Source of the DNA: Verrucomicrobiales bacterium | GTDB taxonomy: Bacteria > Verrucomicrobiota > Verrucomicrobiia > Limisphaerales > UBA9464 | Reading direction: 5' to 3' | Assembly (NCBI GenBank): GCA_027488845.1 | Contig: JAIYBC010000013.1 | Coordinates: 1 to 64,000 of the forward strand | Length of the DNA: 64,000 bases | Shown: positions 1-64,000 of the stretch, piece after piece | How positions within the stretch are numbered: position 1 is the stretch's first letter | Layout: each line of letters opens with the position of its first letter | Position numbers and translations under genes: made by a program | The notes under the pieces: model-generated | Told to the model about the DNA's origin: nothing | The model's input: only the letters and a program-made list of their open reading frames with translations | Databases searched by the model: none

Positions 1-127
1 CCTTCCGGTGAAACCGGGCCAGATCATGGATCCAACCCGTGTACGCCTGGATCGTGCGCGGCGCCAGTTGCCGGAAGGTGAGGAACGCGATGAACTTCAG
101 CCGTGTTGGCGAAGGGGTGCTTTTCAT
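1..127 (-). CDS. Tyrosine recombinase / integrase, N-terminal fragment (runs off left edge)
   Basis: Reading leftwards from an ATG at 127-125 gives 42 residues with no stop before the window edge. The segment KFIAFLTFRQLAPRTIQAYT followed by GWIHDLARFHRK has the form of the N-terminal SAM-like core-binding domain of tyrosine recombinases (a '-L(S/A)PRTI-x-AY-' helix pair). The catalytic R-H-R-Y part lies outside the window, so phage, transposon and integron types cannot be told apart. A perfect 8-bp inverted repeat at 131-150 sits just upstream, and the next gene to the right is divergent and AT-rich, as at the edge of an accessory element. The family match rests on one short motif region. 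Confidence 0.62.
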   Translation of the reverse strand, partial: MKSTPSPTRLKFIAFLTFRQLAPRTIQAYTGWIHDLARFHRK

Positions 128-130
128 ACA

Positions 131-150
131 CCCGGAGCGTGTGCTCCGGG
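131..150. repeat. Perfect inverted repeat upstream of the recombinase gene
   Basis: CCCGGAGC at 131-138 and GCTCCGGG at 143-150 pair perfectly around a 4-base GTGT loop, 3 bases upstream of the recombinase start codon. It could be an operator, an RNA hairpin in the leader, or part of a recombination site. The sequence alone does not decide between these. Confidence 0.5.
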
Positions 151-348
151 CCGACGCCTGTCGTCAACACGGCGACCCCCTCCACCGCGCAGCGGCTTCG
201 TTCAACACGCCTAACCACCCATCTTGCCAGACCCTGCCAATTCGGTATCTTACGGACGTGGCCCCAAGGTGGGGTGCGGGGATGGAGGTGGAGTGGGGTG
301 CATGATCGAATACATTCTACCCGAAAGTTGCCTCAAAAAGTTGATATA

Positions 349-810
349 ATGACTCCATTGAAAACGGGTATGTTTGGTGGTGTGAATCGTTTCCTCTTGT
401 TGCTTCTTGCTTTTTTGACTTTTGCTGTTGTTTGGTTTTTTGTGCGCTTAGAGGGTGAAATCTCTGAGTATTCGTCTATTGAAAAACGGGCTAGTGAAGT
501 TGTAAGTTCTGCGGAGCTCCAAGCGTGGGCGATTGAGATGCTAAATGCTAATGTAAAAAACGATAGCGTGACCCTGATGAACTCTAAGTATAAAGGGGTG
601 GCTGATCTAATTGGGGTGTACAAAAGAAGGCCGTATGCTGGATTGATTCCTGGAAATGGTCATTCGGGTGACCATGTTAGTATTATATGGAATGCGGGTA
701 GACTTGGGGTTTGTGGATTTGACGTTGGAAGAAGCAATTTTGTTAGTCGTAGATCGGAAAAGGTCAACCGATGGGCAGATGGAGTCTACTTTTGGGTGAT
801 TGCAGATTGA
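349..810 (+). CDS. Small AT-rich membrane-anchored orphan protein
   Basis: A 153-residue product starting at ATG 349 (ATG 370 is an alternative). Residues 14-33 are a strong hydrophobic stretch (FLLLLLAFLTFAVVWFFV), a signal anchor or uncleaved signal peptide, followed by a soluble domain of about 120 residues. I recognise no family. Base composition is clearly AT-richer than the flanking genes, with T-rich wobble codons rarely used elsewhere here. A divergent recombinase gene starts 220 bases to the left, so this may be acquired accessory DNA. The C-terminal half has a WADGVYFWVI end and two Cys-poor glycine-rich turns, but no catalytic motif that I can name. Confidence 0.6.
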   Translation: MTPLKTGMFGGVNRFLLLLLAFLTFAVVWFFVRLEGEISEYSSIEKRASEVVSSAELQAWAIEMLNANVKNDSVTLMNSKYKGVADLIGVYKRRPYAGLIPGNGHSGDHVSIIWNAGRLGVCGFDVGRSNFVSRRSEKVNRWADGVYFWVIAD

Positions 811-994
811 TTTGGGGCGCTTCCGCGTTGTTCTCAATGGGTTTGGATTGATGTGATGAATCAAATCTGGGTGCTGAATTGCAATAAGAGAAATCCTTGA
901 GCAGCGGTTAGTGTTGGATTGGAGTGTTTGCGTTGAACACCGCTCTGGTGGCCCATCCCATTCGAGGGACACTCTGGACCTGATTGCCTAAGGG

Positions 995-1822
995 CTAGGA
1001 ACGGGGTGGGTGGGTTGGGTCTTCGAAGGGGGTTCGCCAGAGGCCTCGGAGGTTCTGGCGGTCGGTGCCGTCGAAGCCGTCGAGTCCCAGTCGGATGTTC
1101 TCCGGGTCGGACCGCAGTCGGAAGGTCCGGAACAGGCGATCCCAGAGGCTGAGAAACGAGGAGAAGTTGGAGTCGGTCTCCGGCTGGCAGCGGGAGTGGT
1201 GGATCTTGTGCATCAACGGGGTGACCAGCACCCCACGCATCCACCGATCGACGAAACCCGGAAGCATCACGTTGGCGTGCTGCATCTGCACCACCACCTG
1301 CAACAGCGTCTCGTAGATCACCACCTCGACGAAGTGGATCCCCAGCAGCGGGATCAACGCGACCCGTAGCACCGACGACAGGAGAATTTCCACGAGGTGG
1401 AAACGGTTGGCGGTGGTGACGTCCATCTGCGCATCCGAATGGTGCATCCGATGGAATTTCCACAACGGGGCGAATTCGTGTCCGGCCCGGTGCCAGAAGT
1501 AGGTCCAGAGGTCGAAGAGCAGGATGGCGGCGATGAGGTGTGCCCAAGGCGGAAGTGGCAGGAGGTTCAGGAGGCCGAATCCGTGCCCGGCCGCGAAGTC
1601 GGCCACCCACTTCCACAGAAACGCAAAGGGCAGTGCGATCGCCAGGCCGTTGATCCAGCCGACGGTGAGGTTGCGGAGCCCGTGGAGTCCGCGGTCGCCG
1701 AGCGATCGGAACAGCGGCAGGTACGGTCCGGCCGATTCCCAGGCGAGGAGGACCACCATCCAGCCGAGGCTGAGTGCCCCGCGCGCCTTCTGGAGGATTT
1801 CCGGCTCGGCAAGGAGGTTCAT
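995..1822 (-). CDS. Sterol desaturase / fatty acid hydroxylase superfamily membrane protein
   Basis: The 275-residue product has at least four hydrophobic segments and the full di-iron histidine set of the superfamily: HRAGH at 111-115, HRMHH at 124-128 and HKIHH at 205-209, with a further QHANV at about 181-185. Family enzymes hydroxylate or desaturate lipids, sterols or carotenoids at the membrane using O2; the substrate here is not evident. The ATG at 1822-1820 overlaps the stop of the upstream rhodanese gene as ATGA, so the two are translationally coupled. The start is chosen on that overlap; a longer frame continues upstream but would run inside the rhodanese gene. Confidence 0.85.
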   Translation of the reverse strand: MNLLAEPEILQKARGALSLGWMVVLLAWESAGPYLPLFRSLGDRGLHGLRNLTVGWINGLAIALPFAFLWKWVADFAAGHGFGLLNLLPLPPWAHLIAAILLFDLWTYFWHRAGHEFAPLWKFHRMHHSDAQMDVTTANRFHLVEILLSSVLRVALIPLLGIHFVEVVIYETLLQVVVQMQHANVMLPGFVDRWMRGVLVTPLMHKIHHSRCQPETDSNFSSFLSLWDRLFRTFRLRSDPENIRLGLDGFDGTDRQNLRGLWRTPFEDPTHPPRS

Positions 1823-2355
1823 GGGTCCGCCCTGCGTCCCGGCTTGAGCAGCTTCCCAAAGGTCCGGTTGTAGGGATGCACCTTCAGCGCGGCCCCGGTT
1901 TCGCACACCAAGGGGCGATCCTCGTTGGCCCAGCCGAAGATGGAGCCTTCGAGGTTCGCGACGTTGGTGTGGCCGGCTTCGAGGAGGCGTTCCGCCAAGG
2001 CGGAGGAGCGCCATCCCACGGAGCAGTAGACGACGACGGGGCGATCCGGCCGGTTCAGGAGCGGGGCCAGCGTGGTCGCCTTGGCATCGGGATCGACGCG
2101 CACGGCACCGGGGATGTGGGACACCCGGAATTCCTCTTCCTTGCGGACGTCCAACAGCAGGGGAGCCGGGGAATTGGTGTCGGCGAGGCGGAGGGCCAAC
2201 TCGGCGGTGGGCAGCTGCGGGACCTTCGGGAACTTCGCGCGGACGATCTCCTTCCAATGCTGGAGGGAATCCGGCGCCTCTCCGTCGGCGCGAAGGACCC
2301 CGACGAGTGCACGGGCGAGGAGGAGGATCATGAGCGTTCCGAGGGTGGGGTTCAT
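1819..2355 (-). CDS. Exported rhodanese-like domain protein
   Basis: A 178-residue product with a hydrophobic N-terminus (residues 5-22) suggesting a signal peptide, then one rhodanese domain. The domain carries LLLDVRKEEEF near residue 67 and the active-site loop CSVGWRS with Cys111. Family members carry sulfur as a persulfide on this Cys; the physiological acceptor is unknown. It lies 11 bases after the protease-fusion gene and overlaps the start of the sterol-desaturase-like gene (ATGA), implying co-expression with a membrane oxidase. The single-domain, catalytically intact form argues against a mere structural rhodanese fold. Confidence 0.85.
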   Translation of the reverse strand: MNPTLGTLMILLLARALVGVLRADGEAPDSLQHWKEIVRAKFPKVPQLPTAELALRLADTNSPAPLLLDVRKEEEFRVSHIPGAVRVDPDAKATTLAPLLNRPDRPVVVYCSVGWRSSALAERLLEAGHTNVANLEGSIFGWANEDRPLVCETGAALKVHPYNRTFGKLLKPGRRADP

Positions 2356-2366
2356 GGGGAGTCCGG

Positions 2367-4610
2367 TCAGGGTTCGGACTCGAGGGCCCGCAGCGCCGTG
2401 GCGACGCGGTCGAGGTCGATGCCCGGGGCTTCGAGGGCCAGCACCTTGCGCAGGTCGTCGGCCGCGGCGGTGCGGTTGCCGGAGCGGGCCAGCAGGCGTG
2501 CGCGATCGAGACGTTCGGTGGCTTCGGAGGCCGGGGTGTTGGCGAGGGCGACGAGCAGGTCGGAGTAGGGCAATGCGGCGCCGATGCCGTCGGATTCCAG
2601 GTTGAAGGCGCGCAGGTTGTTCACCATGCGGACGACGATCCCGCGTCGCGTCGCCGGCTCCATGAGTTCACTGCGGACCGGCACGCCGGCGCTTTCGGAG
2701 CCCAGTTCGTCGGCGGCGGAGAAGAGGATCGGGACTCCGCCGTGGTAGGGATCATAGAGACGGGCGTCGGCGCCGGCGGGAGCGTGCTTCACGAGGAAGT
2801 GTCCGGGCAGGGGAAGTCCCTGGAGGTCGCCGACGCCTGCGGCCCTGCCGACCTCGAGGAACACGATGGCGAGCGTGATGGGGATGCCCTCGCGGTCGTC
2901 GAGCACCCGGTTGAGGTGGCTGTTGGCGTTGTTCCGGTAGTCGGAGCGGGAGCCGTGGAAGCCTTCCTCCTCGAACAGGAAGCGTCGGAGTTCGGCGACG
3001 CGCTCCGCGGGTTCCCGGATTGCGGCCACGCGCGGCCGGAGCCGGTCGGCGAGGGCGTCGAGTTCGCGGAGGCAGGCTTCGACGTCGAGGCCGGGTTGGT
3101 CGTGGGCGGCGAGGAGGAGGACCGCGCGGGCGAGACGGGCCGAACCGTCGGGCTTGGCCAGTTCCTGGACCAGGGCGTCGCGGGCGGCCTCGCGGCGGAG
3201 GCGCTGGGCCAGTCCGCGAAGGCGGAGCGCCTCGTCCTCGAGCCGTCGGGCGCGGTCGCCCAGGAACGCCTCGGCGGCCGGGAGGTTCGTTCGCAACGCG
3301 TCGACCGGTTCCCGGCCTGCGGTGAAGGCGGAGATCACCTCGGGGGACAAGGTGTCGGAACCGGCCGCCGGGGGTGGCTCGACGACGAACTCGCGGAACT
3401 CCGCGCCGGTCCCGCGGAAGGCGGCGAGTCCCACGGCCTTCCCGGCCGGGATCTTCTCTTCGCGATCGAAGACGGTCTCGCCATTGACGCGACACCGGAG
3501 ACGGCCGTTTTCCGACCGAACCTCGAGGCGGTTCCATTCACCGGGGCGGTAGGCGGAGGAGGGGACCGTGCCGAGGATGCGCCACGAGGTGACGTCGGGT
3601 CCGTCGAAGGCGGTGAGGCGGAGGTTGCCTCCGGTGGGATAGAACCCGAAGTGCCGGCCGGCGCCGTCGTCGCCGAAGACCAGTCCTGCGGCGCCGGAAT
3701 CGTCCTGGAGACGGACGGTGGCCCGGAGGTGGAAATCGGGTCCCGGGGCCGGGGTCTTGGCGAGCAGGTAGGTGCGTCCGCCGAATCCGGAACCGGCACC
3801 TTCGACGACGATGCGGCCGCTCCGTTGGCGCCAAGACGCGCCGAGGTGCGGCGTCCAGCGTTCCGGGTCGGGTTCGCCGAGACGGAGCCAGCGGTCGAAC
3901 GGGATCGGGCTGGGATTCTCCAGCAGCGGGAGGAGGCGGTTGACCGGGATGGCGAAGCCGAGGTTGCGGGTGAGCAGGGACTTGGCGTTGAGGATGCCCT
4001 GGACCTTGCCGGAGCGGTCGAGCACGGGACCGCCGCTGTTGCCGGGTTCGATGGGGATGGCGAGCTGGAGAAGGGATTGTCCCTCGAGTTCGCGTCGGCC
4101 GGAAAGCACCCCTTCCACCACACTGTATTCGAGGCCGAGCGGATTGCCCAAGGCCACGAGCGGGACGCCCTGCGGAAGCGGGTCGGCGTCGCCGAGGGGC
4201 AGGGCGGGCAGGCCGGTGCGGTCGATGCGGAGGATCGCGAGGTCGTGTCCGCGGTCCCAGGCGTGCACGGCGAGGACGGCGGCCTTGGAGCCGTCCGGGA
4301 ACCGGACCTCCAGCGGGCGGCCCTCACCGATCACGTGGAGACAGGTTGCCACGAGGCCGTTGGTGCCGACGACGAATCCCGTGCCGACGCCTTCGTCGGG
4401 ACCGTCACGGCCGCGGGTGCGGATGCGCAGGACGGAGCCGCGGGCCCGGGCGGCGAGGTCCTGGGTGCCGAGGGAACCTGCGCCGGGTTTCGCCGCCTCC
4501 TTGCGCGACACCGGAGACGGCGTGCGGTTCGTGCGGTCCCGCGGCGACTGTGCGGCCAGGTGTCCGGCGAGGACCGCGGTCGCGAGGGCGAGGATCGGGG
4601 AGCGGCGCAC
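2367..4610 (-). CDS. Trypsin-like serine protease fused to a LamG-like domain and a SirB1/transglutaminase-like domain
   Basis: About 747 residues with a Sec signal peptide ending near Ala20 when GTG 4610 is used (GTG 4640 would add 10 residues). Residues 55-235 form an HtrA/DegP-type trypsin fold with the apparent triad His92 (ATCLHV), Asp123 (HDLAIL) and Ser192 (PGNSGGPV). No PDZ domain follows. Instead residues about 255-412 look like a concanavalin/LamG-type or DUF1080-like beta sandwich. Residues about 470-640 resemble the SirB1-type transglutaminase-like region, including RVLDDREGIPITLAIVFLEV and a conserved PLPGHFLVK. The tail is TPR-like helices. The protein is presumably periplasmic. 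The domain order is unusual and the function is unknown. Confidence 0.78.
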   Translation of the reverse strand: MRRSPILALATAVLAGHLAAQSPRDRTNRTPSPVSRKEAAKPGAGSLGTQDLAARARGSVLRIRTRGRDGPDEGVGTGFVVGTNGLVATCLHVIGEGRPLEVRFPDGSKAAVLAVHAWDRGHDLAILRIDRTGLPALPLGDADPLPQGVPLVALGNPLGLEYSVVEGVLSGRRELEGQSLLQLAIPIEPGNSGGPVLDRSGKVQGILNAKSLLTRNLGFAIPVNRLLPLLENPSPIPFDRWLRLGEPDPERWTPHLGASWRQRSGRIVVEGAGSGFGGRTYLLAKTPAPGPDFHLRATVRLQDDSGAAGLVFGDDGAGRHFGFYPTGGNLRLTAFDGPDVTSWRILGTVPSSAYRPGEWNRLEVRSENGRLRCRVNGETVFDREEKIPAGKAVGLAAFRGTGAEFREFVVEPPPAAGSDTLSPEVISAFTAGREPVDALRTNLPAAEAFLGDRARRLEDEALRLRGLAQRLRREAARDALVQELAKPDGSARLARAVLLLAAHDQPGLDVEACLRELDALADRLRPRVAAIREPAERVAELRRFLFEEEGFHGSRSDYRNNANSHLNRVLDDREGIPITLAIVFLEVGRAAGVGDLQGLPLPGHFLVKHAPAGADARLYDPYHGGVPILFSAADELGSESAGVPVRSELMEPATRRGIVVRMVNNLRAFNLESDGIGAALPYSDLLVALANTPASEATERLDRARLLARSGNRTAAADDLRKVLALEAPGIDLDRVATALRALESEP

Positions 4611-4652
4611 GGCCGGATCGTAGCGTGATTCGCCGACCACGCGAGCGGAGGT

Positions 4653-5885
4653 TCAGCGTCCGAGGAACCGCGCGAAGCCGCCGCCGAGCAGTTCGGCCGA
4701 GTCGCGCCGGATCTCGTCGTCCGTCACGTCCCATCCCGCGGCCGCGGCCAGCTCGTACTTCCGGGCGAGGCTGTCGGCGACGATCGAGCGCGAGTGGCTC
4801 CACTTGTAGAGGAGCTGGTCGAGAACGCGGGCGTCCGAATGCTGCGGGGTGAACGAGGTCCCGAGCAGCTCGAGGCGCATCGTGGTGATCTCCGAGATGA
4901 GCTGCGGGGTGTTGGTGAACCACCAGCAGCCGAACGGATGGAGGTTCCGGAACTTGCGGGCGAGGACGACGAGTTCGTGCTGGTTCTCGCGGGCGAGGCA
5001 GGTGACCAGGAAACGGTTCCCAGGATGTTCCGCGCAGAGCCGCTGCAGGGAGGAGAGGTCGGCCAGGCCGACGCCGTCGCCGGCCATGCGCAACGCCGGG
5101 TTCACGGCCCGCTTCACGCCCATCATCATCGCGAAGGCCTGTCCGTGTTCGCGGCAGTGGGGCAGGACGACCTCGGAGATCAGCCTCGAGAGGTCGGAGT
5201 CGGCGGGCCAGACGAACGACGGCGGCAGGGAGACCATGCAGTAGCGGCTGTCGATCCGGCGGGTCCAGTCGGCGAGGAACCTCCGGACCTCGGAGATCGT
5301 GCGTTCGCCGAGTCCGACCTCGACCTCGTATCCGCGATCCCGCAGCCAGCGGCATGTGTCGGGCCAGGCGACCAGGAGCGGGTCGATGCGGAGCGCGGCC
5401 ACGAAGCGCGGATCCCTGGCGAACCCGGCCTCCCAGTGGGGACGTTCCTCGTCGTCGAACGGGGAGTTCGTCATGCAGATGGAGGCGACGTTGGCGGTGC
5501 CGAGGACGCGTTCGACGAACTCGCCGGGAGTCCATCGGGCGAAGTGCCGGCGGAGCGCGGCGAGGTCGTTCCTGCGCGGATCGATGCCGAGCAGGTTCAA
5601 GGAGGTCAACACGCCGCGGCAGGCCTCCGACACCGGCGAATGGCGCACGAAGAGGGCGTCCCAGACGAACCCCGCCTGCTCCGAACGGCTCGCCGCCCAG
5701 AAGCGCTCGAAGGGCATGTCCATCTGGCGGAACGACTCGCTGACCAGGTAGTGGTAGACCAGCTGTTCATCGATGCCCCACAGCAGCAGGTTGCCCATCG
5801 CGGGGTCGTAGAGGTGCGTGTGGATGTCGTGGACCGGCGTGGCGGCGAGGATCCGGTGGACGCGTTGGGCGATGGACTCGGGCAT
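4653..5885 (-). CDS. Uronate isomerase-like amidohydrolase-fold protein
   Basis: A 410-residue product, shorter than the usual 470 or so of UxaC. The N-terminus has the metal-binding HxH of the amidohydrolase superfamily (His22 and His24 in VHDIHTHLYDP). The C-terminal third, with LLGTSFTPQHSDARVLDQLL then YKWSHSR, resembles the end of glucuronate isomerases, where the late Asp belongs to the active site. UxaC interconverts uronates and ketouronates in pectin and glucuronate degradation. Neither uxuA nor uxuB nor a transporter is next to it, so the substrate is uncertain. The adjacent protease-fusion gene lies 42 bases downstream on the same strand. Confidence 0.75.
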   Translation of the reverse strand: MPESIAQRVHRILAATPVHDIHTHLYDPAMGNLLLWGIDEQLVYHYLVSESFRQMDMPFERFWAASRSEQAGFVWDALFVRHSPVSEACRGVLTSLNLLGIDPRRNDLAALRRHFARWTPGEFVERVLGTANVASICMTNSPFDDEERPHWEAGFARDPRFVAALRIDPLLVAWPDTCRWLRDRGYEVEVGLGERTISEVRRFLADWTRRIDSRYCMVSLPPSFVWPADSDLSRLISEVVLPHCREHGQAFAMMMGVKRAVNPALRMAGDGVGLADLSSLQRLCAEHPGNRFLVTCLARENQHELVVLARKFRNLHPFGCWWFTNTPQLISEITTMRLELLGTSFTPQHSDARVLDQLLYKWSHSRSIVADSLARKYELAAAAGWDVTDDEIRRDSAELLGGGFARFLGR

Positions 5886-6053
5886 GATGTGACCTGGTGG
5901 GCGCTAGCAAACGGCAGCGGGGCCGTGGTGGCAACATGGAGCCGAGTCCGTCGGAACCGTTGGCGGGACGTCGGGAAGACGAAGCGGGAGGTTCCCGGGA
6001 ATCGTCGGCATTGAGCGCCGTCCGAAACTCTGGCGTCCTTGAGGTGGCAACCG

Positions 6054-6389
6054 ATGAACAACGGCATCTCAGAGCGCGACTGGCGGATCTTCCGCGAACT
6101 CCATGCCGTGGCGGAGGAACGGCTTTGCCAACGGATCCTGGAGTCGCTGCGCCGGGAGTTGGACCAGCCGGGGGAGTCCGCCCGGATCCGGTATCGCGAG
6201 CTGCTCGGATACATCGAGGAGCAGAACGGGGAATTGTCCCGTGGGTTCGACGACCTCAGCCGTTCCACCGCGCTGGCCCAGGTCGGGGTGATCCATTCGA
6301 TGGGACTCTGGACGGGGGCGGAACTCCGGAGGTTCAGTCCGGAGACGCTGCAGTACGCGGAGGCCTACGGTCCCATCCCGCCGGAGTAG
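6054..6389 (+). CDS. Small conserved-looking alpha-helical protein, unknown function
   Basis: The 111-residue product is predicted mostly helical and highly charged (many Arg and Glu), with no signal peptide or membrane segment. ATG 6054 is chosen over an in-frame TTG at 6039 because a GAGG at 6041-6044 lies about nine bases upstream. It stands alone between two minus-strand genes, convergent with the pseudouridine synthase. I do not recognise a family. GC-rich codon use matches the neighbours, which favours a real gene. Confidence 0.6.
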   Translation: MNNGISERDWRIFRELHAVAEERLCQRILESLRRELDQPGESARIRYRELLGYIEEQNGELSRGFDDLSRSTALAQVGVIHSMGLWTGAELRRFSPETLQYAEAYGPIPPE

Positions 6390-6425
6390 CCCGCACCGGC
6401 ACCGGCTTCCGGTGTTCGTGCAGGC

Positions 6426-7364
6426 TCAGCGCAGGGCTTCGAGCACCTTGAGGAAATCGGCGGGGAGCGGCGCGTCGAATCCGACCCGGAGCCCTGTGCG
6501 CGGATGGATGAAGGCGAGGCTCCGGGCGTGGAGCATCTGCCGGGGAACGTGGACGGGATTGGATTGGCGGAAGCGGGCGTTGGCCCGTTCGCCGTACACG
6601 AGGTCGCCCAGCAGCGGGAACCCGAGGTGGGCCATGTGGACCCGGATCTGGTGGGTGCGTCCGGTGTGGAGCTGGCATTCGACCCGACTGGCGCCGTTCA
6701 GGCATTCCATCCGACCGTATTGGGTCCACGCCTCCCGTCCGTCTCCCGCCGGGGCCACACCCATCTTCTTCCGCTGGACCTCATGGCGTGCGATGGGAGC
6801 GCGGATGTCGCCATGGGACGGGTGGATGTCGCCGATGACGAGGCACTCGTAGATCTTCTCGACCTGGCGTTCGGCGAACTGCTTGGAGAGGTGCAGGTGG
6901 GCGGTGTCGGACTTGGCGACGACGAGGCAGCCGCTGGTGCCGAGGTCGAGGCGGTGGACGATGCCGGGTCGCTCCACGCCGCCGATGCCGCTCAGTTTGC
7001 CGCGGCAGTGGTGGAGCAGGGCGTTGACCAGCGTTCCGTCGGCATGGCCGGCCGCGGGGTGCACGACCCGTTCCTGCGGCTTGTTGAGGACGAGCAGGTC
7101 GTCGTCTTCGTACAGGACCTCCAAGGGGATGTCCTGCGGGAGCACCTCGGAGACCGTCGGTTCGGGCCAGTGGATCTCGATGCGGTCACCGGCGCGTGGA
7201 CTGTAGGTGGCCTTGGCGGGATGGCCGTTCACCAGGATGGCCTCCTCGTCGATCAGTTGGTGGAAACGCCCACGGGAATGGGCGGGGAGCTGGGTCGCGA
7301 GATAGCGGTCGAGCCGGACGCCCGGCTGGCTGGTGGCGACGAGGATGGAATCGGCCTGTGACAT
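6426..7364 (-). CDS. RluA-family pseudouridine synthase
   Basis: A 312-residue protein with an S4 RNA-binding domain (residues about 15-75: VRLDRYLATQLPAHSRGR, ILVNGHPAK) and an RluA catalytic domain. Asp140 in HRLDLGTSG is the expected catalytic nucleophile, and LHTGRTHQIRVHM near residue 240 is the second signature. Members of this group (RluC/RluD type) isomerise uridines in 23S rRNA; the target site cannot be assigned from sequence. The start is ATG 7364, giving the usual family length. A longer upstream frame is GC-rich noise. Confidence 0.93.
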   Translation of the reverse strand: MSQADSILVATSQPGVRLDRYLATQLPAHSRGRFHQLIDEEAILVNGHPAKATYSPRAGDRIEIHWPEPTVSEVLPQDIPLEVLYEDDDLLVLNKPQERVVHPAAGHADGTLVNALLHHCRGKLSGIGGVERPGIVHRLDLGTSGCLVVAKSDTAHLHLSKQFAERQVEKIYECLVIGDIHPSHGDIRAPIARHEVQRKKMGVAPAGDGREAWTQYGRMECLNGASRVECQLHTGRTHQIRVHMAHLGFPLLGDLVYGERANARFRQSNPVHVPRQMLHARSLAFIHPRTGLRVGFDAPLPADFLKVLEALR

Positions 7365-7446
7365 CGGAAAGAGGATCGGAACCGGGCCGCTGGACGGCAC
7401 CGAGGGTTGGGATCCTAGAAGATCCGAAGCGGGAAGGCGACCGACA

Positions 7447-9387
7447 TCATGGTCGGGGCGGCGCGTTCCGGAGGTGGCGGTCCAGGAAGCGTTCGATCTC
7501 ACCGTAGAGCTCCAGGACGTTCTCCCTCTTCCGGTAGCCGTGGCCTTCGTCGGGTTTCACCAGGTAGCGCACTTCCTTTCCGTTGCGCCGGAGTTGCTTG
7601 TGGAGTTCCTCGCCTTGCTCGATGTCGACGACCGTATCCCGCCGTCCATAGGCCATCAGGACCGGCACCCGGATCTTTTCCGCATTGTGGGAAGGGGATC
7701 GGGAGTCGAGCAGGGACTTGTCGCCCCTCATGTCACCGACGAGGGACTGCATGTTCCGGCGCAGGAGTCCCCGTTCCCGTGGCAGTTCCTTGAGGAAATC
7801 CCGGATGTCCGTGACCCCATACAGGTTGACGCCGCAACGGTAGAGTTCCGGGGTGAAGCAAAGTCCGGCCATCGCGGCGTAGCCCCCGTAGCTGGCGCCG
7901 AGGATCCCGATGCGGTCGGGATCGGCATGACCCTGCGCGATCGCCCAACGGACGGCGTCCGTGATGTCGTCCTGCATGGCCGCCCCCCATTCCTTCGATC
8001 CGGCCGCGGCGAAGTCCTGGCCGTATCCGGTGGAGCCCCGGAAGTTGACCTGGAGGACGGCGTAGCCGCGGCTGGCGAGGAACTGGACCTCGCCGTTGAA
8101 GCCCCAGGTGTCCCGCACCCAGGGTCCACCATGGGGCAGCACGACCATGGGGGGCTTGGAATCCGACTGGGTGCCTGGGGCGGGCGGGGTGAGATAGCCG
8201 TGGATCTTCAGGCCGTCCCGGGACGTGAACTCGAAGGGTTCCATGGGGGACAGCCGATCCGGAGCAAGCCAAGGCCGGGCGCCTTGGATGGGGGCCAGCT
8301 TCCCGGCGGCCGGTTCGTAGAGGAAGTACTCGGTGGGATGCCTGTCCGAGAACGCGGCGATCACCTGGCGATGCCCCGATTCCGAGCGGCCTGCGATGAT
8401 GGCGACACGTCCCGGCAGGGCCGAGTCGATGCGGGCATGCATCCTGGCCGCCTCGGGAGATGCCGGCAGGAAGCGGGGGCGGTCGGCCTCGACGTAGGCT
8501 CCGAGCAGTTGGCAACGGTCGGCTGAGAAGAGGAGACGGGACTCGCCGAAGTCGAAGCCCTCGAGCCGCAGGAGGGGTTCGGGATTGGAGTTGGCCTTCG
8601 GTTGGTGGCGGACAAGGACGCCGTTTCCCCGGCCATCCTCTGCCCCGAGGTAGAGCTCCCCGTTGCAGCCCAATTCCAGGTTCAGGCCCCCGGTGTTCTG
8701 CCAGGCCTTCGTGGTGAGGAACCGCTTCCACGACTGTCCCGGGGCTTCCCGGTGGAAGAAGTCCCAACCGTCCTCGGCCTCACGGACGAATCCCCGGATC
8801 GTCCCCGTGCCGTCGGTCAGCCAACCGGTGATCCGTTCATCCGCTTCCTCGACCAAGGTGCGGGCGCCGCTCCGGACGTGTAGGCGGTACAGACCCGGTT
8901 TGGATTTCACCTCGAAGATGCGGCGGAACTCGACCAGCACATGGTCCGGATCGCCGGCGATCCGGGAGATCGGCCGGGCGGCCCTGGCTCCGTAGGCGAC
9001 CTTGACGGCCTGTCGCAAGACGGAGGGAACGAGTTGCTTGAAGTGGCTGCCATCGGCATCGACGGCGTAGATGCCGCCGAGGGCGCCGTCCGAATCCTTG
9101 GCCCCGAACAGAAGTCGGCGATCGTTGGCCCAGAAGACCCAAGCGATGCCTTCGTCCTGAACCGGGTCCACCAGGGTCATCTTGCGGCTTTCGATGTCGA
9201 AGAGGGCGAGGCTTCCCGCCCACTTCTCGCTATGGACCCAAGCCAGGTACCGTCCGTCCGGGGAGATGGTGGGCGTGGTCAGGGTGGGAGGGCGGAAGAA
9301 GGCCTCGACCGGGGCCGGGGCCGCCCAGGTGGTGGGCTGGCAGGGAAGGAGGAGTCCGAGAATCCACCGGACCAAAAGACGCCGCAT
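7447..9387 (-). CDS. Exported S9 family prolyl oligopeptidase / acylaminoacyl peptidase
   Basis: The 646-residue product has a signal peptide (residues 1-22), a beta-propeller N-terminal half with repeated SPDGRYLAWV-like blades, and a C-terminal alpha/beta hydrolase domain. The nucleophile is Ser499 in GASYGGYA, the acid is the Asp of GRRDTVVD, and the base is the His of DEGHGY, in the correct order. Upstream PHGGP is the oxyanion loop typical of S9C enzymes. It likely cleaves oligopeptides in the periplasm or outside the cell. It is a monocistronic-looking gene between rluA-type and lgt genes. Confidence 0.92.
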   Translation of the reverse strand: MRRLLVRWILGLLLPCQPTTWAAPAPVEAFFRPPTLTTPTISPDGRYLAWVHSEKWAGSLALFDIESRKMTLVDPVQDEGIAWVFWANDRRLLFGAKDSDGALGGIYAVDADGSHFKQLVPSVLRQAVKVAYGARAARPISRIAGDPDHVLVEFRRIFEVKSKPGLYRLHVRSGARTLVEEADERITGWLTDGTGTIRGFVREAEDGWDFFHREAPGQSWKRFLTTKAWQNTGGLNLELGCNGELYLGAEDGRGNGVLVRHQPKANSNPEPLLRLEGFDFGESRLLFSADRCQLLGAYVEADRPRFLPASPEAARMHARIDSALPGRVAIIAGRSESGHRQVIAAFSDRHPTEYFLYEPAAGKLAPIQGARPWLAPDRLSPMEPFEFTSRDGLKIHGYLTPPAPGTQSDSKPPMVVLPHGGPWVRDTWGFNGEVQFLASRGYAVLQVNFRGSTGYGQDFAAAGSKEWGAAMQDDITDAVRWAIAQGHADPDRIGILGASYGGYAAMAGLCFTPELYRCGVNLYGVTDIRDFLKELPRERGLLRRNMQSLVGDMRGDKSLLDSRSPSHNAEKIRVPVLMAYGRRDTVVDIEQGEELHKQLRRNGKEVRYLVKPDEGHGYRKRENVLELYGEIERFLDRHLRNAPPRP

Positions 9388-9427
9388 GCCCCTTAGCTAT
9401 CGGCAAGCGGGACCGGTGTCCACCGCA

Positions 9428-10222
9428 TCAAGCGACGGGTGACGGCGGGACCTTGGGAAGCCGTCGGAGCGCGATCCAGAGTCCGATTCCGGCGGCGAGG
9501 ATCAGGGCGCTGGTCGACTGGCCGGGGGTGAACACGCCGGCGGCCGGGGTGCTTTGGACCGCGTAGTCGCCACGGAAGTACTCGGACACCGTGCGGATCA
9601 CCGCATAGGTCAGCAGGTAGAGCGCGAAGACCTGTCCGTCGAAGCGCTTCTTCCTGTCGTGCCACCAGACCAGGAATCCGCACAGGGCGAGGTTGAGGAG
9701 CGCCTCGTAGAGCTGTGCCGGGTGCACGGGAAGTCCACGGGTGGAATGGTCGGCTGGGAACCGGATTGCCCAGGGCAGTTCGCAGGTCCGTCCGAAGCAG
9801 CAGCCGTTCAGGAGGCAGCCAAGCCGGCCGAAGACGTGTCCCAACACGAGGCCCGGGGTCAGGGCGTCGGCGGTCTTCCACAGCGGTAGTCCGCGTCGTC
9901 GGACTCCGACGATTCCCGCCAGCGTGGCGCCGATCAGGCCGCCGTAGAACACCAGTCCACCCTTCCAGATGGCGAACGCCTCGCCAAGCGGCCGGCCGGC
10001 GAACTCGCGGTCCCAGTAGCTGATGACGAAGAGAATGCGGGCGCCGACGAGGCCGCCGACCAGGAGCCAGGGGAAGACGATGTCCTGGATGGCGATGGGA
10101 TCGATGCCGGCCACCTTCGCCCGACGTGCGGCGAGCCAGGTGCCGGAGATGAATCCGAGGGCGACCAGCAGTCCGAACGAGTGGAGCTGGAAGGCGCCGA
10201 AGTCGAACAGGATCGGCTTCAT
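9428..10222 (-). CDS. lgt: Prolipoprotein diacylglyceryl transferase
   Basis: The 264-residue integral inner-membrane protein has about seven hydrophobic segments. Lgt transfers diacylglycerol from phosphatidylglycerol to the lipobox Cys of prolipoproteins. Visible hallmarks are YGGLIGA (the HGGL-like block), GRLGCLLNGCCFGRTC, and the late VHPAQLYEALLNL followed by an R-x-V-SE-FRGD block. The GCCFGRTC form is typical of planctomycete/verrucomicrobial Lgt. The start overlaps the stop of the upstream PQQ-propeller gene (ATGA), so it belongs to the envelope operon with the LptE- and BamD-like genes. Confidence 0.93.
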   Translation of the reverse strand: MKPILFDFGAFQLHSFGLLVALGFISGTWLAARRAKVAGIDPIAIQDIVFPWLLVGGLVGARILFVISYWDREFAGRPLGEAFAIWKGGLVFYGGLIGATLAGIVGVRRRGLPLWKTADALTPGLVLGHVFGRLGCLLNGCCFGRTCELPWAIRFPADHSTRGLPVHPAQLYEALLNLALCGFLVWWHDRKKRFDGQVFALYLLTYAVIRTVSEYFRGDYAVQSTPAAGVFTPGQSTSALILAAGIGLWIALRRLPKVPPSPVA

Positions 10223-11478
10223 CGGGCGGACGGACCGAGGGCCCAGGCGGCGATTTCCTTGGGATCGCGCGTGATCAGCATTCCGTCGGCGAGCGCGGGA
10301 TGGCTGAAGGTCTTCCCGCAGGCCTGGAAACGTCCCAGCTCGCTGTACTTCGCGGGATCGGCTTCCAGCAGGATGGCCTCGCCGGCGTCGTTGAGCACGA
10401 GCAGGCGTCCGCCGGAGGCGATGGTCGAGGCGTACTGGTCGAAGCCCGGCTGCTTCCAGAGCACCTTGCCGGTGGAGGCCTCGACGCAGACGAAGTCGCG
10501 GGTGGCGCCCATGCCGTAGAGATGTCCGGCGACCTGGACCGGCGTGGCGAGGTTGATCCTGAGGTCGCGGTTGAACCACGCCTCGACGGGGCGGTTGGTG
10601 GAGCCCGCAGGCTCGATGCGAAGGCGTCGGAGACCGGTGGTGTGGCTGGCGAAGGTGACGGTGTCGCCGTCCACGATCGGCGTCAGCACGTTGCGGTTCG
10701 CGCCGGTGCGGAAGGGCACACGCCAGAGCGGCGAGCCGTCCTGGAGGTCGACCCCGAGGAAACCCTCGCAGGTGACCGTCACGGCCTGACGGCGTCCGCC
10801 CAGCGTCGCGGCGACGAGGGACGAATAGCAGGTGAGGTCGTCCTGGGACTTCCAGAGCAGGCGGCCGGTGGCGGTGTCGAAGGCGACGAGGCTGGCGCCG
10901 TTGGTCGAGCCGACCTGGACGACCACGCGGTTGCCGTCGACCCATGGGGCACCGGAGTGGCCGCGCCGGCTGGCGGCACCGGGGCCGCCGCTGCGGTCCT
11001 TGACCCAGGTGGCTCCGAAATCCTTGAAGTGGAATCCCCACCGACGGGTGCCGTCCTTGAGGTCGAGGCAGGCGAACTCGCCGTAGCAGCTCTGGACGTA
11101 GACCTTTCCGTCCGCGACCAGCGGCGTGCAGCGCGGGCCGGGTTCGAACTCGTCGGTGAAGAGTTCCGCGAAGGCGTTGGTCCAGAGTTCGCGGCCGGTG
11201 GTCGCCTCCAGGCAATGCACCGTCTCCCGCCCGCCGGCGTCGTCGAGGTAGACGAGGCGTCCTCCGGACACGACCGGACTCGAGTAGCCGTGTCCGACCG
11301 TCTTCTTCCACACGGGACGGTCGACGCCGGCGAAGGAGGACGGGAGCGGGTCGCGGGCGTGGCCGTCGCGCGCGATGCCGCGCCAACCCGGCCAGTCGGC
11401 GGCCGGGGCGGCGAAGGAGGCCGCAACGAGGAGCGCGCCCAGGAAGGACCCGCGGAAGGAGTTCGACGGGGCGTTCAT
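10219..11478 (-). CDS. Exported PQQ-like beta-propeller repeat protein (BamB-like fold)
   Basis: The 419-residue product has a signal peptide (residues 8-28) followed by the WPGWRGIARDGHA opening typical of verrucomicrobial and planctomycete PQQ-repeat proteins. It has about seven blades with recurring LLWKSQ/VLWKQP tryptophan-docking motifs. No quinoprotein catalytic Asp or Cys ring can be pointed to, so it is probably a non-enzymatic propeller. Its position between LptE-like and Lgt genes, with a BamD-like gene two steps upstream, makes a BamB-like role in outer-membrane assembly possible but unproven. Confidence 0.82.
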   Translation of the reverse strand: MNAPSNSFRGSFLGALLVAASFAAPAADWPGWRGIARDGHARDPLPSSFAGVDRPVWKKTVGHGYSSPVVSGGRLVYLDDAGGRETVHCLEATTGRELWTNAFAELFTDEFEPGPRCTPLVADGKVYVQSCYGEFACLDLKDGTRRWGFHFKDFGATWVKDRSGGPGAASRRGHSGAPWVDGNRVVVQVGSTNGASLVAFDTATGRLLWKSQDDLTCYSSLVAATLGGRRQAVTVTCEGFLGVDLQDGSPLWRVPFRTGANRNVLTPIVDGDTVTFASHTTGLRRLRIEPAGSTNRPVEAWFNRDLRINLATPVQVAGHLYGMGATRDFVCVEASTGKVLWKQPGFDQYASTIASGGRLLVLNDAGEAILLEADPAKYSELGRFQACGKTFSHPALADGMLITRDPKEIAAWALGPSAR

Positions 11479-11488
11479 CGGGAAGGGG

Positions 11489-12043
11489 TCACCAGGTGCC
11501 TTCGGAGAGCAGGGTGACGATGTTGCGGGCGAGGTTCTCCGCCAGCACGGGCGCGGCCTGGCGTTCGGCCGAACCGAGGTCGGGATTGCTGCGGATGGTG
11601 GTCTTGCCGGTTACCTCGCGGTCGAGGAGCGTGCGGCCGCCGCCGGATTCGATCGCGGTCACGTGGGCGGTGAGCACGACCTCGTAGTCGCGGGTGGCCA
11701 CGATGTCGCCGCGCTGGAAGGTGAGGGGATTGCGTTCGAAGCGGCGCAGCGAGGTGGAGATGACGATGTCGGCGGCGTCGCGCCCCGCGAGGCGGAAGGT
11801 GCCGTCCGTCTGGACCTGCGCCCTCAGGGCCTGCTGGACGGCGTCGCCGAGCCGGGGTTCGTCGGTGCCGTTGGAGACGGGGCCGATCCGGATCGTCCTG
11901 GCACCGGCCACCTGGCCGCCGGTGGGGCCGAGGGTGTATCCGGCGCATCCGGCCAGGAGCAGTCCGGCGAGAAGCGAGGTGAGTCCGAGGCGGAGCTTCG
12001 CTGCGGTCCGCGTCACGGTGGGATTGGCGGCCGGGTTGCTCAC
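11489..12043 (-). CDS. lptE: LptE-like LPS-assembly lipoprotein
   Basis: The 184-residue product has a lipoprotein signal with lipobox LLLAGC (Cys about 33), directly followed by AGYTLGP, the usual start of mature LptE. The rest is a single alpha/beta domain containing LSRRFERNP-like, RDYEVVLTAHV and TLLDREVTGKT strands, ending VLAENLARNIVTLL. LptE plugs the LptD barrel that inserts lipopolysaccharide in the outer membrane. The start GTG overlaps the stop of the BamD-like gene (GTGA), so the two are coupled. The family is divergent; the assignment uses the mature N-terminus, length and context. Confidence 0.8.
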   Translation of the reverse strand: MSNPAANPTVTRTAAKLRLGLTSLLAGLLLAGCAGYTLGPTGGQVAGARTIRIGPVSNGTDEPRLGDAVQQALRAQVQTDGTFRLAGRDAADIVISTSLRRFERNPLTFQRGDIVATRDYEVVLTAHVTAIESGGGRTLLDREVTGKTTIRSNPDLGSAERQAAPVLAENLARNIVTLLSEGTW

Positions 12044-13122
12044 GGCGACTTCTTCTTCTTGGCCTCGTCCTCGGCGGCCTTCGCCGCAGCCTTCTTCTTC
12101 TCGAACTCCTGGTAGCGGACGTCGTTCTCCGCCCAGCGGCGGACCTGGCGTTGCGCCCGCGGCTTGAGGTACTCGATCCGCTCCCGCGCCTCGCCGGCGT
12201 ACTTCGAGTCCGGGTCCTTGATGAGCACCTCGTTGTAGTAGACCAGCGCGCCCTGGTAGCGGCGGTACTTCTCGTAGAACCGCGCCGTCTCGAAGGCGCC
12301 GCGCGCCTGTTCGGTCTTGAGCGACGCGATGATCTCCGCCGCCTCGGCGCCGCGCTTGTCGTCGGGATAGAGGGCGCGGAAGTCGTTCAGGAAGCTGATG
12401 GCGTTGCCGGCGATGGACTGGTCGTACTCGGCGCGCTTGGCCTGGCGGTTCCAGGCGATGCCGGCCGAGTAGAGGGCGTCCGCGGCGACCTTGGGGCGGT
12501 CGAAGTACTTGTCGGCCGCACGCTCATAGGCCTTCACGGCCTGGCGGTAGTCCTTCTGCTTCTCGCGCGCGGTGCCGATGTTCATCAGGGCCTTCGGTCC
12601 GATGTCGCTGTAGGGGCCGTTGCGGTTGACCTGGTCGAACAGTTTCGACGTGCGGTCCATCGACGGGAAGAAGGGGATGTAGCCCCACAGCTTGAACCAC
12701 TGGCCGCCGAGGAAGCGGTTGGCGATCTCGAACTGCCGCTGTTGGATCTCGGAATGGTTCTCCAGCTTGGGATAGAGGGTCAGCGCGCGCTGGTATTCCT
12801 TGAACGCCCGCTCGTCCATGCGACGGGCTTCGTAGCAGCGTCCCACGAGGTATTGGGCCCGTCCGGAATGGTCGGAGAGCGGCCAGACCTTCACCACCCG
12901 CCGCGCCGCCTTGAGGGCGAGACGGTACTGTCCCTTGTCGAAGGCCTCCTGGGCGACCGCCAGCTGGTCCTTGGCCCGCTTGCGCTGCCAGGAGCCGCCC
13001 CCGCCGACCGGCTCGTAGGTCCAGCCCTCGCCGGGACGGTAGATGAGCGGCGCGGGACAGGTGCGCGCGAAAAGGAAGACGCCGATGAAGGCGATCAGGA
13101 GACGGGTGGAGGCTCGACTCAC
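12040..13122 (-). CDS. BamD-like TPR outer-membrane assembly protein
   Basis: About 360 residues from GTG 13122, which puts a signal peptide (RLLIAFIGVFLFARTCPAP) at the N-terminus. A TTG at 13158 is an alternative. Tandem TPR helices span residues 65-330, including QYRLALKAARRVVKVWPLSD and KSDYRQAVKAYERAADKY-like pairs and the late KYAGEARERIEYLKPR that ends BamD/ComL proteins. BamD feeds client barrels to BamA. A Cys lies near the signal cleavage site but not in a clean lipobox. The C-terminus is a lysine-rich coil. It is the first gene of the coupled bamD-lptE-PQQ-lgt block. Confidence 0.8.
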   Translation of the reverse strand: MSRASTRLLIAFIGVFLFARTCPAPLIYRPGEGWTYEPVGGGGSWQRKRAKDQLAVAQEAFDKGQYRLALKAARRVVKVWPLSDHSGRAQYLVGRCYEARRMDERAFKEYQRALTLYPKLENHSEIQQRQFEIANRFLGGQWFKLWGYIPFFPSMDRTSKLFDQVNRNGPYSDIGPKALMNIGTAREKQKDYRQAVKAYERAADKYFDRPKVAADALYSAGIAWNRQAKRAEYDQSIAGNAISFLNDFRALYPDDKRGAEAAEIIASLKTEQARGAFETARFYEKYRRYQGALVYYNEVLIKDPDSKYAGEARERIEYLKPRAQRQVRRWAENDVRYQEFEKKKAAAKAAEDEAKKKKSP

Positions 13123-13191
13123 GGGGCGGGAGGCTAAGGGAGGGGCAGGAGGGGTCAATGTCGGGGATTGGACCAGCGGGCGGACCGACGT

Positions 13192-14790
13192 TCAGCGGCG
13201 CACCAGAAGGATCGAGCCGGTGTCGATCCAGACCTCGCCGGAATGCGCCCGGAGTTCGGCGACCAGTTCCACGTCCCGCGGATCGTGCACCTGGAACTCG
13301 TGGGTGAACGGCGTCCAGTCGTGGTCGCCGGAGAAGCGCATCTGGTGGTCGCCGCCGCTGATCCGGATCGCCGCGCCGCCCTGATACCGTTCGTCCTTGG
13401 CGGCCTCCAGCTTCCGGGTCTTGAGGCGGCCGGTCAGCGCGTACTTCCCGATGGGCAGCCGGACGGTGGCGCGGAAGGAGCTGACCGTGTCGCGGGCGAT
13501 CGCCGCCAGGTGCAACGCCTCGACGCCGTCGATCTTCGTGGTCTCGATCCTGGCCTGTCCACGCTGGTAACGGGGTTGCCAGTGGGCGACCCGGGTGGCG
13601 CCATCGGCGTTGAAGCGGACGGGTTTCGGCCGCGAAGCCATCTGGTCCTGGGCGGTGCGGAGGCGGTCGTAGGCGCGTTCCTCGAAGTCGACCATCGCCT
13701 CCATCCGGAACTGCTGCTCCCACTTCGGTCGCCGCATCACCACCGGATCGAGGCGTTCCCGGACGACGCGGAAGTGGTTTGAGAGCCAGGGACGGGTGAA
13801 GACCTCGGTCAATTGCCGCTCGGCCTCGGTGAAGAACTGTTCCCGGCGCATCGAGCTTTCGTAGAACCGTGCCGCGACGATGCCGTTCATCGGTATCTCC
13901 ATCCCGCCGCCGCGGCGTCCTCCCAGCAGCTGGTCCATGCCATGCGGGATGAAGGTGAAGCGCCCGGTCCGCGGCTGGTGGTAGAGGCGGTAGTTGTTCC
14001 GGTTGTACCCATAGCCGTCCCAGTCGATCAGGATCGCCTGCATCGCGGTGACCCGGATGAACCGGTCCGTGTCCAACACGGCGTCGAGGAGCTTCTCGCG
14101 GAGCTCGGCCTTCTCGGTGAACGAGGCGTCGCGGAGCTTCTGGAGGTCCTTCCGATCCTCCGGGCCGTAGCCCGAGTCCCGCTCGAGATCCTGATCGATG
14201 TCCCGGACGAATCCGCCGTCGTAGAGGTTCCCGGACGGGTCGGGGAAGTTCCGGCGCAGGAAGGTCCGGTTGTAGCCTTCCTTGAGCACGTAGAGCCCGA
14301 GGTCACGGTCGTCCAGCTTCACCAGAACCTGCGTGGCGCGGGCGGTCGGCACACCCAGTTCCGCATAGAGGTGTGAAGCCAGCTGCTCGCTGAGCAGGGA
14401 CGAGTCCTGGACGGAATTGTTGAGGTGGAGCTTGTCCAGCCCGCTGAACCTCCGTCCGGGGACCAGCTTGTCGAAGTTCAGCGTCAACGCCGGGTTGTCG
14501 TCGATGCTCCGCGTGCTTCCGGCGGCGCCCTTGACGTGGACGGTGACGTTGTCGAAACGCTGGGTCCCGATGGTGACCGAGGCCGGGACGGCCTTCCTGG
14601 GTTCGTTCCTGAGCGAATCGAGGCTGGGGGGCGGGAGTTGGACGTGGAAGCTCAGGATCGGTCCGGCGAACAGCGCGGCCGCCTGTCGGTCTTCCTCGGC
14701 GTGTTTGGAGGACGCCTTCGGCGTTTCGCCGGAAAGTCGAAACGCCAGCAGGCCGATGGCGATCAGGATCGGGAACCAGGGGAGCCGCAC
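13192..14790 (-). CDS. Exported CotH-like kinase family protein
   Basis: About 532 residues from GTG 14790, preceded by GGGGGAG 11 bases upstream and followed by a signal peptide (LPWFPILIAIGLLAF). Residues 90-370 are a CotH domain: VHVKGAAGSTR, KLHLNNSVQDSSLLSEQLA, YVLKEGYNRTFLRRNF, then ILIDWDGYGYNRNNYRLYH and FIPHGMDQLLGG, matching the conserved N/D metal-binding segments of the family. CotH proteins are atypical secreted kinases; bacterial relatives outside spore formers have no settled role. The C-terminal region ends in a beta-rich domain. A second paralogue occurs at 33668-35323. Confidence 0.85.
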   Translation of the reverse strand: MRLPWFPILIAIGLLAFRLSGETPKASSKHAEEDRQAAALFAGPILSFHVQLPPPSLDSLRNEPRKAVPASVTIGTQRFDNVTVHVKGAAGSTRSIDDNPALTLNFDKLVPGRRFSGLDKLHLNNSVQDSSLLSEQLASHLYAELGVPTARATQVLVKLDDRDLGLYVLKEGYNRTFLRRNFPDPSGNLYDGGFVRDIDQDLERDSGYGPEDRKDLQKLRDASFTEKAELREKLLDAVLDTDRFIRVTAMQAILIDWDGYGYNRNNYRLYHQPRTGRFTFIPHGMDQLLGGRRGGGMEIPMNGIVAARFYESSMRREQFFTEAERQLTEVFTRPWLSNHFRVVRERLDPVVMRRPKWEQQFRMEAMVDFEERAYDRLRTAQDQMASRPKPVRFNADGATRVAHWQPRYQRGQARIETTKIDGVEALHLAAIARDTVSSFRATVRLPIGKYALTGRLKTRKLEAAKDERYQGGAAIRISGGDHQMRFSGDHDWTPFTHEFQVHDPRDVELVAELRAHSGEVWIDTGSILLVRR

Positions 14791-14877
14791 GCCGGTGCAG
14801 ACTCCCCCGTCCCGTTGGAACTTCAACGCCAATGACGTGGCCGAGGTCGATGTCACGGCCACGTACGGTTCAGGAGG

Positions 14878-15885
14878 TCACTTGAGCAGTTCCTCGGCGA
14901 TCTGCACCGCGTTCAGGGCCGCGCCCTTGAGCAGTTGGTCGCCGGAAACCCAGAACGCGAGCCCGTTGTCGAGGGCGCAGTCGATCCGGAGCCGGCCGAC
15001 GGTGCAGTTGTCCTGGCCGGAGGTGTCCAACGGCATCGGATAACGCTTGCTGGCGGGGTCGTCGACGACCTCGAGGCCGGGCGCCTTGGAAAGCACCGCG
15101 CGGGCCGCCTCGACGGAGACGGGGCGTTCGAACTCCGCGCTGACCGCCACGGAATGGCTGCGGTAGACCGGCACGCGGACGCAGGTCACGGAGGCGCGGA
15201 GCGACGGATGATGCAGGATCTTGCGGCCCTCGTTCTCCATCTTCATCTCCTCCTTGGTGTAGCCCGTCGGAAGGAAGGAATCGACGTGGGGCAGCACGTT
15301 GAATGCGATCTGGTGGGGATACACCTCGCGGGTCACGGGGTCGCCGCGGACGATCTGGCCGACCTGCTTCTCGAGTTCCTCGAGCGCCTTGGCGCCGGTG
15401 CCGGAGACCGCCTGGTAGCTGGAGGCGAAGAGGCGCTTCACGCCGAAGGCGACATGGAGCGGGTGCAGGGCCATCAGCGTGATGGCGGTGGTGCAGTTCG
15501 GATTGGCGATGATGCCGTTGTGGTTGCGGACGTCCTCGGGATTGATCTCGGGGATCACCAGCGGCACGGACGGATCCATGCGGTAGTGGCTGGAGTTGTC
15601 GACGACCACGGCGCCGGCCTTGACCGCGGACGGGGCGAATTCGCGCGAGATCGAGCCGCCGGCGGAGAACAGCGCGATGTCGACGCCCTGGAAGGAGTCG
15701 TGGGTCAGTTCGGTGACGGCGACCTCGGTCCCGCGGAAGGTCAGTTTCTTGCCGACCGAGCGTGCGGAGGCGAGGAGGGTGAGCTTGCCGACGGGGAAGT
15801 TGCGACGTTCCAACGTGCGGATCATTTCGATGCCGACGGCGCCGGTTGCGCCGACCACGGCCACATGGGGACTGTTCCTGTTCAT
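14878..15885 (-). CDS. asd: Aspartate-semialdehyde dehydrogenase
   Basis: A 335-residue cytoplasmic enzyme that reduces aspartyl phosphate to aspartate semialdehyde with NADPH, the branch point to lysine/diaminopimelate, threonine and methionine. It has the N-terminal Rossmann GATGAVG, the catalytic Cys in NPNCTT, and the later SYQAVSGTGAKAL and YRSHSVAVS segments. ATG 15885 gives the family length; an upstream in-frame extension to 15963 lacks family-like sequence. It is divergent from the UBact gene with about 150 bases between. Confidence 0.96.
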   Translation of the reverse strand: MNRNSPHVAVVGATGAVGIEMIRTLERRNFPVGKLTLLASARSVGKKLTFRGTEVAVTELTHDSFQGVDIALFSAGGSISREFAPSAVKAGAVVVDNSSHYRMDPSVPLVIPEINPEDVRNHNGIIANPNCTTAITLMALHPLHVAFGVKRLFASSYQAVSGTGAKALEELEKQVGQIVRGDPVTREVYPHQIAFNVLPHVDSFLPTGYTKEEMKMENEGRKILHHPSLRASVTCVRVPVYRSHSVAVSAEFERPVSVEAARAVLSKAPGLEVVDDPASKRYPMPLDTSGQDNCTVGRLRIDCALDNGLAFWVSGDQLLKGAALNAVQIAEELLK

Positions 15886-16035
15886 AGGAAGGGGCGCGGA
15901 TATTGGGCAGGTGTCGGGGGCTGTCGAGAGACGAGTTTGGGCTGTCTTCGGGGCCTGGAGCACGACGGAGAGGATTCATTCGCGTTTTCCCCCTGGCCGG
16001 CGTAGGTGTCGTGAAGAAAGAACCTCCGTTCCAAC

Positions 16036-16209
16036 ATGACCGAAAACCAGCAGCAGACACCCCCAGTCTCCCCGTCGGTTCCGCGCGTCGGCGGGATCGG
16101 TCCGGCTTCACCCCGCGTGACGAAGCCCGATGTCGGCGACCTGCTCAAGCGGATGAAGCGGGTCGATCCCGACCAGGCGAAACGCTATCGCCAGCGGACC
16201 GGGGAATGA
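16036..16209 (+). CDS. ubact: UBact, prokaryotic ubiquitin-like (Pup-type) protein modifier
   Basis: A 57-residue protein. Residues 1-30 are a Gln/Pro-rich disordered stretch; residues about 31-49 form a short helix (DVGDLLKRMKRVDPDQ); the tail is AKRYRQRTGE. The C-terminal R-Q-R-T-G-E with a genuine Glu is the UBact hallmark, so it should need no deamidation before ligation to target lysines by a PafA-type ligase. Its TGA overlaps the ATG of the proteasome beta gene (ATGA), which supports both the start choice and the function. The small size and biased composition make it easy to miss. Confidence 0.93.
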   Translation: MTENQQQTPPVSPSVPRVGGIGPASPRVTKPDVGDLLKRMKRVDPDQAKRYRQRTGE

Positions 16210-17006
16210 GTTCCGCCGTCAGTCCCATGGATCCGCGACGCCCGATCGCCGGGGACTTCCTCTCCCTGTTGGCCAGCCACGAGCTGCGGCCTTTCCGGGG
16301 AGAGGTCGCCGGTTCCGCACCCACCGAGACGCAGGCGACCACCGTGCTCGCCTTCCACTTCCGGGACGGGGTGCTGGTGGCGGGCGATCGCCGGGCCACG
16401 GCCGGAAACGTCATCGTGGCCGATTCGGTGGACAAGGTGGTCGATCTGGACGCGACCTCGGTGCTGGCGGTGGCGGGAGTTCCGGCGACGGCCTTCGAGA
16501 TGGCGCGGGTTCTGCAGAACTCGTTCGAGTACTACCGTCGGAGCCAACTGCAGCCGCTCAGCCTCCCGGCGAAGGTCCGGGCGGTCGGCCGCCTTCTGAA
16601 GGAGAACCTGCCGATGACGTTGCAGGGGGTCGGCGTGGTGGTTCCGCTGTTCGTGGCGTTGGACCCCGCGGCGACGCCGCCTGAGCCCCGGATCTTCTTC
16701 TACGACCCGTTGGGGGCACAGTTCCAGGCGGCGGAGTTCGCGGCCAGCGGCAGCGGGGCCGGGGTTGTCCGGAGCCTCATGGCCTTCCAAACCCGGTTCG
16801 GATCGCCCAAGCCCTCCCGGATGTCGCTGGCCGAGGCGGTGCGTTTCGCCCTGCGGATGCTGGTGACGGCGGCCGGGATGGATTCGGCGACGGGCGGCGT
16901 GGATCCGGGCGCGGGCCGTACCGCGACCCTCCGTTGGGTCGGACCGGAGGGGGTGCGGACGATCGGCGAGGAACTCCAGCGAGCGGACCTCTCCGACGCC
17001 GATTGA
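16206..17006 (+). CDS. prcB: 20S proteasome beta subunit
   Basis: The 266-residue precursor has a propeptide of 44 residues and is predicted to self-cleave before Thr45, giving a mature N-terminus TTVLAF. The catalytic set is visible: Thr45 (Thr1), Asp61 in AGDRRAT (Asp17), Lys77 in VDKV (Lys33), and a late MDSATGGVDPG block like that of actinobacterial PrcB. It degrades proteins delivered by an Mpa/ARC-type ATPase after tagging with UBact. It is coupled to UBact by an ATGA overlap. The next gene is convergent, so the transcript carries only these two genes and no alpha subunit is nearby. Confidence 0.94.
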   Translation: MSSAVSPMDPRRPIAGDFLSLLASHELRPFRGEVAGSAPTETQATTVLAFHFRDGVLVAGDRRATAGNVIVADSVDKVVDLDATSVLAVAGVPATAFEMARVLQNSFEYYRRSQLQPLSLPAKVRAVGRLLKENLPMTLQGVGVVVPLFVALDPAATPPEPRIFFYDPLGAQFQAAEFAASGSGAGVVRSLMAFQTRFGSPKPSRMSLAEAVRFALRMLVTAAGMDSATGGVDPGAGRTATLRWVGPEGVRTIGEELQRADLSDAD

Positions 17007-17014
17007 GCCCGGGA

Positions 17015-17512
17015 TCAGCCGCGGCTCGGACGCCGCCGCGTCGTCGACTTCTGCTGCGTCTTCGGAGCCGGGGGATCCGGTTGGAGGTGGATGGGGATCT
17101 CGAAGGTGGAGGACACACCGCCGGAAGGGGTGCGCACCTCGGCCCGGAATCCGTAGGAACCGGGGGGGAAATTCGTCAGTGCGATGACGAATCGCCCGTC
17201 CGGCAGGAGGGGACGTTCGGTGAGGCGACGTTCGGGATTGGGGATCTGGCGGAGCCAGACGGTCACGGTGCCACCCGGTTGTCCCCGACCTTCCAGCACA
17301 CCGAATTGCCTCGCCGGGATGGAGGAGTTCGGTGCCGGCGAATTCCAAGCGGTCGGCACCATGGCTGGCGGAGCAGGAGGAGGCTGCGGCTTCCGCGGCC
17401 CGGGAACCACCGCCAAGGTGGTCATCACCCCGGCCAGGGCGACCGGGATCAACAGGTGCCAGGCGTCGTAGCCGGCGAGCCAGTAGCGGGGTTTTCCTTC
17501 GGCGTTGAACAT
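17015..17512 (-). CDS. Membrane-anchored protein with a C-terminal Ig-like beta domain, unknown function
   Basis: The 165-residue product has a single hydrophobic segment (residues 18-36, WHLLIPVALAGVMTTLAVV), a Pro-rich linker (residues 38-60), then a beta-rich domain (GQPGGTVTVWLRQ, FPPGSYGFRAEVRTPSGG) resembling an extracytoplasmic Ig-like fold. The C-terminus is basic. No enzymatic motif is seen. It lies 11 bases after the coiled-coil gene on the same strand and is probably co-transcribed with it. It converges on prcB. Confidence 0.68.
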   Translation of the reverse strand: MFNAEGKPRYWLAGYDAWHLLIPVALAGVMTTLAVVPGPRKPQPPPAPPAMVPTAWNSPAPNSSIPARQFGVLEGRGQPGGTVTVWLRQIPNPERRLTERPLLPDGRFVIALTNFPPGSYGFRAEVRTPSGGVSSTFEIPIHLQPDPPAPKTQQKSTTRRRPSRG

Positions 17513-17523
17513 CGGTCGGGACC

Positions 17524-18966
17524 TCAGGACTCGGGGTTGCCGCTTTTCCGGTGCAGCGCCAGTTCGGCCGCGAGTCCATTGCGCTCCCGGGTGACCTGGT
17601 CGAGGTCGTTGAGCAACGCGTCGATGTCGGACCGTTCGGATGCGTTGGGCGCTCCGCGGAGCGCCGCCAGTTCCGCCTCGAGCTGGCCGAGCCTTTCCGC
17701 GAGGTCGTCGGCCCTGGCCGCGTTGGGCCGGAGTTCCGCCAATTGGTTTTCCAGCCGCGAATGGGACTGGGAGACCGCCGCCAGCTCCGCCTCGAGGGCG
17801 GTCCTTGCGGCCCGGGCCTCAGAGAGGGCCGATTCGGAGGACGCAAGGCGGTCCCGACCCAGGTTGCCGCCGGCCTCGGCCTCGCGGATGCGTCCCTGGA
17901 GCGAGACCATCTCGAGGATGGTGGCCGCAAGCTGCTGCTCCAGGTCCTTCCGCGCCGCTTCGGCCGACTTCAGCGTGGTTCCCGTGGCCGTGGCGAACGC
18001 CTCCGACTTCGCAAGTTCCTGACCCAGGCGTGCGTTCTCCCGGGCCGCATCGTCGAAGGCGGCCTGGTATTCCTTCGCCCGCCGTTCCGACTCGGCGAGT
18101 TCCGCTTCACGGCGGCGGAGCACCGCCTGCGCTTCGTCGCGGACCCGTGTGGCCGACTCGAGATCCGTGCGGGCGCGTGCGAGATCCATCTCGGTTGCGG
18201 CGTGCTGGAGTCTCAGGGCCTCGAGTTGGCCGGCGGACTGCGAGAGGCGCTCCACCTCGCCGTCCCGCGAGGCGAGGAGTCCGGCCACGGATTGACGTTC
18301 GGATTCCAGGCCCTGGAGCTGGGAACGCAGTCCCGCCAGCATGGTGTCTCGGGACTGAAGCGCACCGGTCAGCTCCGAGTTGACGCTCTTCTGCGCCTCC
18401 AGGGAGAGCTCGGCGCCGAGGCAGCGGGCGACCACGGCATCGCGTTCCTCGATGAGCGAAAGCCGGATGCCCCGGAGTTCCTGGAGGGAATCCTCCTGGC
18501 CGGCAAGGGTCGCGGCGGAGACCGACTGGTCCAGCCGAAGTCCCAGCGCCTCCGAGCGCAGCGCGGCCTCCGTCGAACGGGAATCCTCCAACCGGCGCCG
18601 GGTCCGATCCAGGTCGTTCTCCAAACGGACGACGGTCTCCATGGTGGACTCCAGCTTTACCCGGAGTTCGCCGGAGGTGGAGTTGAGGGCCTCGATGTCC
18701 TTGGATCTCCGGGCCGCCAGGCCCTCCGCGGCGATTTTGGCCTTGGTGGTGGCGTCGAGCTCAATCAGGCGGTTCTTGAGGGCTTCCGACGTACGGGCCT
18801 GTTCATGGCGCGCCTCGGTGAGTTGCTGTTCACGGGCCGCCAACTGCGCCCGGGTCTCGAAGATCCCGCGTCGGAGGAAGAAGAGGTCGAGCAGCCACTT
18901 CGTGAGCAGGCCCGTCAGGAAGGCGGCTGCGACCACGAGCCAGTGCTGGACGGAGGTGTCGGACAT
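17524..18966 (-). CDS. Membrane-anchored long coiled-coil protein
   Basis: The 480-residue product has one N-terminal transmembrane segment (residues 8-30) and then an almost uninterrupted heptad-rich coiled coil to residue about 450, rich in Ala, Glu, Arg, Leu and Ser. There are no Walker motifs or hinge, so it is not SMC or a proteasomal ATPase; the homology is too generic to name a family. It may be a structural or scaffold protein at the inner membrane. It is followed closely by the small TM/Ig-like protein gene. Confidence 0.72.
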   Translation of the reverse strand: MSDTSVQHWLVVAAAFLTGLLTKWLLDLFFLRRGIFETRAQLAAREQQLTEARHEQARTSEALKNRLIELDATTKAKIAAEGLAARRSKDIEALNSTSGELRVKLESTMETVVRLENDLDRTRRRLEDSRSTEAALRSEALGLRLDQSVSAATLAGQEDSLQELRGIRLSLIEERDAVVARCLGAELSLEAQKSVNSELTGALQSRDTMLAGLRSQLQGLESERQSVAGLLASRDGEVERLSQSAGQLEALRLQHAATEMDLARARTDLESATRVRDEAQAVLRRREAELAESERRAKEYQAAFDDAARENARLGQELAKSEAFATATGTTLKSAEAARKDLEQQLAATILEMVSLQGRIREAEAGGNLGRDRLASSESALSEARAARTALEAELAAVSQSHSRLENQLAELRPNAARADDLAERLGQLEAELAALRGAPNASERSDIDALLNDLDQVTRERNGLAAELALHRKSGNPES

Positions 18967-19058
18967 AGGGATGGAAAGGAGAAAAGCGCCGCGGGGACGT
19001 TAGCCCCGGGCGCGATCGCTTTGGAACAACGAATCCTGCGGCGCAGGAGGAACGGACC

Positions 19059-20966
19059 TCAGATCTCGACCTGCATCCCGAGTTCCACGACGCGGTTGGC
19101 GGGAAGCCGGAAGAAGGCGGTGGCGCTGGTTGCGTTCCGGGCCATCACCGCGAAGACCCGATCCCGCCAGGTGGCCATCCCCTTCCGGTTGTTGCCCGGG
19201 ATCACGGTCTCGCGGCTCAGGAAGAAGGTCGTCTCCATGGGCTTGAACTCGAGGCCCTTATCCGCGCAGAGATCGAGGATCGCCATCACGTCCGGTTCCT
19301 CCATGAAGCCGTAGCAGGCGCGCACCCTCCAGAATCCGGCATCGAGCTCCTCGACCTCGAGACGTTCGGTGGGGCTGACATGGGAATCCTCCTCGATCAC
19401 CACCGTCAGGAACACGATCCGGCGATGGAGGACCTTGTTGTGCTTCAGGTTGTGGAGCAGGGCGATGGGAGTGCCGTCGGAGTTGCCGGCCATGTAGACG
19501 GCGGTGCCGGAGACCCGCAGGGGATCGCGGCGCTTCATGTCCTCCACGAACTTCAACACCGGGACGGCGCTGGCCCGCACCCGTTCCCAGACGATCTGCC
19601 GACCCCGCTTCCAGGTGCTCATGAGCACGAACATCCCGCCGGCCACCAGCAGCGGGAACCAGCCGCCGTGGGTGATCTTCAGCAGGTTGGCGAAGGCGAA
19701 CGGCAGTTCCAGGATCAGGATGGCCCCGGCGATGAGGCTTGCCTGGAGGCGTGACCATCCGAAGACCCGCTGCGAGGCGAAGTAGAAGAGCAGCGTGGTG
19801 GTGATCATGGTGAGGGTCACGGCGATGCCGTAGGCACCGGCGAGACGGTCGGAACTCTGGAACCCGAGGATCAGCCCGATGCAGGCGAGCATCAGCAGCC
19901 AGTTGACCTGCGGCATGTAGATCTGGCCGCGTTCGCGTTCCGAGGTGTGCTCGATGACCAGCCGTGGCATGTAGCCCAACTGGATGGCGTGCATGGTCAT
20001 GGAGAAGGCGCCCGAGATCAGCGCCTGCGAAGCGATGATGGCGGCCGCCGTGGCGAGGACCACCATCGGATAAAGCGCCCAACGCGGGCAGAGCTGGTAG
20101 AAGGGGTTGAACGAGTCCGCCGTCGCCAAGCCAGGCTGGTCCAGCAGGAGCGCACCTTGGCCGAGGTAGTTGAGCAGCAGCGCCGGCATGACCACGGAAT
20201 ACCAAGCCACACGGATGGGACGCGGCCCGAAATGTCCCATGTCCGCATAGAGCGCCTCGCCGCCGGTCACGGCGAGGACGACGGAGCCCAGGACGACCAG
20301 CCCGATCCAACCGTGGGTGGCAAGGAACCCGATTCCGTGGATCGGATTGACGGCTCCGAGGATCTCCGGGCGCAGGAGGATGCCGCGGATCCCAAGAAGG
20401 CCGATGGCGATGAACCAAACCAGGGTCACCGGGCCGAAGATGCGTCCAACCCGAGCCGTTCCGGCGCGTTGGGCGGAGAAGAGCGCGACGATGATGACGA
20501 CCGAGATGGGGACGATGAACTTCTCCAGGTTGTGGGTGGCGACCTTGAGGCCTTCGACGGCGCCGAGCACGGAAATGGCCGGGGTGATGATGCCGTCGCC
20601 GTAGAGCAGGCAGGAACCGGCGACACCCAAGGCGATCATGGCCGTTCCCAGCTTGCCCAACCGGCCCGCCTTCTTCACCGGGAACGCGAGGGAAAGGAGG
20701 GCGAGGATGCCGCCTTCACCCTTGTTGTCGGCGCGAAGCACGAAGACGAGGTACTTGACCGTGACGATGAGGATGAGGGACCAGATGATCAGGGACAGGA
20801 TTCCCAGGACGCCGGAGGGGTTCACCGGCACGCCGTGCTTCGGATCGAAACACTCCTTGAGCGCGTAGAGGGGGCTGGTGCCGATGTCGCCGTAGACGAC
20901 ACCGAGTGCTCCGAGGGTGAGGCCGGCGAGGCGCTTGCCGGTGCAGGGGCGGTGGGCCGCGCTCAT
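19059..20966 (-). CDS. kup: Kup-type low-affinity potassium:proton symporter
   Basis: The 635-residue product starts with GLTLGALGVVYGDIGTSPLY, the Kup signature, and has about twelve transmembrane segments to residue 450, then a cytoplasmic C-terminal domain of about 180 residues (FLSRETVIP, MATWRDRVFAVMARNA). It imports K+ with H+. A c-di-AMP riboswitch is recognisable in its leader (21140-21291), matching the known link between this second messenger and potassium uptake. Length and topology are typical of the family. Confidence 0.96.
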   Translation of the reverse strand: MSAAHRPCTGKRLAGLTLGALGVVYGDIGTSPLYALKECFDPKHGVPVNPSGVLGILSLIIWSLILIVTVKYLVFVLRADNKGEGGILALLSLAFPVKKAGRLGKLGTAMIALGVAGSCLLYGDGIITPAISVLGAVEGLKVATHNLEKFIVPISVVIIVALFSAQRAGTARVGRIFGPVTLVWFIAIGLLGIRGILLRPEILGAVNPIHGIGFLATHGWIGLVVLGSVVLAVTGGEALYADMGHFGPRPIRVAWYSVVMPALLLNYLGQGALLLDQPGLATADSFNPFYQLCPRWALYPMVVLATAAAIIASQALISGAFSMTMHAIQLGYMPRLVIEHTSERERGQIYMPQVNWLLMLACIGLILGFQSSDRLAGAYGIAVTLTMITTTLLFYFASQRVFGWSRLQASLIAGAILILELPFAFANLLKITHGGWFPLLVAGGMFVLMSTWKRGRQIVWERVRASAVPVLKFVEDMKRRDPLRVSGTAVYMAGNSDGTPIALLHNLKHNKVLHRRIVFLTVVIEEDSHVSPTERLEVEELDAGFWRVRACYGFMEEPDVMAILDLCADKGLEFKPMETTFFLSRETVIPGNNRKGMATWRDRVFAVMARNATSATAFFRLPANRVVELGMQVEI

Positions 20967-21139
20967 GACTTGAAGGCGGTCCGGAGGTGGCGTGGGGTGT
21001 GGGGAGGCCGGGGCGTTTTCGCCGGGCGGCTGGATTCGGGCCGTTGATTTCTCATGGTTCGCGCGACTTCACGGTCGACCACGGGCCGCCGTCGTCGCGC
21101 CGCCGGCAAAGCCGGCAGGCGTCCCTCGGGACTGCCCTT

Positions 21140-21291
21140 CCACAGGCCTGCGAGGTTAGCTGTCGGGCTGGGACTTGGAAGTGTCCTGGACGGAGTGAAC
21201 CGCCCTACGCCCCGTGCCGCATCGAAGCGGCGTTGGGTCCCCCGTGCCCGGCATCTTGGTCTGTGCCGGACTTCGGCTGCGAGGCCGGTGG
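21140..21291 (-). promoter_or_regulatory. c-di-AMP riboswitch (ydaO/yuaA type) in the kup leader
   Basis: Reading the minus strand, the conserved ydaO blocks occur in order: GCCGAAGTCC near 21278, GGGGGACCCAACG at 21243-21231, GGGGCGTAGGG in the middle, and CCCGACAGCTAACCTCGCAG ending at 21148. The ends CCACCGGCC (21291-21283) and GGCCTGTGG (21148-21140) can close a P1 stem. It sits 174 bases upstream of kup. Below it, GCCGGCTTTGCCGGC near 21107-21121 could form an expression-platform hairpin. Motif recognition is by eye, without covariance scoring. Confidence 0.85.
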
Positions 21292-21402
21292 TAGGGCAAA
21301 GGGGGCGCAGGTGTCAATGGGGGTGCCGGACGTTGCGGTTTCCGGATCCCCTGCCAACCGCACCAACCACTCCCATCCGTCGCGACGTGTCCGTTTCGTG
21401 GA

Positions 21403-22047
21403 TCAGCCGGACTTCCTGCGCACCTTCCACCACTCGAACACCATGGGGAGCAGGGAGATGAAGATGATCCCGAGCACGATCAACTCGAAGCGCTTCTTCA
21501 CGAACTCGAACTGTCCCAGGAACCAGCCGGCCGGGAGGATGAGCACCACCCAGGCGATTCCGCCCACCACATTGAAGCTCATGAAGCGGCGGTAATCCAT
21601 GGCGCCCATGCCCGCGACGAAAGGGGCGAACGTGCGGACGATCGGAACGAAGCGGGCGAGGATCACGGTCTTGCCGCCGTAGGTTTCGAAGAACCGGTGC
21701 GTCTTCTCCAGGTACTCGGGGCGGATGATCCTGGGGAAGCGTCGGGCGAGAAACTGGCCGGCGAACCGGCCGATGCTGTAGTTGACCGTGTCCCCGAGGA
21801 CCGCGGCGACCACCATGACCGCGGCGGCGATCCAGAGGTTGAGCCCGGATTGCGGATTCGCTGCGACGGCGCCCACCGCGAAGATCAGGGAATCCCCGGG
21901 AAGGAACGGGGTGACCACGAGGCCGGTCTCGGCGAAGATGATCCCGAAGAGGATGGCGTAAACCCAGGGGCCGTTGTCGCGGGTGAGCGTGTAGAGGTGA
22001 TCCTGGAGGTGGAGGATCACGTCGAGGAATTGGCGCAGGAGATCCAT
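21403..22047 (-). CDS. DedA family membrane protein
   Basis: The 214-residue inner-membrane protein carries the DedA/SNARE-associated (VTT) domain. Recognisable blocks are FAETGLVVTPFLPGDSLIF, GDTVNYSIGR, and the conserved FVPIVRTFAPFVAGMGAMDY with the essential Arg. Family members act in lipid scrambling or undecaprenyl-phosphate recycling and proton homeostasis. ATG 22047 gives full family length. It follows the DUF485 gene with a 35-base gap and the kup leader is downstream. Confidence 0.93.
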   Translation of the reverse strand: MDLLRQFLDVILHLQDHLYTLTRDNGPWVYAILFGIIFAETGLVVTPFLPGDSLIFAVGAVAANPQSGLNLWIAAAVMVVAAVLGDTVNYSIGRFAGQFLARRFPRIIRPEYLEKTHRFFETYGGKTVILARFVPIVRTFAPFVAGMGAMDYRRFMSFNVVGGIAWVVLILPAGWFLGQFEFVKKRFELIVLGIIFISLLPMVFEWWKVRRKSG

Positions 22048-22082
22048 GGCGAGGTTCGGGACGGAAGGCGGGATCGGGCGTC

Positions 22083-22412
22083 TCAGCCCTTGGAGTCGGA
22101 AGCGACCTGGGTTTGGGTTTCCGCCAGGCGGACTTCGTCCAGCTCCATCCGGATCGATCGCCGGATGAAGATCCAGGCGATGACCCAGACAAAGGGAAAG
22201 AAGAGGACGCCGAGGATCAGCCAGCTCAGGGTGAATCCACCGACCCGGGTTGCCATGAGTTCCGGCGCGAACCGGTTGGCCAATGGCAGGGCCAGCAGGG
22301 CCAGGACAAAGGCGGCTGCGCACAGGACGGAAAGCCGCAGCTGGCGGCGCATCAGGCGACGGAGGAATTCCTCGGAATGGATGTCCGTCTTGGCGTCCGA
22401 TGACGTCGGCAT
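22083..22412 (-). CDS. DUF485-type small membrane protein
   Basis: The 109-residue product has a helical cytoplasmic N-terminus (EEFLRRLMRRQLRLSV), two transmembrane segments (residues about 28-50 and 62-84), and the pattern ANRFAPELMATRVGGFTLSW followed by WVIAWIFIRRSIR that is typical of DUF485/YjcH. Family members usually sit next to an ActP-type sodium:solute symporter; here the next gene is DedA and no symporter is visible. The assignment is by motif and topology. Confidence 0.78.
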   Translation of the reverse strand: MPTSSDAKTDIHSEEFLRRLMRRQLRLSVLCAAAFVLALLALPLANRFAPELMATRVGGFTLSWLILGVLFFPFVWVIAWIFIRRSIRMELDEVRLAETQTQVASDSKG

Positions 22413-22532
22413 GGGTGCAGGATGCCGCGGGACGGTGTCCGTTACCAAGGTGCATTTCGCACCATTTCCCCTCGGAAACGTTTCGCCGCATTGACCCGGA
22501 CAGGGGCTGGCCGTAACACGTCGGGAGACACC

Positions 22533-23900
22533 ATGAGTTCCGACCAACTCCCCCTCAGCCGCCGGCACTTCCTCGCCGCCTCTGCAACCCTCGCCGCAGC
22601 CGGTCTCACCGGTTGTGTCACCGCCCAGGCGATCAACGTTCCGCCGGCCGGATTCACCCCGGTCTTCAACGGCCGCGATCTCGCCGGATTCCGCGGTGGC
22701 GACACGTATGACCACCGGAAGCTCATGTCCCTTTCCGAGTCGGATCGCGCGGCCCAGGTCGCCAAATGGACCAAGACCCTGACGGAGGTGGATCCGAAGA
22801 CCGGCAAGCCGAACTGGCATGTCGAGAACGGGGAACTCGTCAACGGGGGCAATGGGGCGTACGCCACCACCGAGAAGGAGTACGGCGACTTCGAACTGCT
22901 CGTCGACTACAAGACCGTGCCCCTCGCGGATTCCGGCATCTACCTCCGCGGTGTGCCGCAGGTCCAGATCTGGGACTTCACGGAGAAGGCCAAGTTCAAC
23001 CTCGGCGCCGACAAGGGCTCGGGCGGTCTCTGGAACAATTCCCCGGGCGCGCCCGGCAAGGATCCCCTCGTGCTGGCCGACAAGCCTTTCGGCGAGTGGA
23101 ACTCCTTCCGGATCGTGATGGTGGGCTCGCGGGTCAGCGTCTGGCTCAACGGCAAGCAGGTCGTGAAGCACGCCCTGATGGAGAACTACTACGACCGCAA
23201 GCAGCCCATCCCCGCGCGCGGCCCCATCCAGCTCCAGACCCACGGCGGCGAGATCCGCTGGAAGAACGTCTTCATCCGCGAGATCGGTTCCGCCGAGGCC
23301 AACCGCATCCTGGCCAGCCACGGCAACGACGGATTCCAGAGCGTGTGGAACGGGAAGGACTTCACCGGCTGGTCCGGCGCGGTTGCCGACCATGAGATCG
23401 TCGACGGCACGATCCGCTGCAAGGCGGGGCGCGGCGGCCATCTCTACACCGCGGCGGAGTACGCGGACTTCTCGGCCCGGCTCGAGATCCAGATCCCGTC
23501 GGGTTGCAACAATGGACTCGCGATCCGGTACCCGGGTCATGGCGATCCCGCCTATGCCGGCATGTGCGAACTCCAGGTGCTGGCCGCGGACTACGAGACG
23601 GTCCACAAGGCCAAGTTGGATCCCCGCCAGGTCCACGGCTCCGCCTACGGCATGGCTGCCGCCCATCAGGGTTACCTGCGTCCGGCCGGCGAGTGGAACT
23701 TCCAGGAGGTGACCGTCCAAGGATCCAAGATCCGCGTGGAACTCAACGGTTCAGTGATCCTGGACACGGACCTCTCCAAGGTCAGCCAGTACATGGCCAA
23801 CAGCCCGCATCCGGGCAAGGACCTGAAGCAGGGGCACCTCGGGTTCGCCGGACACAACGACCCCGTTGCGTTCCGGAACATCCAGATCAGGAAGCTCTGA
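22533..23900 (+). CDS. Exported tandem DUF1080 (3-keto-disaccharide hydrolase-like) protein
   Basis: The 455-residue product has a twin-arginine-type leader (SRRHFLAASATLAAAG) ending in a lipobox-like LTGC, so it may be a lipoprotein exported by Tat. Two DUF1080/concanavalin-like domains follow: residues about 35-255 (FTPVFNGRDLAGFRG, GIYLRGVPQVQIWD) and about 270-455 (FQSVWNGKDFTGWSG, GLAIRYPG). Such proteins act on 3-keto sugars or glycans and are expanded in Planctomycetes and Verrucomicrobia. ATG 22533 is preceded by GGGAGA. A terminator follows at 23920-23960. Confidence 0.88.
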   Translation: MSSDQLPLSRRHFLAASATLAAAGLTGCVTAQAINVPPAGFTPVFNGRDLAGFRGGDTYDHRKLMSLSESDRAAQVAKWTKTLTEVDPKTGKPNWHVENGELVNGGNGAYATTEKEYGDFELLVDYKTVPLADSGIYLRGVPQVQIWDFTEKAKFNLGADKGSGGLWNNSPGAPGKDPLVLADKPFGEWNSFRIVMVGSRVSVWLNGKQVVKHALMENYYDRKQPIPARGPIQLQTHGGEIRWKNVFIREIGSAEANRILASHGNDGFQSVWNGKDFTGWSGAVADHEIVDGTIRCKAGRGGHLYTAAEYADFSARLEIQIPSGCNNGLAIRYPGHGDPAYAGMCELQVLAADYETVHKAKLDPRQVHGSAYGMAAAHQGYLRPAGEWNFQEVTVQGSKIRVELNGSVILDTDLSKVSQYMANSPHPGKDLKQGHLGFAGHNDPVAFRNIQIRKL

Positions 23901-23919
23901 CCGTCTCGGCTCCCCAGGC

Positions 23920-23960
23920 GCCCCGGTTCCTTTTCTTTGGAGCCGGGGCGTTGTCTTTCC
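23920..23960 (+). terminator. Intrinsic terminator after the DUF1080 gene
   Basis: GCCCCGGTTCC (23920-23930) and GGAGCCGGGGC (23939-23949) form an 11-bp stem with one G-U pair around a TTTTCTTT loop, followed by the T-rich GTTGTCTTTCC. It lies just after the stop at 23900, and the next gene is convergent. Confidence 0.7.
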
Positions 23961-23966
23961 TGACGT

Positions 23967-24359
23967 TCAGGTGGAACCGAGCTTCTCCAAAGCGGCGCGG
24001 TCGAACGCCCTGTAGTCGCAGGTCAATTCCTCACCGGCCCGGATGTCCCTCAAGGCCACCGTGACGACGGGCCCGACCTGATCCGAAGGTCGCCCGGTGG
24101 TCGGGGCTTCCGAGTGGTTCATGAAGCAGGCGTGATCGCCGCTCAAATGCCAGCATTGGTCCGCCGGATCGAGGAATGCGAACCAGTGGACGTGACGACG
24201 GGCCGGTTCCGGCAGGCTTTCGACCCAATTGGAATCCAGTACCTGATCGAAGCCCTGCTGATGCCTCCAGATGGGGGTGCCCGCCGCGACGTCGTCCACG
24301 GCGAAAAGCCCGTTGCCGTGGATGCCGCTTGGTGCGACGCGACTTGGGATCAGGATCAT
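23967..24359 (-). CDS. SET-domain protein (putative lysine methyltransferase)
   Basis: The 130-residue product is a near-minimal SET domain. The N-terminal IHGNGLFAVDDVAAGTPI is the first SET strand. FMNHSE and GEELTCDYRAFD carry the NH-S/C and E-E-LT-x-DY substrate- and SAM-binding signature. SET proteins methylate protein lysines with SAM. The target here is unknown; no histone-like gene is adjacent. Start ATG 24359 gives full domain coverage. Composition fits the neighbours. Confidence 0.85.
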   Translation of the reverse strand: MILIPSRVAPSGIHGNGLFAVDDVAAGTPIWRHQQGFDQVLDSNWVESLPEPARRHVHWFAFLDPADQCWHLSGDHACFMNHSEAPTTGRPSDQVGPVVTVALRDIRAGEELTCDYRAFDRAALEKLGST

Positions 24360-24367
24360 GCAGGACA

Positions 24368-24402
24368 AAGGAAAGGGGCGGAGCCGATGTGGCTTCCGCC
24401 CC
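24368..24402 (-). terminator. Intrinsic terminator after the NIPSNAP gene
   Basis: On the minus strand GGGGCGGAAGCC (24402-24391) and GGCTCCGCCCC (24385-24375) pair with one bulged A around ACATC, followed by the T-rich TTTCCTTTG. It terminates the minus-strand NIPSNAP transcript and lies just upstream of the SET gene start. Confidence 0.75.
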
Positions 24403-24420
24403 TGGGTCATCCGGAAGGAA

Positions 24421-25257
24421 TCAGCGGGTGGGGGAGAAGTCGGTCGGCCGAAGGAAGTACGACTTCACGCCACCGGGTACGGTGAGGGAACCGCCGGCAG
24501 CCTTTTCGCTCGCTTCACGGGCGGACTTCCACGCGGGATCCGCGCCGAAGGAGGCGAAGCTGGCCTTGGCCGCGGCCTGGGATTTGTGGGTCACGAAGTA
24601 CAAGAGCGTGGTGTCTCCGCCCGGTTGATCCGCGAGCTTGTGGAAGTAGGCCACGTTGTGGATCCCATGCTTCTCGAACAGGGCGAGCGTGTGGTCGCGG
24701 AAGCGGGCGTCCAGATTCGGAAGACGTCCTGCCGGGGTGGTGTAGACCCGAAGCTCGAACACGCCGCCCTTCGACACGTTCCCCGTGGGGAACACCGCCG
24801 AGTAGTCGGTCAATTGCAGGTAGGGATTCTCGGCTTTCGCCACGAGCCCGCCGTTGGCCTCGCTGGCCTTGTAGGCGGCCTGCCATTCGGGATCCGCCTG
24901 AAACGCTTTCCAGGACGCCTCACGGGCCTCGCGGCTCGGGTAACGGAGAAGGAAGTGGAGACGGCGATCAGCTTCATCGGTGGGCATCCAATAGCCGAGG
25001 CTTTCGATGCCATGCCGACGGAAGAGCTTGAGGGTGTGGTTTCGGAACCGTGCCATCAGCGCGTCGCTCTTGCCCGGGTTGATGGTGTAGATCCGGAGCT
25101 CATACATCGCCGAACGGTCGGTGTTCGAGGCGGAGGCTCCAGGAACGGCGCTGGAGTGGCTGGAAACCAACCGGTCGGTGTTCCCGGTGTACTCACATCC
25201 GGTGATCAGGGCGGTGGTGGCCAGTCCGGCGGTGGTTAGAAATTCGCGGCGCTTCAT
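24421..25257 (-). CDS. Exported tandem NIPSNAP-domain protein
   Basis: The 278-residue product has a Tat-like leader (KRREFLTTAGLATTALITGC) with a possible lipobox Cys at 21, then two NIPSNAP domains: residues about 50-160 (YELRIYTINPGKSDALMARF) and about 165-270 (FELRVYTTPAGRLPNLDARF). These are dimeric ferredoxin-like folds. Function in bacteria is not established; the family is strongly expanded in Verrucomicrobia and Planctomycetes. A terminator follows and the gene is divergent from hisB. Confidence 0.85.
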   Translation of the reverse strand: MKRREFLTTAGLATTALITGCEYTGNTDRLVSSHSSAVPGASASNTDRSAMYELRIYTINPGKSDALMARFRNHTLKLFRRHGIESLGYWMPTDEADRRLHFLLRYPSREAREASWKAFQADPEWQAAYKASEANGGLVAKAENPYLQLTDYSAVFPTGNVSKGGVFELRVYTTPAGRLPNLDARFRDHTLALFEKHGIHNVAYFHKLADQPGGDTTLLYFVTHKSQAAAKASFASFGADPAWKSAREASEKAAGGSLTVPGGVKSYFLRPTDFSPTR

Positions 25258-25343
25258 GATTCACCCAAGCGTCCTGTCGACCTGATGTCCGTCAAACAAA
25301 AACCTTGTTGGCCATGCCGTCCACGTTTACCCGTTCGGCGCCA

Positions 25344-26006
25344 ATGATCCGGAGAGAAGCCAAGATCCATCGCGTCACCGGGGAGACGGACATCCGCCTG
25401 CATCTGGTCGTGGACGGAAAGGGCAAGGCCGACGTCCGGACCGGGATCGGCTTCTTCGACCACATGCTGACCGCGTTCGCGCGCCATTCGACGTGCGACC
25501 TCAAGCTGCGGTGCAAGGGGGACCTCGAGGTCGATGATCACCATACCGTCGAGGACTGCGGCATCGCCCTCGGTCAAGCGTTCCTGGAGGCCTTGGGCGA
25601 CAAGCGTGGCCTCCGCCGATACGGTGCCGGATTCGACCCGCGGAACCCCTTCACTGGAGAAGCATATGTCCCGATGGACGAGGTGCTTGCACGTGGCGTG
25701 ATCGACTTCAGCGGCCGTCCGTATCTTGTCTGGCGCGGCATGGATTCCCTGTCCCAGAAACGGATTCCGATAGAGGACCGCGAACAGGATGCCTCATCGC
25801 GGTTCCGATTCGGATTGGCCAAGGAGTTCTTCCAAGGATTCGCCAACGAAGCCCGTTGCAACCTGCATCTGGAGCTTCTGGATGGAGGGGAGCCCCATCA
25901 CGTTGTGGAGGCCCTTTTCAAGGCGTTTGCGCGTGCTGTCGACCATGCATGCCAGATGGATCCGCGGATCGCGGGTGTCATCCCCAGCAGCAAGGGAAAG
26001 CTCTAG
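25344..26006 (+). CDS. hisB: Imidazoleglycerol-phosphate dehydratase
   Basis: The 220-residue product dehydrates IGP to imidazole-acetol phosphate (histidine pathway, step 6). Metal ligands are visible: GIGFFDHMLTAFARHS, DDHHTVEDCGIALGQA and late GGEPHHVVEALFKAFARA, then a short SSKGKL end. An insertion of about ten residues (GFDPRNPFTGE) lies before YVPMDEVLA, where the family usually has only a few residues. Start ATG 25344 fits family length; ATG 25314 would add 10. No other his genes are adjacent. Confidence 0.94.
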   Translation: MIRREAKIHRVTGETDIRLHLVVDGKGKADVRTGIGFFDHMLTAFARHSTCDLKLRCKGDLEVDDHHTVEDCGIALGQAFLEALGDKRGLRRYGAGFDPRNPFTGEAYVPMDEVLARGVIDFSGRPYLVWRGMDSLSQKRIPIEDREQDASSRFRFGLAKEFFQGFANEARCNLHLELLDGGEPHHVVEALFKAFARAVDHACQMDPRIAGVIPSSKGKL

Positions 26007-26116
26007 CTTGGATTCCTTCCCCAATCCAATCCGTCGGACCGCCGAAATGCCTCCACCGATTCCCGTGTTTCAGTCCGCTTGAAGCGAGCCTGAATACGAC
26101 CCAACGCCCTGCGTCG

Positions 26117-26725
26117 ATGCCCTTGTCGGTGAAACATGATTATCCGTCCGCACCCGACGAATCGTTGGTGCGGTGGGCGCAAAGTGGCGACACCGAGGCG
26201 TTCGAACAGCTGGTCTTCCGTCACCGGGACAAGATTTTTGCCCGGGCGATGATGATGATGCGCAATGAAGACCAGGCGTTGGAGCTGTCTCAGGAAGCGT
26301 GGGTGAAGGCATGGCAACGTCTGGCTCAGTTTCAGGGCGAATCGAGTTTCGCCACGTGGATGACGCGGATCGTCATCAACCTGTGCCTCGACCAATTGCG
26401 GCGTCAGAAGCGGGTGCGCACGGAATCCATCGACGAGATGCAGGAGGAATCCGGCGGCGTCGAAAGGCAGTTGCCGGTTGCCGATCCCAACCCCACTGCG
26501 GGATTGGAGCAGGACGAGTTGCGTCGGCGCATCGACGAGGCTTTGGGGAAACTGACGGAGGCTCACCGCACCGTGGTGGTACTCCATGAATTTGAAGGAC
26601 TTGAATACAAGGAGATCGCAAAGCGGGTTGGTATTTCGATCGGGACGGTGATGTCCCGGCTGTTCTACGCCCGTCGTCGGTTGGCGACCCTTTTGCAGAG
26701 TTTGAAGCGAGAAAGATCTGAATGA
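26117..26725 (+). CDS. ECF-type RNA polymerase sigma factor
   Basis: The 202-residue product has sigma-70 region 2 (residues 18-90: EAFEQLVFRHRDKIFARAM, ELSQEAWVKAW, FATWMTRIVINLCLDQLRR) and region 4 (residues 130-190: ALGKLTEAHRTVVVLHEFEG, EYKEIAKRVGISIGTVMSRL). Region 3 is missing, as expected for ECF factors. The stop overlaps the start of the next gene (ATGA), whose product looks like its anti-sigma factor. The regulon is not visible here, apart from the co-transcribed secreted protein gene. Confidence 0.93.
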   Translation: MPLSVKHDYPSAPDESLVRWAQSGDTEAFEQLVFRHRDKIFARAMMMMRNEDQALELSQEAWVKAWQRLAQFQGESSFATWMTRIVINLCLDQLRRQKRVRTESIDEMQEESGGVERQLPVADPNPTAGLEQDELRRRIDEALGKLTEAHRTVVVLHEFEGLEYKEIAKRVGISIGTVMSRLFYARRRLATLLQSLKRERSE

Positions 26726-27171
26726 AAACGACTGAAATGACCTTGGACCTGCAGGCCTACGTCGATGGCGAACTGCCTTCCGACCGTCGCCAGGCGGTCG
26801 AAGCCATGCTGTCAGGCGATGCCGAAGCGAGGGAGCTGGTCGAGGGCCTGCGCCGACTGAGTCTTCTGGTCCGTTCCCACGAGCCGGAAATCAAGGTGCC
26901 GGCCAGCCGCGAGTTCTACTGGTCGCAGATCCAGAAGCAGATCGACCTCGTGGAGCGGGAGGAGATTCGTCGTCCTGCCGGTTTCGCTTTGGGATGGCTT
27001 CGATGGCTGGTTCCAGCCGTGGGAGCCGCCGCTGTTGCAGTGGTGGTGTCGCTCAGGCCGGGGCCGGAGGAGGTCACCTTGGCCGGCGCCTTTGATTCCG
27101 CTCAGACGGAATCTTCCGCCGTGGTCTTCCGTTCAGAAAGCGACGGCGTTACCATCCACTGGATCGATTGA
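26722..27171 (+). CDS. Putative membrane anti-sigma factor
   Basis: The 149-residue product starts with an anti-sigma-like helix bundle (LQAYVDGELPSDRRQAVEAM, residues 9-60), has one transmembrane helix (residues about 92-110: LRWLVPAVGAAAVAVVVSL) and a 40-residue periplasmic tail. The H-x3-C-x2-C zinc motif of ZAS domains is absent. It overlaps the sigma gene stop by ATGA. Function is inferred from context and topology. Confidence 0.8.
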   Translation: MKTTEMTLDLQAYVDGELPSDRRQAVEAMLSGDAEARELVEGLRRLSLLVRSHEPEIKVPASREFYWSQIQKQIDLVEREEIRRPAGFALGWLRWLVPAVGAAAVAVVVSLRPGPEEVTLAGAFDSAQTESSAVVFRSESDGVTIHWID

Positions 27172-27218
27172 TGGGTTCCCGCGGATCCCGGGATATCCCC
27201 ATTCGGAAGCCTTTCCTG

Positions 27219-27680
27219 ATGAACTTTTTCCAACGCCTGTACCTTCTCCTCGCCTTTGCAGGGATCACGGTTTCGACCCTCGGCGGCGACGCCAAGCTTC
27301 GTGTCGAACTCGCCTGGGGAACCGATGGTACACGGCCCGACGGCAAGGATCTGGTGGAACTCGATTCCAAGGCGCGCGAGAAGCTGCGTCACTTTCGCTG
27401 GAAAAACTATTGGGTGGTGAAGTCGGAGACGCCTTCGGTTCCTGAAAAGGCCAGCCGTTCCTTGGTCCTCGATCGGTGTCAGGTGGACCTGAAGGTCCTT
27501 CCGAACAACCAGATCGAGGTTCGCCTCTCGACGGTTCTTCCGGATCGGGAGCTGAAGCTGATCAAAACCGTTCAGCATTCGATGGACGCGCTCAAGCATG
27601 GCGAGTTCCTGATCATCGCCGGCGACGACAAGAAGAAGTGGGATGACGCGTGGTTTGTGATCATCCGTTCGGAACCCTGA
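27219..27680 (+). CDS. Small exported protein downstream of the sigma/anti-sigma pair
   Basis: About 153 residues from ATG 27219, with GGAAG about nine bases upstream and a signal peptide (FFQRLYLLLAFAGITVSTLGG). The mature part is beta-rich and basic and contains KLRVELAWGTDGTRP and a late DDAWFVIIRS; there are no catalytic motifs I recognise. It is probably co-transcribed with the sigma and anti-sigma genes, so a regulated envelope or sensory role is possible. An upstream in-frame ATG at 27171 is less likely. Confidence 0.72.
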   Translation: MNFFQRLYLLLAFAGITVSTLGGDAKLRVELAWGTDGTRPDGKDLVELDSKAREKLRHFRWKNYWVVKSETPSVPEKASRSLVLDRCQVDLKVLPNNQIEVRLSTVLPDRELKLIKTVQHSMDALKHGEFLIIAGDDKKKWDDAWFVIIRSEP

Positions 27681-27716
27681 TGCGACGCTTCCGGGCGGCC
27701 TGTCCACAATCTGTAG

Positions 27717-30329
<2,613 letters not shown>

Positions 30330-30407
30330 GATCCGGTACCTGGGGCGCCTTCGCGGGATCGCGGTTGGCGCCGGGAATCACCCAAAGAATTTTTCGTTTT
30401 TCCGACT

Positions 30408-33032
30408 ATGCCTGACGACAAGACCCCGGTGCCGCCGAGTGGCGGCGCCTATTCGGCCGGTGAGAAGATCACCAAGATCAATGTCGCCGAGGAGATCAAG
30501 GCCTCGTTCCTCGACTACTCGATGTCCGTGATCATTTCCCGTGCACTGCCGGACGTGCGGGACGGACTGAAGCCTTCGCAGCGGCGCATCCTGTACGCGA
30601 TGCATGAGCTTTCGCTGTTTCCCGGACGCAAGCCCTACAAGTGCGCGAAGATCTGTGGCGACACTTCGGGCAACTACCATCCCCACGGTGAGGCGGTCAT
30701 CTACCCGACCCTCGTCCACATGGCCCAGCCCTGGGCGATGCGCGAGAAGTTGATCGAGGGCAAAGGCAACTTCGGTTCGGTGGAGAACGATCCGCCGGCC
30801 GCGATGCGTTACACCGAGGCCCGTCTGACCCACCTTGGTGCGGCGCTGATGCAGGACATGGATCGGGACACGGTCGATTTCGTCCCGAACTACGATGAGC
30901 GAATGACCGAGCCGACGGTGTTTCCGGCGGCCTTCCCCAACCTCTTGGTCAACGGCGGCACGGGCATCGCGGTCGGCATGGCCACCAATCTCGCCCCGCA
31001 CAACCTCGCCGAGGTTGTCGAGGGGATCTGCGCCCAGATCGACAACCCGGAGATCACCAACGCCCAGCTCCAGAAGTTCATCAAGGGCCCGGATTTTCCG
31101 ACCGGCGGCATCCTTTGCGGTGTCGACGGCATCCGCTCCTACTTCGAGACGGGGCGTGGAGGTGTGAAGCTCCGCGGCCGCATCGGGGTCGAGCAGCTCA
31201 AGGGTGGACGTGAACAATTGGTCATCACGGAGATCCCGTTCAACGTCAACCGGGCCGCGTTGGAAGAGCAGATCGCGGACATGGTGACCGAGAAGATCAT
31301 CACCGACATCTCGGCGATCCGGAACGAATCCGACGAGAACTGCCGGCTGGTCATCGAACTCAAGCGGGATGCGATCCCGAAGGTTGTCATCAACAACCTC
31401 TACAAGCACACCCAGCTTGAGGTGAGCTTCAGCGTCAACGCCTTGGCGATCGACCATGGTCGTCCGAAGACGCTCAAGCTCCGGGAGATGATCGCGGCCT
31501 ACATCGATCATCGCCGCGAGGTGATCCTTCGCCGTACCCGTTTCGAACTGCGCAAGGCTGAAGAGCGGGCGGAAACCCTCGAGGGTTATATCTGCGCGCT
31601 TTCCAACCTCGATGAGTTCATCCGGATCATCCGGAGCTCCAAGAACCGCGACGAGGCCCGTGTCAAGCTGCTGGCCTTCGAGTGGACCCGGGCGCAGGTC
31701 GAACGATGGGGCATCCTGGTCCGCTCCGAGGCGCGTCTCACCAAGGGGCGCTATGCCCTCTCAGAGCGGCAGGTCGACGCGATCCTGGACTTGCGTCTCT
31801 ACCAGCTCACGGGCCTCGAGATTGACAAGGTCCGAGGCGAGTACGCCGAGTTGATCGAACGCATCAAGGACCTCCTCGACATCATTGCACGGGAGTCGCG
31901 CGTGATGGGCATCATCAAGAAGGAACTGCGCGACATCAAAGACAAGCACGGGAATCCCCGCCGGACCGAGATCGTCCCCGACGAGGGCGAGATCGCGATC
32001 GAGGACCTCATTGCCAACGAGGGGGTGATCGTGACACTGACCCACAACGGCCTCATCAAGCGGACCAACGTCTCGAGCTACCGCGCCCAGAAGCGCGGGG
32101 GCAAAGGCGTGATCGGGATGTCGACCCGCGAAGCCGAGAAGCCTGAGGACAGCGACTTCATCGAGCGTCTCTTCACGTGCTCCACGCACGACTACCTGAT
32201 GTTCTTCACGAACCTCGGCAGGGTCTATGTCGAGAGGGTCCATGAGATCCCCGACATGGGACGTGCCGCGAAGGGAAGGAGCATAGCCAACCTGCTGGAA
32301 CTGCGTGCCGAAGAACGCATCCAGGCCTTGGTCCGGGTCGTCGCCAAATACGGCCCCAACAAGGAGGATCAAACGTGGCAGCAAACCCAGGAACTATTCT
32401 TCGTGACCCGGATGGGAACCGTGAAGCGGACCGCGCTCAGCGACTTCCAGAACGTCCGCAAGGGAGGCATCATCGCGATCACCCTGGAACAGGGGGATGA
32501 CCTCGTGGAGGTCTGCCTGACCACCGGGCAGAACGAGATCGTACTGATCACGAAGGAGGGCATGAGCATCCGTTTCGCCGAGGAACAGGTGCGATCCATG
32601 GGGCGCAATGCCGCTGGCGTGAAAGGGATCGAGCTGGAGACAGGGGATTCCGTGGTGGCCCTAGCCCTGGTCGACCCCGATGCGACACTCTTGGTCGCCG
32701 GCGAGAACGGCATAGGCAAGCGCACCAGCTTCGAGGAGTACCGCGCGCAGAGTCGCGGGGGCAAGGGGATCATCACCATGAAGACCGGAGACAAGACGGG
32801 GAAGGTGGTGGGTGCCCTCAGCGTCAAGGACGCAAACGAGCTCATGCTGATCACGGTCGGTGGTCAGATGGTTCGGATCCCGGTCCGGGGAATTCGTGAG
32901 GCGGGAAGGAACACGATGGGCGTCAAGCTGATCGACCTCGCCGAGAAGGATCGCCTCCAGGCGATCGCCCCGGTGATCAGCGAAACCCAGGAAGAGGAAG
33001 CCGTGGGTGGAGAAGCCCCGCCGGCAGAATAG
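30408..33032 (+). CDS. gyrA: DNA gyrase subunit A
   Basis: The 874-residue product has the breakage-reunion domain (AAMRYTEARLT with the active-site Tyr), a coiled-coil tower, and a C-terminal beta-pinwheel with a GyrA-box-like AQKRGGKG near residue 565, which supports gyrase rather than topoisomerase IV. The quinolone pocket reads HPHGEAVIYPTLV: the positions equal to E. coli Ser83 and Asp87 are Ala and Pro. No second type II topoisomerase A gene is in the window. A terminator follows at 33059. Confidence 0.96.
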   Translation: MPDDKTPVPPSGGAYSAGEKITKINVAEEIKASFLDYSMSVIISRALPDVRDGLKPSQRRILYAMHELSLFPGRKPYKCAKICGDTSGNYHPHGEAVIYPTLVHMAQPWAMREKLIEGKGNFGSVENDPPAAMRYTEARLTHLGAALMQDMDRDTVDFVPNYDERMTEPTVFPAAFPNLLVNGGTGIAVGMATNLAPHNLAEVVEGICAQIDNPEITNAQLQKFIKGPDFPTGGILCGVDGIRSYFETGRGGVKLRGRIGVEQLKGGREQLVITEIPFNVNRAALEEQIADMVTEKIITDISAIRNESDENCRLVIELKRDAIPKVVINNLYKHTQLEVSFSVNALAIDHGRPKTLKLREMIAAYIDHRREVILRRTRFELRKAEERAETLEGYICALSNLDEFIRIIRSSKNRDEARVKLLAFEWTRAQVERWGILVRSEARLTKGRYALSERQVDAILDLRLYQLTGLEIDKVRGEYAELIERIKDLLDIIARESRVMGIIKKELRDIKDKHGNPRRTEIVPDEGEIAIEDLIANEGVIVTLTHNGLIKRTNVSSYRAQKRGGKGVIGMSTREAEKPEDSDFIERLFTCSTHDYLMFFTNLGRVYVERVHEIPDMGRAAKGRSIANLLELRAEERIQALVRVVAKYGPNKEDQTWQQTQELFFVTRMGTVKRTALSDFQNVRKGGIIAITLEQGDDLVEVCLTTGQNEIVLITKEGMSIRFAEEQVRSMGRNAAGVKGIELETGDSVVALALVDPDATLLVAGENGIGKRTSFEEYRAQSRGGKGIITMKTGDKTGKVVGALSVKDANELMLITVGGQMVRIPVRGIREAGRNTMGVKLIDLAEKDRLQAIAPVISETQEEEAVGGEAPPAE

Positions 33033-33058
33033 ACGCCGACACTGTAGACCAAGCAAAA

Positions 33059-33085
33059 GGCGCCGCTCAGCGGCGCCTTTCTTGC
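33059..33085. terminator. Bidirectional intrinsic terminator between gyrA and infA
   Basis: GGCGCCGC (33059-33066), a TCA loop and GCGGCGCC (33070-33077) form a perfect 8-bp stem, with TTTCTT on the right and AAAA on the left, so T-runs exist on both strands. It lies between the convergent gyrA and infA genes. Confidence 0.85.
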
Positions 33086-33112
33086 ATTTTCTCAGGGAGT
33101 ACCGCGTGGACC

Positions 33113-33325
33113 TCAGCCGATGCGCCACGTGATCCGGGCCTTGTTCAGGTCGTACGGTGACATCTCCATCTTCACCCGGTCCCCTGGCGTCAACCGGACG
33201 AAGCGCTTTCGCATCTTCCCCGAGATCGTGGCCAGCACGACGTGTTTGTTGTCCAATTCGACCCGGAACATGGTTCCAGCCAAAACGGAGACGACCTTAC
33301 CCTCGACTTCAATATGTTCTTCCAT
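33113..33325 (-). CDS. infA: Translation initiation factor IF-1
   Basis: The 70-residue S1/OB-fold protein has the family's normal length. [20 protein letters not shown], then [20 protein letters not shown] and [15 protein letters not shown], are the conserved blocks. It binds the 30S A site during initiation. ATG 33325 is chosen for the exact family length; longer upstream frames are not family-like. The genes next to it are not the usual ribosomal-protein cluster (secY, rpmJ). Confidence 0.97.
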
Positions 33326-33667
33326 GCAGGCAACGGACCCCAGCGGAGCACTCCCCCTCTGGGAGCCGCGAAAATGAAGATTCGGCGGAGTCTGACAAGG
33401 TCCAAATCCTTGTGAGCCACCGGCGAGAGGGATTTTCGTTTGGATGCCTCGAGGTATCGCTTCAGTCGAGATAGGCCGATCCGTTCCGTCCGACCTGCCC
33501 CAAGCGAAGATCTGCGCGTGGACTTGGGCTTCTCCGGGCGCTGCTTCGAGGGTCTTTATGCCGTCTTTACAATTCGGCTGCTTCCGGAAATCAAAGGTTA
33601 ATCGACCCCGTCTCATCTGAGGTCCCGGTTTCGAGTCCATCTGGGTGCAACCGGATTGCCCTGAACA
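33326..33667. other. 342-base divergent intergenic region
   Basis: This lies between infA (minus) and the CotH-like gene (plus). I see no further gene, tRNA or clear terminator. It presumably holds both promoters; there is no strong match to a consensus. Confidence 0.5.
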
Positions 33668-35323
33668 ATGAAATCCACAATCGCTCGAATCTTCACCATG
33701 GGTCTTCTCGCAACGCTGCCGGACCTGTGTAACGCCCAGTTTGGTCCTCCGCCGGGCGGAGGACGTGGCCCGGGCGGTCCTCCATCGCGGGAGCCGACGG
33801 AATTGGTCAAGAAGTTCGACCTCGACGGCAACGGCTACTTGGATGCCGACGAAAGGCAGTCTGCCCGCCGAGAGGCCGCACAGAAGCCGAGGTCTGGCCT
33901 TCCCGGTTTCCGAGGTCCTGGAAGACCCGGCTCGACACCTCCGCAGCCCACTCCAGGCCCCAAGGTGCGACCGCAGGATGTCGCATCGATCTCAGGTGCG
34001 GATCTCTATGATCAGGGAGTCGTTCGAACCTTCTTCCTGACATTCGAATCCAGCGAATGGGAGAAGGAGTTGTCTGACTTCAGGGATACGGATGTCGACG
34101 TTCCCGCTACACTGCAAGTAGATGGGAAAACCTACAAAAAAGTGGGCGTTCATTTTCGTGGAATGTCGTCGTATTCGATGGTTATGGAAGGACAGAAAAG
34201 GTCTTTTAATATCTCAATGGACCTGGCCCAAAAGGGACAAAACATTCTTGGGTATAAAACGTTGAATCTATTGAACTCGCACGAGGATCCATCGTTCCTA
34301 AGGACGGTGCTCTACAGTCGAATTGCACGCGAGTATTTGCCAGCCCCGAAAGCGAATTTAGTGCATGTGGTCATTAATGGAGAGAGCTGGGGAATATATT
34401 CAAATGTTCAGCAGTTCAACAAAGAGTTTTTGAAGGAAAACTTTAATTCTGCTGCCGGTACTCGTTGGAAGGTTCAGGGTAGTCCGAATGGGCGAGGTAC
34501 TCTTGAGTATCTTGGGGCTGATCCGCAGGCTTACAGAAAGATATATCAGCTCAAAAGCAAAGAATCCCCGGAAGCTTGGGCGCGTTTGGTTGAAATGATT
34601 CGAGTCTTGAACCAGACTCCGCCCGAAAAGTTAAAAGAGAATCTCGAGCCGGTCTTGGATGTAGATGGTGCACTCCGATTTCTTGCTCTCGAGAATGCCT
34701 TGATCAACAATGATGGATATTGGATTCGAACGAGTGACTATGCATTGTATCTGGATGGATTTGGTCGGATTCACTTAGTTCCTCACGACATGAATGAAGG
34801 GTTCTCTAGGCCGGGAGGTCCAGGATTTGGTGGCGGAGGCGGAAGGCCTGGAGGACGTCGAGGACCGCCGGGTTTTGAAGGCGGGGGGCGAGAGTTCGGG
34901 CCGCCTGGACAGGAACCAAATGGGCAGGCTCCGGGGCGGCCTCCACGTGGAGAGTTCAAGCCGGACGAAAAGTCTCTCGTCGACGGACTGAAGCTTGAGC
35001 CGTTGGTTGCAGCTCAAGATCGATCTAAGCCGCTAATCTACAGGCTCTTGGCGGTGGATGAGTACCGTATGAAGTATCTCCGCTATGTCCGGGAGATTGC
35101 CGAAAACTCGCTCGACTGGCAGCGATTGGGGCCGATTGCCGAACGACTACACGCAGCGATCGAACCCGTTGTGAAATCCGATGGTCGTAAGCTCGATTCA
35201 AATGAGGATTTTGAATCGAGCCTAAGCCTGAGTGGAAACAAGGGTTCTGTGATCTCGCTCCAACGGTTTGCTGTTGAGCGCAGAATCTTTCTTCTGGAGA
35301 AAAAGGAGGAGAAGAATCCCTGA
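33668..35323 (+). CDS. Exported CotH-like kinase family protein with EF-hand
   Basis: The 551-residue product has a signal peptide (residues 1-23), a Pro/Gly-rich linker, one EF-hand-like loop ([14 protein letters not shown], residues 50-63), then a CotH domain (residues about 110-520: [64 protein letters not shown]). A low-complexity Gly/Arg/Pro insert (residues about 378-430) interrupts the domain. The first 130 codons are GC-rich and the CotH part is AT-rich, like the exopolysaccharide genes. It is a distinct subtype from the CotH-like protein at 13192-14790. Confidence 0.87.
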
Positions 35324-35346
35324 GTCTTCCGGGAGGAAGTGGGTGT

Positions 35347-36210
35347 TCAAACCTTCACCGAAATCTGAAGCGGGTCAGTCAATCTCTGTTCCAGTTTGGA
35401 AATGTTTTCTTGAATCCTGTCGATGTATGGATTAATGCCGTTTGGCTGGGGTTTTGCCAAATAGCGAAACAGTCCTGCAAAGTCAGACTCGATTTTCGGC
35501 TGGACGTAACGCTTCCAAAACGCAGGCGTTCGCTGCATTAGATCTTCAGCACTTGAAAACAGTTCTGCTTCAGCGCCGTTAAAGTGGGAGGATTCTTTGA
35601 ACTCTTCAAAGAGGATCGGCAATTTTTCGATGTAGTCGTCCGCTGCCATTTGACCCAGCAAATCCGCGGTTCCGAGAGCATAACCGGCGATTCGATACTC
35701 TTCCGTATCAAAGTGAATGTTTGATGGGGTTGTACCCATTCCTGTGCAACGAATCATGGACTGCACTGCCGAGATCTCGCGATCGGCGACTCCGTGGTGG
35801 CGCAGAAGACAATCTGCGAAATAGCAGCTCCGGCTAACATGTGTTTTTGTGTATTTTGCACCTGTTCCAGCTTTGTCAAATCGCTTCTTTAAGTATCCGG
35901 TATCGTGAAGAAGGATCGCCAGTATTGCTAACTCAAATGTTCGTTTGCTCAATGGCGGCGTCGCTTCAGCCTCTGCTCGCCCTCTCAGCAGTTGAGAGAG
36001 GCAAAGCGTTCCTTGAAGCGTGTGCTCCAAATCATGATAACGGGTATCAACCGGAAGGTAGCCAGGAAAGCGGCCGCGGAAGGCGTCGACGGCCCATCCA
36101 AACGCTCGGCTGACAAATTTGGGGTCGCTGTCTGGAAAAAGGAAGACGTAGTCGGCGTGAACTCGGGTTGCCACCGACAGCGGATCCCGGGTGTTTACCC
36201 AAGGGTGCAT
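35347..36210 (-). CDS. HD-domain phosphohydrolase-like protein
   Basis: About 287 residues from ATG 36210 (GTG 36246 is possible). The HD-superfamily metal motif is present: RYHDLEHT (His59, Asp60, His63), then LLHDTGY (His102-Asp103) and a later THVSRS His124. The layout resembles the HD/PDEase superfamily, including enzymes that cleave cyclic nucleotides or dNTPs. The substrate cannot be assigned. AT-rich codon use matches the preceding CotH gene. It is convergent with it. Confidence 0.8.
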   Translation of the reverse strand: MHPWVNTRDPLSVATRVHADYVFLFPDSDPKFVSRAFGWAVDAFRGRFPGYLPVDTRYHDLEHTLQGTLCLSQLLRGRAEAEATPPLSKRTFELAILAILLHDTGYLKKRFDKAGTGAKYTKTHVSRSCYFADCLLRHHGVADREISAVQSMIRCTGMGTTPSNIHFDTEEYRIAGYALGTADLLGQMAADDYIEKLPILFEEFKESSHFNGAEAELFSSAEDLMQRTPAFWKRYVQPKIESDFAGLFRYLAKPQPNGINPYIDRIQENISKLEQRLTDPLQISVKV

Positions 36211-36299
36211 TTTGACCACGCATACCGCGTTTTCCCGGTTTCGCACGGAAAAAGACGCCGCAGGAAGCGGACCATCCGCAGCCCTCTGCCCCCATCGGG

Positions 36300-37523
36300 T
36301 CAGGGAAGGAGCGGATCCGAGTTCTGGACCGGAGTCGGTCCTTGCTTGAGACCGATGTTCTGCTCGTAAACGCCGATCTTCAGAGTCGCCGTCGGGATCT
36401 TCGCTCGGGCAGACCTTCCCAGCAGGGCCAGTCTTTGTGAGGCCTGTTCCGCCCAGGTGCTTCCAGGGTAACGGGTAAGTATTTCCTCAAGCGCTGCCCT
36501 CGCCAATTGATCCTCGGCGACCTCAGCATGAAGATGGATGTCGGCGATTCGGTTCAACCAGGCGACCACTCTTCTCTCCGGCTGGTTGGGGCTGTCCACT
36601 AGGGTCCGCAGCTCCAAGACTGCGAGCGGCGTCTTTTGGAAGGATTCGGCGTAAAGCAGCGCTAGACGCTCGCGCGACTCCCAGTCCAGCGGATGCTGTT
36701 CCAATTTCTGCACGAGATCTCTCGCTTCCGAGTTTGGGTCCGCTTCCACTTTCAAGGAAGCTCCAAGATCCTTCAGAAGGCCGATTCTCTCCTGGTGGCG
36801 GACCAAGGAAATCGGTGCCATCGGTTCGCCTGAATCTCGGGGAGCAGCCATGTGGGCGATACGTTGGCCGGCTATGCGACCCGCCTCTGAATCCGGACCG
36901 TCTTGGACGATGGTTTCAAGGACCGCGATGGCTCCAGGCAGATCCAGAACCGTGTTCTGGAGTAGATCAGCGCGAAGAAAGCGCGAGTTGTTCAGTGCCG
37001 CCTTCGGTAGCTCCGGTTGCGACTCGAAAGCCATCAGTACCCCGAGCGCCGCCGGGACATCCCCATGGTCTTGGACGAGGATCTCGGACTTCAAAGAGGT
37101 TCCTTCCCAGTCCATTGGAAACTTTTGCAGTTCCGCATCGATTTCGGCCAAGGCCACGCTCAATTCGCCCTTTTTCCGATGTGCCCGCGCCCGGAAGTAG
37201 TAGGGACGCGGTTCCACTTCCTCCTTGCCGCCCGTCAATGCGCCGGTCAGTCCGCTAAGGGCCGTGTCCACCAAGCTGGGAACCCAGATGATGGCCAAAA
37301 TCACCATGGCGGGAATCATCGCTACCAAGCCGATGACAGCGCCTACAAGTCCACCTCCTGCGGCCATTCGACCCACCAAAGCCACCACGATGGCGAGAAC
37401 TACGGTGATGGCCCATCGAGCACCGGCATCAAACATGCGCTGATCGTCCCGACCCGAGAGTCGATGCATCAGGAAAAGTCCTCCGGCGAGGAAGAGTAGG
37501 CCGCAGCCAAGAATGAGCAGCAT
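36300..37523 (-). CDS. Membrane protein with TPR-like repeat domain, unknown function
   Basis: The 407-residue product has three N-terminal hydrophobic segments (residues 1-20, 35-52, 57-83) and a long helical repeat domain with TPR/Sel1-like units (KGELSVALAEIDAELQKFPMDW, AALEEILTRYPGSTWAEQASQRL). It is probably inner-membrane anchored with the repeats in the cytoplasm or periplasm. No enzymatic motif is seen. It follows pilT on the same strand, separated by a terminator-like hairpin, so a pilus role is only a guess. Confidence 0.7.
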   Translation of the reverse strand: MLLILGCGLLFLAGGLFLMHRLSGRDDQRMFDAGARWAITVVLAIVVALVGRMAAGGGLVGAVIGLVAMIPAMVILAIIWVPSLVDTALSGLTGALTGGKEEVEPRPYYFRARAHRKKGELSVALAEIDAELQKFPMDWEGTSLKSEILVQDHGDVPAALGVLMAFESQPELPKAALNNSRFLRADLLQNTVLDLPGAIAVLETIVQDGPDSEAGRIAGQRIAHMAAPRDSGEPMAPISLVRHQERIGLLKDLGASLKVEADPNSEARDLVQKLEQHPLDWESRERLALLYAESFQKTPLAVLELRTLVDSPNQPERRVVAWLNRIADIHLHAEVAEDQLARAALEEILTRYPGSTWAEQASQRLALLGRSARAKIPTATLKIGVYEQNIGLKQGPTPVQNSDPLLP

Positions 37524-37544
37524 GGAGTCCTAGGGGTTGCTGTA

Positions 37545-37591
37545 AAACATACATCGGCGCACCGGGCGGTAAAGAGCCCAATGCGCCGATG
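37545..37591 (-). terminator. Putative terminator after pilT
   Basis: On the minus strand CATCGGCGCA (37591-37582) pairs perfectly with TGCGCCGATG (37561-37552), with additional inner GGGC/GCCC pairing, then TATGTTTTAC. It lies about 30 bases after the pilT stop, between pilT and the TPR gene. Confidence 0.55.
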
Positions 37592-37623
37592 GCGCTGCCG
37601 GAAATCGAGGTGCCAAGGAGACC

Positions 37624-38724
37624 CTAGGACAGGATCCGGCGTCCCTCGTCGAGGAAGATTCCCTTGAACATCATCTCCAATGCCTGAGGATTGCTGGCCT
37701 TTGACAATCCCTCCTTTTCCGAGATCTTTCCAGACTTCACCAAGTCGTACAGCGCTTGGTTGAAGCTCTGCATCCCGTCTTCGCGTCCCGTTTCGATTGC
37801 GGCTCCCAGCTTCTCCAAACGATTTTCCTCCAGCATCTTACGAACAGTCGGCGTGTTGATGAGAATTTCCAGCGAAGGGGTGACGCCCCCGGAGACCGTG
37901 GAGACCATTCGTTGGCAGACGACCGCTTTCAGGGTGGCAGCCAATTGCCGACGGGTCTGCTCCCGCTCGTCGGGCTTGAAGAAGTCGAGAATGCGTCCCA
38001 CCGATTGCGCGGCGTTTTGTGTGTGCAGCGTGGAGAGCACGAGATGCCCAGTGTCCGCGGCGCTGATTGCGGCTTGGAAGGAAATGGCATCCCGCATTTC
38101 GCCGACCATGATGATGTCGGGATCTTGACGTAGGACGTGCTTGAGGCCGGCTTGGAAGCTGCCTGTGTCCAGGCCGATCTCGCGCTGCTCCACCACCGAC
38201 TGGTTGTCCTCGAAGACGAACTCAATCGGGTCCTCCAAAGTGACGATATGCTTTTTGAAGTTGGCGTTGATGTGCTCGATCATCGCCGCCAGCGTGGTCG
38301 ATTTTCCTGACCCGGTGGTCCCTGCTACCAACACGATCCCTCGAGGGGCGGAGGCAATCGTCTTGAGAATGGGAAGAAGCCCAAGATCCTCGAAACTAGG
38401 TACTTGAGTCTTCACGTACCGCATCGCGAGAGCAAAGGTACCCCGCTGCTGGAAGACGTTGGTCCTGAAGCGTCCAACTCCGGGTTCGTAATAGGAGAAA
38501 TCGACCTCGCGTTCTTCGTCGATGCGCTTCCGGGCGTGCGGTGGCACCATCACCGTCAGGATTTTGTCCATCCACTCCACCGTGGGGACTGGTGCCTCGA
38601 TGGTCACCAATTGGCGGTTGATGCGGAAAACCACAGGAGTTCCCACCTTGATGTGGACGTCGGAGGCTCCACCCTCAACGGCGGCTTTGAGAATCCCACG
38701 AAGGAGGTCGGTGTCGTAGCTCAT
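37624..38724 (-). CDS. pilT: PilT-like type IV pilus retraction ATPase
   Basis: The 366-residue product is a GspE/PilT-type ring ATPase. Residues 1-100 form the N-terminal PAS-like domain (GGASDVHIKVG). Walker A is GTTGSGKST near residue 137, followed by an Asp box (LEDPIEFVFEDNQ), Walker B (RQDPDIIMVGEMRD) and the His box (GHLVLSTLHTQNAAQS). The late AIRE is replaced by other residues. It drives pilus retraction or twitching. No other pil genes are adjacent. Confidence 0.92.
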   Translation of the reverse strand: MSYDTDLLRGILKAAVEGGASDVHIKVGTPVVFRINRQLVTIEAPVPTVEWMDKILTVMVPPHARKRIDEEREVDFSYYEPGVGRFRTNVFQQRGTFALAMRYVKTQVPSFEDLGLLPILKTIASAPRGIVLVAGTTGSGKSTTLAAMIEHINANFKKHIVTLEDPIEFVFEDNQSVVEQREIGLDTGSFQAGLKHVLRQDPDIIMVGEMRDAISFQAAISAADTGHLVLSTLHTQNAAQSVGRILDFFKPDEREQTRRQLAATLKAVVCQRMVSTVSGGVTPSLEILINTPTVRKMLEENRLEKLGAAIETGREDGMQSFNQALYDLVKSGKISEKEGLSKASNPQALEMMFKGIFLDEGRRILS

Positions 38725-38896
38725 CAGGAAATTGCTGCAACCCTAAGCAGTTGCCGCGCCGGCGGACAGGGAATTTCGCGCTTTGGCCCGGAAACGGGGT
38801 GTCCTGCGCCACGACAGCCCGAAGCGGTCGCCGATGGTTCTCAGGCCTTGTCCCGAGGCGGAACTCTGACGAACCTCAACCCGGTAAAAGTCGGAT

Positions 38897-38914
38897 GCGG
38901 CGGTAAACCGCCGC
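38897..38914 (+). repeat. Perfect hairpin 16 bases before the yacG start
   Basis: GCGGCGG (38897-38903), TAAA and CCGCCGC (38908-38914) make a 7-bp perfect stem with a 4-base loop. It could influence yacG translation or end an upstream transcript. There is no T-run. Confidence 0.4.
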
Positions 38915-38930
38915 GGTCTGAGATTCAGCC

Positions 38931-39164
38931 ATGAACTCGTCAAGAAACAATCCGGTTGTCGACTGTCCAACATGCCGGCGCGCCGGGCGATGGTTCTCCG
39001 CGGCGTTTGGGCCGTTTTGTTCCGACAGGTGTCGTCTGATCGATCTCGGTCGCTGGTTCAACGAGGAGAACAGAATCACTAGGCCATTGGAAACCAACGA
39101 CCTAGACACCTCCGATCCCCTTGGATCGGCTGGCAGGCCGCCAGGCGAAAAGGACAGGACTTAG
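38931..39164 (+). CDS. yacG: YacG-type zinc-binding DNA gyrase inhibitor
   Basis: The 77-residue product has the zinc ligands Cys12, Cys15 (CPTC), Cys30 and Cys34 (CSDRC), followed by RLIDLGRWFNEENRI, the diagnostic YacG segment. E. coli YacG binds GyrB and lowers gyrase activity. gyrB and gyrA are about 6 kb away in this window, though not in the same operon. ATG 38931 is chosen since the Cys12 spacing fits. Confidence 0.92.
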   Translation: MNSSRNNPVVDCPTCRRAGRWFSAAFGPFCSDRCRLIDLGRWFNEENRITRPLETNDLDTSDPLGSAGRPPGEKDRT

Positions 39165-39213
39165 CCTTTAGGTAACCTTTTCAGCAGGTATCCGTCTCTA
39201 CGGGACCTAAGGA

Positions 39214-39229
39214 TGGCTGGAAAATTGCT
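39214..39229 (+). promoter_or_regulatory. Sigma-54 (-24/-12) promoter candidate for the exopolysaccharide export operon
   Basis: TGGCTGGAAAATTGCT matches the sigma-54 pattern TGG-C-x-x-N5-TTGC-W: the GG and GC doublets are separated by exactly 10 bases. It lies 224 bases upstream of the first operon gene (39453). An NtrC-family activator is encoded at 45133-46518. One sequence match without transcript data. Confidence 0.6.
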
Positions 39230-39452
39230 TGCCGGGCCATTCTGAATCTTTGGAAGAGGTGACCGCCACGCAATTAAGGGTTTTACACCCACCCCTCGAA
39301 TCGTCGACGCTCCGCCTGCAGGATGGAGGGGGCTGGAGTCTGGACATCGGATTTCGGATCTTCGCCGCCGACCGCTCGAGGAAAGCGGCGCAGACTGTGA
39401 GGGCAGCGTGCCCGAATCTCCAACAACCCGCCTTCACTTTAGTATAACAAAA

Positions 39453-41042
39453 ATGCCTGCAATGCGCTTCAAGGGACTTGTTACAGCTGGGGCCGCACTG
39501 ACATCCAGCTTGGCGTGTCTCGGCTTCGAATTGGAAGGTTATGACCTCGACAAGCTATTTAGCTATAGCTGGGGAGAGTTTCGAGTTCGTCCGCAATTTG
39601 CGACAAGCTTTTCGTTCAACGACAATATCTTTTTCGCGCCGTCTGAAAGCCTCGAGTTCATAAATCAATTCGATCCGGCTTATCTGATTAACGAGGTTCC
39701 AGCTCGGTCAGGTTATGATTTCTCTCCTTCACAAGGTTCACCGTTGCAGCCTTACACGGGTGTGCTCCAGTATCAAGTATATCGGAATACAAATATAACC
39801 CCAACGAACCGAGTTGCGAGTTCTCCGCTGTTTCTCTCGAATGTCTTTCCCCCACTGGAAGTTCCTTCTGCGCCCGGCCAATTTGGAGCGCTGTTCGGCT
39901 TTCGTACAAACAGTCTCCAATTTTCGAAAAGGACGGCTGACGTAATCGGTTCAGTAAGTCCGGGGGTTGAACTTCAATACGGATCGGAAGAATATAACTT
40001 TATTGGTGGTAGCTATAATGTTGATATCGTTCGGTACATTGATCAAGGTATTGAGCCAGATCCGATGCACCGTTTCCGACTCCAACAGCGAGTAGAGCGA
40101 AGCCGAATTCGGTTTGACGGAAACCAGTCGCTGGGTTATGTATCTTCATTCTTGGGGGGCGGAGCCAACCAAGGTGGTCGTCTGGTTGATCGTTGGAACG
40201 GGTTAATGGTAGGTCGGGTAACTTACGACAGTTCTGCGAAGACTGACATATATTCGGAGATGTCGTATAATTTTACGGAATACAAAACCAGCGTACCTCT
40301 TTACAGTATCAATACGTGGCAGGTAGGTCTTGGATCTACTTATAAACCAACTGAGAGGCTCTTTTTCTTCACTGAAGGTCACTACTCCCAAACCGCTTCC
40401 ACTCCTTCGGTCAGCACTCTGGCTCCGGCGCCCTACTCTCAAGTCTATGGAGGGTTCTTTGGAGTCCGGGGTAATTTCACCGAGAAGATTCAGGGATCGA
40501 TCCGCGGCGGCTATGAGATTCGAGAGTTTCCCAACGTTCCTGCGGCGGGTTCTTTTGGCATTCCTGCCGCTGAGGTTTCATTGACCTATCTTCCGCGTTA
40601 TTCCACACAGGTCACGATTTCCTATAGCCGCAGAACTTCCGTGGCACCTCAGCTTGCACAACAAGCGGCGTCTTTCGATGCCCTAGTGCTCGGAGCGAGG
40701 CAAGTTATTGGAGCTTCTGCTAAATGGATGGCTTCCGCTGAGGTGAGAATGTCTCTCGGTGACTTTGACAGTCTTGTCACTCCTCGGGCAGTCGTCTATG
40801 ATCACATTCCAGGGAGTAATTTGAGGTACCCGGTGGTCCGTGCGGCGGACTTTCAGCGGAGTGACAATTCGATGAATTATAGCCTTGGTCTGTCCTACAC
40901 TCCGAGGCCTTGGTTGCGGGCGCAGTTGGGTTACGAATATGAGTCGTATTCTAATAAATTTACGGATGCTGGCTTTGAAAACTATTTTCTGCCAGACTAT
41001 GATGCGCACCGCGTAACATTTACAGTTCAGCTTGGGTACTAA
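39453..41042 (+). CDS. Outer-membrane beta-barrel protein of the exopolysaccharide export operon
   Basis: The 529-residue product has a signal peptide (residues 1-24) and a long series of alternating hydrophobic aromatic strands to a C-terminal HRVTFTVQLGY, a typical outer-membrane barrel end with an aromatic last residue. It resembles the barrel proteins placed beside Wza- and GumC-type genes in Gram-negative EPS clusters (BBP2-like). It likely forms or anchors the export pore. The TAA stop is one base before the next gene's ATG, so it is an operon. Codon use is AT-richer than average. Confidence 0.8.
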   Translation: MPAMRFKGLVTAGAALTSSLACLGFELEGYDLDKLFSYSWGEFRVRPQFATSFSFNDNIFFAPSESLEFINQFDPAYLINEVPARSGYDFSPSQGSPLQPYTGVLQYQVYRNTNITPTNRVASSPLFLSNVFPPLEVPSAPGQFGALFGFRTNSLQFSKRTADVIGSVSPGVELQYGSEEYNFIGGSYNVDIVRYIDQGIEPDPMHRFRLQQRVERSRIRFDGNQSLGYVSSFLGGGANQGGRLVDRWNGLMVGRVTYDSSAKTDIYSEMSYNFTEYKTSVPLYSINTWQVGLGSTYKPTERLFFFTEGHYSQTASTPSVSTLAPAPYSQVYGGFFGVRGNFTEKIQGSIRGGYEIREFPNVPAAGSFGIPAAEVSLTYLPRYSTQVTISYSRRTSVAPQLAQQAASFDALVLGARQVIGASAKWMASAEVRMSLGDFDSLVTPRAVVYDHIPGSNLRYPVVRAADFQRSDNSMNYSLGLSYTPRPWLRAQLGYEYESYSNKFTDAGFENYFLPDYDAHRVTFTVQLGY

Positions 41043-41043
41043 A

Positions 41044-41607
41044 ATGAAAATGAAATTGAGCATTGTCCTAGGATTGATCCTGGGAATTGTAACATCAGTC
41101 CTGAAGGGGGATGACAACGTTCGACTACTGATGCCGGGGGACATTTTGATGTTTCGTGTGGCTGAAGAAGTTGAAATGACGCAAAGGATCACGATTCCGA
41201 ATGATGGTAAGATCACCTACTGGCTTCTTGATCCTGTTGTTGCGACGAACCGATCCGTAGCTCAGATTCGTCAGACAATTTATGAAATGTTGGATAAGGA
41301 TTACATCATTAAGCCGGCTCTTTCGGTAGAGGTGGAGGTGTACTCGAAGCAGTATATCAATGTTGGTGGTGCGGTAATGGAACCTGGTCGGAAAGAACTC
41401 CCGGTTGATAGGAAGATCGATATCATGGATGCGCTTTCGATGGGAAGGGGTTTCAGCCCTAAGGCAGATAAGAATGAAATCTTTCTTCGGCGGAAAGGTC
41501 AGACAGTCAAGTATACCAAGCGGCAGTTAGATCAATTGTTCGAAAAGGGGGAGAGAATAATTATCGAGCCCGATGATAACATTGATGTAAAAGAAGCGAT
41601 TTTCTAA
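41044..41607 (+). CDS. Wza/GumB-like polysaccharide export protein
   Basis: The 187-residue product has a signal peptide (residues 1-22), no lipobox Cys, a Poly_export domain (LLMPGDILMFRVAEEVEMTQ, ITIPNDGKITYWLLDPVVA) and one SLBB-like domain (VEVEVYSKQYINVGGAVMEP). Short GumB-type proteins form the periplasmic part of the secretion channel. It sits 1 base after the barrel gene and 19 before the tyrosine kinase gene. No second SLBB is present; the C-terminus is Glu/Asp-rich. Confidence 0.88.
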   Translation: MKMKLSIVLGLILGIVTSVLKGDDNVRLLMPGDILMFRVAEEVEMTQRITIPNDGKITYWLLDPVVATNRSVAQIRQTIYEMLDKDYIIKPALSVEVEVYSKQYINVGGAVMEPGRKELPVDRKIDIMDALSMGRGFSPKADKNEIFLRRKGQTVKYTKRQLDQLFEKGERIIIEPDDNIDVKEAIF

Positions 41608-41626
41608 TCCCGAACTTTACCTTTCC

Positions 41627-43795
41627 ATGGAAGAAAACAATCCAGTTCAGCAGTCGACAAAGCCCAGTTCGGCTGATCAGAACAACAATTTAAGGCAGTA
41701 TTGGCATGTCGTTTTGGAGCGGCGCTGGCTCATTATTGCTACTTGGGCAGCATGCATGATGGCTGGAGTGATTTACTCCTACCAAGCCACGCCGATGTTT
41801 CGTGCTGTCGCTAAACTCCAGATCGACCCTGAATCTTCAGGCGTTCTGAACCTGAAGGATACGATATCCTACGGAGCCAAGGATCAGGACTATCTCCAGA
41901 CGCAATATCGGAACCTTGAGAATCGAAGCCTTCTGGCTGAAGTTATTGAGAAATTAAAGCTTGATTCTGAAGACGAAAGGTACAAAGGAGCCTTAGACAA
42001 GGTCGCGGCCCTGGATGAAGATATCAAAATTGTTCCGATTCGTCTGACCCGCCACGTTGAGGTTCAGGTAATCCACCCGAATGCCAAGCAGGCGGAAAAT
42101 ATTGCGAACACCCTGCTGAAGATATTTCTTCGAAATAATCTTGATGATAAAAAACAGAAGTCGCTCCAAGGCTACAATATCCTTAATCAGGAGGCCAATG
42201 CAAAGGAGGTCGAACTGGCTGCTCTTCAAAAGGACCTTCAGAAATATCGTACTGCCAAGGGAATGATTTCGCTCGTGGATGAGCAAAACATCGACGCATT
42301 GACGATGCGTGACTTGAAGTCTGCCTATGAAGTCATCAGGTCGCAGTCGGACACGGCACTTAAGACCGCGGGACAAGCGAAGCAAGCAGCTGCCGAGGGA
42401 AAAGAGTTGAGCGAGATTGCCGCGATTGCGAAGGACGAGCAGGTCGGTGCGCTGCGGCGTTCGATCAACATGAACAATTCGAAGCTAGCCGCTCTGAAGA
42501 CCAAGTACCGGGCCAAACATCCTAAGGTTGTTCAGGTGTTGACCGAACTTCGCGCCGACGAGCAGAAGCTTCGAGATGAGTCCGAACGGGTCTACAAGGC
42601 TCTTTTGGACGATGCGCAGCTTCAAAAAGACCGTGAGGCGGAAGCGCTTCGGAAATACAAAGAATCGGAATCCCGCGTTTTTGCCCTTGGTGACGCGAAG
42701 ATTGATTACGATATTAAGGAGCAGAAATTGAAGCGTGTTGAGCTGATCTATCAGGCAATCCTTACAAAAGCCAGGGAGTTCGATATCGGAACTAAAGACC
42801 TTCTTCAGAATATGAAGGTCGTAGATCCGGCGATCGTTCCGGTGAAGCCTGTTAAGCCGAACAAACCGTTGATTTTTGTTATTAGCATCATCGGAGGGTT
42901 CGGCGTTGCAGTCGGCTTGGCGCTGTTTGTCAACTTCTTGGATGATTCGATCAAGAGCCAAGAAGACGTTGAGAATGTGCTTCATCTTCCCTTCTTGGGA
43001 TATATTCCTAACGTTAAATCGACCAGCGTTGTCGAGCGCGATCTACAAGCTCACCTTCACCCAACTTCAAGTTCAGCGGAGGGTTTCCGCACGCTACGAG
43101 CTGCTGTTTCCCTGACCCGTAACGCAGACAAGCTTCGGGTGATCAGCGTTACCAGTACGATTCCGTCTGAGGGTAAATCGTTGGTGGCTTCCAACTTGGC
43201 TATTGTCACGGCCCAGACCGGTTTGCGGACTTTGCTGGTGGACGCGGATCTTCGGCGTCCCTCAGTTCACAAGGCATTCCAGCTTCAGAGTCCGGTTGGC
43301 CTCTCCGCCTATTTGGCTGAACGGGTCAATAGCATCTCTGAGATTGCCCATACAACTGAAGTTCCCAACCTCGACGTGATCTGCTGCGGCGCCACGCCTT
43401 CCAATCCCTCGGAGCTCATTAGCTCCAAACGGATGATTCAGTTCTTGGATGAAGCTTCCCAACGCTATGACCGCGTTATCTTGGACTGTCCTCCTGTATC
43501 GGCGGTTGCTGATCCCTTGGTCGTGGGCGCCATGGCAGATGGCGTCGTGTTCGTGACCAAGTTCAACAAGATTCGTCGCGAGCATGCAGTACGATCAGTC
43601 CAACGAATTCAAGATGCCGGCATCCATATCATTGGATTGGTCCTGAATGATATTGACTTCGAAGGCAAGGATTCGTACTACTACAGTTATCACTACTATC
43701 AGAATCGTTACTACGCGTCGCATTATCGTAACAAGTCATCCTTAGACACTGGGAAGATCAAGAAGACTCCAGATGATACTGCCAAGTCGTCCTAA
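41627..43795 (+). CDS. Wzc-like polysaccharide co-polymerase with BY-type tyrosine kinase
   Basis: The 722-residue product has a Wzz domain flanked by two membrane helices (residues about 37-55 and 418-440) with periplasmic coiled coils between them, and a cytoplasmic bacterial tyrosine kinase (from residue about 490). Its motifs are Walker A STIPSEGKSL near 515, Walker A' LLVDADLRRP, Walker B ILDCPPV and a C-terminal tyrosine cluster (YYYSYHYYQNRYYASHY, residues about 684-700) for autophosphorylation. It controls EPS chain length and export. It is the last gene before the terminator at 43811. Confidence 0.93.
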   Translation: MEENNPVQQSTKPSSADQNNNLRQYWHVVLERRWLIIATWAACMMAGVIYSYQATPMFRAVAKLQIDPESSGVLNLKDTISYGAKDQDYLQTQYRNLENRSLLAEVIEKLKLDSEDERYKGALDKVAALDEDIKIVPIRLTRHVEVQVIHPNAKQAENIANTLLKIFLRNNLDDKKQKSLQGYNILNQEANAKEVELAALQKDLQKYRTAKGMISLVDEQNIDALTMRDLKSAYEVIRSQSDTALKTAGQAKQAAAEGKELSEIAAIAKDEQVGALRRSINMNNSKLAALKTKYRAKHPKVVQVLTELRADEQKLRDESERVYKALLDDAQLQKDREAEALRKYKESESRVFALGDAKIDYDIKEQKLKRVELIYQAILTKAREFDIGTKDLLQNMKVVDPAIVPVKPVKPNKPLIFVISIIGGFGVAVGLALFVNFLDDSIKSQEDVENVLHLPFLGYIPNVKSTSVVERDLQAHLHPTSSSAEGFRTLRAAVSLTRNADKLRVISVTSTIPSEGKSLVASNLAIVTAQTGLRTLLVDADLRRPSVHKAFQLQSPVGLSAYLAERVNSISEIAHTTEVPNLDVICCGATPSNPSELISSKRMIQFLDEASQRYDRVILDCPPVSAVADPLVVGAMADGVVFVTKFNKIRREHAVRSVQRIQDAGIHIIGLVLNDIDFEGKDSYYYSYHYYQNRYYASHYRNKSSLDTGKIKKTPDDTAKSS

Positions 43796-43810
43796 TTGAA
43801 ACGACTTCAA

Positions 43811-43840
43811 GGGGCGCAGGCTTAGGCCTGCGCCCCTTTT
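43811..43840 (+). terminator. Strong intrinsic terminator of the exopolysaccharide operon
   Basis: GGGGCGCAGGC (43811-43821), TTAG loop, GCCTGCGCCCC (43826-43836): a perfect 11-bp stem followed by TTTT. It begins 15 bases after the tyrosine kinase stop. Confidence 0.92.
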
Positions 43841-43873
43841 CCATTTTTGATTACGGAACAACGAGTGCCGATA

Positions 43874-45136
43874 ATGATCCAAGGTCATGAGGAACGGGGC
43901 CGAATTGGCAATGGGTTCCAGGGGCTTTTCCTTGCGGTGCTAGGGGGAGTTTCCGCTGGAATTCTGTCGGCCTTGTTCTTGGGGCTTCTCGAAAGAGTAA
44001 ACATCTTTTTTCAACTCAACCCTTATCTTGTTCTGGGCTTGCCCCTCGCGGGGACGATAAGCTACTTCGCTTTTCGCCGGTTTGGACAGGGAGTTGAAAC
44101 GGGGAATTCGTTAATACTACAAGTTTATCACTGTAGTCGTGCATCCGTGCCGTTTCGGATGGTTCCCATGGTTTTGATGGGCACACTGCTGACTCATCTT
44201 TTTGGCGGATCTGTCGGAAGAGAAGGAACAGCAGTTCAGATGGCCGTTGGAGCTTTGGTTGGAGGTGCGAGACGGTTGGGGTTTAGTAGCGAAAGGAACC
44301 AACAACTTATTGCCTGTGGAATCTCCGGTGGCTTTGGTGCTGTTTTCGGAACGCCCTGGGCAGGTGCGGTATATGCTGTAGAAATGCCAGTGTTGGGATC
44401 TTTTCAGTGGAGAAATCTCCCGCTGTGCATCCTGTCGTCTCTAATTGGACATTGGGTTTGTTTGGCTTGCGGTGTGGTGCACTCGAGTTACCCGAAAATT
44501 GGGTCGATGGATTCGGATCTTTTGTACCTTTGTCTCCGATTGGTTATAGCAGGGGTTGTTTTTGGCTGCTGTGCTCGGATTTTTCTATATGCCCATCGTG
44601 AGGTTGGAAAGTTTGCGAGTCGCCTTGGAGTGTCCGGGCTTTGGCGTGTCTTGCTATTCAGCGGCGCAGTAGTTCTCTTGGGTACACTGGGAGGCTTGGG
44701 GGACTATCTTGGACTCGGTGTCAGTAGTTTGGATCCGTCCACGCCAAGCCTACTGGGTAGCTTTTCAGTGGGTGGCGTATCCTACTGGAGTTGGTTATGG
44801 AAGCTTGTGCTTACGGTGTTGACACTTTCCGCGGGCTTCCGTGGCGGTGAGGTTACCCCACTTTTCTTCATTGGAGCCGCCATTGGAAATGCTACCGCTA
44901 TGGTATGTGGATGGCCGGTGGACTACTTTGCGGCTTTGGGCATGGCCGCCGTCTTCTTCGGAGCCTGCCATTGTCCTTTCGCGGGCTGCATCATGGGTAT
45001 GGAACTGTTCGGAATTGATCTGGCCGTTCCGTTTTTTGTGGCGTGCCAGATCTCACACCGGGTCTGCGCCGGCCTTAGCCTCTACCCGGAACAACGCCCG
45101 AAAGCATTTCCTCTCCCCCCGACAACGAAGTCCTAA
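43874..45136 (+). CDS. CLC-family anion (chloride or fluoride) channel/antiporter
   Basis: About 420 residues from ATG 43874 (TTG 43847 and GTG 43865 are alternatives). Ten or more hydrophobic segments and the CLC selectivity motifs are visible: GGSVGREGTAVQ with gating Glu117, GFGAVFGTPWAGAVYAVEM, and GFRGGEVTPLFFIGA. The GREGT and GGEVTP forms resemble CLC-F fluoride/proton antiporters more than EcClC; this is an inference from motifs. No crcB riboswitch precedes it. It converges with the NtrC-like gene, overlapping it by four bases at the stops. AT-rich like the EPS genes. Confidence 0.87.
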   Translation: MIQGHEERGRIGNGFQGLFLAVLGGVSAGILSALFLGLLERVNIFFQLNPYLVLGLPLAGTISYFAFRRFGQGVETGNSLILQVYHCSRASVPFRMVPMVLMGTLLTHLFGGSVGREGTAVQMAVGALVGGARRLGFSSERNQQLIACGISGGFGAVFGTPWAGAVYAVEMPVLGSFQWRNLPLCILSSLIGHWVCLACGVVHSSYPKIGSMDSDLLYLCLRLVIAGVVFGCCARIFLYAHREVGKFASRLGVSGLWRVLLFSGAVVLLGTLGGLGDYLGLGVSSLDPSTPSLLGSFSVGGVSYWSWLWKLVLTVLTLSAGFRGGEVTPLFFIGAAIGNATAMVCGWPVDYFAALGMAAVFFGACHCPFAGCIMGMELFGIDLAVPFFVACQISHRVCAGLSLYPEQRPKAFPLPPTTKS

Positions 45137-46518
45137 GGAGACTTCGAGTCCTGCAGTCCAAATTCGTGGAGTTTCCGATGAAGTGTGCGTCGGCTGACTC
45201 CCAACTTCTTGGCGGCTTCCGTCCGATTTCCCGAGGTTTCGGTGAGCGCATGGATGACCAACTGCCTCTCGGCCTCCTTGAGGGAGAGGCGGCCGGATCC
45301 GATGGCATGGGTCGTTTGCCGACTGCTTTCTATCACTTCGACTTTGTGGTCGCGGACCTGGGGCGGCAGATCGCGTGGTTCGATGATGGTGGTTCGGCTA
45401 AGTACCACGGCATGTTCGATGGTGGCACGCAGTTCACGCACATTGCCGGGCCATCGGTACCTCAACAAAAGGTCCAAGGCCTCGGTGCTGAATCCTGAGA
45501 GCTGCTTTTCGTTGTCCCGGGCGAACTCCTTCAGGAAAGCAGTGGCCAGCAATGGAATGTCAGAGACCCGATCCCTCAGTGGCGGAAGATGGATGGGCAC
45601 CACTGCGATACGGAAGAACAGGTCCTCCCGGAATCGGCCTTCATTGACCAAAGTCCGAAGGTCTTTGTTGGTTGCCGAAAGGAAGCGGACGTCGGCGGAC
45701 TGGGTTTTTGAAGAACCCAATCGTTCGTAGGTCCGTTCACCCAGCAAACGGAGCAACTTCACCTGCGTTGTCGCGTCGATTTCCCCGATCTCGTCGAGAA
45801 ACAGGGTGCCGCCTTGCGCCTGCTCCACGCGTCCCTGGCGTTTTTCGTGCGCTCCCGTGAAGGCTCCCTTTTCGTGTCCGAACAGCTCGGCCTCAAGGAG
45901 CGTCGCCGGCAGGGCGGCGCAATTCACCGTGATCATCGGGCCTCGGGCACGGCGACTCAGTTGGTGGATCGCTTTGGCGACCAATTCCTTTCCCGTGCCG
46001 CTTTCCCCAGTGATCAACACCGTGGCCGTTGACGGTCCGATCTGTTGGATCTTCTCGAAGACTTCCCGCATTCCAGGGGCTTCTCCGATGAAGTTCTCCA
46101 TTCCAAACCGCTTCTCCAACCTTTGCTGAAGCTGCTCGTTTTCCGTTTCCAACCGTGTGCGTCGCAGGGCCCGCTGGATGCGCAGCTCCAATTCATCGAT
46201 CTGGAGGCGTCCCTTGCTGATGTAGTCGTCTGCCCCTTCCTTCATCGCAGCCACGGCGACATCCTCGGACCCGTATGCCGTCATCAGGATGCAGACGGGT
46301 GGTTTGGAGCGGGATTTGGCCTTTCGGATCAAGGCGAGTCCGTCCTCGCCCGCCATCCGAAGGTCCGTCAGGACGACATCCACGGCCTCGGACTCGAGGA
46401 TCTGGAGTGCGCCTGCAACATCAGGAGCCACGTAGACGTCAAACTTCTCCTCGAAGGCGGCCCTCAGGCCATCCCGGGTGGATTTCTCATCATCAACGAT
46501 CAGAAGGATCGGCGTCAC
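45133..46518 (-). CDS. NtrC-family sigma-54-dependent response regulator
   Basis: About 461 residues from GTG 46518 (TTG 46557 is an alternative). The receiver domain (residues 1-115) has phosphoacceptor Asp52 in VLTDLRM. The AAA+ domain has Walker A GESGTGKE, the sigma-54-contacting GAFTGA, Walker B GGTLFLDEIGE, and RWPGNVRELR. A Fis-type HTH ends it (NRTEAAKKLGVSRRTLHRKL). No sensor kinase is adjacent. It could activate the sigma-54 promoter candidate at 39214; this is inference. Confidence 0.94.
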   Translation of the reverse strand: MTPILLIVDDEKSTRDGLRAAFEEKFDVYVAPDVAGALQILESEAVDVVLTDLRMAGEDGLALIRKAKSRSKPPVCILMTAYGSEDVAVAAMKEGADDYISKGRLQIDELELRIQRALRRTRLETENEQLQQRLEKRFGMENFIGEAPGMREVFEKIQQIGPSTATVLITGESGTGKELVAKAIHQLSRRARGPMITVNCAALPATLLEAELFGHEKGAFTGAHEKRQGRVEQAQGGTLFLDEIGEIDATTQVKLLRLLGERTYERLGSSKTQSADVRFLSATNKDLRTLVNEGRFREDLFFRIAVVPIHLPPLRDRVSDIPLLATAFLKEFARDNEKQLSGFSTEALDLLLRYRWPGNVRELRATIEHAVVLSRTTIIEPRDLPPQVRDHKVEVIESSRQTTHAIGSGRLSLKEAERQLVIHALTETSGNRTEAAKKLGVSRRTLHRKLHEFGLQDSKSP

Positions 46519-46671
46519 AGCGGGAAGATAGCTGTCTTTGATGGCTGCTGCATCCAATAGAATTCGGGTTGGGCCGCGCCGGAGGCGGGATCCACCTCTC
46601 GTCTATGGGCTTCGTTCCGCCGAAGTTCTGCTGGCCTTTTGTTTGGCGGTACGCAACGTGGGAGCGTGCCA

Positions 46672-47688
46672 GTGATCGAGGTGGATGGACTCAGCCGAAC
46701 CTTTCGGAGTTATCGCAAGGAGCCGGGGTTGAAGGGGGCCCTACAGGGGCTTTTCTCCAGGAAATACGAGACCGTGACTGCGGTTTCGGATGTCCGGTTC
46801 AAGGTGGATGAAGGGGAATTTGTGGGATTCCTAGGCCCCAACGGGGCCGGCAAGACCACGACGCTGAAGATGCTCTCCGGGCTCTTGCATCCGACTTCCG
46901 GGACCGCCCGAGTGTTGGGCTACGTGCCTTGGCGACGTGAGGATGGCTACCGTCGGCAGTTCGCATTGCTGCTCGGCCAGAAGAACCAGCTCTGGTGGGA
47001 CCTGCCGGCGCGAGATTCCTTGGAACTGAATGCCCGGATCTATGGCCTGAGTCGGGAAGACTTCGAGAGGCGTCTGGACGAAATGGCGTCCTTGCTGGGA
47101 GTGGGTGGCAAGTTGGCGACCGCGGTACGGGAGCTCTCCTTGGGCGAGCGGATGAAGTGCGAGTTGATCGCATCGCTGCTGCATCAGCCGCGGGTTCTTT
47201 TCCTCGATGAGCCGACCATCGGCCTGGACGTCGTTTCGCAGAAGGTGGTTCGTGAGTTCCTGCGGGAACACAATCGCCAGCATCGCACCACGATCCTCCT
47301 CACCAGCCACTACATGGCGGACATCCAGGAGCTCTGCGAACGGGTGATCGTCATCGACCAAGGAACCGTGTTTTTCGATGGGCGTCTCACCGAGGTCCTG
47401 GATCGGTTCGCGAACTTCAAGGTGGTGACGATGACGTTGGAACACGAGGTCGCCGGTGCCGGAGTCGATTTCCAGCTGCAGCAGTATGGAGAAGTGGTGG
47501 CCTCCGACGCGGGAGTCCTCCGCCTCCGGGTGCCCCGCGACCGTGTCACCGCGACCTGCAAGGCGCTGCTCGACCGCCTGCCTGTCCGGGATTTCTCGGT
47601 TGAGGAAGTGCCTGTGGAGGAGGTGATCCGGCAGCTTTTCCAAAGGGAGTCGTCCCAGCCAACCTCAGTCGGTACCAATGGCCGGTAA
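46672..47688 (+). CDS. ABC-2 type transporter ATP-binding protein
   Basis: About 338 residues from GTG 46672, preceded by GGGAG at a 7-base spacing. A complete ABC ATPase: Walker A GPNGAGKTTT, Q-loop LLGQKNQLWW, signature ELSLGERMK, Walker B VLFLDEPTIGLD, H-loop TSHYM. A C-terminal extension of about 90 residues follows, as in NatA-type efflux ATPases. The usual ABC-2 permeases are not beside it. The next gene encodes a GT-C-type membrane protein. Confidence 0.9.
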   Translation: MIEVDGLSRTFRSYRKEPGLKGALQGLFSRKYETVTAVSDVRFKVDEGEFVGFLGPNGAGKTTTLKMLSGLLHPTSGTARVLGYVPWRREDGYRRQFALLLGQKNQLWWDLPARDSLELNARIYGLSREDFERRLDEMASLLGVGGKLATAVRELSLGERMKCELIASLLHQPRVLFLDEPTIGLDVVSQKVVREFLREHNRQHRTTILLTSHYMADIQELCERVIVIDQGTVFFDGRLTEVLDRFANFKVVTMTLEHEVAGAGVDFQLQQYGEVVASDAGVLRLRVPRDRVTATCKALLDRLPVRDFSVEEVPVEEVIRQLFQRESSQPTSVGTNGR

Positions 47689-47705
47689 CTCCTTCCCAAA
47701 GTGCC

Positions 47706-49550
47706 TTGTTTCGCGACACTCCCACCCACGCCGTGAAGGAATCCAACATCGCCCCAAGGGGCATCCAGCACTGGATCTACGTCCTTGAGGAGGGATCGGG
47801 CAAGGTTTGGGTCCGGAGGTTGGTCCTTATCCTGATCGGGATTGTCATCACCGGCCTTTTCCACCTGGACGGCGTCAAGAACTTCAAGTCCGTGGAGGCC
47901 ATGGATCAGGCCCAGTTGGCCGCGAATCTCGCCGAGGGAAGGGGGTACACCACTCGGGTGATGACCCCGGCATCGATTCGTCTCGTCGCGAACCGCTATC
48001 TTGAGACCGGAGTCGATCCGGCGCTGGCCGTTCGTGCGCCGCATCCGGACATCTCCAATCCGCCGGTCTATCCGCTTTCGCTCGCGGCGCTCTTCAAGGT
48101 CCTTCCCTCATCCTGGGTCCGGGCGGTGGAGTCCAATCCCGGTTCCCGCCCTCCCGCCGAGATCATCGTCGGCGCCTTCAACTTCGTCGCCTTCCTTCTG
48201 GTGGCCTTCGGGCTGCACCGACTTGGGCGCCGTTGGTTTTCCGACGGCGCCGGACTTCTGGCCGCCTTGATGTTCGCGGGGTCCAAGTTCAATTGGGAGC
48301 TGATCTCCTCGGGTCTGCCGACTCTCTGGCTGGGGGTGCTGTTTGTCGCATTGGTTGCGTTGATGTTCGTGGTCGAGGAGAGGGTGGAATCGGGAAAGCT
48401 TCGCGGGCTGTCGTTTTGGGGAGCCGGAATCGGAGCCCTGATCGGGGTCGCCTTCCTCACCGTCTATTCCGCTTGGGTGCTCCTGTTGCCTGTTCTCCTG
48501 AGCCTGGGATTCTGGGTCGGGCCTTCCCGGCGGTGGCGGATTCTTCTCCCGACCATCGCGGGCTTCCTCATCCTGACGGGCCCTTGGATGACCCGGACAT
48601 GGCTCCGTAGCGGCCTGCCACTGGGCACCGCCACTTTGGCGCCGATCTCGGACACCATGACCTTCCCAGGTGATCGCCTGGAGAGGTCCCAGAATCCGGA
48701 GCTGAAGAATGAGCTCTTCAAGGAGTCCTGGATCAAGATGGTGGGCAATGCCGAGAGCATCCTCCGCGAGGATGTGCCCCGACTTGGCGGCAATTGGTTC
48801 TCCGCGTTCCTCCTCGTCGGCCTGATGCTGCCGCTGGGCAACAACCGGCTGAACCGCTTCCGGTGGTTCCTGCTGTCGACCTTGGTCACCTTGATCCTCA
48901 CCCAGGGCCTGATCCGGACACACGCCTCGACCCTGTCACCCGGGATCAATTCGGAGAACCTGCTCGCCTGGTTTGCACCGGTCGGCTTCCTCTACGCCGC
49001 GGTTTCCTTCCGCCGCGCGTTGGAGGTCTTCGAGTTCCCGTTCGAACTGGCGAAGACGCTGACCCAGGTGGCGGCCGTGGTGCTCTGCTCGCTTCCGCTC
49101 TTCATCTCGCTGCTTCCGCCGAAGATGCCGGTGATGTCGAGTCCGCCGTATTACATCCCCGCGATCCGCCAATTGGCGGGCTACCTGCCCGAAGGTGCGT
49201 CGGTCATGACGGACATGCCGTGGGCGATGGCCTGGTATGGCCGTAGGGATTCGGTCCTTCTCACCTTGAGGACCGGTCAGGATCCGAAGGAGGACTTCTT
49301 CCGGATCCACGATTTCCAAAGGCCGTTCAACGCCATGCTGCTGACCCCGTTGACCTGCGATGTCCCGTGGCGTGCGGAGCTGTTGGCGTCCCCGGATGCC
49401 GTATGGGGGCGGTTCTACATGGATTACCTGCTTCGCCGGGAGAACATCCCGGCAGGTTTCCCGCTCAAGTACGCCTTCGGAGATGGTTTCCCCTACGCCG
49501 GGTATCTCTTCATCGCAGACCGCCCTTATTGGCGGGACGTGAAACCTTGA
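47706..49550 (+). CDS. GT-C-type polytopic membrane protein (putative glycosyltransferase)
   Basis: The 614-residue product (TTG 47706; GTG 47733 is another option) has about ten transmembrane segments and a periplasmic C-terminal domain. The region before the first loop (FKSVEAMDQAQLAANLAEGRGYTT) resembles the first periplasmic loop of dolichyl-phosphate-mannose/ArnT-like glycosyltransferases, with an Asp at the D-x-A position. The substrate is unknown. It is 17 bases after the ABC ATPase and 7 before priA, so it is probably one transcript. Confidence 0.72.
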   Translation: MFRDTPTHAVKESNIAPRGIQHWIYVLEEGSGKVWVRRLVLILIGIVITGLFHLDGVKNFKSVEAMDQAQLAANLAEGRGYTTRVMTPASIRLVANRYLETGVDPALAVRAPHPDISNPPVYPLSLAALFKVLPSSWVRAVESNPGSRPPAEIIVGAFNFVAFLLVAFGLHRLGRRWFSDGAGLLAALMFAGSKFNWELISSGLPTLWLGVLFVALVALMFVVEERVESGKLRGLSFWGAGIGALIGVAFLTVYSAWVLLLPVLLSLGFWVGPSRRWRILLPTIAGFLILTGPWMTRTWLRSGLPLGTATLAPISDTMTFPGDRLERSQNPELKNELFKESWIKMVGNAESILREDVPRLGGNWFSAFLLVGLMLPLGNNRLNRFRWFLLSTLVTLILTQGLIRTHASTLSPGINSENLLAWFAPVGFLYAAVSFRRALEVFEFPFELAKTLTQVAAVVLCSLPLFISLLPPKMPVMSSPPYYIPAIRQLAGYLPEGASVMTDMPWAMAWYGRRDSVLLTLRTGQDPKEDFFRIHDFQRPFNAMLLTPLTCDVPWRAELLASPDAVWGRFYMDYLLRRENIPAGFPLKYAFGDGFPYAGYLFIADRPYWRDVKP

Positions 49551-49557
49551 GCCCTTC

Positions 49558-51780
49558 GTGATCGCACGGGTCACGCTCGAAATCGCCCTCCGCAGGGAGT
49601 TCGACTACTCCATTCCGGCCGAGTTCGAAGGGAGGGTCGAGGTCGGGACCCGCGTGAAGGTGCCCTTCGGACACCGGACCGTGGTCGGGGTGGTCACCGA
49701 GATCGTCGGAAGTTCCTCGCAGACCCAACTGCGGCCGATCGCCGACGTATTGGGAACCCGCAGCCTTGTCACCCCGAAGGTGCTCGCCCTCGCCCGATGG
49801 ATCGCCGCCTACTACTGCTGTCCGGTGGAGACCGCGCTCAAGAGCGTCCTGCCTGAAGCGGTCCGCCGGGAGGAGGCGGGTTGGCGGGAGCGCTTGCATG
49901 TCCACTTCCTTCCCACCCCGGCGGCCCCGCCGGTCCTGACCAAGCGACAGGAAGCCATCCTCCGCATCATCGAGGAATGGCGATCCCTTCCTCTTCAGGA
50001 CCTCCTTCGAATCGGGGAAACGACCGCCGAAACCGTCCGGAAGCTGGAGGATCGGGGACTTGTCTCGATCGCGCCGCAGATCGATGAGCGGGATCCCTAT
50101 GCGCGGGAGCGGATCCTCCCGACGACGCCGCTGGCTTTGAACGATGAACAGTCCGTGGCCTTGGAGAAGATCAAGGCGGCCATGGGCTCTGGTGCGGAGC
50201 GTCCGTTCCTGCTCCACGGGGTCACCGGGTCGGGCAAGACGGAGGTCTACCTCCAGGCGATCCGCCACGCCTTGGAACTCGGGCGCGGCGCCATCGTGCT
50301 GGTTCCCGAGATCTCCCTGACTCCCCAGACCGTGGAGCGCTTCAAGGCGCGCTTTTCCTCCGGCGAACCCCGGACGTTGGTCGCGGTCCTCCATTCCCAC
50401 CTCTCCTCCGGCGAGCGCCACGACGAGTGGCACAAGATCCGCGACGGAAGGGCCCGCATCGTCATCGGCGCCCGTTCCGCGATCTTCGCGCCGGTGGAAC
50501 CGTTGGGCTTGGTGATCGTCGACGAGGAACACGAGCACTCCTACAAGCAGGAGGAATCCCCCCGGTACCACGCACGGGATGTGGCGGTGGTCCGGGCCCA
50601 GAGGGAACGGGCGGTCGTGGTCCTCGGCTCGGCCACGCCCTCGGTCGAGAGCTTCCACAACGTGCGCAAGGGCAAGTACACGTTGTTGGAGATGACACGC
50701 CGCATCGACGACCGTCGGTTGCCGATCGTGCGGGTCATCGACATGCGCCAGGAACCTCGCCCGCCGCGGGGAGGCGCCCCTTCCGTCTTCTCCCGGCCGT
50801 TGCGGGAAGCGATCCGGGCGCGGTTGGAGCGGTCGGAGCAGACGATGCTTTTCCTCAATCGCCGGGGATTCTCGACTTCGCTGCAGTGTCTCAAGTGCGG
50901 ACATGCGTGTGGCTGCCCGAACTGCTCGGTGTCACTCACCTACCACCGTGCCGCCAGGAAGCTGATGTGCCACATCTGCGGACACGAAGAGGGGGTGCCC
51001 GAGCGCTGTCCGGCGCCGGGTTGCGGCGATCCCTCCATCCGGTTCGCCGGGCTGGGAACCGAGCGGGTCGAGGACGCTCTGAGGACGGGTTTCCCGAAGG
51101 CGCGGATCGAGCGGATGGACTCCGACACGCTGAAGCGGAAGGAGGACTACCGTCGGATCCTGACCGAGTTCCGGCTTGGGCGGATCGACATCCTGGTGGG
51201 CACCCAGATGATCGCAAAGGGCCTCCATTTCCCGAACGTCACGCTGGTCGGGATCGTGCACGCCGACCTGAGCCTGCATCAGGCGGACTTCCGTGCCGGC
51301 GAGAGGACCTTCCAACTGCTCACCCAGGTCAGCGGCAGGGCAGGGCGGGGGGACGTCGAAGGGGAGGTCTTCGTCCAGAGCTTCACGCCGTTCCATCCGG
51401 CGATCCAATACGCCCGTCGGCACGACTTCATCGGCTTCTACGACCAGGAGGTCGAGTTCCGGGAGCAGTTGCGTTATCCCCCGTTTGCGCGGGTCGCCTT
51501 GCTGACCCTCCGTGGCCGAAACGAGGACAAGGTGAAGCTGTTCATCGAGCACCTGCGACGGGAACTGGGAAAGCGGTTCGGAGACTGGAAGAACCTGATC
51601 ATCGCGGGACCGGCGCCGGCGCCCTTGGTTCGGGCCGAGTCTCATTTTCGGCATCAGATCATGCTCCGCACCGTGGCGATGAGCCGGCTTTCGACGGATC
51701 TGGGTTTGTTGGTCGCCGAATGGCCCCTTCCGGAGGATCTGCATCTGACGGTGGACATCGATCCGGTGAACCTGGGCTGA
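49558..51780 (+). CDS. priA: Primosomal replication restart helicase PriA
   Basis: The 740-residue SF2 helicase starts at GTG 49558. The N-terminal 3' DNA-binding domain starts VTLEIALRREFDYSIP. The helicase has Walker A GVTGSGKTEVYL, a DEEH box, and SATPSVES. The zinc domain has eight Cys (CLKCGHACGCPNC, CHICGHEEGVPERC). Helicase motifs V and VI are GTQMIAKGLHFPNVTLV and QVSGRAGRGD. It reloads the replisome at stalled forks. It precedes the flagellar export genes by 133 bases. Confidence 0.96.
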   Translation: MIARVTLEIALRREFDYSIPAEFEGRVEVGTRVKVPFGHRTVVGVVTEIVGSSSQTQLRPIADVLGTRSLVTPKVLALARWIAAYYCCPVETALKSVLPEAVRREEAGWRERLHVHFLPTPAAPPVLTKRQEAILRIIEEWRSLPLQDLLRIGETTAETVRKLEDRGLVSIAPQIDERDPYARERILPTTPLALNDEQSVALEKIKAAMGSGAERPFLLHGVTGSGKTEVYLQAIRHALELGRGAIVLVPEISLTPQTVERFKARFSSGEPRTLVAVLHSHLSSGERHDEWHKIRDGRARIVIGARSAIFAPVEPLGLVIVDEEHEHSYKQEESPRYHARDVAVVRAQRERAVVVLGSATPSVESFHNVRKGKYTLLEMTRRIDDRRLPIVRVIDMRQEPRPPRGGAPSVFSRPLREAIRARLERSEQTMLFLNRRGFSTSLQCLKCGHACGCPNCSVSLTYHRAARKLMCHICGHEEGVPERCPAPGCGDPSIRFAGLGTERVEDALRTGFPKARIERMDSDTLKRKEDYRRILTEFRLGRIDILVGTQMIAKGLHFPNVTLVGIVHADLSLHQADFRAGERTFQLLTQVSGRAGRGDVEGEVFVQSFTPFHPAIQYARRHDFIGFYDQEVEFREQLRYPPFARVALLTLRGRNEDKVKLFIEHLRRELGKRFGDWKNLIIAGPAPAPLVRAESHFRHQIMLRTVAMSRLSTDLGLLVAEWPLPEDLHLTVDIDPVNLG

Positions 51781-51913
51781 CTCGGCCGAATCTGCCGGCT
51801 GGAGGTGGGTGCGCCGAAGGGAAGTTCCTGCCGGATGGCCCCTTGGGGTGCGGAAAATGCCGGTTTTCCGGCTTCCGGACCGCCGGCATACCCGTTGCTT
51901 TGTGGTGGCAGGG

Positions 51914-52360
51914 ATGTTTTCGACCAACGTCATTACCGCCGCCGGGGCCGTGACCAATTCCGTGGTGGGCAGCGGCCTGCCGGACTCCAGTTCGGCCCTG
52001 GGAGCGCTCTTTCGGTTGCTCGGATCCTTCTGCGTGGTGGTCGCGATCCTGTTCGCCCTGCTTTGGATGCTCCGACGTTGGCAGAGCGCCGCAGCTTCGT
52101 CGGGGGAACGTCCCCAGCTCAGGATCGTGGAATCCCGCAGTCTCGGGCAGCGCCAGTCGCTGCATGTCGTGGAAGTCGGCAGCCAGCGCTTCCTGATCGC
52201 GGGCTCGACAGCGGGAATCCAGATGCTTTCCCCCCTTTCGCCATCCTCCCAGGTGCCGGAGCCGACCCCCCAATCCGCTCCCTCCCCCAACCCCAGGTCG
52301 GTTCCGGCACCTGCCTCCTTTGCCAACGCCCTGCTTCAGGCGCTTGGCCGCACCTCGTGA
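51914..52360 (+). CDS. fliO: Flagellar export protein FliO
   Basis: The 148-residue product has one transmembrane helix (residues about 33-51: FCVVVAILFALLWML) and a cytoplasmic part beginning with QLRIVESRSLGQRQSLHVVEV, the FliO core, then a Pro-rich tail. FliO helps assemble FliP rings. The ATG at 51914 is preceded by GCAGGG. It is the first gene of the six-gene export-gate block. FliO is poorly conserved, so the call uses this core and its place directly upstream of fliP. Confidence 0.85.
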   Translation: MFSTNVITAAGAVTNSVVGSGLPDSSSALGALFRLLGSFCVVVAILFALLWMLRRWQSAAASSGERPQLRIVESRSLGQRQSLHVVEVGSQRFLIAGSTAGIQMLSPLSPSSQVPEPTPQSAPSPNPRSVPAPASFANALLQALGRTS

Positions 52361-52383
52361 TTCCCCACCGAACCCCATCTTCC

Positions 52384-53154
52384 ATGAGGAGGCTGGCCAG
52401 CCTGTTCTGCCGGCTGTTGCCGCTCTGGATCCTGCTCTTCGCGGCCCAGCCCGAGATCCAGGCCCAATCCATCCCGGTCAACCCGATGCGCCTCAACATC
52501 GGCCTCGACGGTCCGGTCGAAGGCAAGGACGCCGACGTGGCGGTGAAGGTCCTCTTCCTGATCACGGTCCTGTCACTCGCCCCTTCCATCGTGATGCTGA
52601 TGACCTGCTTCACCCGCATCGTCATCGTCCTCTCCTTCATCCGGAACGCGCTCACGATCCAAGGCGCGCCGGCGAATCAGGTCATCGTCGGCCTCGCCCT
52701 GTTCCTGACCTACTTCATCATGGAACCCGTGTGGGCCAGGATCCAGTCCGAGGCGCTCCAGCCCTACATGTCCAAGAAGATCAGCTCGGAGCAGGCCATG
52801 GAGGCCGCCTCCACGCCGATCCGGTCGTTCATGCTCCGCCAGACCCGGCCGAAGGACGTCGAGCTGTTCGTCGAACTCGCCAAGATGGAGGCCACTTCGG
52901 TCGATTCCCTGCCGCTGCGGGTCGTCATCCCGGCGTTCGTGATCAGCGAGCTACGGACCGCGTTCCAGATGGGATTCCTGATCTTCATCCCCTTCATCCT
53001 GATCGACATCGTCGTGGCCACGGTGCTGATGAGCATGGGCATGATGATGATGCCTCCCGCGACCATCGCGCTGCCCCTGAAGATCCTGCTCTTCGTGCTC
53101 GTGGACGGATGGCACCTGATCATCCGCTCGCTGTTGCTCAGCTTCGGCACCTGA
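52384..53154 (+). CDS. fliP: Flagellar export gate protein FliP
   Basis: The 256-residue product has a cleavable signal peptide (residues 1-27) and four transmembrane helices. Conserved blocks are SLAPSIVMLMTCFTRIVIVLS, LTIQGAPANQVIVGLALFLT, MEPVW and the late AFQMGFLIFIPFILIDIVVA, MGMMMMPPATIALPLKILLFV. It forms the core of the export gate with FliQ and FliR. Confidence 0.96.
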   Translation: MRRLASLFCRLLPLWILLFAAQPEIQAQSIPVNPMRLNIGLDGPVEGKDADVAVKVLFLITVLSLAPSIVMLMTCFTRIVIVLSFIRNALTIQGAPANQVIVGLALFLTYFIMEPVWARIQSEALQPYMSKKISSEQAMEAASTPIRSFMLRQTRPKDVELFVELAKMEATSVDSLPLRVVIPAFVISELRTAFQMGFLIFIPFILIDIVVATVLMSMGMMMMPPATIALPLKILLFVLVDGWHLIIRSLLLSFGT

Positions 53155-53175
53155 ACCTGCTCCGTCCCGTTCTCA

Positions 53176-53445
53176 ATGAATCCCGAACTCGCCATCGAAC
53201 TGGTGAAGAGCCTGATCTTCCAGGCGGTGTCTCTCGCCACGCCGATCCTGATGACCGCCTTGACCATCGGACTCGGGATCAGCGTGTTCCAGGCCGTGAC
53301 CTCGATCCACGAACAGACCCTTTCGTTCGTTCCCAAGGCCCTCGGCATCCTCGCGCTGATCGTGGTGATGCTGCCGTGGATCGTCCGCACGCTGATCGAG
53401 TTCACACGCTCCATCATCGAGAAGATGCCCCAGATGGTGGGCTGA
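53176..53445 (+). CDS. fliQ: Flagellar export gate protein FliQ
   Basis: The 89-residue product has two hydrophobic helices and the family core SLATPILMTALTIGLGISVFQ with VTSIHEQTLSFVPKALG. FliQ packs around the FliP/FliR gate. The gene lies 21 bases after fliP and 25 before fliR, and length is exactly typical. Confidence 0.96.
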   Translation: MNPELAIELVKSLIFQAVSLATPILMTALTIGLGISVFQAVTSIHEQTLSFVPKALGILALIVVMLPWIVRTLIEFTRSIIEKMPQMVG

Positions 53446-53470
53446 ACCTCCTGTCCAAGGGAGTGCCGAC

Positions 53471-54241
53471 ATGTCCGCCTTCGACGAAGTCATGCTCTGG
53501 ACCCTGGTGATGGTCCGATGCGGCGGCATGATGGCGGCCCTTCCGGTCATCTCGACCAACAGCGTTCCCAGGACGATGAAGCTGGGACTGTCGGTCTTCC
53601 TCTCGGTGCTGACCGCGCCGATGCTTCCCCGGACCCCGGTGGGCAGCCTGGAGCTTTGGCCGCTGGCCAGCCTGGTCCTGATCGAGGTCGGCACGGGCTA
53701 CATGCTGGGGTTCGTCTGCCGGTTCACGTTTTTCGCGATGGATGTCGCCGGTTCCCTGGTTGCCACGGATCTCGGCCTGAGCATGGCCACCATGTTGAAT
53801 CCCGGCTCCAGCACCGCCTCCCCGGTGACGGCGACGCTGTTCTACTGGCTCGGTGCGATGCTCCTCTTCGCCCTGGACCTCCATCACTGGATCCTTGCGG
53901 CCTTCGTCCGCACCTATGTCGTCCTGCCGATCGGCGCCGGCCACATCAGCGAGGCCTTGCTCAAGGACATCCTGGCGCGGACCTCGTGGATCCTGGCCAC
54001 GGGTCTCCAGTTGGCCGCCCCGGTGATGGCGGTCTCCTTCGTCATCACGCTCGTCTTCGCGTTGCTTGGACGCGCGGTGCCGCAGATGAACGTCTTCTCC
54101 GAGAGCATGCCGGTCCGCACCGCCGCCGGACTCTTCGTCTTCGGCACCGGACTCACCTTCGTCGGCGACAACGCCGCCAACTACCTCAAGCGCATCCCGG
54201 ACGACATGGTCCGGATCGCCAAGCTGCTCGGAACCGCCTGA
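53471..54241 (+). CDS. fliR: Flagellar export gate protein FliR
   Basis: The 256-residue product has about six transmembrane segments. It has the FliR pattern MVRCGGMMAALPVIST, PRTMKLGLSVFLSVLTAP, EVGTGYMLGFVCRFTFFAMDVAG in order, and QMNVFSESMPVRTAAGLFVFG near the C-terminus. It completes the FliPQR gate. flhB starts three bases after its stop, suggesting tight coupling. Confidence 0.95.
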   Translation: MSAFDEVMLWTLVMVRCGGMMAALPVISTNSVPRTMKLGLSVFLSVLTAPMLPRTPVGSLELWPLASLVLIEVGTGYMLGFVCRFTFFAMDVAGSLVATDLGLSMATMLNPGSSTASPVTATLFYWLGAMLLFALDLHHWILAAFVRTYVVLPIGAGHISEALLKDILARTSWILATGLQLAAPVMAVSFVITLVFALLGRAVPQMNVFSESMPVRTAAGLFVFGTGLTFVGDNAANYLKRIPDDMVRIAKLLGTA

Positions 54242-54244
54242 GCC

Positions 54245-55345
54245 ATGTCCGAGGACGCAGGAGAGAAGACAGAGCAGCCGACAGCGAAGAAGCTGGAGGA
54301 GGCCCTCAAGCATGGACAGATACCGCGGTCGGCCGAGATCCAGACGGTGTCGGTGGTGTTCGCCGGGCTTTGGGCCATCCAGCGCTTCGGCACGGAGATG
54401 TGGCGCACGTTCACACAGGTCTTCGAGCGTGTCCTTGGGCATCTGCACGACATCCGGATCGATTTCGACGCCCTTCCCGACCTCGCCGCCAAGTCGTCCA
54501 TGACGATCATCGGCTGCGCGGCGCCGGTGGTCCTCGCCTCCGGCGCGGCCGGGCTTCTCGCGGGGGCGACCCAGAACCGCTTCAACATCTCCTCGGACAT
54601 GATCAGCCCCAACTGGGGGAGGCTGAACCCGATGTCGGGACTCGGACGCATCTTCTCGCCCAAGGCGGCGTTCCCTGCGGGCATCAGCCTGATGAAGCTC
54701 GGCTTCATCGGCTACTTCTCCTGGTCGCAGGTCAAGTCGGTGCTCGACGATCCGATCTTCCACACCGCTGTCGACACGCATCGGATCGCCACCTTCCTCT
54801 CGGACACGAGCTCCGCGTTGGCGGGCCGCATGCTGACCTGCCTGCTGGTGATCGCTGCCTGCGACTACGCCTATCAGGTCCGCAAGATCGGCAAGGACCT
54901 CATGATGACGAAGGAACAGGTCAAGGACGAGGCGAAGCAGCAGGACTCGAATCCGCATGTGAAGGGCGAGATGCGGAAGCGCCGGATGAAGATGAAGTCC
55001 TTCCGGGCGCAGCTGGCGGACGTGCCGAAGGCGGACGTCGTGCTCACCAACCCCACCCACATCGCGGTCGCGCTCTTCTACGACCGGGAGACGATGGGTG
55101 CCCCGAAGATCCTGGCCAAGGCCCGGGGCTTCAACGCGGCCCGCATCCGCGAGGCGGCCAAGGAACACCAGATCCCGATCGTCGAGAACAAGCCCTTGGC
55201 CCGGATGCTTTTCAAGTACGGCCGGGTCGACGGCGAGGTGCCGGTCCAACTCTATTCCGCAATCGCCGAGATCCTCGCGTACGTCTACCGCATCAACCGC
55301 TACCGCTACCACACCCAGGGCCGGCACCTGGGCGGGGCCCGCTGA
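54245..55345 (+). CDS. flhB: Flagellar export switch protein FlhB
   Basis: The 366-residue product starts with DAGEKTEQPTAKKLEEALKHGQI, the classic FlhB N-terminus, has four transmembrane helices, and a cytoplasmic domain with the autocleavage motif NPTH (Asn269) in VVLTNPTHIAVALFYDRETMGAP. Cleavage switches export from rod/hook to filament substrates. Length and motif position match enterobacterial FlhB. Confidence 0.96.
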   Translation: MSEDAGEKTEQPTAKKLEEALKHGQIPRSAEIQTVSVVFAGLWAIQRFGTEMWRTFTQVFERVLGHLHDIRIDFDALPDLAAKSSMTIIGCAAPVVLASGAAGLLAGATQNRFNISSDMISPNWGRLNPMSGLGRIFSPKAAFPAGISLMKLGFIGYFSWSQVKSVLDDPIFHTAVDTHRIATFLSDTSSALAGRMLTCLLVIAACDYAYQVRKIGKDLMMTKEQVKDEAKQQDSNPHVKGEMRKRRMKMKSFRAQLADVPKADVVLTNPTHIAVALFYDRETMGAPKILAKARGFNAARIREAAKEHQIPIVENKPLARMLFKYGRVDGEVPVQLYSAIAEILAYVYRINRYRYHTQGRHLGGAR

Positions 55346-55477
55346 TCCAGGCGGTCAGGCAGGACCTTCCCGGCCACCCGGCAAGCTCTTCCATCCGTGA
55401 ACGCGGGAAGGATGAAGTCCACTGCGGATCAACGGGTTGTGTGAGTTGGACCGCACCTTGCTAGACGAGACGGAACA

Positions 55478-57631
55478 GTGGATAGGATGACTCTCGCGAC
55501 GGACAACTTCTGGAAACGGATCGGCCAGATGGACCTCTGGCTGGTGGCCGGCGTCTTCGGGACGGTGATGCTGCTGATCCTGCCGGTGCCGCCGTGGCTG
55601 TTGGATCTGCTGTTGGCGGTGAGCATCGCGTCGTCGCTTCTGATCCTGCTGGTCATCCTCTATCTCGACGACCCGTCGGAGTTCACCGGGTTCCCATCAC
55701 TGCTCCTCTTCACGACGCTGTTCCGACTGGCCCTCAACGTCGCGACCACGCGCCTGATCCTGATCCACGGCGACGCCGGTCACATCATCGCCGCCTTCGG
55801 CAACTTCGTGGTCGGCGGCAACTACGTCGTCGGCATGGTCATCTTCCTGATCCTGGTGGTGATCAACTTCATCGTGATCACCAAGGGCGCGGGGCGCATC
55901 GCCGAGGTCGCCGCGCGCTTCACCCTGGACGCCATGCCGGGAAAGCAGATGGCGATCGATGCGGAACTGGGCGCCGGAATCATCAACGAGGACCAGGCGA
56001 GGACGCGTCGCCGGAAGGTGGAACAGGAAGCCGACTTCTACGGCGCGATGGACGGCGCCTCGAAGTTCGTGCGCGGCGACGCCGTGGCGGCGGTGATGAT
56101 CACCGCGGTCAACATCCTGGGCGGTTTTGCGATCGGCATCGCCCAGAAGGGCATGGCCATGGCCGACGCGCTCCAGCGTTACACACTGCTGTCGATCGGT
56201 GATGGACTCGTCTCGCAGGTGCCTGCGCTCATCACCTCGATGGCCGCGGGCATGCTGGTGACCCGGGCCGCCGCGAAGAACAACCTCGGCGAGGAACTCG
56301 GGCGTCAGCTCACCTTCTATCCCAAGGCGCTGACGATCCTGTCGATCCTGCTCGGGTTCATCTCGATCGTCCCCGGGCTGCCGATGTTCCCGTTCCTTTC
56401 CCTGTCGGTCCTGACCTGGTTCATCGCCAAGCGGATCAAGGCGAAGGCGGCCGCGGTCGCCGCGGAGGCGAAGAAGGGCACGGGGACCAAGTCCCAACGC
56501 TCCGGCGAGTCCTCCCCGCAGGCCGGTGGTGCGCAGGCCGGTGCCGGCGGCCAAGCCGGACCGGAGAAGCTGGAGAACCTGCTGTCGATCGATCCGCTGC
56601 AGATCGAGCTGGGTTTCGGACTGGTGTCGCTCGCCGACACCCGGAAGGGCGGCGACCTGCTGGAGCGGGTGACGGGTGTCCGTCGGCAGTTCGCCCAGGA
56701 CATGGGTATCGTGGTGCCCCCCATCAAGCTGCGCGACAACCTCCAGATCGGATCCAACGAGTACCGGTTCCTGCTGAAGGGGAACAGCGTCGCGAACGGC
56801 AGCCTCATGCCCGGCTATTCCCTCGCGATGAACGCGACCAACAGCCGCGTCACGTTGAAGGGCATCCCCACCATCGAACCGGTGTTCCAGCTGCCGGCGA
56901 CGTGGATCACCGAGGTCGAACGCAAGAGTGCCGAGGTCGCCGGATACACCGTGGTGGATGCCTCGAGCGTGCTCATCACCCACCTGACGGAGATGCTGAA
57001 GCGCAGCTGCCACGAGGTGCTTTCGCGTCAGGATGTGCAGCAGCTGCTGGACAACCTCAAGACCACGCATCCGACCGTGGTCAACGAGCTCGTTCCGGCC
57101 CTGCTCACGGTCGGACAGATCCAGCGCATCCTGCAGAACCTCCTGTCCGAAGGCATCTCCATCCGCAACCTGGCGACCATCCTGGAGAAGGTCAGCGACT
57201 TCGCCTCGATGACCAAGAACCCCGACGAACTGAGCGAGCATGCGCGCCGTGCGTTGGGATCGCAGATCGTGAAGCCGTACCAGGACGACCGCGGCATGCT
57301 GCGCGCCATCACCCTCGATCCCCGGCTCGAGCAGGAGATCTCCAAGGGCGTGCGCCAGACCGCGACCGAGATCGCCCTGCTGCTGGAGCCGCGGCTTGCG
57401 CGGCACCTGGTGGAGCAGCTTTCCCGGCAGATGCAGACATTGCTCGCCGAAGGCCGGGCGCCGGTGGTGCTGTGCGCGCCGCATCTGCGTCTCGCCTTCC
57501 GCCGCTTCTTCGAGGCGACCTTCAGCGACCTGACGGTGCTCAGCTATGCGGAGGTCCCGAGCCGGGTCGACATCCAGAGCGCGGGGACACTCGCCAGCCT
57601 GGAGTCGGTTCCGATGCCGGTGGCGGCCTGA
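55478..57631 (+). CDS. flhA: Flagellar export protein FlhA
   Basis: The 717-residue product has eight transmembrane segments to residue 320 and a cytoplasmic domain. The FHIPEP core is visible: FRLALNVATTRLIL, the GNFVVGGNYVVGMVIFLILV block, FTLDAMPGKQMAIDAEL, DFYGAMDGASKFVRGDA. FlhA forms the nonameric cytoplasmic export ring and docks chaperones. The start is GTG 55478 or ATG 55487. The export block ends here and convergent transcription follows. Confidence 0.96.
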   Translation: MDRMTLATDNFWKRIGQMDLWLVAGVFGTVMLLILPVPPWLLDLLLAVSIASSLLILLVILYLDDPSEFTGFPSLLLFTTLFRLALNVATTRLILIHGDAGHIIAAFGNFVVGGNYVVGMVIFLILVVINFIVITKGAGRIAEVAARFTLDAMPGKQMAIDAELGAGIINEDQARTRRRKVEQEADFYGAMDGASKFVRGDAVAAVMITAVNILGGFAIGIAQKGMAMADALQRYTLLSIGDGLVSQVPALITSMAAGMLVTRAAAKNNLGEELGRQLTFYPKALTILSILLGFISIVPGLPMFPFLSLSVLTWFIAKRIKAKAAAVAAEAKKGTGTKSQRSGESSPQAGGAQAGAGGQAGPEKLENLLSIDPLQIELGFGLVSLADTRKGGDLLERVTGVRRQFAQDMGIVVPPIKLRDNLQIGSNEYRFLLKGNSVANGSLMPGYSLAMNATNSRVTLKGIPTIEPVFQLPATWITEVERKSAEVAGYTVVDASSVLITHLTEMLKRSCHEVLSRQDVQQLLDNLKTTHPTVVNELVPALLTVGQIQRILQNLLSEGISIRNLATILEKVSDFASMTKNPDELSEHARRALGSQIVKPYQDDRGMLRAITLDPRLEQEISKGVRQTATEIALLLEPRLARHLVEQLSRQMQTLLAEGRAPVVLCAPHLRLAFRRFFEATFSDLTVLSYAEVPSRVDIQSAGTLASLESVPMPVAA

Positions 57632-57659
57632 CCCGGGCCGAATCGGCCTGCGGAAGCGG

Positions 57660-57722
57660 AAAGAGAAAATCCCCGCGGCCGAAGGCGACCGCGTCTGCGG
57701 ATCGCCTTTGCCTGCGGGGATT
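57660..57722 (-). terminator. Long hairpin terminator between flhA and the barrel gene
   Basis: AATCCCCGC (57668-57676) pairs with GCGGGGATT (57714-57722), with inner GGCGA/TCGCC and CCGC/GCGG pairing. On the minus strand it is followed by TTCTCTTTCC, fitting a terminator for the 57740-58897 gene. There is no T-run on the plus strand. Confidence 0.65.
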
Positions 57723-57739
57723 CCGAGTGACCGCCCCAA

Positions 57740-58897
57740 TCAGAAGATCCTGGAGACCGAGAAGGTCAGCAGGTAGTCGGCGAAGGCCGCGTCACCATGG
57801 CGGCCCTTCTGCTGGTCCCAGTAGCTCCGCTCGCGGTTGGCGTAGACCCTCAACGGGGAGTTCAGGGCGACGTTCCATTTTCCCGGCATCCAGCTGATGC
57901 CCGGTTCCAGGGCAACGGCGAATCCGGGACGCCGGAATCCCTCCTGGTCCCCGGCGTTGCCGTTGAGGTCTTCCACGGGAACGCCCTCGATGCGTCCGCC
58001 GAGGCTGAACGCGACGGCGTGCTTGCGGCTGATCACATAGGTGAAGCCGCCGCGGGCCATGTACTGGTCGGTGATGGACATCCCGTTGTCGATGTCGACG
58101 CCGCCGACCCTGGGGCCGGCATCGCGCCGTGCGGTGGGGTTCTTCGAGCTGTTCACGTTCTGAGGGTTGAAGAGGTAGAAGCCCTGGAGGTAGGCGATCC
58201 ACCGCGGCGCCAGCTCGCGGTACCCGTTGAATTCGACGCTCATGCCCCATCCGCCGTCGCCGGGCTGGATGGACTGGTCGACGTTGCGCCGCACCGGCTG
58301 GATGTTCACGCCCGCCGTGGGATCCTGATCCTGGTAGAACGTGTCGTCGGCTCCGTAGTCGCCGGTCGGCGCCTTCACACCGATGCTGACCTGGAGATTG
58401 CCCTTCGGGTTCTCCTTGGGATCCCAGATCCAGGCTCCGACGGTGGCTCGGATGTCACCCAGGCCGCTGGAGGTCGTATCCCGGCGCACGCCGCTGTGTT
58501 CGTAGGGAGCGGAGCGGACGTGGTAGACGTACGGCAGGGTCATCGTCGCGCTGTAGCGGGCGCTGAACTGGTAGGTCAGGCTCGCGTCGATGAAGCTGGA
58601 GTAGTTGATGACTTCGGTGCCCTGTTCGAAGCGGTTCATCCCGGCCGCGTTGCGGGACTCGCTGTCGCCGATGAAGTGCCGGTCGGACTTGAAGAAGCGG
58701 TAACCGACGCTGGCCAGCCAGCCTTTCTCCTGTAGGCCCACGCCGTCGCCGCTGAGGGCGTGGTTCATGGTGCACATGCCACCGCCGCGGACGGCCACGC
58801 AACCCTGGGCGAGGGTTGAATGGACACCGGCGGTTCCAAGCAGGATGGAAGAGAAGAGGACGACTTGGGAGGTCGCCCGGATCGGGAGTCGCTTCAT
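57740..58897 (-). CDS. Putative outer-membrane beta-barrel protein
   Basis: The 385-residue product has a signal peptide (residues 1-30) and a mature CVAVRGGGMC start. It then has many alternating-pattern strands (LASVGYRFFKSDRHFIG, TMTLPYVYHVRSAPYEHSG, GNLQVSIGVKAPTGDYG, GGWGMSVEFNGYRE) and a C-terminal YLLTFSVSRIF with a terminal Phe, the usual barrel end for BamA recognition. Resembles 'transporter' or phenol-degradation-type barrels. Substrate unknown. Confidence 0.8.
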   Translation of the reverse strand: MKRLPIRATSQVVLFSSILLGTAGVHSTLAQGCVAVRGGGMCTMNHALSGDGVGLQEKGWLASVGYRFFKSDRHFIGDSESRNAAGMNRFEQGTEVINYSSFIDASLTYQFSARYSATMTLPYVYHVRSAPYEHSGVRRDTTSSGLGDIRATVGAWIWDPKENPKGNLQVSIGVKAPTGDYGADDTFYQDQDPTAGVNIQPVRRNVDQSIQPGDGGWGMSVEFNGYRELAPRWIAYLQGFYLFNPQNVNSSKNPTARRDAGPRVGGVDIDNGMSITDQYMARGGFTYVISRKHAVAFSLGGRIEGVPVEDLNGNAGDQEGFRRPGFAVALEPGISWMPGKWNVALNSPLRVYANRERSYWDQQKGRHGDAAFADYLLTFSVSRIF

Positions 58898-58996
58898 GGG
58901 ATGACTAGATCCTATGCGGATCTTGGCGTTCCGGTGTGCAACTGGGGTGGAGGGGGCGCCTGGTGGGGCGAAATGGAGCCCAGGAGCCGCCGGCCG

Positions 58997-59527
58997 CTAT
59001 TTCTTCAGGAGTTCGCGGGCCTTCTCGAGGGCCTTCTCGGTCTCGGCCTTGGCCTTCTCGGCGGCGTCCTTGGCTCCGTCGGCCGCGGACTTGCCGATCT
59101 CCTTGGCGGACTGCAGGGCGGCGTTGCCGGTCTCCTTGGCCTTCTGCATCGCGGCGGCGCTTCCTTCGCGGATCCGTTGGGCCGCTTCGCTGTGGGCCGC
59201 CTCGGCCGCGGCGAGCTTGGCCTTCTCTGCGGCTGAGAGGGTGGCCACCTTGGCCTTGGCGGTGAGTTCGGCGATGGTCTTGGCGGCTTCGTCGGCCACG
59301 ATCGCCGCGCGGTCGCCCGCTTCGGACGCCGCCTTTTCCGACGCGGCGGCCGCCTTCCGGCCCGTGTCCTCCAAGGCCTGTCCGGCGGTCTTCATGGCGG
59401 ATTCGACCCGCTCGGCGGTGTCCTTCTTCGCAGCCGAACCGTCGGCGGCACCGGGCTCCTCCTTGCCGCAGCCGATGGCGATGAGGGACAGGGTGAGGAC
59501 GGCGAGGGTGGAGGGCGCGGGTTTCAT
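58997..59527 (-). CDS. Ala/Lys-rich helical lipoprotein
   Basis: The 176-residue product has a lipoprotein signal with lipobox LIAIGC (Cys about 20), then a 150-residue helical stretch almost entirely Ala, Lys, Glu, with 11-residue-like repeats (AAEKAKAETEKALEKARELL). This resembles LEA-like or apolipoprotein-type amphipathic helices. There is no catalytic motif. The low complexity makes homology unsafe. Composition is in line with neighbours, and ATG 59527 is well placed. Confidence 0.75.
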   Translation of the reverse strand: MKPAPSTLAVLTLSLIAIGCGKEEPGAADGSAAKKDTAERVESAMKTAGQALEDTGRKAAAASEKAASEAGDRAAIVADEAAKTIAELTAKAKVATLSAAEKAKLAAAEAAHSEAAQRIREGSAAAMQKAKETGNAALQSAKEIGKSAADGAKDAAEKAKAETEKALEKARELLKK

Positions 59528-59616
59528 GGGAGTTCCAAAACGGTTCCTGACTTCCGGATCCTCCTCGTTTCCCGCGAACCTGTCCAATCCGACCTCCGGA
59601 AGCGGATCCCGGAAAA

Positions 59617-60594
59617 CTACTCCGGCTGGCCTCGTTCCATCAGCCGCTTGTGGCGCAGGATCCCTTCGGCGATGGCCTCTGCGAGCTGTTCCCGGGTCTT
59701 GGTTCCGTAGATGAACCGGGCATCCGAGCCATGGGTCATGTATCCCGACTCGACCAGGATCCCGGGCATGCGCAGCAGCGTCAGTTCCTTGAACCGGGCC
59801 CGGCGGACGGCGCGGTCGGGGAGATCCGTCTGCTCGAGGATCGTGCGGTGGACCTGATGGGCGAGGGTGATGTTCTCCCGGTCCTGGGCGTTCCCGGGAT
59901 TCCAACCTCCGCCGTGATGGCCGGTGTCGTTGCTGGACGACGCCCCTGCCGGCGTGAGGCAGTAGGTTTCGACGCCCCGGACACGATGTTCTCCGGGCCC
60001 TTCATAGGCGTTGAAGTGCAGGCTGACGTAGAGGTCCGCCCCCATGCGGTTCGCCGCCGCCGCGCGGGATTCGAGCGGGAGGAAGGTGTCGTCCGAGCGC
60101 AGCATCGCGACCTTCAGTCCGGCCGCCCGCAGGCGCGTGGAGATCTCCTTGGCCAAGGCCAGCGTGTAGACCTTCTCCTTGCGGCTGCCTTCCATGTTCC
60201 CGGGGTCCTTGCCGCCGTGCCCGGCGTTGATGGCGACCAACCGGATCGGTTTGCCCGAATTCTTCGGAGGCGAGACCAGCGGACCGACGAGCGATTCGAT
60301 GTCCCGCTGCGAGACGCGCATTCGGCCGCCCCGGAAGACGGCCGGGTCGCTGAGGCGGAACTCGACGTCGTTGAAGACCAGCGTCGTCGACTCGCGACGG
60401 AGGCGGAGCCTGGACCAACGGTTGGTCAGGAGCAGGTCGTCACCGCGGTTTACGGCCCTGAGATCGTGGTTGGACGCCCAGGCCGCGATGTCGCGATAGG
60501 AGGAATCCGCGGACTTGGCGAGGACGCCCCAGCCGCAGGCCGCGGCGATCCAAACGGTCGCGACGATCCGGAGTGGCAGGGGGAGGCGGCGCAT
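59617..60594 (-). CDS. Exported N-acetylmuramoyl-L-alanine amidase (Amidase_3)
   Basis: The 325-residue product has a signal peptide (residues 1-26), an N-terminal beta domain, and a zinc amidase domain from residue about 113: LVAINAGHGGKDPGNMEGS, LESRAAAANRMGADLYVSLHFNA, and ILVESGYMTHGSDA near the end. The zinc ligands (His in NAGHGG, a middle Glu, His in SLHFNA) fit. The protein cleaves the peptide stem from muramic acid, for example in daughter-cell separation. It starts 12 bases after the aminopeptidase gene. Confidence 0.9.
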   Translation of the reverse strand: MRRLPLPLRIVATVWIAAACGWGVLAKSADSSYRDIAAWASNHDLRAVNRGDDLLLTNRWSRLRLRRESTTLVFNDVEFRLSDPAVFRGGRMRVSQRDIESLVGPLVSPPKNSGKPIRLVAINAGHGGKDPGNMEGSRKEKVYTLALAKEISTRLRAAGLKVAMLRSDDTFLPLESRAAAANRMGADLYVSLHFNAYEGPGEHRVRGVETYCLTPAGASSSNDTGHHGGGWNPGNAQDRENITLAHQVHRTILEQTDLPDRAVRRARFKELTLLRMPGILVESGYMTHGSDARFIYGTKTREQLAEAIAEGILRHKRLMERGQPE

Positions 60595-60606
60595 CCGGAC
60601 GGGGGT

Positions 60607-61722
60607 TCAGCGGAGTTGGTCCGGATTCAGGCCCTGCAGGTCCTTCGGGAGGAACAGTCCGTCCTTGCGGATCAGTTCCCGGTCGAACCAGACCTCGCCG
60701 CCGCCCCATTCCGGACGCTGGATCAGGACCATGTCCCAGTGCACCGCGGACTTGTTGCCGTTGCCGGGATCCTCGTAGGCCTGTCCCGGCGTGTAGTGCA
60801 ATGAACCGGCGATCTTCTCGTCGAACAGGATGTCGCACATCGGGTTCAGGATGTACGGGTTGAAGCCGAGGCTGAATTCCCCGATCGACCGGGCGCCGGG
60901 ATCCATGTCGAGGATCTCGTTCAGCTTCTTCTCCGAACCGCCCTGGCAGGTGGCCTTCACGATCCGGCCCTGCTTCAGCTCCAGGCGGATGCCCTCGAAC
61001 TTGGTGCCGGCGTAGAGCGTGGGCGTGTTGAAGGTGATGACGCCCTCCGACGACTTCAACGTCGGGCAGCTGAAGCACTCGCCGTCGGGGATGTTGCGGA
61101 GACCCTCGCACGGCTTCGCGCCGACGCCCTTGATCGAGAAGGTGAGGTCCGTGCCGGGGCCCTTGATGTGGACGCGGTCGGCCTTGCGCATCCGCTTCTC
61201 CAAAGGACCGCACGCGCGGGACATCTTCGCGTAGTCCATCGTGCAGACGTCGAAGTAGAACTTCTCGAAGGCCTCTGTGCTCATGTTGGCGGCCTGGGCC
61301 ATGCTCGGGGTCGGCCAACGTAGGACGCACCAGCGGGTCTTGTTGATGCGGTGGTCCAGCACCGGCCGGAGCGTCTTTGCGAAGAGCCGGGTCTTCTCGG
61401 AGGGGATGTCGCTGTTCTCGCCGGAGTTGTGCGCCCCGCGGATGGCGATGTAGGCGTGCATGCGCTTCATGCGCGCCATCTCGATGGTCTTCACCAGCGT
61501 CGCATGGCGTTCGTCGGTCCCGAGCTGGACCTCACGGATCACCCGGCCACTGCGCGTCTCGACGATCGGGGTGCCACCGGCCGCGCGGGCGGCCCGGATC
61601 AGCTCCACGGCCATGGCGTCCGGCGTGTCGATCAGGTCGATGAGGATGTTCTCCCCCGGCTGGATGGCACAGGAATACTCGATCAGCAGTTTGGCGAGGC
61701 GGGCGTATCTCGGGTCGCTCAT
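60607..61722 (-). CDS. M29-family aminopeptidase-like protein
   Basis: The 371-residue product resembles thermophilic-type (AmpS/PepT) metalloaminopeptidases. The probable metal-binding region is visible: IGEFSLGFNP, LHYTPGQAYEDPGNGNKSAV, HWDMVLIQRP, which supply the expected Glu, His, His and Asp ligands. The N-terminal half contains ALELIRAARAAGGTPIVETR-like helices. Members remove N-terminal residues from peptides. No signal peptide, so cytoplasmic. Followed by the amidase gene with a 12-base gap. Confidence 0.88.
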   Translation of the reverse strand: MSDPRYARLAKLLIEYSCAIQPGENILIDLIDTPDAMAVELIRAARAAGGTPIVETRSGRVIREVQLGTDERHATLVKTIEMARMKRMHAYIAIRGAHNSGENSDIPSEKTRLFAKTLRPVLDHRINKTRWCVLRWPTPSMAQAANMSTEAFEKFYFDVCTMDYAKMSRACGPLEKRMRKADRVHIKGPGTDLTFSIKGVGAKPCEGLRNIPDGECFSCPTLKSSEGVITFNTPTLYAGTKFEGIRLELKQGRIVKATCQGGSEKKLNEILDMDPGARSIGEFSLGFNPYILNPMCDILFDEKIAGSLHYTPGQAYEDPGNGNKSAVHWDMVLIQRPEWGGGEVWFDRELIRKDGLFLPKDLQGLNPDQLR

Positions 61723-62044
61723 GCGTTGGGCGGATGAGACCATGTTCCGGCCGGAGTGGACACGAAATCGTTCGGACCACTGGGCTGCCTTCGTGGGGTG
61801 ACACGGATTCCACGGAACGGCTTGGATCGCCCCAGATCCATGTGGCGGGCCCACGATACGGCCCTTGTCGGCTCACCCGGGATTGGGTCTTCACGGACCT
61901 CGACGTCCGGCGTTCTCCGGAGGCTTGGGCTTCCGCCTGCTGAAACCGCCCGACGTTCCCAAGTTCGAATTCCTGCGGCCGTGTCGTCTTCGGAAAGCCT
62001 CGCCGTGTCCGAATGCCTGGCTCCGGTGGGTCGCGATCCGGCGA
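61723..62044. other. 322-base intergenic region upstream of the aminopeptidase gene
   Basis: Both flanking genes are on the minus strand. I see no additional gene or clear terminator or riboswitch; the frames present have no family-like sequence. It presumably holds the promoter of the aminopeptidase-amidase pair. Confidence 0.5.
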
Positions 62045-63307
62045 TCAACCCGCCGGGGCGGGGGACTCCTCCAGACGCAGGAACAGCTCGGCGGCGGAAT
62101 CGGCGAAGCGGAGTCCCTTGCGGTTGAGGCGGAAGTGGCTGGGGGTCCGCTCGGCCCAGCCGCGCATCTGCAATTGGGTCATCTCGAAGACCCACTCCTC
62201 ACGGAGATCGAAGCCGGTCCGGCGGAGGAACTCCTCGAACGGCCATCCTGCGTTCATGCGCAGGCCGAACGCGGCCATCTCGCCGGCCCGGCGCAACGGG
62301 GAAAGGGCCTCGGCAAACTCCTTCGCGCGACGTCCCTTCTCGAGCTGTTCGCAATAGAGACGGGTGTTGGCCCAGTTGCGTGAACGCAGTCCGCGCACCC
62401 ATTCGCTGGCGCTGGGACCGAGCCCGTAGCTGTCCCGGCCCCGCCAGTAGCCGACGTTGTGGCGGCAGGCGTAGTGCGGGATCAGCTCCTCGACGTCGGG
62501 ACGGTCCACGGTCTCGCCGACACGGCGACGGCGGCCGAAATTGGCGACCTCGTACTGCTGGAAGCCCGCCTCCGCCGAACGGTCCACGAGGACCTCGTAC
62601 ATGTCGCAGGCCAGGTCCTCGTCGACGTCGCACTCGCCGGCCTTCATCTGCTCGTAGAGCGGCGTGTCCTCCTCGTAGATCACCTCGTAGCAGCTCAGGT
62701 GTTCGGTGCCGATGGCGAGCGCCTCGTCGAGCGTCCGGTTCCAGACCTCCATCGTCTGGCCCGGGATGGCGAACATCAGGTCGATGTTCAGGCTGTCGAA
62801 GCCGGCGTTCCTCAGGATGTCCACGCTGCGGAACACCATGTCCCGGCTGTGGACGCGGCCGAGCCGGTCGAGCAGGGCCTCGTCGAGGGACTGGACGCCC
62901 ATGGAGATGCGGTTCACGCCATGGCTCCGGAGCAGGGCGGCCTTGTCGGCCGAGACCGTGGCGGGATTGCACTCGACGCTCCATTCGTCCGCCTTGCCGA
63001 GGCCGAGTCGGTGCATCGTGGTCAGCACGGACTCCCACTGGCGGAGGTTGAGCAGGGAAGGGGTGCCGCCGCCGAAGAAGACGGTGCGTGGACGGCAATC
63101 CGGCGCGACCAGCTCAAGCTCGAGGAGCAGGGCGTCGACGTAGCGCTGGATGACGTCGCCCGGGGCCTGGCCGGAGTAGAAGGCGCAGTACTCGCACTTG
63201 TGCGCGCAGAACGGCACATGGACGTACAGCGAGTCGACGACCGGTCGGGCCGCGGACGGATTGGGGCCGGCGGCGGTCGTCAACAGCGGGATGGATTCGG
63301 CGGGCAT
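62045..63307 (-). CDS. hemW: HemW-like radical SAM protein (heme chaperone family)
   Basis: The 420-residue product begins HVPFCAHKCEYCAF, with the CX3CX2C cluster ligands Cys34, Cys38 and Cys41, then VFFGGGTPSLLNLRQ, EWSVECNPATVSADKA, NRISMGVQSLDEALL and GFDSLNIDLMFAIPGQT. This fits HemW, a heme chaperone, not HemN (HemN has an extra N-terminal segment). An insert of about 20 residues (RRRRVGETVDRPDVEEL) precedes HYACRHNVGYWRGRD. Start ATG 63307 gives the usual length. Confidence 0.9.
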   Translation of the reverse strand: MPAESIPLLTTAAGPNPSAARPVVDSLYVHVPFCAHKCEYCAFYSGQAPGDVIQRYVDALLLELELVAPDCRPRTVFFGGGTPSLLNLRQWESVLTTMHRLGLGKADEWSVECNPATVSADKAALLRSHGVNRISMGVQSLDEALLDRLGRVHSRDMVFRSVDILRNAGFDSLNIDLMFAIPGQTMEVWNRTLDEALAIGTEHLSCYEVIYEEDTPLYEQMKAGECDVDEDLACDMYEVLVDRSAEAGFQQYEVANFGRRRRVGETVDRPDVEELIPHYACRHNVGYWRGRDSYGLGPSASEWVRGLRSRNWANTRLYCEQLEKGRRAKEFAEALSPLRRAGEMAAFGLRMNAGWPFEEFLRRTGFDLREEWVFEMTQLQMRGWAERTPSHFRLNRKGLRFADSAAELFLRLEESPAPAG

Positions 63308-63429
63308 GCGATGGGCTGAACGGGCGGACCTCTCGGACAGAATGCCTCCGGTTGGCCTGGAATCCAACGATACCCTTCCTCGCCTCCTACGGCTTGCCGG
63401 AAACCGGAGGTTCAGAAGAAGATCGAGTC

Positions 63430-64000
63430 GTGCGTTTCACCCACGCCTTCCTGAGGGCCGCGTCGTTCGGGCTGATGCTCTTCGGCCTCCGGTTCACGGA
63501 AGTCCATGCGGCGACGAAATGGATCCACCTTCGGTCCGCCAACCTCGAGGCCATCTCGGACGCCTCGGAGGAGGACGCCAGGAGCCGTCTGATCGTCATG
63601 GAACGATTCCGTGGGGTCTTGCCGAAGGGGCTATTCGGGCGGCCGGTGAGCGGGATGCCAACCCGTGTCCTCATGCTGAAGGACGGCCGGATGGTCAACA
63701 GGATGATCTCCGGAGAACGCCCCGGCCGGAAGGTCAGGGCCGAGGGAGCCTACATTGCGGACAAGGACGAGAACCTGATCGTGTTGAACCTGGTCGGGGA
63801 CATCCACCACAGAGGACTGATTTCCCAGCATGAGTTCGTCCACCTGTTGATGCGAAACGAGTCGACCGGCTGGCCCGTTTGGCTACAAGAGGGCATCGCC
63901 CTCAGTTTCGAGCATGTCGAGTTCAGGGACGGCAACGCCATCTTCGGCCTGCCCAGAACCGGTTTCGTGCATTCCTTTCGGGCGTCGGCGCTGTTTCCGT
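63430..64000 (+). CDS. Exported HExxH metallopeptidase-like protein, C-terminally cut by the right edge
   Basis: At least 190 residues from GTG 63430, open at the edge. It has a signal peptide (FLRAASFGLMLFGLRFTEVHA) and a zinc-binding HEFVH at residues 134-138, followed by WPVWLQEGIALSFEH, where the Glu of QEG could be the third ligand (gluzincin/DUF1570 pattern). The catalytic core is in the window; the rest, likely TPR repeats in this family, is not. Confidence 0.8.
   Translation, partial: MRFTHAFLRAASFGLMLFGLRFTEVHAATKWIHLRSANLEAISDASEEDARSRLIVMERFRGVLPKGLFGRPVSGMPTRVLMLKDGRMVNRMISGERPGRKVRAEGAYIADKDENLIVLNLVGDIHHRGLISQHEFVHLLMRNESTGWPVWLQEGIALSFEHVEFRDGNAIFGLPRTGFVHSFRASALFP

Follow-up and report, generated by a model that had tools for sequence, protein, structure and literature searches.

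A UBact-prcB gene pair as a probable piece of a UBact-proteasome system dispersed over four loci in a small Verrucomicrobiota clade

The window, the whole stretch of 64,000 nucleotides analysed here, carries a gene for the modifier UBact joined to a gene for a proteasome beta subunit. The question raised by this locus is whether the pair stands alone, as a remnant or as a beta-only particle, or belongs to a larger system encoded elsewhere in the genome. The pair and its neighbours are as follows.

14878..15882, minus strand: left neighbour asd, aspartate-semialdehyde dehydrogenase (PF02774, PF01118)
16036..16209, plus strand: UBact, prokaryotic ubiquitin-like modifier, 57 aa (PF20513, 6.8e-21; NF033388, 3.3e-20)
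16206..17006, plus strand: PrcB, proteasome beta subunit, 266 aa (PF00227, 1.5e-21; TIGR03690, 9.1e-41)
17015..17512, minus strand: right neighbour, convergent, 165 aa (no Pfam family)

A 57-residue UBact with the tail RYRQRTGE, overlapping prcB as ATGA and followed by a convergent gene, had been described in the initial annotation; this was confirmed by the coordinates and by PF20513, NF033388 and PF00227. The UBact gene runs from the ATG at 16036 to a stop codon at 16207-16209, which is overlapped by the prcB ATG (16206-16208), and the two genes are probably translationally coupled. Scores of 74.2 bits against PF20513 (cut-off 27.8) and 72.1 bits against NF033388 (cut-off 35) exceeded both cut-offs, and the protein has the G[EQ] C-terminus of a UBact modifier. 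With Glu as last residue, deamidation should not be needed, by analogy with Pup. The tail RYRQR[TS]G[EQ] was found in 21/21 UBact sequences compared. Of these 21 loci, 12 encode a UBact ending in Gln and 9 one ending in Glu. Both endings occur in the same family, which suggests frequent changes in whether deamidation is required.

PrcB scored 77.3 bits against PF00227, above the Pfam cut-off of 22.4. Its best NCBIfam family was TIGR03690 with 140 bits, yet below the equivalog cut-off of 191.9. A profile of 13 relatives matched the solved bacterial beta chains 2h6j (9.9e-33) and 2jay (2e-27). Following 44 preceding residues come Thr45, Asp61 and Lys77, which we take to be the equivalents of catalytic Thr1, Asp17 and Lys33; they had been read as intact and were indeed identical in 22/22 PrcB sequences compared, many of them close relatives. 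On the left, asd adjoins UBact-PrcB in 4/4 carriers and is also present without the pair in non-carrier congeners. Both flanking genes, asd and the 165-aa gene, are conserved flanks outside the proteasome system. Consensus scans of 15700-17200 gave no sigma-70-like promoter or terminator-like site, and the search for mobile-element footprints around the pair gave short repeats only, none with one copy per side.

The partners were sought in the draft genome of the window (5.39 Mb in 69 contigs, 95.4% complete, 1.8% contamination). The window lies on contig C51 (67,995 bases), which extends 4 kb beyond it, and no match to PrcA, Pup-ligase-fold enzymes or ARC/Mpa was obtained on this contig; the observation that prcA, pafA, dop and ARC/Mpa are not nearby therefore holds for all 68 kb. 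Genome-wide, PF00227 had one match, the prcB of the window, and UBact likewise had one. The genome search proposed in the initial annotation yielded one each of PrcA, PafA, Dop and Mpa/ARC, on three other contigs. Pup_ligase had two matches (491 and 353 bits), located on C25 at 128 kb and on C28 at 70 kb, and the single PrcA gene lies directly upstream of the C28 ligase. The ARC/Mpa-type ATPase was represented by one match, on C32 at 16.7 kb, with 373 bits, below the cut-off of 504.75. This protein contains PF17758, PF16450 and PF00004, including the proteasomal-ATPase OB domains, and the ARC profile matched solved Mpa/ARC chains at 4.5e-114 and 5kwa, named as Mpa in the available part of PMC8755798, at 4.6e-112. 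Two further ATPase-model matches (139 and 138 bits, AAA region only) were rejected as FtsH and a TPR-like AAA protein after their sequence was read by eye.

PrcA of C28 gave no Pfam match up to E 0.1, being missed by PF00227, and scored 39.8 bits against TIGR03691, below the cut-off of 139. A profile of 11 relatives matched solved bacterial alpha chains at 7e-14, and PrcA is, as judged by its sequence, a divergent alpha subunit. The C25 enzyme scored 430 bits as Dop versus 318 as PafA and has the long N-terminal insert; the Dop-loop is given as a mark of Dop in the accessible text of PMC7947786. The C28 enzyme is without this insert and stands in the PafA position, next to PrcA. Because its model scores are near equal (Dop 250 bits, slightly above PafA 235), it was typed as PafA by position and by the missing insert. 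NCBIfam equivalog cut-offs were not reached by PrcA, PrcB, Dop, PafA or Arc.

The genes of the system in this genome thus occupy four loci on four contigs, not one cluster. We propose that the UBact-proteasome system of this genome is very probably complete, present in single copy and split into four pieces, of which the pair in the window is one, and that the usual run of the system, Arc-Dop-UBact-PrcB-PrcA-PafA, is dispersed in one small Verrucomicrobiota clade. Since a complete system appears to be encoded and its cluster is broken into four places, UBact-prcB is best read as part of a known machine whose layout is unusual. The basis for this proposal lies in the sequences: every component has a relative encoded, congeners have the same pieces, and purifying selection acts on the larger genes. 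Two readings had been offered from the window. Dispersal of the remaining genes was borne out (PrcA and PafA on C28, Dop on C25, ARC/Mpa on C32, once each), and a beta-only or otherwise divergent particle was not, except in so far as PrcA is a divergent alpha subunit.

Going by family membership, PafA (C28) would ligate the C-terminal Glu of UBact to lysines and Dop (C25) would take UBact off again, while the ARC/Mpa-type ring (C32) would bind tagged proteins and thread them into a 20S core that PrcA (C28) and PrcB (window) would form. Alpha and beta would be transcribed apart and hence matched in trans. When the 250 bp before the four units were compared, using a guessed start for Arc, 9-mers were common to two units at most and none to three or four.

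Five families were searched in the same 59 related genomes. UBact was found over the cut-off in 17 genomes. Relaxing the threshold to E 0.01 brought the total to 18, the additional genome, like a second UBact match in G051, scoring below the cut-off. The Pup-ligase fold was present in 19 of the 59: the 17 UBact genomes, G050, in which prcB stands at a contig end and no UBact was found, and G028, with a cluster of another kind. Within the genus of the window the system occurs in 4/19 genomes, and the five family searches gave no match in the other 15, eight of which are at least 90% complete.

Outside the genus there are 14 carriers. The full run Arc-Dop-UBact-PrcB-PrcA-PafA was found in five (G019, G026, G047, G048 and G053), and in G032 and G051 it is interrupted by contig ends only. 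Arc is placed after PafA in G027 and on another contig in G056. Arc-Dop is separate from the remaining genes in G040, G055 and G050, with PafA following PrcA in the first two, and PafA is separate in G021 and G038. Single breaks in gene order are common; as they occur in 6/14 of these carriers, one cluster is taken to be usual and not essential. PrcB and PrcA are adjacent in all 14, and UBact and PrcB in 17/17 genomes where both were found; the alpha/beta split was seen in the genus of the window only. When named genomes were searched with PrcB, eight loci were obtained: four under Verrucomicrobia or Akkermansia titles, one under a Nitrospirae title and three under Armatimonadetes or Chthonomonas titles. 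The single run was again present in L014, L015, L016 and L018, from Verrucomicrobia, Nitrospirae, Armatimonadetes and Chthonomonas (4/5 such loci); L017 was left out of the family comparison.

The layout in the genus of the window is arc / dop / ubact-prcB / prcA-pafA. All four pieces were found in G013, on four contigs. G012 has arc, dop and ubact-prcB plus a PrcA running off its contig, PafA not being found; in G005 (67% complete) arc, dop and ubact-prcB were found, and PrcA and PafA were not. The DNA around the pieces that is common to carriers is 83-97% identical, except for one 0.6-kb piece at 67%. Around Dop the left side is common to all four carriers; the right side agrees between G013 and G012 only, G000 and G005 each differing. 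Comparison of the flanks with 12 stretches from other genera gave, outside the system genes, weak flank-ORF matches only (27-41%, 120-260 aa); the two nearest Arc were a two-component kinase and a regulator, a common kind.

The larger genes are under purifying selection. Pairwise dN/dS among carriers was 0.03-0.08 for PrcB (6 pairs), 0.24 for PrcA (1 pair), 0.15 for PafA (1 pair), 0.12-0.20 for Dop (6 pairs) and 0.09-0.12 for Arc (3 pairs, G005 left out), with 0.04-0.09 for asd as comparison. For UBact the values ranged from 0.08 to 0.70 (6 pairs), with too few changes to judge selection.

These results bear on three other explanations of the locus. Were the pair a beta-only particle, HslV- or Anbu-like, with UBact an unrelated leftover and alpha subunit, ligase and ATPase missing, the lack of any other system gene on C51, the weak matches of PrcB to HslV models (27.8 and 21.2 bits) and the lack of a Pfam match for PrcA would all be accounted for. 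This is nevertheless extremely improbable: the genome has a PrcA gene, next to that of PafA, whose product matches solved alpha subunits, it also encodes Dop, PafA and ARC, and the score of PrcB as a bacterial beta subunit is far above its HslV scores. No Anbu model was among the NCBIfam matches of PrcB. Hardly more can be said for the view that a full cluster survives elsewhere and that the pair is a duplicated fragment or decaying remnant of it. Partial loss would leave such a two-gene stub, but UBact and PrcB are each single in the genome, no second copy of either being found, the catalytic residues of PrcB are intact, and its dN/dS over six pairs supports the earlier view that the locus is not decayed.

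A binning or assembly artefact, with partner contigs from another organism or a real cluster broken by misassembly, is to be considered for a draft of this kind, the congeners being drafts too. Arc and PafA lie 3 kb and 9 kb from an end of their contigs, and those two could therefore lie closer together than the draft shows. Against an artefact, the pieces recur in congeners with matching surrounding DNA, and UBact-PrcB (16 kb and 51 kb from the ends of C51) and Dop (with about 128 kb of its contig on one side and 162 kb on the other) are well inside their contigs, which makes this explanation very unlikely.

How the dispersed system arose is a matter of history only, compatible with the proposal of four pieces of one system. 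Dispersal may have been ancestral for the genus, with all four loci lost from the 15 non-carriers, or the carriers may have moved pieces into empty sites; the former is given somewhat less than an even chance. It draws on related systems in G027 and G021 of the same family, and on a rough two-gene marker tree of 18 genomes in which the three included carriers form one clade beside two non-carriers (SH-aLRT 87); loss somewhere is therefore likely. The tree left out G003 and G004, in which asd had no match, G015, whose asd is truncated and gave no locus, and G005, which gave no fabD locus. Ancestral dispersal would, on the other hand, require several clean deletions, and no UBact/PrcB remnant was seen at the asd site of non-carriers.

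An asd locus was available from 12 non-carrier congeners, G003, G004 and G015 being left out of this count for the same reasons. The left neighbour of asd is kept in 10/12. A homologue of the right-hand neighbour of the pair (17015-17512) adjoins asd in 7/12, with no UBact/PrcB match between; of the other five, two (G002 and G007) have a locus truncated at a contig end, and three (G011, G017 and G008) are without the right neighbour within 1.5 kb. In longer stretches of 6 of the 12 the arrangement was confirmed for five, asd of G007 having other neighbours on that side. None of 14 asd loci from outside the genus has the same neighbours within flanks of at most 1.5 kb. At the Arc site, fabD and the next small gene stand together without Arc in 6/8 non-carrier congeners, and no further gene of the Arc side of G000 was matched in non-carrier congeners. 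At E 1e-50, 14/15 non-carriers gave no match to the protein encoded on the right of PafA; at E 1e-60, no match to the gene on the right of Dop was obtained in any of the other 18 genomes of the genus.

In a quick five-protein tree, from which G028 was left out, the genus of the window joins G027 and G021 of its own family (SH-aLRT 99). Its stem measures 0.81 changes per column versus 0.34 and 0.42 for G027 and G021, the program warning of unusual composition in this genus. Identity to seven outside references is below that of G027 and G021 for 5/6 proteins and nearly equal for PafA; for asd, too, the genus is slightly below G021. Faster evolution as a result of dispersal was considered and is not supported: genus g2, of the same family and with an unbroken run, is at a similar or greater distance from the outside references in PrcB, PrcA and PafA, so the faster change is not tied to the break-up. 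The proteins of g2 join G053 of another family (support 100). Those of G019, G026 and G032 group with G053 (100), although from different families. Such grouping suggests transfer of the operon within the order.

The closest known counterpart is the UBact-proteasome system of Gram-negative bacteria, reportedly described by Lehmann et al. in 2017 (BBRC 483:946; Pfam PF20513). Both have the same six components and the same modifier tail, RYRQR[TS]G[EQ]; unlike there, the genes here are in four places, and prcB is separated from prcA. What is new is the layout, the system itself being a known one. The actinobacterial Pup-proteasome has the same Dop-tag-PrcB-PrcA-PafA logic, PrcA/PrcB core and OB-domain ATPase (PMC3511204, PMC8223512, both in excerpt); here, in contrast, the modifier is UBact and the ATPase tail is aliphatic, not GQYL. 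Its gene order is called rigidly conserved in the excerpted text of PMC3511204, which allows for unrelated genes before pafA and a separate nearby mpa operon, and this order is broken here. Iyer et al. (2008; PMC2588565, as excerpted) reported sporadic Pup neighbourhoods outside Actinobacteria, Verrucomicrobia included, with the Pup gene invariably adjacent to a PafA-family gene. The present system shares the occurrence outside Actinobacteria and differs in that both enzymes are away from the tag. To the excerpted statements on rigid order (PMC3511204) and invariable tag-PafA adjacency (PMC2588565), this clade, which belongs to the related UBact branch, offers a counter-example found in nature. 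Its divergent alpha and beta subunits agree with the Gram-negative proteasome subcluster of Fuchs et al. (2017; PMC5666114, in part), comprising divergent subunits in Armatimonadetes, Nitrospirae and Verrucomicrobia. After the break-up, in which even the alpha and beta subunits of a single particle were parted, every component is still present and the larger genes remain under selection. Where a draft shows 'orphan' proteasome or UBact genes, the whole genome should be searched, and with sensitive models for PrcA, because the alpha subunit found here escapes Pfam. Unlike the HslV/Anbu single-subunit proteases, the system has an alpha subunit, PrcA, and its best match is not HslV.

Lys49 of PrcA is kept in 21/21 sequences and aligns with a lysine of the solved bacterial alpha chain 1q5q, presumably the one that binds activator tails. 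The available text of PMC12288473 places such an alpha-subunit lysine in nearly all alpha subunits. In mycobacteria a GQYL tail docks Mpa on the core (PMC8755798, PMC8223512, in excerpt). Arc of the window's genome ends in ...SVV and this motif is absent, so that of the interface residues raised in the initial annotation the alpha-subunit lysine was found and the docking tail was not. Among 22 ATPases of UBact-type loci (e.g. L004, 1360-3012) the final residue is Val/Ile in 21 and the penultimate one Val/Ile in 20, with a penultimate aromatic residue in none; the 22 are not independent, including four near-copies from the window's genus and one 60-residue fragment (G032), and G028 was left out. 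Exceptions are a final Glu in Nitrospirae L015 and a penultimate Ala in G026 and Thr in G053. ATPases of proteasome-less Actinobacteria are reported to be without the GQYL tail (PMC3511204, in excerpt); here, in contrast, the tail is lacking in spite of the presence of proteasome genes. No report of an aliphatic ATPase tail was found in the literature searched, which did not include the original UBact paper. The tail raises the question how non-actinobacterial proteasomes are opened and, with the kept alpha-pocket lysine, may interest specialists more than the layout. A further-reaching reading has two parts: that UBact-branch ATPases swapped the Tyr-containing Mpa/ARC docking tail for a two-aliphatic C-terminus acting on the kept lysine, with different docking or gate opening, and that the system was released from its cluster in this genus, the tag tied to beta and alpha to the ligase, which would allow independent control of tag supply, core assembly and unfoldase supply. 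Taken as a whole, this reading is doubtful.

A cluster of another kind was observed in G028, a genome of the same family without a UBact or PF00227 match (L228, contig C62, 7799-17198). It encodes a 90-aa protein weakly like ThiS/SAMP1 (E 0.05 and 0.006), a protein whose JAB score of 24.6 bits falls just short of the cut-off of 25, an ARC/Mpa-like ATPase (315 bits), an M50 peptidase and two Pup-ligase-fold proteins, one with TPR repeats. Between the latter two lies a 66-aa ORF ending in SGGQ that matches no family. The cluster is perhaps a hybrid of ubiquitin-like and Pup-like conjugation.
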